Source: Halanaerobiales bacterium
Lineage (GTDB): Bacteria > Bacillota > Halanaerobiia > Halanaerobiales > M55B127
Reading direction: 5' to 3'
NCBI GenBank assembly: GCA_018334565.1
Contig: JAGXLU010000010.1
Location: 1 to 57,798 of the forward strand
DNA length: 57,798 nucleotides
A program made the translations under genes and the position numbers. Shown here one piece after another: positions 1 to 57,798 of the stretch (the first letter of the stretch is position 1; each line of letters begins with the position of its first letter). The notes beneath the pieces are model-generated. The model was not told the origin of the DNA and made no database searches. It saw only the letters and a list, made by a program, of their open reading frames with translations.

Positions 1-860
1 TTATTTAAAGATTCATTGTAAAAGAAATATCCACCTAAACTAATTACAACTATACTGCCTGCACTAAAGATAGGAAAAACAACAGCAGTTTTTAATTCAT
101 CTAAAGCATTAATCAAAAAAAATGAAGAAAACAAATTAGGTACTCCAACAAAAATTCCTATAATAAAGTCGCGTTTTTTAAACTTATCTCTTCGTATAAA
201 GACGTATATTAAACTAATAATAAATGCTGTGAAAAACACAAAAAATAAAAATAAATTCTTTTCATAAATCTGTCCATAGTATTGAAAAATCTTATTCACA
301 AACTCTGCCATTCCTCCGAAAGTAAATAAAAATATTAAAGTCCATCTTAAAGCTTTTTTTAAATCTTTATCAAACGGGAAGTTTACAATAATTATAGCAA
401 ATAAAGCTAATATAATACCTACCCATTGGATAATTTCTGGAACCTCATTCCAGAAAAATATTGCAAGGATCATCGGAATTAAGATTCCCAACTTAGCAAA
501 TGTACCTGCTAGTCCTACTCCTTCTTCTTTAACACTTTTTTGATAAAAAACAAAGGCTAAAAAGAAAAATATACCTCCAATTATACCTATAAAAGCAGCC
601 CATAGATTACTGGTTTCCGCAGTAAATTTCAAATTTTCAGAAGTAAAAACAAGCCTAAATTCCTTTAAAAAACTTCCTATATGTATTAATCTGGGCCAAA
701 ATATTTCTTTTGAAAGACTAATAAATACTAGACTTATTACTGAAGCAATTAGATAATTTGAAGTTGTTACTAAATACCTATTTGCCTTTTTTAGTTCACT
801 ATATTTGAATATTAAAGCTATCGAAGAACTACATATAATTGCTAGAAATAAAGAAAACAA
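1..860 (-). CDS. EamA/DMT-family membrane transporter (C-terminus cut by window edge)
   Basis: A continuous reading frame of 286 codons runs from a TTG start at 860 to the left edge of the window with no stop, so the C-terminus lies outside. The TTG is chosen because an AGAGG ribosome site lies 5 nt upstream (866-870). There is no ATG near the start of the frame. The protein is almost entirely hydrophobic helices separated by short charged loops, and a mid-protein stretch (GGIFFFLAFVFYQKSVKEEG) resembles the end-of-domain helices of EamA drug/metabolite transporters, which have two repeated five-helix halves. By family it would be an inner-membrane permease for small metabolites; the substrate cannot be told. 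It lies downstream of the PFOR gene on the same strand but behind a terminator, so it is probably a separate transcript. Confidence 0.7.
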   Translation of the reverse strand, partial: MFSLFLAIICSSSIALIFKYSELKKANRYLVTTSNYLIASVISLVFISLSKEIFWPRLIHIGSFLKEFRLVFTSENLKFTAETSNLWAAFIGIIGGIFFFLAFVFYQKSVKEEGVGLAGTFAKLGILIPMILAIFFWNEVPEIIQWVGIILALFAIIIVNFPFDKDLKKALRWTLIFLFTFGGMAEFVNKIFQYYGQIYEKNLFLFFVFFTAFIISLIYVFIRRDKFKKRDFIIGIFVGVPNLFSSFFLINALDELKTAVVFPIFSAGSIVVISLGGYFFYNESLN

Positions 861-925
861 AATATCCTCTCCCTATAAAATCGTCCGCTTTTATTATTTT
901 AACATATTTTATTACAAAAATATAT

Positions 926-954
926 GGAAAAAGCCGGGTTTTTACACCCGGCTT
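926..954 (-). terminator. Intrinsic terminator after PFOR
   Basis: A perfect 9-bp stem (AAGCCGGGT 931-939 with ACCCGGCTT 946-954) is followed on the minus strand by TTTTTCC. It lies 22 nt beyond the PFOR stop codon. Confidence 0.9.
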
Positions 955-976
955 CAAATAATCACTATATCTTTAA

Positions 977-3900
977 CTATTCATTATCAGGTTCAAGTGA
1001 TGCTTCTAGTCTCTTATAAGATTTATATCTATCTTTAGCATCTTTTTCTGCTTGTTCGAATAGTTCTTCTGCTATTTCTGGGAATTCTTGCTGAAGTTTG
1101 GAATAACGTACTTCACTTAACAAAAATTCTTTAAAGTCAGCTGATGGCTCTTTAGAATCAAGACTAAATGGGTTTTTACCCTCTTCTTCTAATTCCGGGT
1201 TATATCTATATAAGTGCCAATAGCCGGCTTTAACTGCCCTATCTTCTTCTTCTATACTACAACTCATACCTTTACTGAGTCCATGTGCAATACAGGGTGA
1301 GTAAGCTATAACCAAAGATGGACCCGGATATGCTTCAGCTTCTTTAATAGCTTTTACAGTTTGATTCATATTTGCTCCTAAAGCTATTTGAGCTACATAA
1401 ACATAACCATATGTCATAATCATTCTGCCGAGGTCCTTTTTCTTAGTTTTTTTACCGGATGCATCAAATTTAGCTGCTGCTCCAGTAGGAGTAGCTTTGG
1501 AAGATTGACCACCAGTATTAGAATATACCTCAGTATCAAATACTAAGACATTTACATCATCTCCCTGAGCTAATACATGGTCTAAACCACCGTAACCAAT
1601 GTCATAAGCCCAACCATCTCCACCAAATATCCATTGTGATTTTTTAATTAAGAATTCTTTATTTTCTAGAATGTATTGTGAAACTTCACTTTCTTTTTCT
1701 TTTTCTAATAAAGGCATCATTTTTTCTTTGGCTGTCTTAGAAGCCTCTGCTTTGTCTTTGCCTTCAATCCATTCCGTGAATACTTCTTTGAGTTCGTCGG
1801 ATATATCAGATTCTAAGGCCTCTTCCATTTTCATCTTTATTTGATTTCTTATTTGCTCCATACCTAGATACATGCCATATCCGTATTCTGCATTGTCCTC
1901 AAATAAGGAGTTAGCCCAAGCAGGTCCATGCCCTTCATCATTTGTCGTATAAACCGATGTTGGAGCAGTACCTCCCCAAATAGAAGAACATCCAGTCGCA
2001 TTAGCTATAATCATCCTGTCTCCAAATAACTGAGTAACTAATTTAGCATAAGGTGTTTCGCCACAACCCGCACATGCTCCACTAAATTCAAGTAATGGCT
2101 GAGAAAATTGACTACCTTTAACAGTATATTTATTCATTACCTCATCTTTATAACTTACATTTTCAGAAACATACTCCCAATTTTCTTTTTCTTTTTTAAC
2201 CTGTTCTTCCAGAGGCTTCATAACTAAAGCTTTTTCAGGTGCTGGACAGACTTCTGCACAAACACCACAACCCACACAATCTAAAGGACTAACCTGCATC
2301 TTATATTCAAGTCCTTCCATTCCTTTACCAATGGGCTTGAGTGTCTTTAATCCTTCTGGTGCATTTTCCCTCTCATCTTCATCTAATAAATAAGGTCTAA
2401 TTACAGCATGGGGACAAGATATTGCACATTGATTACATTGTATACAATTATCTGGCTGCCACTCGGGAACATTTACAGCTACACCACGTTTTTCATATTT
2501 AGATAGTCCTGGTGGAAAATGTCCATCCTCTCTTCCCTCAAAAGTACTTACCGGTAATTCATCACCTTCTTGTTTGTCAATCTTTCTAACTACATTTTCT
2601 ACAAATTCTGGCAAGCCCTCTTCTTTAACCTCTTCTTCTTCAGCATTTAACCATTTATCAGGTATTTCAACTTTTTTTAGAGCATCCATTGCTTTATCAA
2701 CAGCTCTTTTATTCATTTCAACTATTTTTTCACCTTTATGTCCATATGTATCTTTAATAGCTTCTTTTAAATATTTAAGTGCTTCATCAACCGGTAAAAT
2801 ATCAGCTATTTTAAAGAAGGCTGTCTGCATAACCATATTTATCCGACTGCCTAATCCTACTTCTTGGGCAATATCAACTGCATTGATTATATAAAAATCA
2901 ATATCATGTTTCGCTAGATATTTCTTCATATCTGCCGGTAATTTCTTATCTAATTCTTGTTTGCTCCAGTTAGTATTTAAAACAAATTTACCACCCGGTT
3001 TAAGATCAGAAAGCATATCAAATTTTTCAACATAAGAATCTTTATGACAAGCAACATAATCAGCCTCATCAATTAAATAAGTCGATTTGATTGGTTGTTC
3101 TCCAAAACGAAGGTTTGAAACCGTTACACCGCCAGATTTTTTTGAATCATAGGAGAAATATGCCTGTGCATATTGATCAGTATTATCACCTATAATTTTG
3201 ATTGCATTCTTATTGGCTCCAACAGTACCATCAGAACCAAAACCCCAAAACTTACATTTTACAGTACCTTCTGGTGTAGAATCAATCTTTTCAGATGGTT
3301 TTAATGATTTATATGTAACATCATCTTCTATAGAAATTGTAAATTGGTTTTTAGATTTATCTTTTTTCAGATTATCGAAAACTGATTTTATATCTGTTGG
3401 AGTAGTATCTTTAGAACTTAATCCATAGCGTCCACCCACAATAATAGGAGATTCTTCTCTATCATAGAATAAGGAACGAACATCCTCATAAAGAGGCTCT
3501 CCTAAAGAACCAGGTTCTTTTGTTCTATCTAATGTAGCAATTTTCTCTACTGTTTCAGGTAATGCTTTCATAAAATACTTTTCAGAAAACGGTCTATATA
3601 AGTGGACTTTAATTACACCCACTTTTTCTCCCTTGCTTAATAAGTAATCAACCGTCTCCTCTATTGTGTCAGTAACAGAGCCCATTGCGATTACAACATA
3701 TTTGGCATCTTCTGCACCATAGTAATTAAAAGGATGATATTCTCTGCCTGTAATCTTTGTTATTTCCTCCATATACCCTTCGACTATGTCGGGGACTCTA
3801 TCATAAAATCTATTTACAGACTCTCGAGCTTGAAAGAAAATATCAGGATTCATAGCAGTACCCTTTGTAACTGGATGTTCAGGATTTAAACCTCTATGCC

Positions 3901-4510
3901 TAAATTTTTTAACAGCCTCATAATCAACTAGTTCTCCCAAATCATCATAATCCATGACTTCAATTTTTTGATATTCATGTGATGTGCGAAATCCATCAAA
4001 GAAGTGAACAAATGGTAAACTAGATTTAAATGCTGATAGATGAGCTACACCACCAAGATCCATAACTTCCTGTACACTGCCAGAAGCTAAGAGAGCAAAA
4101 CCGGATTGCCTGGTTGCCATTACATCTGAGTGATCTCCAAAAATCGATAACGCATGTGTTGCAATACTACGTGCACTAACATGAAATACTCCTGGTAATA
4201 ATTCGCCAGATATCTTGTACATATTAGGTAACATCAACAATAAACCCTGTGATGCTGTGAAAGTAGTGGTTAATGCACCTGCTGCCAATGAACCATGTAC
4301 AGCACCAGAAGCACCACCTTCAGACTGTAGTTCAGATAATTTAACTTCTTGTCCGAAAATATTTTTCCTTCCATGAGCACTCCATTCATCTACTAATTCA
4401 GCCATCGGGGATGAAGGAGTAATTGGATAGATCGCAGCTACATCTGTGAAGGCATAACCAACATGAGCAGCAGCTGTGTTGCCATCCATCGTTTTCATTT
4501 TCTTTTTCAT
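977..4510 (-). CDS. nifJ: Pyruvate:ferredoxin (flavodoxin) oxidoreductase, single-chain
   Basis: This enzyme oxidises pyruvate and CoA to acetyl-CoA and CO2 and passes the electrons to ferredoxin, the central step of clostridial-type fermentation in the cytoplasm. The 1177-residue length is that of the one-piece enzyme. The N-terminal pyruvate-binding domain carries YPITPSSPMAE. Two ferredoxin-type clusters follow near residues 690 (CIQCNQCAISCP) and 743 (CVGCGVCAEVCP). A third cluster site starts with CAGCGE near 811. The thiamine diphosphate motif GDGWAYDIGYGGLDH lies near 963, followed by SNTGGQ. The start is supported by AAGGGGGAA about 8 nt upstream. It stands alone, with its own promoter and terminator. 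Family and function are secure; the physiological electron acceptor is not visible here. Confidence 0.97.
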   Translation of the reverse strand: MKKKMKTMDGNTAAAHVGYAFTDVAAIYPITPSSPMAELVDEWSAHGRKNIFGQEVKLSELQSEGGASGAVHGSLAAGALTTTFTASQGLLLMLPNMYKISGELLPGVFHVSARSIATHALSIFGDHSDVMATRQSGFALLASGSVQEVMDLGGVAHLSAFKSSLPFVHFFDGFRTSHEYQKIEVMDYDDLGELVDYEAVKKFRHRGLNPEHPVTKGTAMNPDIFFQARESVNRFYDRVPDIVEGYMEEITKITGREYHPFNYYGAEDAKYVVIAMGSVTDTIEETVDYLLSKGEKVGVIKVHLYRPFSEKYFMKALPETVEKIATLDRTKEPGSLGEPLYEDVRSLFYDREESPIIVGGRYGLSSKDTTPTDIKSVFDNLKKDKSKNQFTISIEDDVTYKSLKPSEKIDSTPEGTVKCKFWGFGSDGTVGANKNAIKIIGDNTDQYAQAYFSYDSKKSGGVTVSNLRFGEQPIKSTYLIDEADYVACHKDSYVEKFDMLSDLKPGGKFVLNTNWSKQELDKKLPADMKKYLAKHDIDFYIINAVDIAQEVGLGSRINMVMQTAFFKIADILPVDEALKYLKEAIKDTYGHKGEKIVEMNKRAVDKAMDALKKVEIPDKWLNAEEEEVKEEGLPEFVENVVRKIDKQEGDELPVSTFEGREDGHFPPGLSKYEKRGVAVNVPEWQPDNCIQCNQCAISCPHAVIRPYLLDEDERENAPEGLKTLKPIGKGMEGLEYKMQVSPLDCVGCGVCAEVCPAPEKALVMKPLEEQVKKEKENWEYVSENVSYKDEVMNKYTVKGSQFSQPLLEFSGACAGCGETPYAKLVTQLFGDRMIIANATGCSSIWGGTAPTSVYTTNDEGHGPAWANSLFEDNAEYGYGMYLGMEQIRNQIKMKMEEALESDISDELKEVFTEWIEGKDKAEASKTAKEKMMPLLEKEKESEVSQYILENKEFLIKKSQWIFGGDGWAYDIGYGGLDHVLAQGDDVNVLVFDTEVYSNTGGQSSKATPTGAAAKFDASGKKTKKKDLGRMIMTYGYVYVAQIALGANMNQTVKAIKEAEAYPGPSLVIAYSPCIAHGLSKGMSCSIEEEDRAVKAGYWHLYRYNPELEEEGKNPFSLDSKEPSADFKEFLLSEVRYSKLQQEFPEIAEELFEQAEKDAKDRYKSYKRLEASLEPDNE

Positions 4511-4564
4511 CTTCGTTCCCCCTTTAAATTTATCTATATTAAGGCTTATTCCATTGAATTCTAT

Positions 4565-4596
4565 TTTAGTATATTATACTAAATTTGCTCTGTCAA
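4565..4596 (-). promoter_or_regulatory. PFOR promoter with an overlapping palindrome
   Basis: On the minus strand TTGACA (4591-4596) is separated by 17 nt from TATACT (4568-4573), a near-consensus sigma-A promoter about 60 nt before the PFOR start. The -10 box is embedded in a perfect dyad, TTTAGTATA-T-TATACTAAA (4565-4583). Such a palindrome could be an operator, but AT-rich promoters give dyads by chance. Confidence 0.7.
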
Positions 4597-4651
4597 ATTA
4601 TATAATATTATCACAAACATCTCAGAATTATGCCCTGCTTTTTTAAGAATT

Positions 4652-4681
4652 TTGGACTTGAATTTATTATTATGCTATACT
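4652..4681 (+). promoter_or_regulatory. Promoter of the aldo/keto reductase gene
   Basis: TTGGAC (4652-4657), an 18-nt spacer and TATACT (4676-4681) lie 47 nt upstream of the start codon, diverging from the PFOR promoter. A good RBS (AAAGGAG) follows about 10 nt before the ATG. Confidence 0.6.
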
Positions 4682-4728
4682 AATATATAAAAGTAAATAT
4701 CATTTCAAGAAAGGAGATGTAATATAAT

Positions 4729-5859
4729 ATGATCTATAAAAAATTTGGAGAAAAAGATTGGAACAGTTCTATATTAGGCATGGGTTGTATGAGATTACCG
4801 GTAGTTGATGATGATAATGAAAAAATCGATGAAGCAAAGGCTATAGAAATGATTAGATATGCTGCCGATCACGGCATAAATTATTTTGATACAGCCTGGC
4901 CTTACCATGGAGGTAACAGTGAGGCTTTATTGGGAAGAGCACTACAGGATGGTTACCGGAAGAATGTAAAAATTGCAACTAAACTACCCTCTTGGAAGAT
5001 AGAAAAAGAAGAAGATTTTAATTATTACCTAAAAGAACAGTTAAATAATCTCCAGACAGATTATATAGACCTTTATCTACTGCATACATTAAATAAAAAA
5101 TTCTGGGAAAATTTAAAAAGTTTAAATGTAATCGACTGGCTAAAAGAAAAAAAGAAAAATGGTGTGATAAAAAATATTGGGTTCTCCTTCCATGCCAGCT
5201 ATGATGTATTTGAAGAAATTGTTGACTACTATGATTGGGATTTCTGTCAAATACAATACAATTATCTCGATACTGAATTTCAGGCTGGCAAAAAAGGCCT
5301 TAAGTATGCCAACAACAAAGGCATAGCAGTTGTGGTGATGGAACCTTTAAGAGGGGGCACTCTGGCTAAAACTCCTCCACCCAAAGTAAAAGATATCTTA
5401 AAGCAAAGCAGCAATCAAAGAAATGCTGTAGAATGGTCTCTTCAATGGCTGTGGGATCAAGAAGAAGTGAACGTAGTACTTAGTGGTATGAGTACAATGG
5501 GACAGTTAAAAGAAAATATTAAACTGGCTAAGCAGGCAAAGGAACATAAATTAAATAAAAATGAAAATGAATTAATTCAAAAAGCTCGTAAGAAATTTTT
5601 AGACATTTTCCCTGTAGCATGTACAGGTTGTAATTACTGTGTACCCTGCCCACAAGGAGTGGCTATTCCCAATATTTTCGCCCTGTATAATAAAGCAATA
5701 ATTTATGACGAATATGAAAAAAATAATAATAGTTATTCCAACTTCAGTGATAAAGCAAAAGCAGATAACTGTATAGAATGCGGCGAATGTGAAGCAGCTT
5801 GTCCCCAGAACTTGCCTATAATTGATTACTTGCAAGATGTCGATAATTACTTCGGATAA
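4729..5859 (+). CDS. Aldo/keto reductase with C-terminal 2x[4Fe-4S] ferredoxin domain
   Basis: The N-terminal 280 residues form an aldo/keto reductase TIM barrel. The region around FDTAWPYHGGNSE has the catalytic Asp and Tyr, followed by KLPSW and YLLHT with the conserved Lys and His. The remaining part holds two cysteine groups, C298/301/304/308 (CTGCNYCVPCP) and CIECGECEAACP near 348-358, typical of [4Fe-4S] clusters. This is the common clostridial type of Fe-S aldo/keto reductase; the natural substrate is not known, and electron exchange with a flavin or ferredoxin is an inference from the added clusters. The gene is monocistronic, with a promoter upstream and terminators downstream. Confidence 0.92.
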   Translation: MIYKKFGEKDWNSSILGMGCMRLPVVDDDNEKIDEAKAIEMIRYAADHGINYFDTAWPYHGGNSEALLGRALQDGYRKNVKIATKLPSWKIEKEEDFNYYLKEQLNNLQTDYIDLYLLHTLNKKFWENLKSLNVIDWLKEKKKNGVIKNIGFSFHASYDVFEEIVDYYDWDFCQIQYNYLDTEFQAGKKGLKYANNKGIAVVVMEPLRGGTLAKTPPPKVKDILKQSSNQRNAVEWSLQWLWDQEEVNVVLSGMSTMGQLKENIKLAKQAKEHKLNKNENELIQKARKKFLDIFPVACTGCNYCVPCPQGVAIPNIFALYNKAIIYDEYEKNNNSYSNFSDKAKADNCIECGECEAACPQNLPIIDYLQDVDNYFG

Positions 5860-5933
5860 AATGTCAACTGCTCCACCCTAATCAAAAAAGATTAGGATGA
5901 TGTTTTATTGAAATATTTTAGATTAAATTTACA

Positions 5934-5981
5934 GATAGGCCTATCTAATTTCATATAATAGGCCTATCTTTTATTTGTTTT
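5934..5981 (+). terminator. Terminator after the aldo/keto reductase
   Basis: GATAGGCCTAT (5934-5944) pairs perfectly over 11 bp with ATAGGCCTATC (5958-5968), followed by TTTTATTTGTTTT. Each arm is itself almost palindromic, so alternative foldings exist. A smaller hairpin (CCTAATC/GATTAGG, 5877-5896) precedes it. It also separates this gene from the convergent gene ending at 6071. Confidence 0.8.
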
Positions 5982-6070
5982 ATAACATCATCAATATTTA
6001 TTAGTTCTATTAAATTTTCTTATTTGAAATTATAGAATATATTTAATTCAACTTATACATAAGATAAACT

Positions 6071-6814
6071 TTAATCTTTTTTCTCTATTTGATTATTGTA
6101 TTCTATTTTCACATTGAAATTTACATAAATATTAACATCTTTTGGTGATATTTCAGGTATTGGTAAAGACTGTGTATCATTAGATAGTTTGCTTCTTGTA
6201 GTTTCAAAGCTATAGTTGTAAATATTATAACTATCATTGATATCAAGTCTAGCAATTTTGTAGTTATCTTTTTTTAGGCTTTCTTTAATTATTTCAGCCT
6301 TGTCTTTGATCTCCTCTATTCCAACTTTGATTACCTGGTTTTTCGCCTTCTCAGAATATTTTAAGCCGTATTTTATTCCTTTTATATCAGTCGCTTGATT
6401 TGATACTGCCCTTTCAATAATATTTCCAAGTTGAGTCAGGTTGTCAGTTTCTGCTTCTATTATCGTAGATACCTCATAATACAATACTCTCTTTTTATCT
6501 TCTTCAATATATCTTTGATTAATACTAAAATTTTGCGTTTTATAAGTAACATTTTCAAAAGATTTAAGTGCTTTTATAACTTGATTCATTCTATTTGTCG
6601 TTTCAGTATATGCTTCCTTAAGATCTTTATTTAAAGTCCACACTTCTAAATTAATAGTTGCCGTTTCTGGTCGAAAAGATCTTTCAATTCTATGACTCAA
6701 ATTTACAACTATAATTTGCTCATCTTGGTTTGCATAAGTAATTTGTGTGAAAGTGATAAGTATAAAAACAACAAACATAACATTAAAAATTTTTCTCCTG
6801 TTTTTCATTTTCAT
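6071..6814 (-). CDS. Secreted SIMPL-domain (DUF541) protein
   Basis: The 247-residue protein begins with a signal peptide: a basic start, a hydrophobic core around residues 10-24, then ITYANQDE. The rest matches the SIMPL/DUF541 family, with an early ERSFRPETATINLEV strand like the family's metal-free beta-rich core, and a YKTQNFSINQRY segment. Family members are periplasmic or outer-surface proteins of poorly defined function; BP26 of Brucella is the best-known one. The ATG overlaps the stop of the upstream phosphoesterase (ATGA), so the two are translationally coupled. A second ATG two codons in is an equally possible start. Confidence 0.75.
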   Translation of the reverse strand: MKMKNRRKIFNVMFVVFILITFTQITYANQDEQIIVVNLSHRIERSFRPETATINLEVWTLNKDLKEAYTETTNRMNQVIKALKSFENVTYKTQNFSINQRYIEEDKKRVLYYEVSTIIEAETDNLTQLGNIIERAVSNQATDIKGIKYGLKYSEKAKNQVIKVGIEEIKDKAEIIKESLKKDNYKIARLDINDSYNIYNYSFETTRSKLSNDTQSLPIPEISPKDVNIYVNFNVKIEYNNQIEKKD

Positions 6815-7548
6815 ATACCTCCTCTTATAATTTCAGCAAATTGATCAGGCAAACCGCTTTTTTTGATCTTTTCAGCAGTTTTTTCAAAGTCATATCTAAC
6901 ACTTCTTATTGATGTATTGACACTGTCTTTTCCAATTTCCAATATGAGATATTTAGCCTCTCTACTGTATATGTTCTGTCCTTTATTATGAGGTTTTTGT
7001 TTACCTACACTACCATCGTTTATTACCATCTTATTACCAATCTGTCTGATATAGGGAATATGAGTGTGCCCACACACTATTATATCAGCTTCATATTGAT
7101 CTAACATCTTCTTTAAACTTGAATATGGGTGATTAAAAAATAGATATTGATTAATTTTGCGCGGACTTCCATGTACTAGGAGAATTTCTTGTCTTTCAAC
7201 TCTCAGCCTGATATTCTCTTTTAAATTTCTTAAAAAATATTTATTGGATTCGGTAACTTCTTGTCTAGTCCACTTAATAGATTTATCACCCAGTCTTTTT
7301 TCTTCTTCAGTTTTATATGCACAACCACAGTCATCTAAATCAAATCCTACACCACGATCATAATTACCCATGACAGTTTCTATGTTAAGTTCTCTTATAA
7401 GATTGATTACCTGATTGGGATGAGGACCATAACCAACTAAGTCCCCCAAACAATAAATTTCATCTACATTTTCCCTGCCTATATCTTTAAAAACTTCTTT
7501 TAACGCTTCAATATTACCGTGTATATCTGAAAAAATAGCTAATCTCAA
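6811..7548 (-). CDS. Metallophosphoesterase (YfcE/MJ0936-like)
   Basis: A 245-residue calcineurin-like phosphoesterase. All metal-binding signatures are present in order: FSDIHGN at the N-terminus, GDLVGYGPHP near residue 35, GNYD near 61, HGSP mid-protein and GHTHIP near 160. The start codon is TTG, supported by GGAGG 8 nt upstream. Family members hydrolyse phosphodiesters or small phosphorylated compounds in the cytoplasm; the substrate cannot be inferred. It is followed without a gap by the SIMPL-domain gene (4-nt overlap), an odd pairing of cytoplasmic and exported products. Confidence 0.88.
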   Translation of the reverse strand: MRLAIFSDIHGNIEALKEVFKDIGRENVDEIYCLGDLVGYGPHPNQVINLIRELNIETVMGNYDRGVGFDLDDCGCAYKTEEEKRLGDKSIKWTRQEVTESNKYFLRNLKENIRLRVERQEILLVHGSPRKINQYLFFNHPYSSLKKMLDQYEADIIVCGHTHIPYIRQIGNKMVINDGSVGKQKPHNKGQNIYSREAKYLILEIGKDSVNTSIRSVRYDFEKTAEKIKKSGLPDQFAEIIRGGI

Positions 7549-7684
7549 TATCTTGTCCTCCTTTTATTAAGATGTTTTTCTGATATTAATATGATGTTTT
7601 TATTATATCATAAAATTTGAAAATTACTATAAATTTCTCTTCTCCAATAATGTTTAACGATTGTTAATAATTAATTAAAGGATA

Positions 7685-7713
7685 TTGACCAATTATATAT
7701 AACTTATTATAAG
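7685..7713 (+). promoter_or_regulatory. Promoter of the ABC exporter operon
   Basis: TTGACC (7685-7690), a 17-nt spacer and TATAAG (7708-7713) lie about 30 nt before the first start codon. The untranslated leader would be very short. Confidence 0.65.
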
Positions 7714-7742
7714 TAAATCATATTTTATGTGGAGTGTTGGAA

Positions 7743-9503
7743 ATGAAAAAGTCTGAACCTAAATATTCATTAAAATATTTTATAAATAGATACCGTTCAA
7801 GATATATTATGGGTATAATTTGGTTGATTTTAGTTGATAGCTTACAGCTAATAATCCCTTGGTTATTAGGGGATTTAACAGATAGATTGAAATTAAAAAC
7901 AATTAATTTTAGCGGCATAATTAATTATACTCTCATTATTATAGGAGTCGCTATATTAACAGCTATTTTTAGATATCTCTGGAGGCTATATATAGTAGGA
8001 ACCTCCCGAAAGTTGGAAAAACAGATCAGGGAAGACTTTTACAGCCATCTTTTAAAACTCTCTACAAACTATTTCAATGAACAAAAAACCGGTGATCTAA
8101 TGGCACATGCCACCAATGATATTAAAGCTGTTAGGCAGTCCATGGGTGCTGGAATTGTTATGTTTTTTGATGCCCTGTTTTTAACTGTTGCTACAATTAT
8201 AATATTAATTATTAAAATTGATATAAGATTAACTCTAATAGCCTTAATACCCCTACCCTTTTTAGCGTTGGTATCTACATATTTTAGCAAGGCAATTCAT
8301 CAGAAATTTACTGCTGTTCAAGAGGCTTTCGCTAATCTGACCGATAAAGTACAGGAAAACTTTTCTGGTATAAGAGTTATTAAAGCCTTCACCCAAGAAG
8401 AGATGGAAATAGAAAAATTTGCAAGTGCCAATAAGTTAAACTTCGAAAAAAATATAGACCTTATTAAAACATGGGGCTTATTCCATCCCATGATTCAATT
8501 CATTACTTCCTTAAGTTTTCTAATTGTAATCTGGTATGGGGGAATACTGGTAATTGATGAAGTAATTTCTTTAGGTGATTTTGTGGCCTTTAACAGTTAT
8601 TTAGGCCTTTTAACCTGGCCAATGATGGCTGTTGGTTTTGTTATTAACTTAATGCAGAGGGGTACTGCCTCCTTAAAAAGATTAAATAAGATTTTCCAAA
8701 AAGAAGAAGAGATTTATGATAAAGATATTATTGCTCTTGATCATATTGAGGGACATATTAGTTTTAATGATCTTTCTTTTAAATATAATGAAAAAGAAGA
8801 ATATGTGTTGAAAGATATTAACCTGGAAATAAAATCCGGACAAACCGCTGCTTTTTTAGGTAGAACAGGCTCGGGCAAGACTACTATAATAAACCTCTTA
8901 TTAAGGTTATTTAATGTAAATAAAAATGAAGTTCATATTGATGAATATGATATTAATTCAATACCAATTAAACTATTAAGAGAAGAAATCGGCATAGTGC
9001 CTCAGGATAACTTTCTTTTTTCTTCTACAATAGCCAAAAATATTGCCTTTTTTGATCCTGAAAATACTGATAAAGAAGACATTAAAAAAGCCGCTAAAAT
9101 CACTGAAGTATATGATGATATCATGGACTTCCCCGAACAGTTTGAAACAATCTTAGGAGAAAGAGGTGTAACCCTTTCTGGAGGTCAAAAGCAAAGAATA
9201 TCAATGGCAAGGGCTATTATTAAAGATCCCAAGATTCTAATTTTAGATGACAGTTTCTCAGCTGTTGATACTCATACAGAAGAAAAAATATTAAATAACA
9301 TGCAAAAAATAATCAAGGACCGAACAGTAATCTTAATCTCACACAGAATATCCACTATTAAAGATGCTGATATTATATATGTATTGGATGAAGGAAAAAT
9401 ACTTGAAAAAGGTCAACATAAAGAATTAATAGAAAACGAAAAATTATATTATGATATTTATAAGAAGCAACAACTCGAAGAAAAAATTGCAAATATTAAC
9501 TGA
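7743..9503 (+). CDS. ABC exporter half-transporter, BmrC-like subunit
   Basis: A 586-residue type I ABC exporter subunit: six membrane helices (to about residue 320) followed by a nucleotide-binding domain. Walker A is GRTGSGKTT and the signature LSGGQ is canonical. The Walker B end reads ILILDDSFSAVD, so the catalytic Glu is replaced by Asp. That is the hallmark of the degenerate-site partner of heterodimeric exporters such as BmrC/BmrD. The ATG at 7743 is preferred because GGAG lies 8 nt upstream; a GTG at 7734 would overlap that site. The partner gene follows after 17 nt. Role: export of drugs or lipophilic compounds, by family. Confidence 0.92.
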   Translation: MKKSEPKYSLKYFINRYRSRYIMGIIWLILVDSLQLIIPWLLGDLTDRLKLKTINFSGIINYTLIIIGVAILTAIFRYLWRLYIVGTSRKLEKQIREDFYSHLLKLSTNYFNEQKTGDLMAHATNDIKAVRQSMGAGIVMFFDALFLTVATIIILIIKIDIRLTLIALIPLPFLALVSTYFSKAIHQKFTAVQEAFANLTDKVQENFSGIRVIKAFTQEEMEIEKFASANKLNFEKNIDLIKTWGLFHPMIQFITSLSFLIVIWYGGILVIDEVISLGDFVAFNSYLGLLTWPMMAVGFVINLMQRGTASLKRLNKIFQKEEEIYDKDIIALDHIEGHISFNDLSFKYNEKEEYVLKDINLEIKSGQTAAFLGRTGSGKTTIINLLLRLFNVNKNEVHIDEYDINSIPIKLLREEIGIVPQDNFLFSSTIAKNIAFFDPENTDKEDIKKAAKITEVYDDIMDFPEQFETILGERGVTLSGGQKQRISMARAIIKDPKILILDDSFSAVDTHTEEKILNNMQKIIKDRTVILISHRISTIKDADIIYVLDEGKILEKGQHKELIENEKLYYDIYKKQQLEEKIANIN

Positions 9504-9520
9504 TTTGAGGATGATCTATT

Positions 9521-11584
9521 ATGGCTGATTTTAGAGAAGAAGAAATTATAGGTAAAGCTTATGATGCAAAGTTAATGAGACGTCTTTTAGAATATGCCTA
9601 CCCCTATTGGAAAATACTATTAGTTTGTGTAATGCTACTCTTAATTGTAACGGGAATTGAACTTGCCCGGCCTTATCTGATTAAAATTGCTATTGATGAC
9701 CACATCAATGCACTAGATAAACCAATGGTAGCCTTTCAAACCAATCAATTCCAACAAAAAGGCTTTGTTTATAACAATAAAAGGTATATACGATTAGACA
9801 ACCTTGCAGACCAATACCCTCAAGAACAGAAATTTCAATTCTTTAAAGCAGAAGGCAACTACTACCTTATAGAAGGTATCATCAATGAAAAAGAAGATAG
9901 TTCTATAATAGACAGTAACCAGTATGTTCAAATTCACAATGGTGATAACATATATAACGCACAACTGGTCGGTGAAAACCTAATTAACAAATACAGGGAA
10001 CAGGATTATTATGCTCTAAGTAGAATAGGCCTTTTCTTCTTGACCATTATAATAATCGGCTTTGGAATTAATTATTTGCAAATATATCTATTAAATAAAA
10101 CTACCCAAAAAATAATTTATAACATGCGACAGGAAATATTTTCACATCTACAGAAAATGTCATTAAGTTACTTTGACAAAAATCCTGTAGGGAGACTGGT
10201 TACAAGGGTAACAAATGACACTGAGACACTTAATGAAATGTATACAAATGTATTGATTAACTTATTTAAAGACATTTTCATCATAATCGGAATTATAATA
10301 ATAATGTTCAGGATGAATGTTAAACTAACCTTTGTTTCACTGACAATCTTACCTGTTGTAGTAGCGGCTGCTTTTATTTTTAGAAATTATGCACGGGATG
10401 CTTATAGAATGGTCAGAATTAAACTGGCTAAGATTAATTCTTCACTTTCAGAAAATATATCAGGTATGAAAATAGTCCAGATTTTCAATCAGGAAAAAAG
10501 AAAATTAAATGAATTTATTAAAGTAAATGATGAGTTCTACCAGGCCGCTATGAGACAGATTAAAATATTTGCCATCTTTAGACCATCAATGGATCTACTT
10601 TATTCCCTTGCTCTAGCTATTTTAATCTGGTATGGTGGGGCAAATGTTTACAGGGGTGTTTTAGAATTTGGTGTCCTTTATGCATTCATAAATTATATAC
10701 AGAGATTTTTTAGACCTATTAATGACCTCAGCGAAAAATATAATTTGCTGCAGTCAGCCATGGCCTCTTCTGAAAGAATATTTAAAATATTAGATACCAA
10801 AATTGATATTAAAGATCCCAAAAACCCCGTAGCTTTACCGAAAAATATTAAAGGAAGTGTAGAATTCAAAGATGTATGGTTTGCTTATGAAAATGAAGAC
10901 TGGGTTTTGAAAGATATCAATTTTGAAATAGAACCAGGCCAGACCGTTGCTCTGGTTGGAGCAACCGGGGCGGGGAAAACTTCAATAATTAATTTAATAA
11001 GCAGATTTTATGATATACAGAAAGGAAAAATTTTAATAGATAATACTAATATCGAACAAATCAAAACAAGTGAGTTGAGAGAAAAAATTGGGTTAGTTTT
11101 GCAAGATGTCTTCCTCTTCACAGGTGATATCGGCAGCAACATTTCCCTTAATGCAGATCTGGATGAAAAGAAAATTAAAAAAACAGCTCAATATGTCAAT
11201 GCAGATAAATTCATCTCCAAACTTTCCAATAAATATGAACACGAAGTGAAAGAAAGAGGCTCAACCCTATCTGCAGGGCAAAAACAACTGCTGGCATTTG
11301 CACGGGCTTTGGCTTTTAATCCCGACATATTGGTCTTAGATGAAGCAACGGCCAATATAGATACTGAAACAGAAATGTTAATACAGGATGCATTAGAAAA
11401 GCTAACCTTAGAACGAACAACAATCGTTATCGCACACAGGCTTTCTACCATCCAACATGCCGACAAAATTTTGGTTATGCATAAGGGGGAAATCAAAGAA
11501 AGAGGAACTCACCAGGAACTGCTGGCTGTAGAAGGCCTTTATTATAATTTATATCAACTCCAATATAAAAATCAATTAATTTAA
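9521..11584 (+). CDS. ABC exporter half-transporter, BmrD-like subunit with extracytoplasmic insert
   Basis: A 687-residue partner of the preceding gene. It is about 100 residues longer because of a polar insertion between the first and second membrane helices (about residues 62-165), as in Bacillus BmrD (YheH). Walker A is GATGAGKTS and Walker B ends ILVLDEATANID with the catalytic Glu intact. The signature is LSAGQ instead of LSGGQ. The two proteins therefore complement each other: one consensus and one degenerate ATP site when paired. RBS GAGG lies about 10 nt upstream. The pair forms one operon ending at the terminator at 11928. Confidence 0.93.
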   Translation: MADFREEEIIGKAYDAKLMRRLLEYAYPYWKILLVCVMLLLIVTGIELARPYLIKIAIDDHINALDKPMVAFQTNQFQQKGFVYNNKRYIRLDNLADQYPQEQKFQFFKAEGNYYLIEGIINEKEDSSIIDSNQYVQIHNGDNIYNAQLVGENLINKYREQDYYALSRIGLFFLTIIIIGFGINYLQIYLLNKTTQKIIYNMRQEIFSHLQKMSLSYFDKNPVGRLVTRVTNDTETLNEMYTNVLINLFKDIFIIIGIIIIMFRMNVKLTFVSLTILPVVVAAAFIFRNYARDAYRMVRIKLAKINSSLSENISGMKIVQIFNQEKRKLNEFIKVNDEFYQAAMRQIKIFAIFRPSMDLLYSLALAILIWYGGANVYRGVLEFGVLYAFINYIQRFFRPINDLSEKYNLLQSAMASSERIFKILDTKIDIKDPKNPVALPKNIKGSVEFKDVWFAYENEDWVLKDINFEIEPGQTVALVGATGAGKTSIINLISRFYDIQKGKILIDNTNIEQIKTSELREKIGLVLQDVFLFTGDIGSNISLNADLDEKKIKKTAQYVNADKFISKLSNKYEHEVKERGSTLSAGQKQLLAFARALAFNPDILVLDEATANIDTETEMLIQDALEKLTLERTTIVIAHRLSTIQHADKILVMHKGEIKERGTHQELLAVEGLYYNLYQLQYKNQLI

Positions 11585-11656
11585 GACTGTTTGTTTTTTA
11601 AATTGCAGGAATAATCTATTTTTTAAAGAATTATACTTATATGTGGAGGCGATCAT

Positions 11657-11773
11657 ATGGAATTAAATCCGCCTGAAAAAGATGGTTACTATGCTTTATT
11701 GCTTGCCATACTTAAGGGTTATTCTGCCAGCAAAGCCTTATCTTATATAAAAAATGGACAATCAAGAGTTTGA
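11657..11773 (+). CDS. Uncharacterised 38-residue protein
   Basis: An ATG at 11657 is preceded by GTGGAGG with 7-nt spacing, one of the best ribosome sites in the window, and opens a 38-codon frame ending in TGA. The peptide starts MELNPPEKDGYYALLLAIL and continues with KGYSASKALSYIKNGQ. It has no cysteine motif and only one modestly hydrophobic stretch, so it is probably a small soluble helical protein. It sits 72 nt after the exporter operon and before the shared terminator, so it is likely co-transcribed. I do not recognise a family. The strong RBS and the codon pattern argue for a real gene. Confidence 0.55.
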   Translation: MELNPPEKDGYYALLLAILKGYSASKALSYIKNGQSRV

Positions 11774-11846
11774 TCTATTTTATTATTATTTTAAATATAA
11801 TGTGTTTTTTACTAAAAAAACTCATATTTATAGATTTATTAACCAC

Positions 11847-11866
11847 TTATCCACAACTGTGTATAA
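11847..11866. repeat. Left inverted pair of DnaA-box-like 9-mers
   Basis: TTATCCACA (11847-11855), the consensus DnaA box, is followed after 2 nt by TGTGTATAA (11858-11866), which is TTATACACA on the other strand. The whole block recurs in inverted orientation at 12397-12417. Confidence 0.55.
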
Positions 11867-11927
11867 CTGATAACTATTACTATTTAAAATAGACAATTTT
11901 ACTCTTCTTTAATTTATATTAACAACA

Positions 11928-11951
11928 CCCCGAAATATCGGGGGTTTTTTT
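11928..11951 (+). terminator. Terminator of the ABC exporter operon
   Basis: CCCCGA (11928-11933), a 4-nt loop and TCGGGG (11938-11943) are followed by GTTTTTTT on the plus strand. Confidence 0.85.
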
Positions 11952-12396
11952 ATTGTGCTGTTATTTAATAATAGTTTTTATCTAAAAAATATTATTGTCA
12001 TCGATAAAATTTCAAAAAAAAATATATATATTAATATCATATTGCTTTATCTGTATATTCTCTTTTAATCGAAATATATTTTTATCAATCTTTTTCTTAT
12101 AAAAAACTTAACAGAAAGTTCAAATGTATTTTAATCCTTATTATATAAGCAATAAAGGATCTCTTTTTAAAAAAACAGAAATCTTTCATATCTTATTTCA
12201 AACGAAAAATTAGTTAATGAAGTGTCGTGTTGAAATTCAAATAAAATTGAACAATAAAAAAACAGCTCAGAACACATGTTTTTATTTAATAAAAGAATAT
12301 ATAAATTTTAAAAATTTCATGCTCTTTAAAGTTGTTATTTGTTTTAAATTGTTAAATTCTTATAAAATTAGAACAATAAACGAACTCCTGTTTTAG

Positions 12397-12417
12397 TTAT
12401 ACACAGTCTGTGGATAA
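12397..12417. repeat. Right inverted pair of DnaA-box-like 9-mers
   Basis: TTATACACA (12397-12405), 3 nt, then TGTGGATAA (12409-12417; the consensus DnaA box on the minus strand). Read on the minus strand it repeats the left block almost exactly over about 24 nt, with one indel. Confidence 0.55.
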
Positions 12418-12453
12418 TTTGTGAACAGATATTCGGATTTTTTAAATTATAAT

Positions 12454-13140
12454 TTATATATTGAATAAATAGTTAATAATTTTTTTCCTGTAAATAAAAC
12501 CCAATGAAAATATCAAGCTTGCAATAACAGAGATGATCAGAGCTGTCTTATAGTTTCTATTACCAATATTCGCACCAATATATGCCGAAAAAACTATAGC
12601 AGGCAGCCTTGCCAACATAGAAATATAGAGGAACCTTATAATACTAATCGGGGTAAGTCCGGCAAAATAGGCAAGAGCGTCTTTGGGTGTACCGGGAATG
12701 AAATATAAAAAAAAGATAACTGTTTCGCTCCGTTTGTCTTCATTTATGAAATAAGACAATTTGTTAAACATTTGTTTGGAAACTATCTTATAAACAAACT
12801 CATATCCTAAAAACCGAGCAAGCACAAAACTAATAGCTGAACCTATTAATATACCAATTATTGAGTATAGTGATCCAAAAACAGTATTATATAAATATCC
12901 CCCCGCAATTTCTACAACCTCACCTGGTATGATGAAAACAATAACCTGTAAGGTTTGAATTAAAATGAAGATCAGTATATTATAAACACCAAAACCAGAA
13001 ATCCATTCTTTTAAAATTGCCGGATCCTTAATAACAGAATAAATATCTCCGGAGATAAAAAAAGCAAGGCTTAATATACCAATGAAAAATATAATTAGGA
13101 TTATCATTTTTGTTTTATAATGATAAAGTGTGTTTAGCAT
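12454..13140 (-). CDS. TVP38/TMEM64-family (VTT domain) membrane protein
   Basis: A 228-residue integral membrane protein with about six hydrophobic segments. The diagnostic VTT-domain features are present: IPGEVVEIAGGYLYN near residue 71, a Gly-rich helix ending FVLARFLG, and the re-entrant motif FIPGTPKDALAYFAGLTP near 145. Family members (TVP38, DedA relatives) act in the cytoplasmic membrane, with proposed roles in lipid or ion homeostasis; the exact role here is unknown. It is monocistronic and convergent with the exporter operon. Confidence 0.85.
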   Translation of the reverse strand: MLNTLYHYKTKMIILIIFFIGILSLAFFISGDIYSVIKDPAILKEWISGFGVYNILIFILIQTLQVIVFIIPGEVVEIAGGYLYNTVFGSLYSIIGILIGSAISFVLARFLGYEFVYKIVSKQMFNKLSYFINEDKRSETVIFFLYFIPGTPKDALAYFAGLTPISIIRFLYISMLARLPAIVFSAYIGANIGNRNYKTALIISVIASLIFSLGFIYRKKIINYLFNI

Positions 13141-13274
13141 TCTTATCTTCCTTTAAAAAAAATAAACAAATCATATCTACAACTCAATAATAACATATCT
13201 TAATAGATTTAAAAACACTACAGCCTTTATATTAAAAATTACAATTTAAAATGTTCTAAATATATATTTACTTA

Positions 13275-13341
13275 CCAAAAAATAAAAAATCAGCTCTTAA
13301 TCCCATTCTTCTAAATAATTTAAAAATGGTGTGAAGCTGAT
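13275..13341 (-). terminator. Terminator of the histidine operon
   Basis: On the minus strand, about 37 nt after the hisIE stop, ATCAGCT pairs with AGCTGAT (13289-13295 with 13335-13341), with an inner CCATT/AATGG helix, followed by TTTTTTATTTTTT. Confidence 0.75.
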
Positions 13342-13377
13342 ATTTTTATGTGTTGATAATATTAAATTTTCTAATTT

Positions 13378-14034
13378 TTAAGCTCTATACCTGTTAGTTA
13401 ACTCTTCTTCAACCTCTTTTAGACTTACTTTTTTATCAACCAGAAGTACTAATAAATGATAAATTAAATCCACAGTCTCATATACTAATTCTTTCTTCGC
13501 TTTATTTTTGGCAGCAATAATTACCTCAGCAGTTTCTTCTCCCACTTTTTTAAGTATTTTATCAAGCCCCTCTTCAAAAAGGTATGTGGTATAAGAACCC
13601 TCTGGTAATTGATGTTTGCGATCAACAATAAGTTGATATAAAAGTTCTATTATCTCGTCTTGAGCTGTTTCTTTTTCTTGATAAGCCTGTTTTTCTGCCA
13701 TTTTTCTATAAAAACAGGAAGTATTATCAGTATGACAGGCAGGTCCAGCTGGATCTACTAAAATTAACAGGGTATCTCGATCACAGTCATAAAAAATCTC
13801 TTCTACTTTCTGTATATTACCCGAAGTTCCACCTTTATGCCAAAGCTCTTGCCTGCTTCTACTATAAAAATGAGTTTCTCCCGTTTCTAATGTTCTTTTA
13901 AAGGAAACTTGATTCATATAGGCTAACATTAAGACCTGCCGTGTATCAACATCTTGAACAATAGCAGGAATTAAACCTCTATCATCAAATTTTAAACTTA
14001 CATTATTATTTATCACTTTTAACTTATTATTCAT
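13378..14034 (-). CDS. hisI: Bifunctional phosphoribosyl-AMP cyclohydrolase / phosphoribosyl-ATP pyrophosphatase
   Basis: Fused HisI-HisE catalyses the second and third steps of histidine synthesis. The N-terminal HisI domain (to about residue 115) has [29 protein letters not shown] and the zinc/magnesium-binding [10 protein letters not shown]. The C-terminal HisE domain has [18 protein letters not shown] and the helix [15 protein letters not shown] with its acidic metal ligands. I prefer the ATG at 14034. A GTG at 14043 is in the same frame and would extend the overlap with hisF; no strong RBS decides between them. It is the last gene of the operon. Confidence 0.95.
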
Positions 14035-14824
14035 TACAATCACTACTTTCTTGAATTCTTACCGGGATATTATTCTTTGCCAACCTTTGTTTTAACTCTC
14101 CCATATCAACTTCACCGAAATGAAATATGGAAGCAGCCAGAGCGGCATCTACATCAGTCATAGTAAATACATCAATAAAATCTTCAATGCTGCCGGCTCC
14201 ACCGGAGGCAATTACTGGGATATTAACCGCATTTGTAACAGCTTTTAACATATCTATATCAAAGCCTTCTTTAGTCCCATCCCTGTTCATACTAGTCAAG
14301 AGTATTTCACCCGCTCCTAATTCTTCTAATTCTTTAACCCATTTAACCAGAGTTAGAGCAGTTTTTTTACTCCCACCATTTATATAAACATCCCAGCCTT
14401 TTTTGTTGTTTTTTTGCAAAGCAGCATCAACTGCTCCTACTATACATTGAGAGCCAAATGTTCTTGCTCCTTCACTTACCAAAGAAGGGTTCTTAACAGC
14501 AGCAGAGTTGACTGAAATCTTATCAGCTCCCGCCCGCAGAATCTGATTCATTTCAGAAATAGACTTTATTCCACCTCCTACTGTCAGAGGTATAAATACT
14601 TCTTTGGCTACTTTTTGAACAAGTCCAATTAAAGTTTTCCTTTTTTCTTTAGTAGCAGTAATATCCAAAAATACCAGTTCGTCTGCCCCCATCTCATTAT
14701 ATCGTCTGGCCGAAACAACCGGATCTCCAGCATCTACTAAATCTAAAAAATTTATCCCCTTAACTACACGTCCATCTTTGATATCCAGACAGGGTATTAT
14801 CCTTTTTTTTAAAATATTAATCAC
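14027..14824 (-). CDS. hisF: Imidazole glycerol phosphate synthase, cyclase subunit
   Basis: HisF (265 residues) joins ammonia from HisH to PRFAR, forming imidazole glycerol phosphate and AICAR. The half-barrel signatures are complete: [16 protein letters not shown] with the catalytic Asp, [33 protein letters not shown] with the second catalytic Asp, and VIASGGAG. The start is GTG at 14824, overlapping the hisA stop by 8 nt, so initiation probably depends on coupling to hisA translation. Its stop in turn lies at or within the hisI start region. Confidence 0.96.
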
Positions 14825-15536
14825 CTACCTTTTTAATTACTTCTTTAAGATCAAATTTTTTTTGATAAAGAGCCTGTCCAATAATAACTCCATAAAAATC
14901 AAGATTATTCAATCTTTCTATTTCGTTTAAAGAACTTATCCCACCAGAAGCTATTATTTTAAGTCCAGTTTCTTTTTTAAGCCTAACAAGTCCATTTATA
15001 TCGGGCCCTGACAACATTCCATCTCTTTTTATATCTGTATAAAGAATGTACTTGATTCCTTTTTTTTCTAAAGATACAGCAAATTCAACTATATCAATAC
15101 TGCTCTCTTCTTTCCAGCCTGATGTTGCTATTTTGCCTTCTCGCGCATCTAAGCTGATCAAGATTTTTTCAGAAGTAAATTTACTTATAATTTGAGAGAG
15201 TAAATCCGGTTTTTTTACCGCTAAAGTCCCAATAATAATACGATCTATGCCTATGTCATCCAGTCGTTGTACATCTTCTATGCTCCTAATTCCACCACCA
15301 CATTGTATCGATATAGGGATCTCTTCCCTTATTTTTTTAATGATATTTAGGTTACGGCTTTCAGCTAGGTTAGCTCCATCAAGATCAACTATATGCAGCC
15401 AATCAGCCCCTTTATGCATAAATTGTTCTGCTATTATTAAGGGATCACGGCTGTAAACAGTTTCTTTTTTAAAATCACCCTGTTTTAAGCGCACAACCCT
15501 ACCATCTTTTAAATCTATAGCCGGTAAAACAATCAA
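14817..15536 (-). CDS. hisA: ProFAR isomerase
   Basis: A 239-residue TIM barrel that opens the sugar ring of ProFAR in the fourth step of histidine synthesis. Motifs: [14 protein letters not shown] with the catalytic Asp, [30 protein letters not shown] with the second catalytic Asp and IIASGGIS. The start is TTG, directly abutting the hisH stop codon. A GGGGAG within the end of hisH, 9 nt upstream, serves as RBS. Confidence 0.96.
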
Positions 15537-16136
15537 TTAAATCAACTCCCCAAAGTTCTTTAATAATTCAAGACCATTTTCCCCACTTTTCTCAGGATGA
15601 AACTGAAATCCTATAATATTATCTCTGCGGATCACGGCCGGTATCTGGTCACCATATTCAGTAACCGCAATTACATCATCTGTTACATCCATTAATTTGT
15701 AAGAGTGAACGAAGTAAAAATGGGGGTTTGTCCTTAAGTTATTAAATAAGATATCATTTTGGAGAATTTCTAAATCATTCCAGCCCATATGTGGTATTTT
15801 TAAACCTGCTTTGATTTTAACCACATCTCCTTTTAAGAGATTTAAACCTCTTGTTTTTTTGTCCTCAAAACCCCATTCAAATAAAAGCTGCATCCCCAAA
15901 CAAACACCTAACAGGGGACGACCTGTTTGAACAAAATCATTAATGAAACTAACCAGATTGTTTTTTTTCAACTTTTGCATCGCACTGTAAAAAGCGCCCA
16001 CTCCAGGTAATACAAGTGCTTCATATCTATTTAAATCATTATTTTCTTTTATAATCTCTATTTTAAAACCAAGATGTTCAAAGGCCTTAGAAATACTATT
16101 TAAATTACCCGCCCCATAATCTATGATGCCAATCAT
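15537..16136 (-). CDS. hisH: Imidazole glycerol phosphate synthase, glutamine amidotransferase subunit
   Basis: HisH (199 residues) hydrolyses glutamine and channels ammonia to HisF. The class I amidotransferase triad is visible: Cys in GVCLGMQLLFE, and His and Glu in GFQFHPEKSG. The glycine-rich GDVVKI and PHMGWND segments are also typical. It begins with ATG directly after the hisB stop codon and ends directly before the hisA TTG. Confidence 0.96.
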   Translation of the reverse strand: MIGIIDYGAGNLNSISKAFEHLGFKIEIIKENNDLNRYEALVLPGVGAFYSAMQKLKKNNLVSFINDFVQTGRPLLGVCLGMQLLFEWGFEDKKTRGLNLLKGDVVKIKAGLKIPHMGWNDLEILQNDILFNNLRTNPHFYFVHSYKLMDVTDDVIAVTEYGDQIPAVIRRDNIIGFQFHPEKSGENGLELLKNFGELI

Positions 16137-16724
16137 TTAAAGCTTTCCCTTAGTTGAAGGCATCTCTTCAGAAACTATTGTAACAGCATCTTTTAAAGCC
16201 CGGGCTAAAGATTTAAAGACTGCTTCTATTTGATGGTGACAGTTTTTACCTCTTATCAATTCTATATGTAAGGTGATCTTGGCATGGCTGCTGAAAGCCC
16301 TCAAAAATTCTTCTACCAACTCAGAAGGGAAATCCCCTACCATTTCTCTGTTTAAATCTAAATCTGTGTATAAAAAAGACCTACCGCTGATATCGACAGA
16401 TGTTTTAACCAGTGATTCATCTAAGGGAACAGAGCAATCAGCAAAGCGAGAAATGCCTTTTTTATCACCCAGGGCTTGCAAAAAAGCCTGACCCAGGGTA
16501 ATACCTATATCCTCAACAGTGTGATGCTGATCAATTTCTAAGTCTCCCTCAGCTTCAATTAATAAATCAAAACCAGCATGTTGGGCCAACTGTGCTAACA
16601 TGTGATCAAAAAATTTAATACCTGAATCAGCCTTTACTGTGCCTGTACCATCAATATTCAGTTTTACTTTAATCTCCGTTTCTCTTGTGCTTCTTAGCTT
16701 TTTAGCTTTTCGCTCTTTAATCAT
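16137..16724 (-). CDS. hisB: Imidazoleglycerol-phosphate dehydratase
   Basis: A 195-residue monofunctional IGPD. The duplicated metal-binding His motifs are present: FFDHMLAQLAQHAGFD, DQHHTVEDIGITLGQA, SSHAKITLH and NCHHQIEAVFK. There is no fused histidinol-phosphatase domain, so that step must come from elsewhere (see the PHP protein at 21214). GGGAGG lies 5 nt upstream of the ATG, which overlaps the end of hisC by 8 nt. Confidence 0.97.
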   Translation of the reverse strand: MIKERKAKKLRSTRETEIKVKLNIDGTGTVKADSGIKFFDHMLAQLAQHAGFDLLIEAEGDLEIDQHHTVEDIGITLGQAFLQALGDKKGISRFADCSVPLDESLVKTSVDISGRSFLYTDLDLNREMVGDFPSELVEEFLRAFSSHAKITLHIELIRGKNCHHQIEAVFKSLARALKDAVTIVSEEMPSTKGKL

Positions 16725-17799
16725 TGCTGCCTCCCTTTTTAAATTCTCTAAAAGTTTGTTCTATTTTTTTATTCTGTTCCGGTTTACCAATAGTTATTCT
16801 AACAGCAGGTGGTATGTGATCAAAAGATCTTATCTTGATACCCCTGTTATTTAACATGTTTTTAAATTTTTTAACCTCTTTGCCCTCAATGTATATGAAA
16901 TTAGTGGAAGAAGGAAATACAGTCCAATTTTTGTATTCAGATAAAATTGCAAACATTTTCTCCCTTTCAGAAATTATTTTATCAACTCTTCTTTTAATTA
17001 GTTCTCTTTCTTTTAAGATTAATTTGCCAATCAGAGTAGTAATCGAGTTCATATTATAGGGTATTAAGACCTTTGCAACCTGCTGGATTAGCTCTTTACT
17101 ACCCACTAAATAACCCAGTCTTATCCCGGCCAGGCCAAATGCCTTAGAAAAAGTCTTGGTCACCACTAAATTGCTGTATTCATTAATATATTTCAAAAAA
17201 GAGCTGCCCGCAAATTCAGCATAGGCTTCATCTATAACTAAAATACCAGAATATGTATCTAATATATTTAATAGGGTTTTGGTTTTAAGTATCTGACCGG
17301 TTGGATTATTAGGAGAACACAAGATTATAATTTTAGGGTTTAACTTATCTATCATTTTTTTAATACTTCTGTAATTAAACTCTGAATCTCTTAAAGAAAA
17401 ATGTTCATATGTTCCTCCGGCTACTTTTGTAAAAAATCTATACATAGAAAAAGTAGGGGCCGCCGCCAAAACTACTTCACCCTTTTTAATAAAAGTACTG
17501 AAAAGCATACCTAAAACATCATCTGAACCATTCCCTACAATAATCTGTTCATAACTTATATTCAAATTGATATAGTCAGATATACATTTTCTCAGCTCTT
17601 TAGAGTATAAAGTAGGATAATTATTTAGCGAATTTCCCATTATTTTTTCAGTAATTTTATTTTTTAGATCTATTGGCAGATCATAAGGTGACTCATTCCC
17701 AGAAAGATCTATTTTACATTTTTTTGTATATTTTTCTCCTTGGTATATTTCTATTTCTCTGATTTCGGGTCTGACCAATTCTGAAATATTAATTTCCAT
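16717..17799 (-). CDS. hisC: Histidinol-phosphate aminotransferase
   Basis: A PLP-dependent fold type I aminotransferase converting imidazole acetol phosphate to histidinol phosphate. Key sites: LSGNESPYD near the N-terminus, GNGSDDVLGM, CSPNNPTGQ, VIDEAYAEF and TKTFSKAFGLAGIRLGY carrying the Schiff-base Lys. I choose the ATG at 17799 because GAGGG lies 8 nt upstream; two in-frame GTG codons (17802, 17808) are less well placed. It overlaps the hisD stop and hisB start. Confidence 0.95.
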   Translation of the reverse strand: MEINISELVRPEIREIEIYQGEKYTKKCKIDLSGNESPYDLPIDLKNKITEKIMGNSLNNYPTLYSKELRKCISDYINLNISYEQIIVGNGSDDVLGMLFSTFIKKGEVVLAAAPTFSMYRFFTKVAGGTYEHFSLRDSEFNYRSIKKMIDKLNPKIIILCSPNNPTGQILKTKTLLNILDTYSGILVIDEAYAEFAGSSFLKYINEYSNLVVTKTFSKAFGLAGIRLGYLVGSKELIQQVAKVLIPYNMNSITTLIGKLILKERELIKRRVDKIISEREKMFAILSEYKNWTVFPSSTNFIYIEGKEVKKFKNMLNNRGIKIRSFDHIPPAVRITIGKPEQNKKIEQTFREFKKGGSND

Positions 17800-19108
17800 C
17801 ACTTTCACCCTCTATATCTTTTTTTCGAACCCTTACTGAATTTGCATGTGCTGTCAGGCCTTCTGCATCCGCCAATCTAATTACATGATCAGCATCTTGT
17901 TTAAAGGCCTCTTTACTATAATAAATAAAACTAGAATATTTAATAAAGTCCCTTACCGACAGTGGTGAAAAAAAACGGGAAGTTGATTCGGTGGGAAGCA
18001 CGTGGTTAGGTCCTGCAAAATAATCTCCAAGGGCTTCCGGGGTATATTCACCTAAAAATATAGAACCTGCATTTTTTATTTTCGGCAGAAATTCAAAGGG
18101 CTTATCAACAACTAGCTCTAAATGCTCTGGGGCTATTTGATTAATTATGTCTATACCCTCTTCTATAACTTCCACCTCTATTAATAAACCATAATTACTT
18201 AAAGAATCTCTGATTATTTCTTTTTTTTCCAACCCTTCTATCTGTCGGTTGATCTCTTTTTTTACTGAATTTCCGAATTCTTTAGAGTCTGTTATCAAAA
18301 TAGAAGACGCCAAGGGATCATGTTCAGCCTGGCTCATTAAATCAGCTGCTATATATTCTGGATTAGATTTATGCTCAGCAAGAATTAAAATCTCACTGGG
18401 CCCAGCCGTCATATCAATCTTGACCTTACCAAAAACCAGCTCTTTTGCCATAGTGACATAGATGTTCCCTGGCCCCACTATTATGTCCACTTTAGGAACG
18501 GTTTCAGTGCCATAAGCAAGGGCTGCAACTGCCTGAGCTCCACCCAATCTAAAAATTCTATCTACTCCAGCTATACTGGCTGCAGCCAATATTTTCAAAT
18601 TAGTTTCCCTAAAATCCGTGGGCGGGGTAACCATTATAATGTCCTGTACACCAGCTACCTTGGCCGGAATTGCAGTCATTAAGACAGAAGAAGGATAAGC
18701 TGCCCTGCCCCCCGGCACATAAATACCTGCCCTTTCCAGGGGCCTTACAACCTGGCCTGTTATGCGAACGGGAAGATCATGAGTCTGCCATGAGTATTCT
18801 TTTTGCTTCTGATGAAATTTTTTTATATTTTCTGCAGCTTTTTTGAGAGATTTTAAAAAAGCCCTATCAACTCTATCTAAGGCTTGGTTTATTTCCCGTT
18901 TTTCCACTTCAATCTGGTCTTGATTAAGCTCTACCTTATCATAACGTGAAGTGTATTCTAAAAGGGCTTGATCCCCCCTTTTTTTGACTTCCTCTATAAT
19001 TTGCCGAGCAGTATCTTTATATTTAGTTAAATCCTTTTGTGAACGCTCCTGCAAAATCGCCTTAATTTGAGCAATACTGCTGCCCTTTAAATCAATCTCT
19101 TTTAGCAT
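17789..19108 (-). CDS. hisD: Histidinol dehydrogenase
   Basis: A 439-residue NAD- and zinc-dependent enzyme for the last two oxidation steps to histidine. Conserved motifs include YVPGGRAAYPSSVLM, RLGGAQAVAALAYGT, VDIIVGPGNIYV, DMTAGPSEILI, SQAEHDP (zinc and catalytic His/Glu), APEHLEL and YFAGPNHVLPT. A GGGGG run lies about 11 nt upstream of the ATG, and only 16 nt separate it from hisG. Confidence 0.97.
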   Translation of the reverse strand: MLKEIDLKGSSIAQIKAILQERSQKDLTKYKDTARQIIEEVKKRGDQALLEYTSRYDKVELNQDQIEVEKREINQALDRVDRAFLKSLKKAAENIKKFHQKQKEYSWQTHDLPVRITGQVVRPLERAGIYVPGGRAAYPSSVLMTAIPAKVAGVQDIIMVTPPTDFRETNLKILAAASIAGVDRIFRLGGAQAVAALAYGTETVPKVDIIVGPGNIYVTMAKELVFGKVKIDMTAGPSEILILAEHKSNPEYIAADLMSQAEHDPLASSILITDSKEFGNSVKKEINRQIEGLEKKEIIRDSLSNYGLLIEVEVIEEGIDIINQIAPEHLELVVDKPFEFLPKIKNAGSIFLGEYTPEALGDYFAGPNHVLPTESTSRFFSPLSVRDFIKYSSFIYYSKEAFKQDADHVIRLADAEGLTAHANSVRVRKKDIEGESDGN

Positions 19109-19124
19109 CTATAACTTAACCCCC

Positions 19125-19748
19125 TTAAACCTCATCTTCTAAAGCCTCTATTATCCTAGCAATCGATTTCTGGCTCGTCTTCATACTAACTTTATTTACT
19201 ACTAACCTTGCACTCAACTCGCGAATATCTTCATATACAATTAAACCATTTTCTTTTAATGTACGCCCCGTTTGTACTATATCCAATATAGTATCTGCCA
19301 AGCCGGTTAACGGAGCCAGTTCAATTGAACCGTTTAATTTAATGATCTCCACCGGTTCACCTTTTGACCTGAAAAATCTGCGGGTAAAATTAGGATATTT
19401 AGTAGCAACTTTTCTTTGTAGCAGGGTCTTTTTTCTATTCGGTAGACCTGCCAGAGAAAATCTGCATCTGCCGAATTTCAAATCCAACACTTCATATAGG
19501 TCTCTATTTTCCTCTAAAAGTGTATCTTTACCTACAATCCCCAAATCAGCCGTACCATATTCAACATAAATCGGTACATCAGCAGGTTTAACCAATATGA
19601 TTTCTAAATTTTCATCAGGCAGATGAAAAATTAATTTTCTTGATTTAAGCATGTCTTCAAAAAGATTGATATCAGCACTTCTAAAGAGTTTTACAGCCTC
19701 TTTGGCCAATCTTCCTTTAGCCATCGCTATACAAATCTTATCCATCAT
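19125..19748 (-). CDS. hisG: ATP phosphoribosyltransferase, short form
   Basis: The first enzyme of histidine synthesis, condensing ATP and PRPP. At 207 residues it is the short form, lacking the C-terminal regulatory domain, and needs HisZ for activity and feedback control; hisZ is immediately upstream. Motifs: MAKGRLAKEA, EYGTADLGIVGKDTL and the PRPP loop region LTGLADTILDIVQTGRTL. The frame opens with two ATGs; the second (19745) is better spaced (7 nt) from GGGAGG. The first ATG shares one base with the hisZ stop. Confidence 0.96.
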   Translation of the reverse strand: MMDKICIAMAKGRLAKEAVKLFRSADINLFEDMLKSRKLIFHLPDENLEIILVKPADVPIYVEYGTADLGIVGKDTLLEENRDLYEVLDLKFGRCRFSLAGLPNRKKTLLQRKVATKYPNFTRRFFRSKGEPVEIIKLNGSIELAPLTGLADTILDIVQTGRTLKENGLIVYEDIRELSARLVVNKVSMKTSQKSIARIIEALEDEV

Positions 19749-21019
19749 TATACCTCCCTGACTTTTTCTAAAATTGCTTCATATAATTTTTTATCATGAA
19801 GTTCACTATCAATATTTATACATTTGCCGGTATGATAATTCTTTAGTTCTATCCTGCTTTTACTGTAATCAAGCTTATAGTCCATACCCTGAAAATTAAT
19901 ATATTCTGCATCTTTACTCTCTTCAAATATTTCTACAATATAGTTATTATTACGAAGTTCTTCAGCCAGTCTATGCGCATTTTTAAAATTAGCTTCCTTA
20001 TTATAATTAATTATGATCCTGTCTCTTTCAGCCTGAAAGTTATAATGTACTTTGCTTAAATACTCAAGTATATTTTCTATTTCCAATGCAAAACCAACAG
20101 CAGGTTCTCCTGCTCCAAACTTTTCAGTTAAATTATCATACCTGCCCCCATTAGCCAACAAAATATTGTGTTTTCCGGCATATCCCTTAAAAATAATGCC
20201 GGTGTAATATCCGTGTCGAGAGATCAACATAGGGTCAAAGGTTATGTAATTAATTAAATCCAGTTCTTTTAGTTTGTCAAATAATTTTTCCAGCTTTAAT
20301 ACTTCAGCCCTGGCCATTTTTGATATCGGTAATTTTTTAAGTTCTTTGATTACCTCTTTCGGAGAACCAAAAAGTGTAGATAGCTCTATCAAAGTTTTTT
20401 TGCTATTCTGTTTTAAATCAAAATCTTTAAGATACCTCTTTATCTCCACTTTATTTTTAGCTGCCAGTAATGATAGCAGGTTTTCTTTTTGATAATCACT
20501 TAAATTCATTTCATATAAAACTTCATTGATTAAATCCGCATGACCTATATCTATTAAAGGCCTTTCAATATGTAATTTCTGCATGGTTTTGATTAATAAT
20601 ACGATCATCTCTATATCTGAATTCAACTTGTTACTTCCGATCAATTCAACTCCCGCCTGAGTTTTTTCCTTCAAACTCAAACTCTGACTATTTTTAGACT
20701 GATAAGCGGTGGTCAGATAAGAAAATTTTAAGGGCCGGGGTGTATCCTGGAACCTGGTCGCAGCCAATCTAGCTATCGGCATTGTTACATCGGGTCTTAA
20801 TACCAATATCTGGCCATTTTCGTCAACCACTTTAAACATCTCACTTTTATCTAATATACCCTCGATACCACTATATAATTCCAGAGATTCTAAGGTAGGT
20901 GTAATAACTTCCCGATAATCAGCATCTTGAAAAACTCCTCTTATTCTTTTATATATCTCTCTTCTTCTCCTAAGCTCTGCAGGCAAAATATCCCTTACAC
21001 CTTCTACAAATGCATTCAT
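19748..21019 (-). CDS. hisZ: ATP phosphoribosyltransferase regulatory subunit
   Basis: A 423-residue histidyl-tRNA synthetase paralogue that partners short HisG. It has the class II motif 2-like segment LRPDVTMPIARLAAT and a motif 3-like AVGFALEIEN. It lacks the anticodon-binding domain of a true synthetase, and its place at the head of the his operon supports HisZ. The start ATG follows AGGAGG with 7-nt spacing. No T-box or leader peptide is evident in the 194 nt upstream. Confidence 0.93.
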   Translation of the reverse strand: MNAFVEGVRDILPAELRRRREIYKRIRGVFQDADYREVITPTLESLELYSGIEGILDKSEMFKVVDENGQILVLRPDVTMPIARLAATRFQDTPRPLKFSYLTTAYQSKNSQSLSLKEKTQAGVELIGSNKLNSDIEMIVLLIKTMQKLHIERPLIDIGHADLINEVLYEMNLSDYQKENLLSLLAAKNKVEIKRYLKDFDLKQNSKKTLIELSTLFGSPKEVIKELKKLPISKMARAEVLKLEKLFDKLKELDLINYITFDPMLISRHGYYTGIIFKGYAGKHNILLANGGRYDNLTEKFGAGEPAVGFALEIENILEYLSKVHYNFQAERDRIIINYNKEANFKNAHRLAEELRNNNYIVEIFEESKDAEYINFQGMDYKLDYSKSRIELKNYHTGKCINIDSELHDKKLYEAILEKVREV

Positions 21020-21147
21020 GAATTGTCCTCCTAATTATTAAAATTATTTGCTCTATTTGGCAAGTATAATTTATAAATGGCAATCTAATCATATTTAACA
21101 GGTATTAAATTTAATTATACAACAATTTTATTAAAGATTCATTATTA

Positions 21148-21177
21148 TTGCAAATTTTTATCCTTTAGTGTTATAAT
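21148..21177 (+). promoter_or_regulatory. Promoter of the PHP phosphatase gene
   Basis: TTGCAA (21148-21153), 18-nt spacer, TATAAT (21172-21177), 36 nt before the start codon, divergent from the histidine operon. Confidence 0.55.
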
Positions 21178-21213
21178 AATATTTGATATTAAAAATTCAG
21201 GGAGTGTGATCTA

Positions 21214-22020
21214 ATGTTATTTGACTACCATCTTCATTCTGACTTTTCAGCAGATTCGAAGATGACATTAAAAGATATATGTGAAACTGCTGTGCAAAAA
21301 AATTTAAGTGAAATTGCTGTCACAGATCATCATGATATAGACTACCAGGATGATCAAATTGAGTTCAATCTAGATAAAAATAAGTATCTGGATGAACTAG
21401 AAAAATATCAAAATCTTTATGCTGATCGCTTAACAATTAAAAAAGGTATAGAAATGGGGATGCAAACCCACATTTTGAATCAATGTAATCAGTATTTAAA
21501 AGATGATTTTGATTTCATCATAGCCTCTTTTCATACTGCTGAAAAGAAGGATCTCTTTAATGGAGACTTCTTCAAAAATTATCAACAGTGGGAAGCTTAT
21601 CTGCGTTATTTGCAATCAATATTAGAAGTGATAGATAATTTTGATAATTATTCTGTAATCGGTCATCTCGATCTGGTTAGGCGCTATGGATATTACGAAA
21701 CAACCCCAGATTTAATGGATAATAACAAAGCTGTAGAACTAATTCGAGAAATCCTCAAAAAAATAATAAAAAATGATAAGGGAATTGAAGTAAATACAAC
21801 TGGTTATTATATCGGAAATGGGCAAAATCCTCTACCCTCTATTAAAATTCTAAAATTATATAAAGAATTAGGTGGAGAAATTTTAACAATCGGATCTGAT
21901 AGCCATTCAAAAAATCAAATCGCATACAAATTTTTAGAAACCATTGCCCTTTTAAAAAAAATCGGTTTAAATAAATTAACTACTTTTACAAAAATGAAAC
22001 CAACCTTTCATAAAATTTAA
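21214..22020 (+). CDS. PHP-domain phosphatase, probable histidinol-phosphatase
   Basis: A 268-residue PHP-superfamily metal hydrolase. The metal-binding sites are all present: DYHLHSDFSADS at the N-terminus, VTDHHD near residue 40, a mid-protein IASFHT, GHLDLVRRYG near 150 and GSDSHS near 228. It is close in size to HisK/HisJ-type histidinol-phosphatase. It lies divergently next to a histidine operon that lacks any histidinol-phosphatase, so completing that pathway is the likely role (inference from context). GGGAG lies 9 nt before the ATG. Confidence 0.85.
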   Translation: MLFDYHLHSDFSADSKMTLKDICETAVQKNLSEIAVTDHHDIDYQDDQIEFNLDKNKYLDELEKYQNLYADRLTIKKGIEMGMQTHILNQCNQYLKDDFDFIIASFHTAEKKDLFNGDFFKNYQQWEAYLRYLQSILEVIDNFDNYSVIGHLDLVRRYGYYETTPDLMDNNKAVELIREILKKIIKNDKGIEVNTTGYYIGNGQNPLPSIKILKLYKELGGEILTIGSDSHSKNQIAYKFLETIALLKKIGLNKLTTFTKMKPTFHKI

Positions 22021-22033
22021 TCATGAATTCGAC

Positions 22034-22060
22034 GAGCCCTTTTTAAACAGGGCTCTATCT
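22034..22060. terminator. Hairpin between convergent genes
   Basis: GAGCCCT (22034-22040) pairs with AGGGCTC (22049-22055). The downstream U-tract is poor on both strands, so terminator activity is only suggested by its place just after the PHP gene. Confidence 0.45.
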
Positions 22061-22089
22061 GTCTAGTAAAATTGGTTTTAATCTTAATA

Positions 22090-23478
22090 TTATGATTTGC
22101 CTTTTCTTCTTTCTTCAATCATCTTGTCTGCTTCATCTACCCAATCGCCAATAAGATATTTGCGACCAACCCAGAGTGCTCTGACCGTAAAATCTACCAC
22201 TAAAGCAATTAATATACCTATTAATCCCAGATCAAAAATGATGCTCAGTAAATAACTTAAACCCAGTTTAAATACAGTTTGACTGAACAAATTGCCAAAA
22301 AAAGCGGTTTTTGTATTCCCTGCACCATTTAACATCCCAGCATAAACTCCATAGATAGTTAAAATCGGAGCCCCGATACTTAATGCTTTTATAAATCTGA
22401 TCCCATAAGAAATTGTTTCTGGATCATCTGTGAATATACGAATTAAAAATGATGCACTGAAAAACAGGACAATGGCAAAACCTCCAATGGTAAATATGGA
22501 TAAATAAACCATACCCCTAGTGACTTTTTTGCTTTCTTCAGGTTGTCCTGCACCTAATTTCTGTCCACCCAATATCGTAGTTACTGTGTAATAAGAACGG
22601 TGGAGAGGAGCAATAAGTTGCTGGTGAATGCGGCGGGCTATATGGTAAGCTGCAGCTGCTTCTGTACCAAAGGTTAAGACAAGTGAATTAAAGGGAAAAG
22701 TAATCAAACTCTGGTATAAACCCTGCATAATTTTAGGCATGCTTACTTTAAATAACTGCCTTATAATTGTAAAATCCCAATTTTTAGAAGGCTTCTGTAG
22801 ATCAAATTCACTTCTGGGACCCATGAAGATAATAAAATATATAAACGCCGAAATAAGTTTAGCTGTAAATGTACCAATACCTACACCCAATACTCCATAA
22901 TTGGGGAATGGGCCTAAACCCAAAGCCAAAACTACTGATAGTAATATATTTATTACATTACCAATGACTTCAACTACCATCGGTGTTTTTGTATCCCCGG
23001 TCCCCTGTAGGGCCCTAGCAGATATTATGGAAACAATTCTAAAAGGGGCTGCAGAGAAGATGACAAGCAAATACTTTGCTCCTAATTGAACCACTTCAGG
23101 AGCAGCACCTAATATACTTATTAATTTTTCCGGTATCAACCATCCAATAATTATAAAAGGAATCCCGATGATAATACTGGCAAAGAGAACCTGACTTAAG
23201 ATCTCATCTGAATTACTTTTGGCTGTTTTTGTACCAGTACCGCTTTCCTGTGAAATCAGAGAGATACTGCCTGTCCCTAATCCCAGACCAATTCTAAGTA
23301 TGATCCTCTCCCAAACATCACCAAGGCCAACTGCAGTAACAGCTGCTGGGCCAAAAAAACCCATTAGTATCATATCTGTAGTCCTCATCGCAGTGGTAAA
23401 TATATGGTTTAACATCACCGGCCAAGCAAGAATATATGCCTCTTTCCAGACTGGTAAGTACATTAAAAATAATGACAT
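22090..23478 (-). CDS. MATE-family multidrug/cation efflux protein
   Basis: A 462-residue protein with about twelve membrane helices arranged as two repeats. Family motifs: the N-terminal LAWPVMLNHIFTTAMRTTDM, then ISARALQGTGDTKTPM at the end of the first half, and GAPILTIYGVYAGMLNGAGNTKTA in the second. MATE proteins exchange cations (Na+ or H+) for organic cations across the cytoplasmic membrane. GAGGGTG lies about 10 nt before the ATG. It stands alone on the minus strand. Confidence 0.92.
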   Translation of the reverse strand: MSLFLMYLPVWKEAYILAWPVMLNHIFTTAMRTTDMILMGFFGPAAVTAVGLGDVWERIILRIGLGLGTGSISLISQESGTGTKTAKSNSDEILSQVLFASIIIGIPFIIIGWLIPEKLISILGAAPEVVQLGAKYLLVIFSAAPFRIVSIISARALQGTGDTKTPMVVEVIGNVINILLSVVLALGLGPFPNYGVLGVGIGTFTAKLISAFIYFIIFMGPRSEFDLQKPSKNWDFTIIRQLFKVSMPKIMQGLYQSLITFPFNSLVLTFGTEAAAAYHIARRIHQQLIAPLHRSYYTVTTILGGQKLGAGQPEESKKVTRGMVYLSIFTIGGFAIVLFFSASFLIRIFTDDPETISYGIRFIKALSIGAPILTIYGVYAGMLNGAGNTKTAFFGNLFSQTVFKLGLSYLLSIIFDLGLIGILIALVVDFTVRALWVGRKYLIGDWVDEADKMIEERRKGKS

Positions 23479-23962
23479 TTTTTGTTCACCCTCTAAACAA
23501 TATCAAAAGTCATTATAACACATAAAAGGAATAGCCCGCAATAATAACAGACTATTGTTTTATCTGTTTTAAGCAAAATCATACATAAGAATTTTACTGC
23601 ATTAATAACTATATTTAAGTTAATTAGGATAATCAAGGGAGCACAGTAACTGCTTTTTAAAAAAACAAACATCATAACTACAGACGTATTAAAACATTAA
23701 TCCAACAATTTGAAACTTATTTTAAAAAGTTAGTTCTTATCGAAATCATGTAAACAAAGTTTTTCAAAAACTGTCAAATCTTCTTCATAATATACATTTC
23801 TTAAATAAGTGCTAATGCTCTAATAAAAATTAGAAGATTTATATACAAAATATAAAATCAAGATAATCAGAAATTTTTTTATTAAGTTTGTTGTTATGAC
23901 AAAGATATATACTGTTTTAAATTAAATATAAAAAAATAATTATAAATCTGATATTAAACTTT
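23479..23962. other. Intergenic region, nothing recognised
   Basis: 484 AT-rich nt between the MATE gene and the end of the TspO-like gene. Only a 60-codon hydrophobic frame without an RBS is present, which I do not accept as a gene. Confidence 0.5.
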
Positions 23963-24751
23963 TTATCTCGAAATATCTGCCATGATATTGAACTGATTTT
24001 TATAAAACTGATCTGCTGATATTGTAACCAAAAGCACTATTCCAATTAATGCAGTATTTTGCAGAAAAACATATTTCCCTTGATAGCCTTCCGGTGACAA
24101 TAAATAACTATAGATGCCAAAGTAGGCCCAAGCTATAGGAATTGGAAAAATTGCATTTTTAATGTCTAATACAACTTTCAAAGTCAATCCTACTGCAATA
24201 AAAAGAATTATAGAACCCCATGTCTCAGCTGCTATGCCAAATCTGCCCCATCCTATTTTAACAAGCCAAGCAGCTATATTTACAACAGTTGCAATAAAAA
24301 GCCATCCTGAATACAAGCCAAAAGCAATTGGAAGCAGCCATCTTTTTTCAGTTTGTATTTTTCCAATCCTTTTTACAATTAGAACCATAATGATCAGAAA
24401 AGAAAAAATAAAAACTAAAGATAATCCGATTAAGTTATAAGAAAAACTGATAATCCACACTATATTTAAAGCACATGACAACCAAAAGAGAAAACTAATT
24501 TCATCAACAGCATTCTTGTAGTAAGAATCCTTCTTTTTGACTATCATAACAACTATAGAAATTATTAAAAAAGTATATATCACACTCCAAATACTGAAGG
24601 TTGAGGGTGATGGAGTAATTAAAGTTGGATTCATGTCCGATACTTCTTTTTGAGAAAGACCATTGATCAATCCAAAAGCACCCATACCATTAATAATTAA
24701 TGTAATACCTAATAAAATTAAGTTGATCCATGATTTTTTTTCACGTTTCAT
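23963..24751 (-). CDS. TspO/MBR-related membrane protein
   Basis: A 262-residue protein with about seven to eight hydrophobic helices and no signal peptide. Segments resembling tryptophan-rich sensory (TspO/MBR) proteins occur in the right order: TPSPSTFSIWSVIYTFL, LNIVWIISF, LYSGWLFIATVVNIAAWL and IPIAWAYFGIY. It is longer than a minimal TspO (about 155 residues). TspO proteins bind porphyrins and lipids; any such ligand here is inference. GGAGG lies about 8 nt before the ATG. It follows the flavodoxin gene by 115 nt on the same strand. Confidence 0.65.
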   Translation of the reverse strand: MKREKKSWINLILLGITLIINGMGAFGLINGLSQKEVSDMNPTLITPSPSTFSIWSVIYTFLIISIVVMIVKKKDSYYKNAVDEISFLFWLSCALNIVWIISFSYNLIGLSLVFIFSFLIIMVLIVKRIGKIQTEKRWLLPIAFGLYSGWLFIATVVNIAAWLVKIGWGRFGIAAETWGSIILFIAVGLTLKVVLDIKNAIFPIPIAWAYFGIYSYLLSPEGYQGKYVFLQNTALIGIVLLVTISADQFYKNQFNIMADISR

Positions 24752-24866
24752 TTTTTTCCTCCTTAAATAATTTAAATATTGTTAAACTTTAGGCTTCTAT
24801 GTTCTTTAATCTTTATTATATTAACGATTTTCATTTAAATTATATAAAAAGCTAATTCATTTGAAT

Positions 24867-25394
24867 CTATTTAAAATCTTCAATTTTTTTAGCATAAGAA
24901 ACAATCTCTTCAATATGTCCTTTATTGACATAATTAGTCGGATTATAAAAGCCCTTAAGAATTGCTTTTTCATCCTTTGTTTTGTTTTTTTTCTTTTCCA
25001 GGTATTTTTTAAATACATTTAGCATAATTTTAAAAACGCCTTTAACTTTAGAAAAATCAACCCCACCAGGTAAATAAAAGAATTTGTGGAATGCTAATTG
25101 TTCTTCATTAAAGTTATTATTTTTAATATCATTGATATCTTTTTCAACATTATTATTACCAGCACAGGCGAAAATAATAATTGGTTTCTCTTTAAACCAT
25201 TTCAGAACTTTTTTAATTTTGTTCATTTTACCCATATATACACCACTACCAAAAATAATGTTTTGGTAGTTACTTATTTCTGTTTTTTTAAATTTTGAAA
25301 AATCTCTTATTTCCCAATCTAATTCTTCCGCAATCCAAGTGGCATACTGCAAAGTGTTTCCATATTTGCTCTTATATAGAACAATATTTTTCAT
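24867..25394 (-). CDS. Flavodoxin-domain protein (HemG/flavodoxin_5 type)
   Basis: A 175-residue protein beginning IVLYKSKYGNTLQYATWIAEEL, the FMN phosphate-binding loop of flavodoxins, followed by NIIFGSGVYMGKM and IIIFACAGN at the isoalloxazine-binding positions. It resembles the flavodoxin-like protoporphyrinogen-oxidase (HemG) group in layout, but electron transfer in general is the safer call. Its start codon overlaps the stop of the upstream FAD oxidoreductase by one base, so the two are translationally coupled and probably work together. Confidence 0.78.
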   Translation of the reverse strand: MKNIVLYKSKYGNTLQYATWIAEELDWEIRDFSKFKKTEISNYQNIIFGSGVYMGKMNKIKKVLKWFKEKPIIIFACAGNNNVEKDINDIKNNNFNEEQLAFHKFFYLPGGVDFSKVKGVFKIMLNVFKKYLEKKKNKTKDEKAILKGFYNPTNYVNKGHIEEIVSYAKKIEDFK

Positions 25395-26992
25395 TATCTT
25401 TTCCCTTTCTTTAAAGTCTTAACTGCCTTATCAGCAGCAACTTTTCCAGTTAAGATACTGATTGGTAGTCCTGAAGGGCTAAATGTCCATTGACCAGCTT
25501 TTAATACATCAGGAATTGGAGTATTACAGGTTTTTTTGATTCGAGTCATCCTAGTTATAGCTGGTATAACATCATTGGTGAAAGCCCAACCAGTGATGCT
25601 TCCTTCGAAATTACCACTTAATCTTTCGATGGTGAGTGGCGAAGAACTAAAGCGATTAATTATTTTCCCTTTTATGTTTTTATATATGCTGTTGTTAAGA
25701 ACAGCAATAATCTTTTTTTCAGCAATGTTTTTAAAATCTTCATAAAATCCTAAAGATTTAATATTACTGACAAAATTATAATCCATTGGAACACTGACAA
25801 TTAATCCCGTTTTCCCTTTTGGAGCAAGATTTTCATTCCGTAGAGAAGGAATTGAAATTTCATAAGTAGTATATTTAAGATAATCATTCATCCAGTTGAT
25901 AATTTCCTTTTTATCAACTGATTTACTTACAGTTTTAAGTCTCTCTATAATTTTTGATTGGCCGATTTTTTCAGGTGTATAAAAACAATGGCCACTGGAC
26001 CTTTTTAAAAAGTATCTTTTGTCTAAATCAATAGCTAAAAAAAGTGAGAAAATTGAATCTCCACCTTTTTTCCCACTAAGAAGACTTTTTTGTTCTTCAA
26101 TTCTTTTTTTGATTTTGATATCTTTAATTGTTTCAATGTCGATTGCATTATATAACTGATTTAGATCAGCTGCCCAAATTAATTGATCATATTCATACTG
26201 TTGATTCTTCTGATCAAAAAGAGTTTTATTATAGCAATCAATTTTTTTGATTTCTGTACCCGTTTTGATAATACCATCTGATTGGCTGATATAACTTTCT
26301 ATCTTTTTAACCAAATCAAACGTTCCATTAATCGGGTATTCATAATCTAAATACAGGCTAAAATAACTCAAAGCAAAAGAAGCAGGTGTCTTTTGAAAAA
26401 AATGTTGAATAATGATATCAATTAATGATTGATTATCAGTTAACTGACTCAAATAATCATTAGCTGGCAAATTAAATTCCTTGATTTTTCTTGATTTTGC
26501 TAAAAATTTAAATAGCCAGGGAATTAATGTTTTGAAAAGATATTTTTTGTCTTTCTTTAAATCTTTAAATAAAGGATTCTCAATTCCATATAAAACATCC
26601 ATATAATTCATAACTTTTTTAATTTCATGAAGTATTACATCAATATCGTTTTCATTATCAGGATAAAGTTTCACAAGCATTTCCCGGTAATCATTTAAAC
26701 TATCAATTGTATCAATCCGTATTAATTCATTTTCAATCCCAATAGATACAGTGTTTTTGACAAATTCAATATTTAAACCAAGCTGCTTTATCATAGGTTT
26801 AACAATTCCGGAATCAATAATACCTCTGACACCTGCATCAAACAAAAATCCGTCATGATAAAATGAACTTACTAAACCACCTACCTTCTTTTCTTTTTCG
26901 CAAAGTAGTATTTTGCAGCCGTTTTTAGTCAGATAAGCTGTGCTTGTCAATCCAGCAATTCCACCACCGACAATGATTGCATCATATCTCAT
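25394..26992 (-). CDS. CrtI/phytoene-desaturase-like FAD oxidoreductase
   Basis: A 532-residue FAD-dependent oxidoreductase. The N-terminus carries the dinucleotide-binding motif AIIVGGGIAGLTSTAYL followed by EKEKKVGGLVSSF, and the C-terminus the family's closing motif (GQWTFSPSGLPISILTGKVAAD). The overall shape fits the phytoene desaturase/carotenoid isomerase superfamily, but no prenyl synthase or phytoene synthase gene is near, so carotenoid synthesis is not supported. It starts 4 nt after the SDR stop and overlaps the flavodoxin start. Confidence 0.8.
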   Translation of the reverse strand: MRYDAIIVGGGIAGLTSTAYLTKNGCKILLCEKEKKVGGLVSSFYHDGFLFDAGVRGIIDSGIVKPMIKQLGLNIEFVKNTVSIGIENELIRIDTIDSLNDYREMLVKLYPDNENDIDVILHEIKKVMNYMDVLYGIENPLFKDLKKDKKYLFKTLIPWLFKFLAKSRKIKEFNLPANDYLSQLTDNQSLIDIIIQHFFQKTPASFALSYFSLYLDYEYPINGTFDLVKKIESYISQSDGIIKTGTEIKKIDCYNKTLFDQKNQQYEYDQLIWAADLNQLYNAIDIETIKDIKIKKRIEEQKSLLSGKKGGDSIFSLFLAIDLDKRYFLKRSSGHCFYTPEKIGQSKIIERLKTVSKSVDKKEIINWMNDYLKYTTYEISIPSLRNENLAPKGKTGLIVSVPMDYNFVSNIKSLGFYEDFKNIAEKKIIAVLNNSIYKNIKGKIINRFSSSPLTIERLSGNFEGSITGWAFTNDVIPAITRMTRIKKTCNTPIPDVLKAGQWTFSPSGLPISILTGKVAADKAVKTLKKGKR

Positions 26993-26996
26993 TCAA

Positions 26997-27926
26997 TCAC
27001 ACATCCTTTTCGGTTAAGCCAACCATGTCTAAACTCAAGTTCCATATTTTTTTCTGTTTTTTTTGATCTAAAGCATGTTTTGCGGGTTTTTCTTCGAGCG
27101 TTAGATTAAAAAATTTACCACTAACATTACTTAATTCACCGGCTGAAGCTAAATAATAAATCGCTTCACCGGATATCTTTGGATCTTTTAAAAAACGCCA
27201 GGTTACATTATGTAAAAACCACCGATATAGTCTACCGTTATTATTACCTATGTTAGTTCTTACACTACCCGGGTGCATGGCATTGATAGTAACATTAGTC
27301 CCTTCCAACTCTTCAGCTAATTGCAAGACAGTTAATAATTGCGCTGTTTTAGAAGCTCCGTAACTTCTCAAACCAGTATAGATTCGCTTTTCCCAGTTTA
27401 AATCATTTAGATCCAGTCCGTTAAATCGATGTCCCTCCGAATTGACTTGAATAATTCTTGAAGGTGAAGATTCAATCATTCTGTCTAATAGCAGTTGAGT
27501 AATCAAAAAAGTTCCTAGATGATTGACACAAAAGACCATTTCAAACCCATCTTTATTTAAAATTCTTTTAGTTGAATGAATACCGACACTATTAATCAAA
27601 ATATCTATTTTTTGATATCTATTTAAAATCGCCATAGCTGCTTTTTTGACTTGTTCTAAATCAGAAAAATCAGCGATAAAATAATCAACAAATACTGAAT
27701 ACTTTTTTTCAATCTCTTCTTTGACAGCTTTAGCTTTATTTTCGTTGCGAACCACCATCACAATATTCGCTCTACCAGCAGATAATGCTTTTACAGCTTC
27801 ATAACCAACGCCAGAAGTAGCACCGGATACAACACAGAGTTTCCCATCCATAGATTCAATACTATGTTTTTGATCAGCTTTACTATTTTTAATGAACATC
27901 AATTGTTCCGGAAATTTAAATATCAT
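26997..27926 (-). CDS. Short-chain dehydrogenase/reductase
   Basis: A Rossmann-fold NAD(P)-dependent oxidoreductase of the retinol-dehydrogenase-like subgroup: VSGATSGVGYEAVKAL (nucleotide-binding TGxxxGxG), the NSVG variant of the structural NNAG, a VNSEG strand with the active Ser, and YGASKTAQL with the catalytic Tyr and Lys. The ATG at 27926 is chosen because AAGGAG lies 7 nt upstream; an in-frame codon at 27965 would overlap the previous gene. About 310 residues. It is the second gene of a four-gene run. Confidence 0.88.
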   Translation of the reverse strand: MIFKFPEQLMFIKNSKADQKHSIESMDGKLCVVSGATSGVGYEAVKALSAGRANIVMVVRNENKAKAVKEEIEKKYSVFVDYFIADFSDLEQVKKAAMAILNRYQKIDILINSVGIHSTKRILNKDGFEMVFCVNHLGTFLITQLLLDRMIESSPSRIIQVNSEGHRFNGLDLNDLNWEKRIYTGLRSYGASKTAQLLTVLQLAEELEGTNVTINAMHPGSVRTNIGNNNGRLYRWFLHNVTWRFLKDPKISGEAIYYLASAGELSNVSGKFFNLTLEEKPAKHALDQKKQKKIWNLSLDMVGLTEKDV

Positions 27927-27937
27927 TTTACATCTCC

Positions 27938-28393
27938 TTACCCGAAAAACAATCTCATAAACCATCGATATATTATTCTAATAAAAGGAATTTCATCATA
28001 AATATCGCCCCAAAGATCGTAATAATCTCTTTGCTCAATAATGAGCCCTTCACTATCAAAAGTCAACCTTGTGGAACCGTAAAGCGGTTTTGGTGGAAAA
28101 AACCTAAAAGACATCGTCATCTTCCATTCCATCATCACAATATTATCAGTTTTACTAATATTAATAATATCCATTTTTAAACTCTTACAACGTTTAGTCA
28201 AGCGATTACACATTGCTTTAAATTTATGTTTTCCTTCAATTTTCTGGATTGAATCTTGAAAGATAATATCTGCATGATAAAGAGGAAAAATATGTGACCA
28301 ATTCGGTTTTTTTTCTTCACTATATGTTTTTGACCATAATTTTTTAATCTTTTCAGTAGATAATATTTGACTTTCTTGTAGGTTATTAGTCAT
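27938..28393 (-). CDS. SnoaL/NTF2-like protein
   Basis: A 151-residue protein of the NTF2/SnoaL cone fold by appearance: an N-terminal helix, HADIIFQDSIQKIEG resembling the early family strand, then the central METM-type strand VMMEWKMTMSFRFFPPKPLYGSTRLTF and a DYYDLWGDIY tail. Such proteins are small ligand-binding or isomerase-like folds. Similar genes often lie beside SDR and FAD oxidoreductase genes in lipid-modification clusters of other bacteria (established loosely; not checked here). GGAG lies upstream of the ATG. It leads the operon. Confidence 0.7.
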   Translation of the reverse strand: MTNNLQESQILSTEKIKKLWSKTYSEEKKPNWSHIFPLYHADIIFQDSIQKIEGKHKFKAMCNRLTKRCKSLKMDIINISKTDNIVMMEWKMTMSFRFFPPKPLYGSTRLTFDSEGLIIEQRDYYDLWGDIYDEIPFIRIIYRWFMRLFFG

Positions 28394-29101
28394 AAAAACA
28401 CTCCATCTCTTTTTATTAAAAAATGTAATTTTTCAAAACAATCTTTATCTGGCAAATATATTAATCTGTTCATTTTTCTATCAATTTCCTTCAAGGTCTT
28501 TATTAGATTAATATTTTAGATACCCTATTATAATTATATGAAGGTTCAATTACTTTGAACTTAATAGAAACTGTTCTTTCAAGTCTATTAGCTAGCTAAA
28601 CATTTAATTCTTATTAACCTCCTAGCTTTATATATGGGTTTTTCTAATTGCTAAAAGAGATAAATAAAATCTACATAATAAGTAATATAATACTGAATAT
28701 ATAAAACATTTTTATATTAACTATTTCTATATATACAACAAATATCCTTTATAAAGCTGATTTCATTAGAAAATTATCTTTTTCATTTTTATTGAATTGT
28801 ATAATTAAACAAGCATAAGATATAAAAAAACATGATACATACCTGTAATCTCCTTTTTATATTTTATGGAAGAGATTCTTCCGAAATTTAAAATTATTTT
28901 TGTTGGCTCGACAGGTATTAATTTAATTTTGTGATTTTACTTTCCTAATTCAGGTATAAATGATATTATTAGAAGATTAAAAATTACAGGTAAATTTATC
29001 CAACTACTTAATATAAAATATGCAAAACTTCAGTGCCTCCACTGAGCTGGTCATTTCGTTTTTATCTGTATGTTATGATTAAATATTAAAAAAATCAATA
29101 G
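28394..29101. other. Gene-free region with a spaced inverted repeat
   Basis: About 700 AT-rich nt upstream of the SnoaL/SDR operon hold no credible gene. TACCTGTAAT (28840-28849) recurs as the perfect complement ATTACAGGTA (28983-28992). A 6-bp hairpin, GGAAGA/TCTTCC (28868-28882), lies between them, and a further hairpin occurs near 29032-29052 (CAGTG/CACTG). Confidence 0.4.
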
Positions 29102-29130
29102 AAATAAAAAACCTGCTTCTCAGCAGGTTT
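29102..29130 (-). terminator. Terminator of the first branched-chain-type ABC operon
   Basis: AAACCTGCT (29109-29117) and AGCAGGTTT (29122-29130) form a 9-bp stem with a TCTC/GAGA loop, followed on the minus strand by TTTTTATTT, 37 nt after the binding-protein stop. Confidence 0.9.
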
Positions 29131-29166
29131 AATGACTTTCAAATAATAAATATAATAACATTTAAT

Positions 29167-30333
29167 TTATCTAGATTTACCTATTAATTGTTTTTCTCCA
29201 TCTATAATTTCAAATAAGAAGATCGGTTTACTTGTTGGTAAACCTTCATTCATGCTCCAAGTAATTTGGATACCTTTAAAATTTTCTACATTTCTACAAT
29301 AATCTCTTATTTTTATTCTTTCTTCTGCTAATTTAGCTGGATCCCCTGTAAGTTTTCCTTCTTCTATAGCTTCTTTGATCATATATACAGAATCATAATA
29401 ATTTGTAGCTAATGAGCCCGGGTTTTTACCGTCATGGTCTTCTTTATATTCTTGTTTGAAATTCAACCATCTTTCATTTTCACTATCTGGATCGATATAA
29501 TTATAAATAGAGATGCCATTTAATGCATCCCCTCCCGTAGTATAAAGGGCAGTATCATCGGCACTACTAAATACTAAAATATTGTCTTTCTCTTCCCAAC
29601 CTCTGTTTACTAGCTCTTTAATTATTTTACCTGCTTTATCTGGATTACATGTTAATACAAAACCATCTGGATCTTCTGCAAGTGCTTTAACTACTAGTGA
29701 ACTAAATTCTACAGCATCTTTTGGTACTTCTACATCTATAACCTTTACATTTTTATTATTGAGACCTATGGTGTGTGCGCCGGCCATACCAGGCCAAGCA
29801 GCCCATTTTTCAACAAATTGTACAACCTTTTCCATCTCTGGGTTTTCTTCCGCCCACAATTCTGTTACGGGAGGCAACTTTTCCTCTGTGGGAGGATACC
29901 AGGACAATGTCCATGGAAAATACTCTACTGTATATTCATAACTGGTAGAGGAAGTCATACAAAATAGACCATTTCGAACAGCTAAAGGAACAGCAGCCAT
30001 AATAACTGCTTCAGGTACTGGACCCATAACTACAAGTACATCATCAACTATCTTACTCATTTCTTCAATGCCTTTATCTGGTTGTACTCCTGTATCATGT
30101 ATTACTATCTCAACTGGTTTGCCTCTTATTCCACCTTCTTCATTGATTTTAGCAGCAGCATAGTTAGCACTCCATGACATATATTCTCCTATACTAGCAA
30201 TTGGGCCAGTTACGGAATTCAAAAAGTGAATTTCCCAAGTATCTACAGCAACTTCATCTTGAGCAAATGTCATACTACCAAATGCGAAAATTAGCAACAT
30301 AATTAATATAAATTTTGCAACATATTTCCTCAA
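29167..30333 (-). CDS. Branched-chain amino acid/amide-type ABC transporter, substrate-binding protein (operon 1)
   Basis: A 388-residue periplasmic-binding protein of the LivK/Peripla_BP_6 group: a signal peptide (hydrophobic to FGSMTFAQ, residue 25) then HFLNSVTGPIASIGEYMSWSANYAAAKINEEGG, typical of the family start. No lipobox cysteine is present, so it may be released or retained by other means. The start is TTG, with GGAG 9 nt upstream. It is the last gene of its operon, unlike operon 2. The substrate (branched-chain amino acids, amides, urea or others) cannot be told from sequence. Confidence 0.88.
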   Translation of the reverse strand: MRKYVAKFILIMLLIFAFGSMTFAQDEVAVDTWEIHFLNSVTGPIASIGEYMSWSANYAAAKINEEGGIRGKPVEIVIHDTGVQPDKGIEEMSKIVDDVLVVMGPVPEAVIMAAVPLAVRNGLFCMTSSTSYEYTVEYFPWTLSWYPPTEEKLPPVTELWAEENPEMEKVVQFVEKWAAWPGMAGAHTIGLNNKNVKVIDVEVPKDAVEFSSLVVKALAEDPDGFVLTCNPDKAGKIIKELVNRGWEEKDNILVFSSADDTALYTTGGDALNGISIYNYIDPDSENERWLNFKQEYKEDHDGKNPGSLATNYYDSVYMIKEAIEEGKLTGDPAKLAEERIKIRDYCRNVENFKGIQITWSMNEGLPTSKPIFLFEIIDGEKQLIGKSR

Positions 30334-30415
30334 TTTTATTCACTCCTTATTTATCATAAACATTCTTTTGGGTTTTTCTGTCTCCTTTTAAAAATTAAAG
30401 TAATATATAGGCTTT

Positions 30416-31261
30416 TTAGCTTCCTGATCTTTTTTTAAGCAATTCCCACAGCATTTTTTTTGTGATAAGTCCTTTAGGTTTAGTAGCAATTATTGCTACA
30501 AGCAGGACACCATAAATTAATAATCTCCATGAAGCAATACTACTTGGAAGTATCATTGGAACACCTCTTAATATTAAAGCAGCCGGTATAACACCCCACA
30601 TCGTTGTATATCCACCGATAAATAATATGGTCATCAGAGTTCCAATTAAATGAAAGGTGAAAAAATCTGGAAAGAGACTGCCAACAAAAAAAGCATAAAA
30701 TACACCTGCACTACCTGCAATTCCACCACTTATAGTCTGAAAAAGCATTCCTATCTGCTTTGGCTTAATACCCATACTTTTTGCCAAATTTTCATCAGTA
30801 AATATAACTGATGCTGCTCTACCAATACGAGAATGATCTATTCTATATAGAAAATAACCAATTACTAACAAAAAGGCAAATAAAATTATAAGAGGATGGT
30901 CTAGGACGGGAATCCCAAATAAACCTATGGTCCCTCCCAGGTAATCGGTGTTTTCTATTGCTGTTTTGATTATAAATACAAATGTTATACCAACAATAAC
31001 CACTGTAAAGGTTGGCGCATTACCTATTGTATGGGAAATTAAGTAGGAAATTAATGCCCCTATAACTATGGACAATAACAATGTCGGTAAAAAAGACCAG
31101 CCGAAATTAACAGATAAAATTCCACCCATATAACTTGTCACAGCCATTGTTGCTACAGCCAAAAAGTGTAGATGCTTTACTCTATATGGTAAGTATATGG
31201 ACCAGGCCATTAAAATGTATGTCATTGAAAAACCTAAAAAATACATTAATGTGCTAGACAA
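30416..31261 (-). CDS. ABC transporter permease, LivM-type (operon 1)
   Basis: A 281-residue inner-membrane permease with about eight hydrophobic helices and the LivM/LivH cytoplasmic loop (FTDENLAKSMGIKPKQIGMLFQTISGGIAGSAGVFYAF), which contacts the ATPase. The closing TKPKGLITKK is also typical. The start is TTG with GGAGG 9 nt upstream. It is slightly short for LivM and starts without the long N-terminal extension. It partners the LivH-type gene immediately upstream. Confidence 0.88.
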   Translation of the reverse strand: MSSTLMYFLGFSMTYILMAWSIYLPYRVKHLHFLAVATMAVTSYMGGILSVNFGWSFLPTLLLSIVIGALISYLISHTIGNAPTFTVVIVGITFVFIIKTAIENTDYLGGTIGLFGIPVLDHPLIILFAFLLVIGYFLYRIDHSRIGRAASVIFTDENLAKSMGIKPKQIGMLFQTISGGIAGSAGVFYAFFVGSLFPDFFTFHLIGTLMTILFIGGYTTMWGVIPAALILRGVPMILPSSIASWRLLIYGVLLVAIIATKPKGLITKKMLWELLKKRSGS

Positions 31262-31285
31262 ATTAAGTTACCTCCTATAATTTAT

Positions 31286-32164
31286 TTATTCTACTGCAGC
31301 ACCAAATAATCCTTTTGGTTTGGCTAAGATTACTATTAACATAATAACAAAAGCAATTACATTTGACCACGATCCAGCTACATAACCTATAGCAACTGAT
31401 TCCACTACCCCCAGGGCTAAGCCAACAAATAATCCTCCCTTTAAGTTGCCTAATCCAGCTACTATAGAAACAGCAAGAACTTTTAGAGCAACTGATTCTC
31501 CCAACCAGGGAGAGGCAGTACCAATTAACATTGATAGTAATAATGCAATAAATCCCCCCAATAAACCGGCTATCAAGTAACTCATTATACTGGTTTTAAA
31601 TATGGGAATACCAAATAACTTTGCCACATGACGATTTTCAGCAATTGCTCTAAATAATCTGCCTACCATAGTTCTATATAAAAGATAGAAGAAAGCAACT
31701 ACTACTATTATGCCTCCCACCCAGGCGAAAATACTGCTGCGTGATATATTGATAATACCATATCTAAATACTGATCCACCTACCCAATTATCAGAAAAAG
31801 AAATAGGGAAACCTTGATTGAGTGAATGTGACATTATCTCAACCAAAACCATACTCAAACCAATTGAAGCAACAAAAGTTGCATTTATATCTGTACCTTT
31901 TATCGATGTAATCCTTCTGAAAATAGGTTCGCTTAATAAGTTTAAAAAAATTGATACAACTATTGTTACAAGTATTGCAAGAATTACATTATTAGTTGCT
32001 CTTAATACAGCCCAAGTAGCATACATACTGATTACAACAAATTGAGGATAAGCAAATTGTATAATCTTGGCTACCAATAACATAAGATTAAATCCTGTTA
32101 CCAATAAAACATATATACTACCTAATGATAGACCATTTAAGACTTGTGCGATAAAAAACTCCAT
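31286..32164 (-). CDS. ABC transporter permease, LivH-type (operon 1)
   Basis: A membrane permease of about 292 residues. It begins FFIAQVLNGLSLGSIYVLLVTGFNLM, the characteristic LivH start. The coupling loop RAIAENRHVAKLFGIPIFKTSIMSYL and the end AKPKGLFGAAVE also match. The ATG at 32164 is chosen for its GGGGGAAG site 3-8 nt upstream and because the longer frame would run into the preceding ATPase gene. Confidence 0.9.
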   Translation of the reverse strand: MEFFIAQVLNGLSLGSIYVLLVTGFNLMLLVAKIIQFAYPQFVVISMYATWAVLRATNNVILAILVTIVVSIFLNLLSEPIFRRITSIKGTDINATFVASIGLSMVLVEIMSHSLNQGFPISFSDNWVGGSVFRYGIINISRSSIFAWVGGIIVVVAFFYLLYRTMVGRLFRAIAENRHVAKLFGIPIFKTSIMSYLIAGLLGGFIALLLSMLIGTASPWLGESVALKVLAVSIVAGLGNLKGGLFVGLALGVVESVAIGYVAGSWSNVIAFVIMLIVILAKPKGLFGAAVE

Positions 32165-32180
32165 CAGCTTCCCCCTTGCT

Positions 32181-32900
32181 CTAAATGCTTCCTCCAAGAT
32201 ATGCATCTTTTATCTCTTCGTCATTTAAAAGGTCATCTGCTTGCCCTTCCATCACTATATTACCCGTTTCTAAAACATAAGCCCTATCTGCTATTTCCAA
32301 AGATTTCTTGGCATTTTGCTCAGAAAGAAGTATTGTATAACCTACATTATTTAATTTCACTAATATATCAAAAATATCATTTACAATTTTTGGAGCCAAC
32401 CCTAGTGAGGGCTCGTCAACGAGTATCAGTTCTGGGTCAGATAGCAAACCTCTACCAATAGAAAGCATCTGCTGTTCTCCGCCACTTAAGGTACCTGCAG
32501 TTTGTTCTTTTCTTTCTCTTAATATTGGGAAATATCCAAAAATATTTTCTATACTTTGTTCCTTTTTCTTGCCATGATAAGTGCCTAATTGTAAATTTTC
32601 CAATACGGACATGGAATTGAATATCAAATGTCCTTCCGGTATAATGCTAATCCCATTTGCTACAATTTCATCTGTATGTAATTTTGTAAGTTCTTTGCCC
32701 TTGAAGTTTATACTTCCTTTAGGGGCTTGGATATTTAAAATAGACTTTAATAAAGTGGATTTGCCAGCTCCATTAGCCCCTATTAAAACTACAAATTCAC
32801 TTTTTGCAACTTCAAGAGAGATGTTTTTTAAAGCCTGTATAGAATCATAAAATACATTTACATTATTCATCTTTAAAAATGTAGTTCCATTATTATTCAC
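32181..32900 (-). CDS. ABC transporter ATPase, LivF-type (operon 1)
   Basis: A 239-residue ABC ATPase. Walker A is GANGAGKST, signature LSGGEQQ, Walker B LILVDEPSLGLAP; the AYVLETGNIVMEG end and length fit LivF. The start is GTG, overlapping the LivG stop by 8 nt, with GGAGG 9 nt upstream. Motifs are fully canonical, in contrast to its LivG partner. Confidence 0.92.
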   Translation of the reverse strand: MNNNGTTFLKMNNVNVFYDSIQALKNISLEVAKSEFVVLIGANGAGKSTLLKSILNIQAPKGSINFKGKELTKLHTDEIVANGISIIPEGHLIFNSMSVLENLQLGTYHGKKKEQSIENIFGYFPILRERKEQTAGTLSGGEQQMLSIGRGLLSDPELILVDEPSLGLAPKIVNDIFDILVKLNNVGYTILLSEQNAKKSLEIADRAYVLETGNIVMEGQADDLLNDEEIKDAYLGGSI

Positions 32901-33663
32901 CTAAATATGCCTCCAATAAATCAGGATCATTTTTTATTTCCCCGGGTTTACCCTCACTTAATTTTGTACCGAAATTTATAGCAGTAATTCTATCACATAA
33001 ATCCATAACTAAATTCACATCATGACTTATAACTATAACAGTTATACCACGCCTATTAATTTTTTTAATAATATCTTTAACCCACTCTGTTTCTTTAGAG
33101 TCCATACCTGAAGCAGGCTCATCTAACATAATTAAGTTCGGATTCACTACTATTGCTCTAGCAAGTTGTAATAATTGTCTTTCAACCCACATAAGATCAT
33201 CTGCCCATCTGTTTGAATATCCTTCTAAACCAACAAACTTTAAACTTTCTAATGCCTTTTCTCTCATATCTTTTTCTCGCTTACTAATAGAGAAATGCCT
33301 TAAGAAAAAATCCTTAATAGGATTAATATCATTATATAAATACATGGCTGCTTTTACATTGTTTACAACATTCATGTCCTCAACTATACTACCTTTTTGG
33401 AAAGTTCTAGATATACCCATTTTGGCTATCTCTTCTACATTTAAATTATCAATCCTTTTATTCCGGAAATATATTTCTCCCCGAGTGGGTTCTAAAATAC
33501 CGGTCACCACATTAAAAAATGTGGTCTTCCCTGCTCCATTTGGCCCTATAATACCATGAATATTATTTTTATATATATTAACATTGAGATTATCAAGAGC
33601 TTTTACTCCACCAAAATGCCTACTTAAGTTTTGTACTGTTAAAATATCATTATTTTCCACCAT
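32893..33663 (-). CDS. ABC transporter ATPase, LivG-type, with degenerate signature motif (operon 1)
   Basis: A 256-residue LivG-type ATPase, first gene of the operon. Walker A GPNGAGKTT, Walker B LIMLDEPASGM, the H-loop VISHD and the LivG-specific ISRTFQKGSIVEDMNVVNN are intact. The expected signature (LSYGQQ or LPYGEQ) reads LMWVERQ, so both glycine/serine positions that contact ATP across the dimer are lost. The transporter may work with one consensus site, as in other asymmetric ABC proteins, or be impaired. RBS is weak (GGGCAG). Confidence 0.88.
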   Translation of the reverse strand: MVENNDILTVQNLSRHFGGVKALDNLNVNIYKNNIHGIIGPNGAGKTTFFNVVTGILEPTRGEIYFRNKRIDNLNVEEIAKMGISRTFQKGSIVEDMNVVNNVKAAMYLYNDINPIKDFFLRHFSISKREKDMREKALESLKFVGLEGYSNRWADDLMWVERQLLQLARAIVVNPNLIMLDEPASGMDSKETEWVKDIIKKINRRGITVIVISHDVNLVMDLCDRITAINFGTKLSEGKPGEIKNDPDLLEAYLGE

Positions 33664-35398
<1,735 letters not shown>

Positions 35399-35476
35399 CT
35401 AAGCTTTCATCCCGAGTTCGGGGTTATCTTTTTACCCCAGCTTGCGAATTTTAGAACAAAGTTATTATAAGCTTAG
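35399..35476 (+). promoter_or_regulatory. Structured leader upstream of the sulfur island (candidate cis-acting RNA)
   Basis: CTAAGCTT (35399-35406) pairs perfectly with AAGCTTAG (35469-35476), closing about 62 nt. Inside are two mutually exclusive hairpins: CCCG/CGGG (35411-35422) and GGGGT/ACCCC (35420-35438). The structure ends 26 nt before the yeeE-like start codon, just ahead of its RBS. It is a locally GC-rich patch in AT-rich surroundings. I do not match it to any known riboswitch. Confidence 0.4.
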
Positions 35477-35502
35477 AAATATTAAAAAGGGGGAATTAAA
35501 GG

Positions 35503-36765
35503 GTGAAAAATAAACCAGAAAAATTTTTAGGATTTATTGTTATCTTGATAGTTTTATTTGTAGCCAAATTCTGGCTGAAAACAGACATATTATTTTTTAG
35601 ATTATTAGCCGGATCGGGACTGGGATACGCTTTAGCTAGAGCTTATACTGGATTTGCAGGTAGTGTAAATAGAGCTTACAGAACCGGTTCAACTAAATTA
35701 ATGAGAACTATGTTGTTTATGTTCTTTATCACAGCAGTTTTAATGACAGCTTTTCTATTTGGTAAAGATCCTGCTAGCTTCAACCTCTGGATTAAACCAA
35801 TAAATATTGGATTAATGTTAGGCGGCTTTCTATTTGGTTTTGGGATGTCTATTTCTGTTTGCTGTGCTAGTGGTGTTTTGACTGACTTACCACAAGCTTT
35901 ACCAAGAGCATTTACGACCTTGATTTTCTTTATGGTGGGAACATTTATTGGTTTTCCTGTTCAGTATACTGCTAACTGGGTGCAAAAATCATGGGTCAGT
36001 ACTTACATAGGCTACAGAACAATGGGTGGTGTTTTTCTGCCTGACTTGTTTCAAGGAGATGGTTTTGAAGGTTATTTAGGGGCATTAATTGCTTTTGGTG
36101 CCCTCTGCCTGTTTATTGCCTTTTTAGCAAATTATTATGAAAAGCGTAAAAAAATGACCGGGCAATATAGCGGTTTAGAAATAGAAAAAGTTCAGGAAAA
36201 TTTAGAACCTATGGATTTAAAAAAATTCAAATTATTTAGTGCTGACACTTATTACCACCTTTTTGAAAAACCATGGACATTGAAACAAGGCGCTATAGCA
36301 TTAGCTATAATTGTTACACTCATGATGGGAATAACAGGTTATGGCTGGGGTGTTTCTCGTGCTTATGGTATCTGGTTTGGTAAAATATTAATGTTATTTG
36401 GTATTTCTGCTGAAGCTATTGCAGAATTTGCAAAAGTATCGGCTGAAACTTTTGCAACTCCTTTCTTTGAACATCAAACTTCTGTCCAGAACTTTGGTAT
36501 TCTAGTGGGTGCAATTATTTATCTTTTAACTGCAGGCAGATTTATGGAATTCTTCAGTAGTGAACTAAATATAACAAAGAAACAGGGCTTAATGTATGCC
36601 CTCGGAGGATTGTCAATGGGTTTTGGTACTCGTGTTGCTCAGGGATGTAATGTTGGAGCTTTATTTACTCCAATTTCTAATTTCTCTCTATCAGGATGGG
36701 TATTCTTAATTTTCATGATTATCGGTGGAATAATTAGTAATAAATTTAGTGAAAAAGTATTTTAA
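35503..36765 (+). CDS. YeeE/YedE-family sulfur (thiosulfate-type) transporter
   Basis: A 420-residue membrane protein with two homologous halves. The conserved cysteine motifs lie in re-entrant helices: GFGMSISVCCASGVLTDLPQ in the first half and GFGTRVAQGCNVGALFTP in the second. YeeE (TsuA) of other bacteria imports thiosulfate through such cysteines. The start is GTG, preceded by GGGGG 9 nt upstream. It is directly followed by a CoA-disulfide reductase/rhodanese gene, which supports a role in uptake of reduced sulfur compounds. Confidence 0.9.
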   Translation: MKNKPEKFLGFIVILIVLFVAKFWLKTDILFFRLLAGSGLGYALARAYTGFAGSVNRAYRTGSTKLMRTMLFMFFITAVLMTAFLFGKDPASFNLWIKPINIGLMLGGFLFGFGMSISVCCASGVLTDLPQALPRAFTTLIFFMVGTFIGFPVQYTANWVQKSWVSTYIGYRTMGGVFLPDLFQGDGFEGYLGALIAFGALCLFIAFLANYYEKRKKMTGQYSGLEIEKVQENLEPMDLKKFKLFSADTYYHLFEKPWTLKQGAIALAIIVTLMMGITGYGWGVSRAYGIWFGKILMLFGISAEAIAEFAKVSAETFATPFFEHQTSVQNFGILVGAIIYLLTAGRFMEFFSSELNITKKQGLMYALGGLSMGFGTRVAQGCNVGALFTPISNFSLSGWVFLIFMIIGGIISNKFSEKVF

Positions 36766-36834
36766 AATTAACAAGCAACATGCTGCCTTTTATGGTAGTG
36801 ATTCATAATATAACATTTACAGGAGGAATAAAAT

Positions 36835-38532
36835 ATGAGTAAAAGGATTTTAATCGTTGGAGGAGTAGCTGGTGGAGCAGGTACAGCTGCCAGAGCAAGA
36901 AGACTTGATGAAGATGCAGAAATTATTATGTTTGAACGGGGGCCACACGTTTCATTTTCAAACTGTGCCCTCCCATATCACTTGAGTGGAGTAGTAAAAG
37001 ATTGTGATGATTTAGTTTTAATGTGTCCTTCTAAATTTGCTGAACAATACAACATCGATGCTCGAGTTAGAAATGAAGTTTTAGCTATCAATCGAGAAGA
37101 AAAAACTGTTGAAGTAAAGGATTTAGAAACGGGAGAAACTTACACAGAAGCTTACGATAAATTAGTACTTTCACCAGGTGCCAATCCAATTAAGCCAGGG
37201 AGCATTAAGGGTGTAAATAATGATAATGTATTTACAATTAGAAATGTAGTCGATATTGATAAATTAAATCAATATGTAGATGAAAATGATGTTGAAGATG
37301 TAGCAGTAATTGGTGCCGGCTATATCGGTGTTGAAATTGCTGAGAACTTTATTCACTCTGGTAAAAATGTAGCTCTAATAGAGGCTTTAGATCAGGTAAT
37401 GCAGCCTTTTGATTTTGATATGGCGCAAATTATTCAAAAAGAGCTTTATGATAAGGGCGTTAATGTATTATTATCAGATCCTCTAGCTGAAGTATATGAT
37501 GATCATGTAGTATTAAAATCAGGTAAGAAAATTGAGGCCGAAGCTGTTGTTTTAGCAATCGGTGTTAGTCCCGAAACTGAACTTGCTGAAGACGCAGGGC
37601 TTAAAATTGGAGAAACTGGTGGAATTGAAGTAAATCACAATTATGTAACAAGTGATCCAGATATTTATGCTGTTGGTGATGTAATCGAAGTTTATTCTAA
37701 AATTGCACGTTGTAAAACAAGATTACCACTGGCCGGACCTGCTCAGAGACAGGCCAGAGCTACAGCTAACCACATCTATAATATACCTACAAGAAATAAT
37801 GGGGTTATTGGTACTTCAGTAATCAGAGCTTTTGATTATAATGCAGCTGCAACAGGTTTAAATGAAAAACAACTAAAAGATGCTGGAATTTCCTATGACT
37901 TTGTATATATTATTCCAACAGATAAAGTTGGTTTAATGCCAGATGCAAATCCTTTACATTTCAAATTAATATATGAAGTCCCAACTGGTAAAATATTAGG
38001 AGCTCAGGCTGTTGGCAAGGGTAATGTAGATAAGAGAATTGATGTTATTGCAACAGCAATTTTAATGGATGCTACTGTAGAAGAATTATCAGAATCAGAG
38101 CTGGCTTATGCACCTCTATTCTCAACTCCAAGAAATGCAGTTAACCAATCCTCTTTAGTTGCTATAAACTTAATTAACAACCGCTATAATCAAGTTCCAG
38201 TAACTAAAGTTAGAGAACTTGTAGAAGAGGATGCTTTCATTGTTGATGTTAGAGAAGAAGATGAATATGCCGAGGGCCATTTAGTAAATTCAGTAAATAT
38301 TCCCTTAAGTGAGTTAAGAGAAAGAACAGATGAAATTCCTAAAGATGAACCAGTATATTTACACTGCCGTTCTGCTCAGAGAAGTTATAACGCTGTATTG
38401 GCTTTACAAGGAATGGGTTATAAAAATGTAACAAATATCTCCGGTTCATTCCTTGGTATTTGTTGCTATGAATATTTCTTAGATCAAACTACTGATAGAG
38501 ACAAAATTGTCACAGAATATAACTTCGAATAA
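36835..38532 (+). CDS. CoA-disulfide reductase-like flavoprotein with C-terminal rhodanese domain
   Basis: A 565-residue fusion. The first 440 residues form a pyridine nucleotide-disulfide oxidoreductase: FAD motif VGGVAGGAGTAARARR, then SFSNCALPYHLSG with the single redox Cys at position 44 typical of CoA-disulfide/polysulfide reductases, a second NAD(P) motif VIGAGYIGVEIAE and the FAD-binding YAVGDVIE. The last 100 residues are a rhodanese domain with its active Cys511 in HCRSAQRS. Such fusions reduce persulfides or polysulfides carried on CoA or the rhodanese Cys (known for NADH-dependent persulfide reductases). An AGGAGG site precedes the ATG. Confidence 0.94.
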   Translation: MSKRILIVGGVAGGAGTAARARRLDEDAEIIMFERGPHVSFSNCALPYHLSGVVKDCDDLVLMCPSKFAEQYNIDARVRNEVLAINREEKTVEVKDLETGETYTEAYDKLVLSPGANPIKPGSIKGVNNDNVFTIRNVVDIDKLNQYVDENDVEDVAVIGAGYIGVEIAENFIHSGKNVALIEALDQVMQPFDFDMAQIIQKELYDKGVNVLLSDPLAEVYDDHVVLKSGKKIEAEAVVLAIGVSPETELAEDAGLKIGETGGIEVNHNYVTSDPDIYAVGDVIEVYSKIARCKTRLPLAGPAQRQARATANHIYNIPTRNNGVIGTSVIRAFDYNAAATGLNEKQLKDAGISYDFVYIIPTDKVGLMPDANPLHFKLIYEVPTGKILGAQAVGKGNVDKRIDVIATAILMDATVEELSESELAYAPLFSTPRNAVNQSSLVAINLINNRYNQVPVTKVRELVEEDAFIVDVREEDEYAEGHLVNSVNIPLSELRERTDEIPKDEPVYLHCRSAQRSYNAVLALQGMGYKNVTNISGSFLGICCYEYFLDQTTDRDKIVTEYNFE

Positions 38533-38572
38533 TTAATTATCAAATATAATGGTTAATTATCTTAGATAAATA

Positions 38573-38606
38573 AAAGGTCATCAACCTCAAACTTGGTGGC
38601 CTTTTT
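38573..38606 (+). terminator. Terminator after the persulfide reductase gene
   Basis: AAAGGTCATCAA (38573-38584) pairs, with G-U pairs, with TTGGTGGCCTTT (38593-38604), followed by TTTTTA. It separates the first two sulfur genes from the ABC importer genes. Confidence 0.8.
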
Positions 38607-38730
38607 ACTCATTATATTGCTTTTTAATATAATTGATAAATAAGCACAAATATGATATCTTTGTTGTTAGAATAGATAGTTTTAAATATTAAATTAAAAT
38701 AAACATATTAAGATAAGGAAGTGGGGGATT

Positions 38731-39597
38731 ATGGCTTTAAAAAATAATGAAGAGCCAAAAAAAGAAAGGGGAAAAAACCCTACAAAGTGGGCTGACAAAC
38801 TAGTTAATAGAAATGATGATACGGATAAAAAAAGTAAAACAGAAAAAGTACTCACAATTTTAACCTGGTCTTCTATTTTTATATTATGGTTTGTAATAAC
38901 TAAACTAGGAATTTTCACTCCTACTCTGCTACCTGGACCTATAAGGGTTTGGAAGGCATTTTTGCATATTTTAGAAAATGGTTATAATAGTGTTCCCATA
39001 TGGGTTCATTTAGGAGCAAGTCTTAAACGCTTATTTGTTGCCCTATTTTTTGCCATATTTACAGCTGTTCCTCTGGGTCTTTTAAGTGGTTATTTTAAAA
39101 AAGTTGAAGCTGTAATTGACTCTGTGATTGAATTCTATAGGCCACTCCCCCCCTTAGCTTACTATACTCTTTTAGTCCTCTGGTTTGGTATTGATGATCT
39201 CTCTAAGCAGGTGTTATTATTTTTAGCAGCCTTTGCCCCAATTTATATAGCATGTGTCTCTTCAGTTAGACAGCTTAATCAAGATTTTGTCTTGAGTGCA
39301 GAATCTCTGGGGGCAACTCAAAAAAACATTTTCTTTAAAATTGTTTTACCAGCATCTATGCCAGAAATTTTTACAGGGATTAGAACTGCTTTTGGAGTAG
39401 CTTATACTACCTTGGTTTCTGCAGAAATGGTCGCTGCTACTTCTGGAATTGGTTGGATGGTTTTGGACGCTTCCAATTTTCTTAAAAGTGAAGTTATTTT
39501 CGTTGGAATTATTATTATGGGGATTACAGGTGTAATCATTGATACTGGTCTGAGGTTTTTAGAAAAAAATATTATTTTCTGGAAAGGACATGTTTAA
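38731..39597 (+). CDS. tauC: Sulfonate/taurine-type ABC transporter permease (TauC-like)
   Basis: A 288-residue permease of the Tau/Ssu/nitrate group. It has a long hydrophilic N-terminus (40 residues, rich in Lys), then about six helices. The signature stretch EFYRPLPPLAYYTLLVLWFGI and the coupling loop ESLGATQKNIFFKIVLPASMPEIFTGIRTAFG are very close to TauC in pattern, as is the FWKGH end. GGGGG lies just upstream of the ATG. First gene of a permease-binding protein-ATPase operon. Confidence 0.87.
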   Translation: MALKNNEEPKKERGKNPTKWADKLVNRNDDTDKKSKTEKVLTILTWSSIFILWFVITKLGIFTPTLLPGPIRVWKAFLHILENGYNSVPIWVHLGASLKRLFVALFFAIFTAVPLGLLSGYFKKVEAVIDSVIEFYRPLPPLAYYTLLVLWFGIDDLSKQVLLFLAAFAPIYIACVSSVRQLNQDFVLSAESLGATQKNIFFKIVLPASMPEIFTGIRTAFGVAYTTLVSAEMVAATSGIGWMVLDASNFLKSEVIFVGIIIMGITGVIIDTGLRFLEKNIIFWKGHV

Positions 39598-39634
39598 TTA
39601 AAATTGAATAAATTAAGTAAAAATGGAGGTCATT

Positions 39635-40711
39635 ATGAAAAAATCTCTTTTGAAAAAATTATCCGTTATTTTATTGATTTCTATATTGGTTTTTTCAGTT
39701 TCAGGTTGTGGTAATGATTCCGCTCAAAATGAGCAGGTATCTAAAGACGAAAGTACAGAAAAACAAGCTCTTCCAGAAAAAATTAACTTTGGTATTCTAA
39801 GAATTCCAAATGACGAGACAATCGCTCTGGCTGAAGGATATTTTGATAAGTATTTTACAGAAAAAGGTATCAAAGTAAATACTACAGTTTTTGATTCTGG
39901 GGCAGAGGCAAATCAGGCACTTGCTTCTGGTAGTATTGATTTTGCAACAATGGGAAACACAAATGCTATTACAGCTTTATCGAGAGAACTTAATGTTGAA
40001 ATGATATGGCTGCATGAAGTTCTAGGCGATAATGAGGCTTTAGCTGTTAAAAATGGTTCAGGAATTGAAAAAGTAGAAGATCTAGTCGGTGAAAGAGTTG
40101 CCGTTCCTTTTGCTTCTACAGCCCATTATGTTTTGTTAAATATATTAAAAGAAGCAGGTATAGAAAATGAGGTACAGCTTTTAGATATGCAGACAGCAGA
40201 GATTGTTGCTGCCTGGGAACGTGGTGATATAAAAGCAGCTTATAGCTGGCAGCCTACTTTGGCTCAATTATTAAAAAATGGCCGTCCCTTAGTTACAAGT
40301 GAGGATATGGCCAAAAAAGGATACATTACAGCTAATGTAGAAGTAGTCCGTAAGAAATTTTCAAATAAATATCCCAATTTAGTCGTTGATTTCGTTTCTG
40401 CGATGTCTGAAGCAGCAGACATATACAGAGAAGATCCGCAAAAAGCAGCAAAAATAGTATCACAAGAATTAGGTATTGAACCCGAGGTTGCCCTACATCA
40501 AATGCGCGGTACAAGCTGGAAAACGCGAGAAGAACTCTTAAGTCAGGATTTCTTCGGTAGCCAAGAAAACTCGGGTAATTTTGCTAAGGTCATGAAAGAT
40601 ACCTCTGATTTTCTGCAAGATCAGGGCTCAATTGAGGACTCTCCTTCTCAAGCAGAATATAATGAATATGTAAATCCTAAATATATAAAACTATCCTTAG
40701 AAAAAGATTAA
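39635..40711 (+). CDS. tauA: TauA-like substrate-binding lipoprotein
   Basis: A lipoprotein of about 358 residues: signal peptide with lipobox SVSGC (Cys25), then a SsuA/TauA-type binding fold. Stretches such as FDSGAEANQALASGSIDFATMGN, VAVPFASTAHYVLLNILKEAGI and EIVAAWERGDIKAAYSWQP follow the TauA pattern closely. Taurine or another alkanesulfonate is the likely ligand (family inference). The ATG at 39635 has GGAGG 5 nt upstream; an ATG 12 nt earlier is less well placed. No desulfonating enzyme is encoded nearby. Confidence 0.88.
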   Translation: MKKSLLKKLSVILLISILVFSVSGCGNDSAQNEQVSKDESTEKQALPEKINFGILRIPNDETIALAEGYFDKYFTEKGIKVNTTVFDSGAEANQALASGSIDFATMGNTNAITALSRELNVEMIWLHEVLGDNEALAVKNGSGIEKVEDLVGERVAVPFASTAHYVLLNILKEAGIENEVQLLDMQTAEIVAAWERGDIKAAYSWQPTLAQLLKNGRPLVTSEDMAKKGYITANVEVVRKKFSNKYPNLVVDFVSAMSEAADIYREDPQKAAKIVSQELGIEPEVALHQMRGTSWKTREELLSQDFFGSQENSGNFAKVMKDTSDFLQDQGSIEDSPSQAEYNEYVNPKYIKLSLEKD

Positions 40712-40763
40712 GAAACTAAATATATATCTTTAGTTAATAGTTAAAAGGGAAAGGGAATAATCT

Positions 40764-41561
40764 ATGACTGCTCATTCTAAAAAAGAAAGTCTAATAAAAA
40801 TAGAAAACATGAGTTTAGTATATGGAAAAAAGGATAAAAAAATACCGGCTTTAGAGGATATTGACCTGGAAATCAATCGGGGAGAATTCATCTGTGTGCT
40901 TGGACCCTCTGGATGTGGTAAAAGCACCTTACTGAGGGCAATTGCTGGTTATTTAAAACCCACATTGGGTAAATGCTTAATGCAGGGTAATGAAATAGAT
41001 GGACCAGATTGGCATAGGGGAGTTATTTTTCAATCCCCAACTCTATATCCCTGGATGACTGTAAACGACAACGTTGAATTTGGTCCTAAAATGAGAGGTC
41101 TTCCCAAAGATAAAATAAAAGAAATCAGAAAGTACTTTTTAGATGAAGTAAAATTAAGCGGTTTTGGTAATAAATATACTTTTGAACTTTCTGGTGGAAT
41201 GAAGCAAAGAGTTGCTCTAGCAAGAGTTCTTGCCAACTACCCTCAGGTTGTTTTGATGGATGAACCCTTCGGGGCATTAGATGCCTTAACAAGGGATGAT
41301 ATGCAGAATTTGATCCGTGATATATGGGAAGAAAATAATACGACCATCTTTTTTATAACTCACGATGTAGATGAAGCCCTTTCTCTAGCAACAAGAGTTA
41401 TTGTATTATCCAAAAGACCTGGAAAAATCATCAAAGAATTTAAAGTAGATTTTACTAATAAAATATTTAAAAGTGGTACTAAAGATGTAATCTATCAGGA
41501 TGACTACTTCGAAGTAAAAAATGAAATCTTAGATATTATTAACAGTCAAATTGAAAAATAA
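40764..41561 (+). CDS. tauB: Sulfonate/taurine-type ABC transporter ATPase (TauB-like)
   Basis: A 265-residue ATPase with canonical motifs: Walker A GPSGCGKST, Q-loop FQSPTLYPWMTV, signature LSGGMKQR, Walker B VVLMDEPFGALDALTR and H-loop FITHDVDEAL. The group fits Tau/Ssu/nitrate importers. It ends the operon before a terminator at 41563. AAGGG lies 8 nt upstream of the ATG. Confidence 0.9.
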   Translation: MTAHSKKESLIKIENMSLVYGKKDKKIPALEDIDLEINRGEFICVLGPSGCGKSTLLRAIAGYLKPTLGKCLMQGNEIDGPDWHRGVIFQSPTLYPWMTVNDNVEFGPKMRGLPKDKIKEIRKYFLDEVKLSGFGNKYTFELSGGMKQRVALARVLANYPQVVLMDEPFGALDALTRDDMQNLIRDIWEENNTTIFFITHDVDEALSLATRVIVLSKRPGKIIKEFKVDFTNKIFKSGTKDVIYQDDYFEVKNEILDIINSQIEK

Positions 41562-41562
41562 C

Positions 41563-41627
41563 AAACTCCCCTAATAACAGACAGATTTCATAACTGGATT
41601 CTGCCTTTTACATAGAGGAGTTTTTTG
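41563..41627 (+). terminator. Terminator of the tau-like operon
   Basis: AACTCC (41564-41569) pairs with GGAGTT (41617-41622) across a 47-nt inner region with weaker pairing, followed by TTTTT. It begins right at the stop codon. Confidence 0.6.
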
Positions 41628-41744
41628 CTCTGAGTACCTCAGCTTATTTATTTAATTACTTCATTTTAACATTTTTAGCCTTTTTGATCGACTAATTTTT
41701 ATTTATAACTATTTACTAGATTCAAATAGAAAAATTTCACAAAC

Positions 41745-41781
41745 ACCTTTTAAAAAAGTTCTCAACAAATTTTAGTTGAGA
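41745..41781 (-). terminator. Terminator of the rhodanese lipoprotein gene
   Basis: TCTCAAC (41760-41766) and GTTGAGA (41775-41781) form a 7-bp stem followed on the minus strand by ACTTTTTTA, 21 nt after the stop codon. Confidence 0.85.
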
Positions 41782-41801
41782 CATCATTTTTGAAATTGTT
41801 A

Positions 41802-42722
41802 TTATGAAGCATCCTGCTGACTTGGCTCTGCTGGAGCACCACTAGGCATAGCTTTAGGTGTAGAACTATCAGCTGACCATTCAATCCAGGCACCATCATA
41901 AATTTTTAATTCACTATAGCCTGCATTATGTAAAGCAAGAAAAGTTTGAGCTGCCCTTATTGAAGTTTGACAATACATAATAACTGTCTTGTCAGGAGTT
42001 ACTTCATTATCAGGATAATATCTTTGGATATAACTTACAGGATAATATTCACCATTATCATCATTATTATCAACATAATTGACATGTACTGCTCCCGGGA
42101 TAATTCCCTCATTAACTTCCTCAACTGTTCTGACATCTAAAATTACAGTATCCTCACTGGGTTTATTTGCCTGAGCTAATACTTCTTCTTTAATTGCAAT
42201 TAAACTTTCATCTTTCTCAGCTGCATTATACTCAACAGCTTCTACTTCACTTTCACCAGAAGTAAAGTCGGCTTTTTCTTTTTGAAGGGCATTTAATCCT
42301 CCACTGACAACCTTCATATTTTCAGTATCATGACCAAAGACTAACATTGTCCACCAAAGGCGAGCTGCATCCATATTATTGTTATTGTCATATATAATAA
42401 CCTTGGTGTTATTAGAAATACCATTTTCACCCAAGGATCCTTCTACTTTGGAAGCTGACGCCAGCATATTGGGGTATGGACCAAAAGTTGTAATATCATT
42501 TCTGGCAATATTAACTGCACCTTCTAAATGCTGATTATTATAATCTCCAGATTTTTGAGCATCAACAACCACTACATCTTCATCTTTAATAATCTTTAAA
42601 GCTTCATCTGCAGTAATTATATCTTTACCCACTTCTCCGGGAAAAGATATATCTGCTTCACAACCTGTGATAATAATCGCAAATACTAATAAAAGAAAAA
42701 GCACCTTTGTTAATTTTTTCAT
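41802..42722 (-). CDS. Two-domain rhodanese (sulfurtransferase) lipoprotein
   Basis: A 306-residue exported sulfurtransferase. The signal peptide ends in the lipobox IIITGC (Cys21), anchoring it outside the membrane. Two rhodanese domains follow. The first (about 36-150; VVVVDAQKSGDYNNQHLEGAVNI) lacks an active-site Cys. The second carries it in VIMYCQTSIRAAQTF near residue 250. This matches thiosulfate/3-mercaptopyruvate sulfurtransferases. It faces the tau-like operon convergently and sits in the sulfur island, so extracellular release of sulfane sulfur for uptake is plausible. GGAGG lies 7 nt before the ATG. Confidence 0.9.
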   Translation of the reverse strand: MKKLTKVLFLLLVFAIIITGCEADISFPGEVGKDIITADEALKIIKDEDVVVVDAQKSGDYNNQHLEGAVNIARNDITTFGPYPNMLASASKVEGSLGENGISNNTKVIIYDNNNNMDAARLWWTMLVFGHDTENMKVVSGGLNALQKEKADFTSGESEVEAVEYNAAEKDESLIAIKEEVLAQANKPSEDTVILDVRTVEEVNEGIIPGAVHVNYVDNNDDNGEYYPVSYIQRYYPDNEVTPDKTVIMYCQTSIRAAQTFLALHNAGYSELKIYDGAWIEWSADSSTPKAMPSGAPAEPSQQDAS

Positions 42723-43206
42723 TTTCCCACCTCCAATTAAATGTTAATTAAAATAGCAAATCTCTATTAATATTATAAGACATAATTCCCCGTTTTAGTT
42801 ATAACTTTTACGAATAGTATATTAAATTATCAAATGCATCTTTACCCCCCTTTTTGTCGGACATAGATTTAAATTACATTATATATTTAAAAAACTGTTA
42901 AACTCACTTTAAGACAGTAATAACTTAAAAATATTTATTTAATATTAAATTAAATAATTAAATCAGCATTTGTTAGACTATATATATTTTTTTGATCATC
43001 TTTCATGTTAATCTTATTTTCTTTGAAACCAAATGATTTTTCTAAAATCATAATTAAATATTGATGGTTATTATTTTGTTAATTTGTTTTGATACATTTG
43101 CTTATCAACTCTTATATAAACTGTATTCATATCTTCTTTATTATTATTTGCCATAGCTTATTCTAAATTTGTGAGCAATTTTTTTAACCTATCACCTTCT
43201 TGTTGA
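42723..43206. other. Intergenic region, nothing recognised
   Basis: 484 AT-rich nt between the rhodanese gene and the end of the SbcC-like gene, with no frame supported by an RBS and no clear terminator for the SbcC-like gene. Confidence 0.5.
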
Positions 43207-45645
43207 TCAAATATTGATAATATTACCCCCTAAATCAATAGCAGTATTAGGATCGCAAGTAGAAAATATTACCTGATATTTTTCACTAAAACCTTGTATT
43301 AATCCAATGGCCTTCTCCCTTCTAGCCGGATCTAAATTAACTAAACAATCATCAAGAATGACAAAACCATTGTTTTCACCAAACATATTTTCAAATAAAG
43401 CAAACCGTAATGCCAAGGCAGCACTATCAGAAGTTCCATATGAAAGTTTATAAATATCTGCAGGTAGTTTTTTACCATCTTTGCTTTCTAATTCTATCTG
43501 GAATTTATCATCTAAATTGGATACTTTATATTTCCCGTCTGTTAAAATATTGATATATCTACTGAAGGATTCAATCAAAGGATTAAATGATTTATCATCT
43601 ATTTCTTCTAATTTCTTGTTATATACATTTTTTATCTTAAGTAAGCTTTTAGCCCTTTTGATTAATCTTTTAAAATCATACTTTAAATCTTGTAACTCTT
43701 CTTTCATATTTTCAGTTGAATTTTTCGGTAATTCACTTTTAGCTATATACATTTTTTCGCTTTTTTCTTTGAAATCTTCATTTAACTTATCGTGTTCTTT
43801 CCTTAATCTTTTTAATGTATGGTGATATCCTTTTGATGTATCAAATCTTTCTGGTAATTCTGCCAATTTTTCTAGTGCTTCTATTTTTGAATCTTTTTCT
43901 TTTTTTAATTCATTGATATTTTTTTCTAGACTATCAATATTAACATACGACTCTTCCCACTCGTCAATTTTATTCTCAATGATTTTAATTTCAGATTCTA
44001 AATCTCTTCTTTTATCTTTGGCCTTTTCAATTTCTTTATCGATTGTTTTAATTTTTCTAGTCTCTTTTATGTCTTTATATTTTTCCTTTTCATTTATCAG
44101 ATCTTGATAGCTTTTTTCTTCTAAAATATCATCTATTCTTTCTTTTTTATTATTTATAGTATGATTTATATTTCTAAGCTTTTGCAGCTTGTCTCTCGCT
44201 GATGATACATCTACAACTCCTAATTTCTTTAATGTCTTTTGAAATTTTTTATTTGCTTTTATATAAACATTTCTGATTTCTTCATAATCTATTTCAGCTG
44301 ATTCAACTTCAATTTCAATCTCTTTAGTTCTGATATTTATATACCCATTGGCTTCAACCTCTTCATCAATTTGTACTTTCCTTTTTCCTTCTATACCAGT
44401 TATTACAAAAATATCATCAGAACTTGCCCTATTTACTTTAGCCTTTAAGCTGGCTCCTTTTAAACTGGCTTCAGCTTGATCTATTTTTTGTTTGTTTATT
44501 TCTAATTCCTCGACTTTCTCTTTATTTACATTATCTAATTTTTCTTTTTTTTCTTTCCACCTACTAATTGATTTTTTTATTTCACCTATTTTATTTATTT
44601 TATTTCCTATATCTCTTTTCCTGTTAAGTTTATCAGCTCTTATTTTCTCTTGTTTTAATATTTTTATTTTATCTTTTAATTTTTCTATCTTCTCACTTAA
44701 CTTATTTATTTCTTTTTCCTTTTCGGGCCAATTGTTATTTATCTTCCTCATTTCTTTTAAACCATTATTTATTTCCCCTATTCTTCTATTAATCTTTTCC
44801 CTTTGGTCAATATCATCTTCTATCTCAGTCAGGCTTTCTTTTTTATGTCTTACTTCTTTTAACCGCACATTTATTTCCTCTAATTCTGAACTCACTTTCT
44901 GGTAAGCTAATTCCTTATCTTCAGCCTTTTTAATCTTTCTTTTCAGAATTTCTTTTTTAATGAAAGTGTCATAAATTTTACCTGTACCCTGCTGATAAGG
45001 ATTATTAAGCCCCCTATCTAAATTTGATGGCCTGTTATTTTCTAAATCCCATCTTTTAATTAGAGTATCCAATTCGTCCTTTATTTTATTGCCTAACTTA
45101 TCTATAGATATATCGCCTAATTCCAACACCGCTTTCCTTAAAATATTACTTATCGTCCCTTTTAATTCGGTTAATTCGTTCTCATTAGTTATCCTGTTTA
45201 AAAAAGATTTTACTTCTGCTTGTTTAGTAAATACTATATTTTCATATGTGCTCTTACCATATGGTAATAAATTTTGTCTCTTTTCTTTAATACTGCTTTT
45301 ATCAATTCTTGATTTATCAGGTAATATTATATGACCTTCGGGATCATTATTACTCCATTTTTTATAAATCGTATAATCATTTTCTCCAATACAAAATTCT
45401 AGTCTTCCTTCAACATAATTCCCCTCTGGATAAGGGAAAAAGCGATCACTAAATTCTTTACCCCTCAAATCCGAATAATTGTATCTTAATTTTGGTTCTA
45501 TAAATAAACTAACAAATATGGCGTTTATAATAGAGCTTTTACCTACTTCATTAGGTCCCGCTAAGACATTTAATCCTTCTTTGAATTCAATATCTATATT
45601 ATTAATACCGGCAAAAATATCAGTGTGAAAGCTTTTTAACCTCAT
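43207..45645 (-). CDS. SbcC/YhaN-like coiled-coil ATPase
   Basis: An 812-residue SMC-type ATPase. Walker A GPNEVGKSSIINAI lies near residue 34. About 550 residues of Lys/Glu-rich coiled coil follow. The C-terminal lobe has signature LSYGTSDSAALALRFALF, Walker B FVILDDCLVNLDP and the D-loop end. It is shorter than YhaN or SbcC (about 960-1050). No zinc-hook CxxC is present in the coiled coil, so it follows the YhaN rather than the SbcC/Rad50 layout. It starts within the stop of the nuclease gene (ATGA overlap), so the two proteins form a complex acting on DNA ends. Confidence 0.85.
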   Translation of the reverse strand: MRLKSFHTDIFAGINNIDIEFKEGLNVLAGPNEVGKSSIINAIFVSLFIEPKLRYNYSDLRGKEFSDRFFPYPEGNYVEGRLEFCIGENDYTIYKKWSNNDPEGHIILPDKSRIDKSSIKEKRQNLLPYGKSTYENIVFTKQAEVKSFLNRITNENELTELKGTISNILRKAVLELGDISIDKLGNKIKDELDTLIKRWDLENNRPSNLDRGLNNPYQQGTGKIYDTFIKKEILKRKIKKAEDKELAYQKVSSELEEINVRLKEVRHKKESLTEIEDDIDQREKINRRIGEINNGLKEMRKINNNWPEKEKEINKLSEKIEKLKDKIKILKQEKIRADKLNRKRDIGNKINKIGEIKKSISRWKEKKEKLDNVNKEKVEELEINKQKIDQAEASLKGASLKAKVNRASSDDIFVITGIEGKRKVQIDEEVEANGYINIRTKEIEIEVESAEIDYEEIRNVYIKANKKFQKTLKKLGVVDVSSARDKLQKLRNINHTINNKKERIDDILEEKSYQDLINEKEKYKDIKETRKIKTIDKEIEKAKDKRRDLESEIKIIENKIDEWEESYVNIDSLEKNINELKKEKDSKIEALEKLAELPERFDTSKGYHHTLKRLRKEHDKLNEDFKEKSEKMYIAKSELPKNSTENMKEELQDLKYDFKRLIKRAKSLLKIKNVYNKKLEEIDDKSFNPLIESFSRYINILTDGKYKVSNLDDKFQIELESKDGKKLPADIYKLSYGTSDSAALALRFALFENMFGENNGFVILDDCLVNLDPARREKAIGLIQGFSEKYQVIFSTCDPNTAIDLGGNIINI

Positions 45646-46754
45646 TCTTTCACCTCCTGAATTAATTCATAAGCAATTTCTAGAGTTTTATCTTCACCCA
45701 TTAATTCATTTAAAATTTGATAGGGGAAAGAATCAACGGGAAATTCTTCTTTGATTTTTTCTTCGGTAATTTTTAAGTTCAAATTATCATCGATAATTCG
45801 AGCATAAGCCGTAATTTCTTCAATCCTATTATAATACTCATTTTTTTTATCATGGAGCTCCTGGTCAATTCTTCCAAAAAGATTGAACCTTACCAATTTA
45901 TTCTCAGGATTATTATTTTTAATTTCTTTTAATAAATTGTTTAAATCTTCTTCTGTATTGATTGCTCGTTTGAACTCTTCAAAACTATATTTACCAGTAA
46001 TTACTTTTTCTGCTTTAATTTCTTCTTTTCTATTTATCTCAATATACCACACAGAACCTTTATGCTTACAATCAAAACCATCTGGTTCGGGAGTGCCGGC
46101 ATTATATATTTTTTTATCGTATATAATATTAGCTTTAGTCGCTGGGATTGGAATATGAGTATGCCCCATTAACCATAAATCCATACTTAAATTTCTCAGT
46201 TCATCTTTTTTCATAGCAAAGTAACTATCTGTCATATCAGGTGAAACACCTTTAATAGCACCATGTGCAATACCTATTTGATAATTGGTATTGTTCCTCT
46301 CTTTTAATTCTTTTATCCACTTTAGCTTATTCTCGGCAGAATGTTTGCTATCACAAGGTGCTGGATATATATCAACATCCAAGTCAAATCTATTTAAATT
46401 GTATTTATTTTCTTCTTCTAAAAACAGTATTCGATTTGTTATGTTCTCTTTGAATGTTTTCCATGCATCTATATTCTTATTATCGTGATTGCCAGGTAAA
46501 ACAAGTACTGCATCCCCGGAAAATTCATCCAAAATATTAATGGTTTTTATTACATCTTTATCAAGCATAGTAAATTTATCAAATAAATCTCCAGCTATCA
46601 CAAAAAGATTACAACCTCTATTATTTGCTTCAATTATAATATTTTTTAAAGTTTCATATCTTGCATCTTCTAAACTCTTACTTAATTTTTGATGGTAGCG
46701 AGAAAATTTGCGGCCTAAATGTATATCACCTGTATGCATGATTTTTAGTAACAT
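45642..46754 (-). CDS. SbcD/YhaO-like DNA repair exonuclease
   Basis: A 370-residue Mre11-family metallophosphoesterase. The nuclease motifs occur in order: MHTGDIHLGRKF, VIAGDLFDKF, VLPGNHDNK, IGIAHGAIKG and LMGHTHIP. A C-terminal capping region follows. Family members, with an SMC-type ATPase, process double-strand breaks and hairpins. GGGAGG lies 9 nt upstream of the ATG. The stop overlaps the start of the ATPase gene. Together they resemble YhaO-YhaN, whose physiological role is less clear than that of SbcCD. Confidence 0.88.
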   Translation of the reverse strand: MLLKIMHTGDIHLGRKFSRYHQKLSKSLEDARYETLKNIIIEANNRGCNLFVIAGDLFDKFTMLDKDVIKTINILDEFSGDAVLVLPGNHDNKNIDAWKTFKENITNRILFLEEENKYNLNRFDLDVDIYPAPCDSKHSAENKLKWIKELKERNNTNYQIGIAHGAIKGVSPDMTDSYFAMKKDELRNLSMDLWLMGHTHIPIPATKANIIYDKKIYNAGTPEPDGFDCKHKGSVWYIEINRKEEIKAEKVITGKYSFEEFKRAINTEEDLNNLLKEIKNNNPENKLVRFNLFGRIDQELHDKKNEYYNRIEEITAYARIIDDNLNLKITEEKIKEEFPVDSFPYQILNELMGEDKTLEIAYELIQEVKE

Positions 46755-47602
46755 ATAAACTTTCCTCCCTGTTTAGAATCTATTAAAAAATGTAAAGCAT
46801 GTATTAATATATTTAAATATAAGTGCTCTTTAACCTTGTTTAATTTCAACCAATAAATAAAAAGATAACTCTTTATTCCCTTTGATGTTGCTTAATAGTA
46901 ATATTCAATAAAAGGTTCTAAACCTCCGGTGTAGTCAAAGTATCCGGGTGATAATACTATGTTACTATATTGCCTGCTTCATTTCAATTGAGATTTAAAG
47001 AACCTGCATTTGAATTAGAATATCCAAATAACTTAATTCAAATAATATGGTTTGCCGACTTCTCTATGTTCTGAATATTTTAAAAATAATTATTCAGATT
47101 ACTTTTGAAAATTAAACAAAGTAAAGTTATCCTGCTATAATTGAATTTTATCTTTCTATAATAGTGAGATATTCATTTTGATACTACTTCTTCTTCACCT
47201 ATCTATAAACAAAACGTTTTTGTAATATAGAGCTAGAAGAGAAATAATAAAAAATAACAAAATATTTGATAGTTCTTTATTATTAAAGGAAATTCTTAAA
47301 ACTTCAGAATATATATACACAACATTTTGAAATTACAACAACTCTAAAATAAGAGTTAAATCTTGTTTATAAAAAAGCTTATCAATAAACAACCTATAAG
47401 TAACTAATCTCATCTAATTAGGCAAAAGATATTACAATATAATAATCTTCTATTTGAATTAATAATAAATATATAGAATTACTATTTTATCATTTTCTCT
47501 TCATCAAATATTCATATATAAAGTTTATTATAATACATTTAGTTGAAAAATAATTTATATGTTATATCATTTTACTCTATTATTGATTATTAATATCATC
47601 AT
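46755..47602. other. Gene-free region
   Basis: About 850 AT-rich nt upstream of the nuclease gene. One 39-codon plus-strand frame (46955-47074) has coding-like composition but neither start nor RBS; I could not identify it. No intact gene or RNA is evident. Confidence 0.4.
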
Positions 47603-47770
47603 CCTTGGTTTCCGATGTTTCGCTGTTTCCTGCCGTCTCAGAATAGCTCATAGTCTCATTTGCCTTAGGCTTTTTTCATATTCGTAGTGGCCCACGACAT
47701 CCTTGTCCTCAGCTAATTTTTTAATCGTGTTCGGAATTCGGTACTTTCACCCTATATATTCAGCGCACAC
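47603..47770 (-). mobile_element. Truncated group II intron relic (5' domain I fragment)
   Basis: On the minus strand a locally GC-richer segment begins GTGTGCG (47770), the 5' consensus of group II introns. It continues with TATAGGGTGAAAGTACCGAA, TTAGCTGAGGACAAGGATG and TCGTGGGCC in the order and spacing of domain I of class C-type introns such as that of Oceanobacillus iheyensis. About 168 nt are recognisable before the sequence turns into ordinary AT-rich DNA. There is no reverse transcriptase frame and no domain V, so it is inactive. It lies 18 nt past an intrinsic terminator stem, the kind of site class C introns use. Confidence 0.55.
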
Positions 47771-47780
47771 CTGTCAAACA

Positions 47781-47810
47781 ACCAAAAAGGGCAGTAATAT
47801 ATTACTGCCC
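47781..47810 (-). terminator. Terminator of the second branched-chain-type ABC operon
   Basis: GGGCAGTAAT/ATTACTGCCC (47789-47810, nearly loopless palindrome with an AT-rich tip) is followed on the minus strand by TTTTTGGT, about 80 nt after the last gene. Confidence 0.88.
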
Positions 47811-47889
47811 ACCTTGTATCAAGATAATTATTTAACTATATTTCTTTTTAGAATTATTTGGAAATTAATAGTAGATTTTTGTTTAGATA

Positions 47890-48840
47890 TTAGCTTGCTA
47901 TTATATCTTTATTTTTTGCTGTAGAAGAAACTGCTTGTTCCCTACCTATAATCCCTGTTGGCCTCCAGCGTAATAGTGATATAATAACAATACCAACAAC
48001 AAGTGTTCTTATATGCGGAATTTTAGCAGAACTAATAGGTAGATAACCAGCTACCATTTCACTCACACTCCATGCGCCCCAGATAACAAAAGCTCCAACA
48101 ATAGAACCCTTATTATTACCTGAACCTCCAGCAACAACCATTAATAATGGCAAGAAACACATCATAATATCTGTATAGGACATAGGGTTTATATAACCCT
48201 GATAATGAGCAAACATTGCTCCTCCAATTCCAATTATCATTGAGCCCAGTACGAGTGATTGAAAACGATAGGAAAAAACTTTTTTACCCAGCATCTCAGT
48301 AAGCTTTTCATCTTCTTTTATGGCCATCTGAATTCTTCCCCAGGGAGATTTAACTACTCTTTCCAGTAGATAAAAAATTAGGAGCATAATCAAAAATGCC
48401 AAAATTCCATAAACCCAGTTTGAAAGATCATTACCTACAAAACCTGATAAGGGTTTATGTATTCCCCCGATACCCCAGACACCATTACTCAGCCATTGTT
48501 CATTTTTAAGTATTATCTGAATTGTCATACCTAAGCCAAGTGTTGAAATAGCAAAAAATCCAAATTCCAGATGTAATGTAGCCATTCCTATCAAGCCACC
48601 AAGTAATCCAGATACCATAGCAGCTCCAACCAATCCTATAATAAATGGCAAACCATAACCGCCTAATCTACCTCCTGCTGTAGCTCCTGTTAATATTACA
48701 GAAGTATAACCACCTGCTGCTGCCAGCCCAAAAACAGATAGATTAAATAATCCCGTATAACCCCACTGTAAATTATAGCCTAAAGTTATTATCGCATAAA
48801 CAGATCCCATACATAATAGGGCTGCAATATAAGCAATCAT
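47890..48840 (-). CDS. ABC transporter permease, LivM-type (operon 2)
   Basis: A permease of about 316 residues, last gene of operon 2. It begins IAYIAALLCMGSVYAIITLGYNLQWGYTGLFNLS, the typical LivM start, and has the coupling loop GRIQMAIKEDEKLTEMLGKKVFSYRFQSLV. The end is RWRPTGIIG. The ATG at 48840 is chosen for GGAGG 6 nt upstream; the longer frame to 48885 would overlap the preceding permease gene. Confidence 0.9.
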   Translation of the reverse strand: MIAYIAALLCMGSVYAIITLGYNLQWGYTGLFNLSVFGLAAAGGYTSVILTGATAGGRLGGYGLPFIIGLVGAAMVSGLLGGLIGMATLHLEFGFFAISTLGLGMTIQIILKNEQWLSNGVWGIGGIHKPLSGFVGNDLSNWVYGILAFLIMLLIFYLLERVVKSPWGRIQMAIKEDEKLTEMLGKKVFSYRFQSLVLGSMIIGIGGAMFAHYQGYINPMSYTDIMMCFLPLLMVVAGGSGNNKGSIVGAFVIWGAWSVSEMVAGYLPISSAKIPHIRTLVVGIVIISLLRWRPTGIIGREQAVSSTAKNKDIIAS

Positions 48841-48850
48841 TTTATACCTC

Positions 48851-49786
48851 CTATCTTTCCAGGAAGGTACCCTGGAAAATACCATGTGGTTTAGTAGTCA
48901 ATATTACGATCAAGAGTAGAAAAGCAAGTACCTGCTTATATCCACTCATTTCAATGGGAATACCAGTTGAATCAAATATTACCTGTAAAATTTCTGAGCC
49001 AAACTCCTGTGTAATACCAATAATTAAACCAGCTCCAAGTGTTCCTAGTATAGCTCCATCACCACCACAAACTACAGCAAAAAACATAGCCATTAATAAT
49101 GTGAAACCCATTATTGGCCTTAACTGTATTGCGAGACCATAAAACACACCGGCAGTAGCTGTTAAAACTCCAGCAATTATAGTAACTGTAGTATGAACAT
49201 GCTTGTTTTTTATACCTGAAATTTCTGCTAACCGCGAATCATTTGCAGTAGCTAACATAGCTTTGCCCAGTTTTGTATAATATTGAAAATAATAAACTAT
49301 ACCCACAATAATTAATGTTGCTAATACAACAAATATCTCATCAGGGCTAATATTTATACCACCGGCTAAGTGATATGTTTTTCTAACTCCCGAAATATAA
49401 TTTTTTAATTGTGGACCCCATATTAAATATATCAAACTTCTTAATACAAAAAGCATACCAAATGCAGTTAAATAAAAAAACATAAAAGGAGAATTTCTTT
49501 TCCTTAGTGGCTGGTATAAAAACTTGTCTACTGCTGTCATGATTATTGCAAGTACAATCATTGACAAAATAAGTGCCAATATTAAACCTGGACCAAAACT
49601 TACTACAGGAAAAGAACCCATTGGTATTATACTTAAAAAAGCAAATGCTAAATACGCTCCCAGCGTAAAAAATGTTCCTCCTGTAAAATTAAAATAATTT
49701 TGTATAAGCAAAATATATGATATTCCCAGGCCACCGAGAGTAATTATACTTCCTAGAATAATTCCATTAACAATACTTCCTAGCAT
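48851..49786 (-). CDS. ABC transporter permease, LivH-type (operon 2)
   Basis: A 311-residue permease: GSIVNGIILGSIITLGGLGISYIL at the start, the coupling loop ATANDSRLAEISGIKNKHVHTTVTIIAGVLTATAGVFYG and the end TKPHGIFQ all match LivH. The ATG has GGAGG 9 nt upstream. It lies between the LivF-type and LivM-type genes with short gaps. Confidence 0.9.
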   Translation of the reverse strand: MLGSIVNGIILGSIITLGGLGISYILLIQNYFNFTGGTFFTLGAYLAFAFLSIIPMGSFPVVSFGPGLILALILSMIVLAIIMTAVDKFLYQPLRKRNSPFMFFYLTAFGMLFVLRSLIYLIWGPQLKNYISGVRKTYHLAGGINISPDEIFVVLATLIIVGIVYYFQYYTKLGKAMLATANDSRLAEISGIKNKHVHTTVTIIAGVLTATAGVFYGLAIQLRPIMGFTLLMAMFFAVVCGGDGAILGTLGAGLIIGITQEFGSEILQVIFDSTGIPIEMSGYKQVLAFLLLIVILTTKPHGIFQGTFLER

Positions 49787-49803
49787 ATTTAAATACCTCC
49801 TTT

Positions 49804-50520
49804 TTAACCCCCAAAATATAGATTCATTACTTGGTCATTATCTAATAATGTATCTGTAGGTGCTTCAAAAATTATTTCCCCACTTCTTAATAAATAACCT
49901 CTATCAGCTGCAGGAATAGCCTGTTCAGTCTGAGCAACAAGCAATATAGTCATATCTTCTTCTTCCTGCAATCTCACAATTGAATCTAATACATCAGTTA
50001 CGAGATTAGGCTGTAATCCAGATGTTGGCTCATCCAATATTAGTAAAGATGGATCAATCATAATTCCTCTGCTTATTGCCAGCATCTGTCTTTGACCTCC
50101 TGATAAATTACCTGATGTCTGTTTTAACCTTTCTTTTAAAATTGGAAATAAGTCAAAAATCATATCCAGTCTTTCCTGAATATCTCCCTCATATGTATAA
50201 GCACCCATCTCTAAATTATCCATGACTGACATATCTGTAAATATATTACCTTCCTGAGGGACATATGATATACCCTTTGTTAATATATCAGAAGGATCCA
50301 TACCGGTAATATTTTCACCATTAAACATCACTTTACCCTTTTTGGGTTTTAATACACCATCAATAGTCCTCATCAAAGTCGTTTTACCGGCACCATTAGG
50401 GCCAATAACAACAACAAATTCTCCTTTATTAACTTCAATTGAAGCATCAAACAATACATCTACAGGGCCATAACCTGCAGTTACATCTTTGACTTCTAAT
50501 ATTTTCTCTCCTTTATTCAT
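49804..50520 (-). CDS. ABC transporter ATPase, LivF-type (operon 2)
   Basis: A 238-residue ATPase with canonical motifs: Walker A GPNGAGKTT, Q-loop VPQEGNIFTDMSV, signature LSGGQRQM, Walker B LLILDEPTSGLQP. The order after LivG and the length support LivF. GGAG lies 9 nt upstream of the ATG. Confidence 0.92.
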   Translation of the reverse strand: MNKGEKILEVKDVTAGYGPVDVLFDASIEVNKGEFVVVIGPNGAGKTTLMRTIDGVLKPKKGKVMFNGENITGMDPSDILTKGISYVPQEGNIFTDMSVMDNLEMGAYTYEGDIQERLDMIFDLFPILKERLKQTSGNLSGGQRQMLAISRGIMIDPSLLILDEPTSGLQPNLVTDVLDSIVRLQEEEDMTILLVAQTEQAIPAADRGYLLRSGEIIFEAPTDTLLDNDQVMNLYFGG

Positions 50521-50545
50521 AATATATCACTCCAGGTAAAATTAT

Positions 50546-51319
50546 TTATTCCCCAAGATAAGCTTTGATAACTCTTTCATCATTTTGAATTTCTTCTGCA
50601 TTGCCTTCTGTTAATTTAGTTCCATTAACGAGTACCAATATTGGATCACATAGGTTCATAATAACCGCCATGTCATGTTCAACAACTAAGAATGTAATAT
50701 TTTTCTCCTCGTTTAGTTCTCTTACTCTATCGTTTACTTTCTTCTGCATTCCCGGAGGAACACCCGCACCTGGTTCATCAAGTAAAACTAATTCTGGTTC
50801 TACCATCATCATTCTACCTAGTTCCAATAACTTTCTTTCTCCACCTGGAAGGTTACCGGCATATTCGTCAGCTTTGTCTTCCATATCAAGAAATCCCAGT
50901 ATTTCCATAGCTTTTTCTTTATATCCATCTTCTTCCTTTCTTACACCACTTTTATTAAACCAGTTGTTAAATATATTTTCACCAAGTTGATTTACAGGTG
51001 CAATTAATAAGTTTTCCAGTACGGTTATTTTAGCCAGATCTCTTGTTATCTGAAATGAACGATATATATTTTTTCTTAACATTTGATGTGGTGCATTACC
51101 TGGTTGAAGTTTTTCTCCTTTAAAAAAAATTTCACCTGAACTTAAAGGATAAAAGCCTGTAATTAAATTAAATATAGTTGTTTTACCAGCCCCATTTGGC
51201 CCTATTAAACCAGTGATAGTACCTTTCTCTATCTCAATATTTGCATCCTGTACAGCATGTATACCACCAAAATGCTTATTTACATTAACTAATTCTAATA
51301 TAGTACTCAATTTTTTCAC
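50546..51319 (-). CDS. ABC transporter ATPase, LivG-type (operon 2)
   Basis: A 257-residue LivG-type ATPase with Walker A GPNGAGKTT, the LivG element YRSFQITRDLAKITVLENLLI, signature LPGGERK and Walker B LVLLDEPGAGV. Unlike its operon 1 counterpart the signature is normal. The start is either GTG at 51319 or, three codons in, TTG at 51310, which is better placed behind GGGGTG. It follows the binding-protein gene after an internal hairpin. Confidence 0.9.
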   Translation of the reverse strand: MKKLSTILELVNVNKHFGGIHAVQDANIEIEKGTITGLIGPNGAGKTTIFNLITGFYPLSSGEIFFKGEKLQPGNAPHQMLRKNIYRSFQITRDLAKITVLENLLIAPVNQLGENIFNNWFNKSGVRKEEDGYKEKAMEILGFLDMEDKADEYAGNLPGGERKLLELGRMMMVEPELVLLDEPGAGVPPGMQKKVNDRVRELNEEKNITFLVVEHDMAVIMNLCDPILVLVNGTKLTEGNAEEIQNDERVIKAYLGE

Positions 51320-51340
51320 CCCATCTCTATTGTCTTGCTT

Positions 51341-51369
51341 TTTAAAAAAAAGGGGGGGTAACCCCCCTT
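51341..51369 (-). terminator. Internal terminator/attenuator between binding protein and ATPase genes
   Basis: AAGGGGGG pairs with CCCCCCTT (51350-51357 with 51362-51369), followed on the minus strand by eight T residues, 10 nt after the stop of the binding-protein gene. Partial read-through would give more binding protein than membrane components. Confidence 0.85.
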
Positions 51370-51378
51370 ATCTTCTTA

Positions 51379-52665
51379 TTATTCTGCCTGGTATTCCGGC
51401 GGCATTAAGTCCCTTGGTACTGGATCTGGTATTATATTTTCTATAGTAATAATTTCACCATCTTCTATTGTCCATGTCTGAATTGCAGACATTGCGTCTC
51501 CATATTTATCATATTCTACATTACCACTGGCGCCAATGTAATTTATTTCTTTACCTTCTTCTAATAAGGCAAATGCCTTCTTGAATCCTTCTACAGTAGC
51601 ATAGATCTTTTCTCCTGGTTCTGAAGTGACAGCTCTAATATTATCTCTCACATCTTGACCTGTAACTTCACCGGGTGCTTTGCCTGATCTAGCAATAGCT
51701 AAAACAACTGATACTAAACCATCAAAACCAGGTGCCATATATGGTTTAGGAGGATATTCACCATATTTTTTATTGTATCCTTCCATAAAACTATCTTTTG
51801 ATGCTCCAGGCCATCTACCTTGAGTAGACCCCAGAACAATACCTTCCATATATTCAGCACCTAACGAATCTATCAATTCCGGCACCTTCTGGTCAGGACT
51901 GCCATACCATGGTATATCATCCCAGCCATTAGCATAAATTTCTTTATGCATAACTGTAGCATCTTCAGGATAAGCAATTATAAGGGTAGCATCAATATCT
52001 CCATTCTGATATGTTCTTCTAATCTCTGAAGAATAACTTGATTTACCAATTTCAAAAGGAACTTTAGCTACTACCTTTCCATCATGTATTTTAGAGAAGG
52101 TTACAGCAGCTGCATCTGCTATCCCCTTGCCATAGGCATTATTCACATAAACAATACCTATTTCTTTATGACCATCATTGTACATGGCCTCTCCCAATAC
52201 ACGTCCATTATAAAGATCATGTGCAGAAGCACGGAAAAAATAATCATTATCTTTTACAACGGAGATCATTGGTGAAGTACCAAGTGTTACAAATACTGCT
52301 TCATTAGGAATAGTAACACCCTGTGAAACACCCATGGCCACACCACTTGAATAACAACCAACTATAGCAGGTACTTTGTTTACATTAATAAGTTTACGGG
52401 CTGCATCAACCCCTTTTGTTGGTTCACTTCCTGTATCCCTATTAATAATTTTTAATTCATTACCATGTATTCCTCCAGCCTCATTTACATAATCTTGAAC
52501 TAAAGTGCAGGCATTAGTAATGGCTTCACCAAAAGCTGCTGCTGTACCTGTCATAGGCCATATAGTCCCTACCTTATAATCCTCTGCTTTAGCAAGTCCT
52601 GTAAAAGAAACAACAAAAACAAAGATCAAAATGGTTATACATGTTATAATTTTCTTTTTCTGCAT
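51379..52665 (-). CDS. Branched-chain amino acid/amide-type ABC transporter, substrate-binding protein (operon 2)
   Basis: A 428-residue binding protein. The signal peptide runs to FTGLAKAED (about residue 27). The mature part begins YKVGTIWPMTGTAAAFGEAITNACTLVQDYVNEAGGIHG, the family pattern, with later RASAHDLYNGRVLGEA. It has no lipobox. It resembles urea/short-chain amide binding proteins as much as LivK, so the ligand is left open. GGAGG lies 5 nt before the ATG. It leads operon 2, whereas the counterpart in operon 1 is last. Confidence 0.88.
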   Translation of the reverse strand: MQKKKIITCITILIFVFVVSFTGLAKAEDYKVGTIWPMTGTAAAFGEAITNACTLVQDYVNEAGGIHGNELKIINRDTGSEPTKGVDAARKLINVNKVPAIVGCYSSGVAMGVSQGVTIPNEAVFVTLGTSPMISVVKDNDYFFRASAHDLYNGRVLGEAMYNDGHKEIGIVYVNNAYGKGIADAAAVTFSKIHDGKVVAKVPFEIGKSSYSSEIRRTYQNGDIDATLIIAYPEDATVMHKEIYANGWDDIPWYGSPDQKVPELIDSLGAEYMEGIVLGSTQGRWPGASKDSFMEGYNKKYGEYPPKPYMAPGFDGLVSVVLAIARSGKAPGEVTGQDVRDNIRAVTSEPGEKIYATVEGFKKAFALLEEGKEINYIGASGNVEYDKYGDAMSAIQTWTIEDGEIITIENIIPDPVPRDLMPPEYQAE

Positions 52666-53199
52666 AAAAAGCCTCCTTTTTATATTGTGGTATAATTATT
52701 AAAACTTATTTTTTTATTATCCCCCCTCTTATAAAATTTTACTCATTTCAGAACATTTTTAATTTTTAGATATAAATGAATTTTCTTACTTCTCGCATAA
52801 CAAAAATTAACTATTGTATAATAATATTTTAAAATGTAAAGATTAATCAATGTAAATGTTACAATCATATTAATATAAGCTGGTTGAATTAATTATGTTT
52901 AGTTTAAGGAGTGATTTCAATTTACAGTTTTTAATATTTGTGGTTTTTATCTTCTAAATTATTGAAGTGCGATGAATTTTCAGAGGTAAGGATTACAATT
53001 ATTTTGTCTAAATGTAAAAATGATAATATATTTACTATAATAAATATTATTTTAAGCATTATTTAATATCTTAAATTTAATTTTAATTCAACTATTTGTC
53101 AAACTTATGGTCAATAATATTGTACAGACTATAATTACCATTATTGTAATAATGGATATCATCCTCTGTTGATGTTTGGTGGAGCTACTGAAAACATAA
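52666..53199. other. Intergenic region upstream of the second ABC operon
   Basis: About 530 AT-rich nt that must contain the minus-strand operon promoter, but I see no convincing pair of -35/-10 boxes. No gene is evident. Confidence 0.4.
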
Positions 53200-53759
53200 T
53201 AAAGGCCTAGTTAAGGTCTGGTAATGTTTATACCTTAAGAAAATCTGTTAGATTTATCGGTATAATGTTTAAAGAATATAAAAAATGATTAGAAAGATAG
53301 AAAGATACCTGTTTATCTTAAGAAGTGATAGTGGCTTTGCTAAATCTGGTATTTATAAAATTTCAGAGAAAAATAATATTCTCTATACCACTAGATTAAA
53401 GGCAAATGCAATATTATATGATTTAGTTAAACTATTAGTAAAAAAATTAATTCAAAAAAATTATGATTACTTTTATGAAAAACAAGTTGTTTATAAACGA
53501 TTCAATTATAAAACTGTTAATTAGAATAAAGAACGAAAAGCTATTTAAAAAAGTTGAAAAACCAAAAGGAGAACTAACTTATAATTTAAATAACTGGATG
53601 AGGTATAATTATTTACTAGAAAATAATAAATCAGATATGATGAGAATTGTTAGAACAAAGTTTATAAAAATAACAGAAAGAATATTAAAAACGGGTAGAT
53701 ATTTTTATTACAAACTTACGAGCAGCTGTCCTAACAAGAAGTTGTTTTTAAAGTTTTAG
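53200..53759 (+). pseudogene. Decayed IS1380-family transposase
   Basis: Three pieces in two frames read as the C-terminal half of a DDE transposase. Piece one (53200-53285) has KA-stop-LRSGNVYT, where the stop replaces Tyr. Piece two (53285-53524) has RSDSGFAKSGIYKI and RLKANAILYDLVKLL, the hallmark of the IS1380 group. Piece three (53540-53759) has KKVEKPKGEL, then after an internal deletion YNLNNWMRYN, and TGRYFYYKLTSSCPNKK. The N-terminal half, the element ends and the catalytic N-terminal Asp are absent. No terminal repeats were found. Confidence 0.7.
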
Positions 53760-54489
53760 CCAACATATAAAATTTAGATTTTGCATGATTTAATATCTTT
53801 AGTTAATGAATATTTAATAAAAAATTTCAAATTCTATAACTGTATCTAATTTTAATAATAATATTCACCAATTAATCCAATGGTTGCTTATTTGATTAAA
53901 ATTGACAATATAATTTAGTTTAATTTATCATTTAAGTTGATTTGGAACTATTTTATTAAAAAAAGACTTTTTAAAGAGTCTTATGAATAATTCGGGTTAA
54001 TTTTTTTTTATATAACAAGTGTTTTCTTAATTTATCTTAATTTGTAGTGCTTTATAAAAATCTTTAATATTCTCTTTTTTTTAATATCATTTTCTTCAAA
54101 TTTTATCAAATGATCATATTTCTAATATTATTAATTATTTTGATGAATTTTGGCAAAATTTTTTTATTGTTTATTTCAAGTTTGTTTTTTATTAAAATGA
54201 TGATAAAGATATAAATAATAAACACGTTTATATATTAACCATGTTTTTCTACTTACCTTACTTCTTGATAGTATTAAAAATTCCTTTTTTTTATTCAAGT
54301 TATTATTATCACAAAATATACAGCAGCTTGAATTCTTTTTTTATTATATTAAAAGCTTCTTCAGAACATAGGTTAGACTTTTTTAATGGTTTATAGGGTT
54401 CAGAACTTGGGTTACAGAAATAACTAGTTATTTCGACATTTTAATGACTATTAAACTGTAACCTATGTTATAACTTTAACAATTGATTA
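53760..54489. other. Gene-free region with a repeat cluster at its right end
   Basis: AT-rich DNA with no gene from 53760 to about 54358. Then comes a compact repeat block (54359-54469), annotated separately. Confidence 0.45.
54359..54469. repeat. Structured repeat block (inverted, direct and palindromic repeats)
   Basis: AACATAGGTTA (54365-54375) is perfectly complementary to TAACCTATGTT (54459-54469). Between them TTCAGAACATAGGTTA is repeated 41 nt later as TTCAGAACTTGGGTTA, and AAATAACTAGTTATTT (54418-54433) is a perfect 16-nt palindrome. It lies 20 nt past the end of the amidohydrolase gene. It may be a terminator-like structure, a transposon end or a miniature element. Confidence 0.5.
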
Positions 54490-55668
54490 TCATCCTGATA
54501 AGTAATTTATTGCACTTCTAACATGCATCTCAACACCATAAGCTAATGTGTCTTCATCTATATTGAAACGGGGATGGTGATGAGCAAAATCTGTACCTTT
54601 TTCTTTATTCCCAGTTCCTATAAAATAAAATGTTGATGGAACTTCATCTGAAAACTCACCAAAATCTTCTCCTGCTAAATTAGTATAATCGACTATATTA
54701 CTTATATCACCAAATGTTTCTTCAGCACTTTGATAAGCTAATCTCACCATTTCTTTATTATTATAAACTGGAGGACTTCCTACTATATAATCGATTTCAT
54801 ATTGAGCTCGGTGTAATTTGCATTCACTCTCTATGATCCGTTCAAATCTTTCTCTAAGCCTTTCTTCGCCCCGCGAATCATCTCTGTATAGATATCTAAT
54901 GGTCCCCCTCAATTCAACTTCTTCTGGTATAATATTTGCAGCAGTTCCTCCATTGATCTGACCGAACATTATCAAAGTGGGCTTTAGCGGGTCTATTTCT
55001 CTAGTCTGCACTGCCTGAACTGATTGAATTATATTACTTGCTGTTAAAATAGGGTCAATCGCAGTATGTGGCGCTGAGGTATGGCCCCCCTGTCCGATAA
55101 TTTTAACTTCAAATTCATATAAGCCACCCATTACTACACCTTCTGAAATGGCTACTTTCCCACTTTCAATAGGTGTCCAGAGGTGAATTCCAAAGGCACC
55201 ATCAACCTTGGGATTATCCAATACTCCTTCATCGATCATCATTCGCGCTCCCGCAGTCTCTTCATTCGGCTGAAATACAAATTTAATATTCCCATGAATT
55301 TTATCTTTATATCGTGACAGTATTTTTGCTGCAACTAATAACATAGCTGTGTGCCCATCATGGCCGCAAGCATGCATCACACCCTTATTTACTGATTTAT
55401 ATTTTATATCATTTTGTTCTGTTATGGGAAGGGCATCCATATCTGCCCTGAGCATCAAGGTTTTTTTGGGCTTATCACCTCTTAACAGTCCAATCACTCC
55501 AGTTTTGGCAACGTTTTCAGTTACTTCAAGTCCTAAATCTCTTAAATAATCAGCAACAATTTTAGCAGTTCTTTTTTCTTCAAACCCTAGCTCAGGGTGT
55601 TTATGAAAATCTCTTCTCAATCTGATTAGTTCATCATTTAATTCTTTTACCTTCTTTTTAATATCCAT
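54490..55668 (-). CDS. M20-family amidohydrolase (N-acyl amino acid/hippurate hydrolase type)
   Basis: A 392-residue zinc peptidase-like hydrolase. Motifs: RRDFHKHPELGFEE at the N-terminus, RADMDALPITE, MHACGHDGHTAML with metal ligands, VFQPNEET (the family usually has QPAEE), GIHLWTP, GQGGHTSAPH and NLAGEDFGEF. It removes acyl groups from amino acids or related amines in the cytoplasm. It follows a truncated TRAP transporter gene by 15 nt, with GGGGG before its ATG. Its neighbours suggest a past role beside an ectoine catabolic pathway, perhaps deacetylating an intermediate (inference). Confidence 0.9.
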   Translation of the reverse strand: MDIKKKVKELNDELIRLRRDFHKHPELGFEEKRTAKIVADYLRDLGLEVTENVAKTGVIGLLRGDKPKKTLMLRADMDALPITEQNDIKYKSVNKGVMHACGHDGHTAMLLVAAKILSRYKDKIHGNIKFVFQPNEETAGARMMIDEGVLDNPKVDGAFGIHLWTPIESGKVAISEGVVMGGLYEFEVKIIGQGGHTSAPHTAIDPILTASNIIQSVQAVQTREIDPLKPTLIMFGQINGGTAANIIPEEVELRGTIRYLYRDDSRGEERLRERFERIIESECKLHRAQYEIDYIVGSPPVYNNKEMVRLAYQSAEETFGDISNIVDYTNLAGEDFGEFSDEVPSTFYFIGTGNKEKGTDFAHHHPRFNIDEDTLAYGVEMHVRSAINYLSG

Positions 55669-55683
55669 TTACTTATCCCCCTA

Positions 55684-56151
55684 TTAATAACCATAAGCTA
55701 TATATCTCAAGAATAACGTTACCTGTAGGAAAAATATAAAAAGAGCTGAAAATACTAAAAGCATGGCAATAAAAACAGGTGTCTTTTTAATGACTTGAAA
55801 GTATGATCTCTTAATTATCCCAATCGCTGTAAATATATCGCAACCAAAAGGTGGAGTTGCTGAACCGGTTACTGCTTGTAAAGTTACCATTGTACCAACT
55901 AAAACAGGATCAATACCCAGCATTATAACAACTGGCTTAAATATCGGAGTTAAAATCATAATAACTACAATAGGATCTACAAACATGCAACCTATAAAGA
56001 ATGCTCCCGCAATAACAAACAATACCCACACCTGAGTGGGATTAGAACCTATTATCGCAGTCAAAAATTTACTTGGTATTCTAAACTGTGAAAACACACC
56101 AACAGTAACCAGATCTGTTAATAAGTCTATCTCCTTTAAATTATTGGACAT
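55684..56151 (-). pseudogene. TRAP transporter large permease (DctM-type), C-terminal fragment
   Basis: A 155-codon frame encoding only the last third of a DctM/UehC-type protein. GVFSQFRIPSKFLTAII, then CMFVDPIVVIMILTPIFKPVVIMLGIDPVLVGTMVTL, TGSATPPFGCDIFTAIGI and a final hydrophobic helix correspond to the C-terminal helices of TRAP large subunits. A full-length one has about 430 residues. The first 15 residues do not look homologous and lie over the junction with the ectoine hydrolase relic. No DctP or DctQ is present. It probably arose by deletion between doeA and the TRAP genes. Confidence 0.8.
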
Positions 56152-56448
56152 ATAATCCGTGGGTGCTTTTCTAAAGACTGTACATATAAGTCTTGATACT
56201 CCATTATATTTTCTTTATTCAGCCCGGTTCTAATTTTTGCCCCATTACTATCTTGTTCCCTGCCAAACCAAATAGGTTTTCCTCTATCTATGAAAATTAG
56301 TACCTCTTGATGAGCATAAAATGACCAACCATCATATCCTTAAACATAATTCATGTTTGACAGGTGAGTTGCTAGCAATACTTCTAATTTATTTCCCCTC
56401 ATTTTCTCTTTTATCTATTTTTATACTCACTTTTTTTAATATATTCAT
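56136..56448 (-). pseudogene. Ectoine hydrolase (DoeA/EutD, M24 family) N-terminal relic
   Basis: Immediately after eutB (gap 14 nt), an AAGGAG site and ATG (56448) open a broken frame. After one frameshift it reads MRGNKLEVLLATHLSNMNYV, a TAA stop at 56340-56342, then GYDGWSFYAHQEVLIFI, KPIWFGREQDSNGAK, and YQDLYVQSLEKHPRII. These match the N-terminal domain of ectoine hydrolases (SNMxxLTGYDGWSFY, PVWFGRxQDAxGA, DxYVQSxxRHP). The stop at Thr/TG and the frameshift make it non-functional. The catalytic M24 domain is missing, replaced by the TRAP fragment. Confidence 0.75.
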
Positions 56449-56462
56449 TTTGCTTTTTCTCC

Positions 56463-57434
56463 TTACTTTATATTCAATGTATTTAAAAACAAGTTATTGC
56501 CTACATTGCTACCAGTTGTTACAATTACAGAATTTCCTCCAATGCTTTTTATCTTTTTTGATAATAAGGCAGCAATCCCTACTACAGCAGCACCTTCTAA
56601 TACAAAATGTTCTTCTTTAAAAACATAAGACATGGCTTCTTTAATTTCTTCTTCTGATACTAATATTATCTTGTCGACGTATTTTTTTACCATATCATAA
56701 GTATACTGGTTATCAAACAAGATGCCGCCCTGTAAGCTGTCTGCAAGGCTTTCATGCTCCCCAACCCTTACTGGCTTGCCTGCTTTTATGCTTTCATACA
56801 TTGCAGCTCCTTTTTCCATGCTGATACCATAGACTTTACAATCTGGATAGATAGATTTAATTACAAAAGCGATTCCGCTAATAAGTCCACCACCACTTAA
56901 AGGAACTAGAATACTATCCAGTTTTGGTATTTTTTCTAAGATTTCCAATCCAATAGTCGCTTGTCCACAGATAATATATTTATTATCAAAGGGAGGTACA
57001 ATAGCTCTTTTTTCAGTTTTAGATAACTCTACTGCTTTTACTTGCGCTTCATCCTGGCTGTTTCCATGTATAACAACTTTACCATATGAATTTTTAATCC
57101 CTGCAATCTTATTTTTAGGGACATTTTTTGAAATACAAATCTTTGCATCAGTATTTAATTTTTTTGCAACATAAGCAGTTGCCCTACCGTGATTTCCCGT
57201 TGAATAAGTCGTTAATCCATTATTTAATTCTTCACTTCTTAAGTGTCTGGCAAAATTTGTAGCACCTCTTACTTTAAAACTTCTGGTATCTTGTAAAAAC
57301 TCTAATTTAAAATATATTTGAGATTTATTTTTTTTTGATAGGTCCTGTGCTTTATACAAAGGGGTTTTCCGTACTATATCATAAACTAATTTTTTTGCTT
57401 CATACACATCTCCCATAGTAATATATTGCTTCAA
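56463..57434 (-). CDS. eutB: EutB-like PLP enzyme of ectoine/hydroxyectoine utilisation (threonine dehydratase family)
   Basis: A 323-residue fold type II PLP enzyme. SFKVRGATN carries the Schiff-base Lys, STGNHGRATAY the phosphate/cofactor loop and PLSGGGLISGIA the second cofactor loop. Features specific to ectoine-locus EutB rather than threonine dehydratase in general are SQDEAQVKAVELS, VPPFDNKYIICGQATIGLE, ISMEKGAAMYESI and ADSLQGGILFDN. The start is TTG with GGAGG 8 nt upstream. It is followed in the canonical order by a doeA/eutD relic and preceded by a broken RidA gene, which fits the imine product of such dehydratases. The name refers to ectoine, not ethanolamine, utilisation. It looks intact. 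Confidence 0.85.
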   Translation of the reverse strand: MKQYITMGDVYEAKKLVYDIVRKTPLYKAQDLSKKNKSQIYFKLEFLQDTRSFKVRGATNFARHLRSEELNNGLTTYSTGNHGRATAYVAKKLNTDAKICISKNVPKNKIAGIKNSYGKVVIHGNSQDEAQVKAVELSKTEKRAIVPPFDNKYIICGQATIGLEILEKIPKLDSILVPLSGGGLISGIAFVIKSIYPDCKVYGISMEKGAAMYESIKAGKPVRVGEHESLADSLQGGILFDNQYTYDMVKKYVDKIILVSEEEIKEAMSYVFKEEHFVLEGAAVVGIAALLSKKIKSIGGNSVIVTTGSNVGNNLFLNTLNIK

Positions 57435-57463
57435 CAGTATTACCTCCCCTTGGCATATTTAAA

Positions 57464-57663
57464 TTATTCATGAACTATAATATCGATTTCAACATCCAAA
57501 CCAGCATCGAATCCTTTTACATCCATTGCTATTCTTGTCGGGAGAATTTCATTATCAAAAAAATTTATAGACATAATCCATTTCCTTTTTATCTTTCATA
57601 TCTGATATATATACATTGACCTTTAAAACCTTTTTTTAGACTTGAACCGGCTTTCTTTAATAT
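57464..57663 (-). pseudogene. RidA-family (enamine/imine deaminase) gene broken by frameshifts
   Basis: In three consecutive frames the minus strand reads DIENILKKAGSSLKK, then VLKVNVYISDMKDKKEMDYV-YKFF, then FDNEILPTRIAMDVKGF and DAGLDVEIDIIVHE. Together this is the C-terminal two thirds of a RidA protein. Both breaks lie in homopolymers: one extra A in a run of seven (57620-57640 region) and one extra T in a run of seven (57560-57566). The last frame alone could encode 36 residues from an ATG at 57574. The N-terminal third is absent or beyond recognition. RidA would clear imines made by EutB. Sequencing error in homopolymers cannot be excluded. Confidence 0.7.
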
Positions 57664-57675
57664 ATTTTCTATATC

Positions 57676-57798
57676 TCAACTTTCGCAGTTAAGAATCTTT
57701 AATGGTTCCTTGATATAATTGGGAAGAAGTCCAAAAAAATAGTCTAATAGTTTATTTATCTTCTCTTCAGTAATTTTCAAACAATCATGAAGTGACTG
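57676..57798 (-). CDS. Unidentified frame running off the right edge
   Basis: A 40-codon frame open to the window edge and ending with TGA at 57676. It contains SLHDCLKITEEKINKLLDYF and FGLLPNYIKEPLKILNCES. It is in the same frame as the first RidA piece and ends directly ahead of it, so it may be the C-terminus of another gene, or part of the same wreck. I do not recognise the family. Confidence 0.3.
   Translation of the reverse strand, partial: QSLHDCLKITEEKINKLLDYFFGLLPNYIKEPLKILNCES

Follow-up and report, generated by a model that had tools for sequence, protein, structure and literature searches.

Genes and relics at the contig end

The window analysed in this work is the full length (57,798 bp) of contig C62 of the genome G000, a draft assembly (2.16 Mb, 94 contigs, 97% complete) whose nearest named relatives are MAGs labelled Halanaerobiales bacterium (JAIPEX01, Tobar18m; CAJXKY01). 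Read from the contig end in the direction of minus-strand transcription, an insert end (57798-57675) is followed by a ridA 3' relic, eutB, a doeA relic, a dctM tail and an M20 gene:

57675..57798, minus strand: one end of a transposon-like insert, bearing a terminal inverted repeat and reaching the contig end; 83% copy elsewhere
57665..57674, minus strand: ATATAGAAAA, target site duplicated by the insertion into ridA; second copy on contig C50
57464..57674, minus strand: ridA 3' relic, frameshifted (tblastn E 2.6e-13 to G002 RidA)
56463..57434, minus strand: EutB-like PLP-dependent dehydratase, intact, 323 aa, TTG start (NF005680, TIGR02991, tree, invariant columns)
56132..56451, minus strand: N-terminal relic of doeA-2 (ectoine hydrolase) with a TAA stop and three indels (TIGR02993, alignment to G002 DoeA-2)
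56132..56140, minus strand: TTTAAAGGA at the doeA-2/dctM deletion junction (alignment with G002)
55684..56151, minus strand: C-terminal relic of dctM (TRAP large permease) with a further internal deletion (PF06808)
54490..55668, minus strand: intact M20 amidohydrolase (M20_2), candidate N-acetyl-diaminobutyrate deacetylase (TIGR01891, 363 bits, above cut-off)

A preliminary description of this DNA had recognized a degraded ectoine/hydroxyectoine catabolic locus, and the relics of doeA and dctM beside an intact eutB bear this out. Missing from it were the ridA relic, the insert end at the contig edge, the M20 gene and a doeA paralogue on another contig.

The doeA relic matched TIGR02993 (E 2.2e-30, 106 bits) with only model positions 22-108 of 391 left, and its best solved-structure match was H. 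elongata DoeA (6twk, E 9e-21). The M24/ectoine hydrolase match that the preliminary description had proposed to look for in the relic translation was thus found. A complete catalytic M24 domain is absent, and the relic represents the second doeA copy, being 75% identical to G002 DoeA-2 (residues 16-99) versus 48% to DoeA-1. As described earlier, it is an N-terminal remnant with a preserved ribosome binding site, the RBS-like AAGGAG still standing before its ATG. The damage is slightly greater than the one stop and one frameshift reported for it: besides a TAA there are three indels, two of them (1 nt, 10 nt) close to the start and one of 1 nt close to the end. The reported fusion to the tail of a TRAP permease also held: the tail matched PF06808 (E 8e-21, profile 284-412 of 413), was assigned to the DctM family by TIGR00786 as well, and is 73% identical to G002 DctM residues 265-430. 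Since TTTAAAGGA (9 bases) is found in both doeA-2 and dctM of the intact G002 cluster, the junction was probably made by a deletion between short repeats.

The 5' part of ridA lies on another contig (G000:C50:206-400). In the alignment its reading frame is interrupted by a TAG at the identical codon in G000 and in the same-genus genome G001, so that, most simply, ridA was broken before the two parted. A degenerate, 83% identical copy of the insert end was found at G000:C84:26408-26527 (L108). From the insert ends with their inverted repeats and the duplicated ATATAGAAAA we infer that contigs C62 and C50, which the assembly leaves separate, adjoin in G000.

Intact clusters in related genomes

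The order-wide survey comprised 38 genomes of 17 genera, same-genus genomes including G001, G002, G003 and G004. An intact version of the locus, for which a search in related strains had been suggested, was found in syntenic form in G002, G003 and G004. The order in the intact same-genus clusters is panB, a protein of no known family, GDH, doeA-1, gntR, ridA, eutB, doeA-2, TRAP, M20. In G002 (L023), all of the following frames are open: EamA, PanB-type, the 316-aa protein of no known family, GDH-like, DoeA-1, GntR, RidA, EutB, AGCS symporter, M20_1, DoeA-2, DctQ, DctM, M20_2 and DctP. G004 carries two clusters of this kind. In G003 the genes run RidA-EutB-DoeA-2-DctQ-DctM-M20_2-DctP, with neither AGCS nor M20_1; the window relics lie in this order, and the eutB-doeA order noted in the preliminary description recurs there as eutB followed by doeA-2. 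In G001 the segment from mid-ridA to the dctM tail is deleted, eutB included, and a dctP relic is present. The relics in both G000 and G001 keep the order of the intact clusters. The suggestion that the locus was acquired in pieces was therefore not supported: whole clusters exist in same-genus genomes, and the relics follow the same order.

DoeA is present in 15 of the 38 genomes and in 8 of the 17 genera. EutB orthologues (57-71%) were found in G000, G002-G005, G026, G027 and G037, and every EutB-carrying genome of the order other than G000 also has an intact DoeA-2. RidA, EutB and DoeA-2 are absent from the core clusters of G028 and G030, the latter lying on a short contig; in G029, DoeA-2 is present and EutB is not. 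Outside the order, Acetomicrobium hydrogeniformans (L036) has PanB-type, the protein of no known family, GDH, EutB, TRAP and two DoeA, and Desulfobacteraceae MAGs (L030, L032) have a related cluster in part. No ectoine synthase scored above the Pfam cut-off in the 38 genomes of the order, hence the cluster fits consumption, not recycling.

The 316-aa protein occurs in clusters of three phyla (L023:6460-7410, L021:3844-4797, L036:349-1305, L032:169-1101) and had no Pfam or NCBIfam match. Its predicted structure (pLDDT 54, best matches at TM about 0.3) is only suggestive of a beta/alpha barrel.

Identity of EutB and selection on the surviving genes

The preliminary description had called the eutB-like gene intact, and it is: the 323-aa frame is open, its TTG start codon preceded by GGGGAGG. 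In the profile search EutB scored 398.6 bits on NF005680, 14 bits below the curated cut-off of 413, and 344.8 bits on TIGR02991, below the cut-off of 413.35; the best threonine/serine dehydratase model reached 267 bits at most. In the comparison of EutB and threonine dehydratase profiles that had been proposed as a check, the EutB models thus scored higher (399 and 345 vs 267). The orthologue of same-genus G002 reached 421.2 bits on NF005680, above the cut-off. The protein matches PF00291 (threonine dehydratase fold), and in the tree it fell within the EutB clade (support 100/99), together with EutBs encoded in clusters and apart from threonine dehydratases, with G003 EutB as its sister (99/92). 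Of the columns invariant in 57 other EutB proteins all 49 are kept, as are 10 of 10 EutB-specific ones. In clade membership, invariant residues and neighbourhood the window protein is like the EutB proteins of TIGR02991/NF005680, from which it differs by its sub-cut-off NF005680 score and by its lost partners. The idea of a new substrate for EutB found no support, all EutB-invariant residues being kept with no extra amino-acid change.

Because a codon-ML branch test for relaxed selection met saturated synonymous sites and gave unstable results, selection was assessed by branch dN with bootstrap in the triad G000/G002/G003, comparing the G000 branch with the mean of the other branches. The following ratios of dN were obtained: 5.0x (dctM tail), 2.9x (doeA-2 relic), 0.92x (EutB) and 0.71x (M20_2). 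The excess dN on the G000 branch was 0.085 [0.045-0.128] for the dctM tail, 0.107 [0.036-0.198] for the doeA-2 relic, -0.021 [-0.045 to 0.003] for M20_2 and -0.008 [-0.043 to 0.024] for EutB, the last interval leaving room for a brief recent unconstrained period. In simulations of a neutral EutB, the open frame was kept with P 0.042 at 0.08 substitutions/site and 0.022 at 0.10. Judged by its sequence, EutB is without visible decay.

For the G000/G001 pair, an apparent additional relaxation of the surviving genes was not taken as specific to the locus, as valS rises similarly (0.144 vs 0.037); gyrB-type genes showed no clear rise in this pair (0.047 vs 0.033).

Remaining pathway and relation to known systems

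On contig C50, G000 carries an intact DoeA-1 without stops, adjoining GDH, the protein of no known family and GntR. The claim that the pathway was lost is therefore overstated, these four genes being intact; it stands for TRAP uptake, RidA and DoeA-2. DoeA-1 matched a solved DoeA structure with E 1e-103 over residues 3-389. Its score of 445 bits against the curated DoeA cut-off of 613 weighs against the interpretation favoured below; none of the 38 genomes searched in the order passed this cut-off. The same holds for M20_2, which scored 279 bits on NF038260 (DoeB2) with a cut-off of 550; in the intact clusters read, its orthologue adjoins DoeA. A further point against is that the cluster panB is mostly missing from the G000 assembly. 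The G000 and G001 assemblies both break inside this gene (L021:4849-4974, L022:16699-16755); neither assembly contains a second panB, and G002 and G004 each carry another one elsewhere.

Uptake also counts against the favoured interpretation, no ectoine-specific system having been identified in G000, where the remaining TRAP permeases share 31-35% identity with the one that was lost. The G002 orthologue of the lost DctM shares 60% identity with a Salinivibrio TRAP permease whose gene precedes a universal stress protein gene, an arrangement like that of TeaABCD/UehABC. This likeness is only suggestive of the lost permease having been an ectoine transporter. Downstream of M20_2, where relatives carry dctP, the window has a LIV-type ABC amino-acid transporter (47890-52665), whose binding protein is not closely matched in any other same-genus genome and has its nearest relative (63%) in G028. 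It was rejected as a replacement uptake system, being confined to G000 within the genus and showing no tie to ectoine genes. No dctP relic was found between 52665 and 54490. Two overlapping small ORFs lie within an AT-rich stretch at 53285-53759; one of the ORFs, by eye, resembles a transposase C-terminus.

Gene content, order, damage and constraint make it likely, in our judgement, that the locus is part of a partly eroded and remodelled ectoine/5-hydroxyectoine catabolic cluster, which lost ridA, doeA-2 and the TRAP genes. The genus ancestor would have carried panB, the gene of no known family, GDH, doeA-1, gntR, ridA, eutB, doeA-2, dctQ, dctM, M20_2 and dctP. ridA would have died by the nonsense codon also present in G001 and then by the insertion in G000; a deletion between short repeats would have fused doeA-2 with dctM, and the genes for TRAP uptake would have been lost. 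EutB would have been kept by selection, with DoeA-1, M20_2, GDH and the regulator remaining intact.

EutB might, on the other hand, be a passenger yet to die, its frame open by luck. RidA, DoeA-2 and the TRAP genes are indeed dead, and eutB was deleted outright in the sister G001, but we regard this as unlikely, because EutB showed no dN excess, whereas its dead neighbours showed a clear one, because the probability of its being stop-free by chance is about 0.02-0.04, and because all invariant residues are kept. Retention for another job, e.g. as the only threonine/serine dehydratase of the cell, would agree with EutB being the sole member of its own family in G000 at E<=1e-20. However, G002, G003 and G004 are also without a second member despite their intact pathway, no member was found in G001 (80% complete), and the EutB-specific columns are preserved, which leaves this explanation still less probable. 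The damage could finally be an assembly or sequencing artefact, given the draft in 94 contigs and the ridA break at a contig end; this is very improbable, since the ridA stop is common to a second genome, the dead genes diverge faster, and the G001 deletion is different and larger.

In the partly eroded cluster that we favour, ectoines would enter G000 by another route. Ring hydrolysis by DoeA-1 would give N-acetyl-diaminobutyrate or the hydroxy derivative, and the M20 enzyme would strip the acetyl group, so these two enzymes could still supply the EutB substrate in G000; GDH and its neighbours would take the carbon onward. Members of the threonine dehydratase fold use beta-hydroxy amino acids as substrates, and RidA clears the enamines they release; for this reason we prefer a role in which EutB would eliminate water from the hydroxylated product (hydroxy-DABA), with RidA clearing the product. 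In R. pomeroyi, ectoine or hydroxyectoine is opened by DoeA/EutD, a deacetylase then produces DABA or its hydroxylated form, hydroxy-DABA seems to be quickly converted to DABA, and EutABC, whose activities were described as unknown, are required for hydroxyectoine (PMC8739950). As plain dehydration to a keto acid leaves this rapid conversion unexplained, the EutB product may be a different one. Retention of EutB alongside the loss of RidA, DoeA-2 and the TRAP genes narrows the necessary partners of EutB.

The proteobacterial eutABCDE/doeABCD clusters with UehABC or EhuABCD share with the Halanaerobiales cluster close DoeA/EutD and EutB homologues, a TRAP permease and an amidohydrolase. In contrast, the G002 cluster shows no EutC, no EutE/DoeB and no DoeC/DoeD-type aminotransferase/dehydrogenase pair; GDH, PanB-type proteins and the protein of no known family are found instead, and the regulator is an FCD-type GntR rather than the MocR-type EnuR. 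A 2026 study described putative ectoine clusters, tentative until tested, in Thermodesulfobacteriota (two eutD, no eutE) and Bacillota (PMC13188858). The former resemble the present cluster in having two eutD copies and no eutE, and differ from it in that the window cluster is partly dead; in DoeA-2, identity to the Desulfobacteraceae loci L030/L032 is 68%. Neither Halanaerobiales nor Synergistota is mentioned in the text of that study, which also contains no word starting with 'anaerob'. Our search of the open-access literature (titles, abstracts, term counts) brought up no account of ectoine catabolism in Halanaerobiales; the reports found on ectoine breakdown concern mainly Proteobacteria, in addition to the putative clusters that the 2026 study gives for Bacillota and other groups.

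An intact syntenic cluster in several Halanaerobiales families and two other anaerobe phyla makes anaerobic ectoine use testable in culture. As a tentative extension, which we hold possible rather than probable, Halanaerobiales, Acetomicrobium (Synergistota) and Desulfobacteraceae may use a common ectoine/hydroxyectoine route of anaerobe type, with GDH-like, PanB-type and no-known-family proteins replacing the usual aminotransferase and semialdehyde dehydrogenase steps; ridA-eutB-doeA-2 would then be a detachable hydroxyectoine module, here coming apart with EutB still needed.

A shorter cluster consisting of DoeA-1, GntR, a 399-aa ORF, M20 and TRAP was seen in three genomes of genus g9 (L124, L125, L126). 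In L126 a TAA lies within the DoeA frame, and the 399-aa ORF is, by eye, a candidate Cys/Met-type PLP enzyme.
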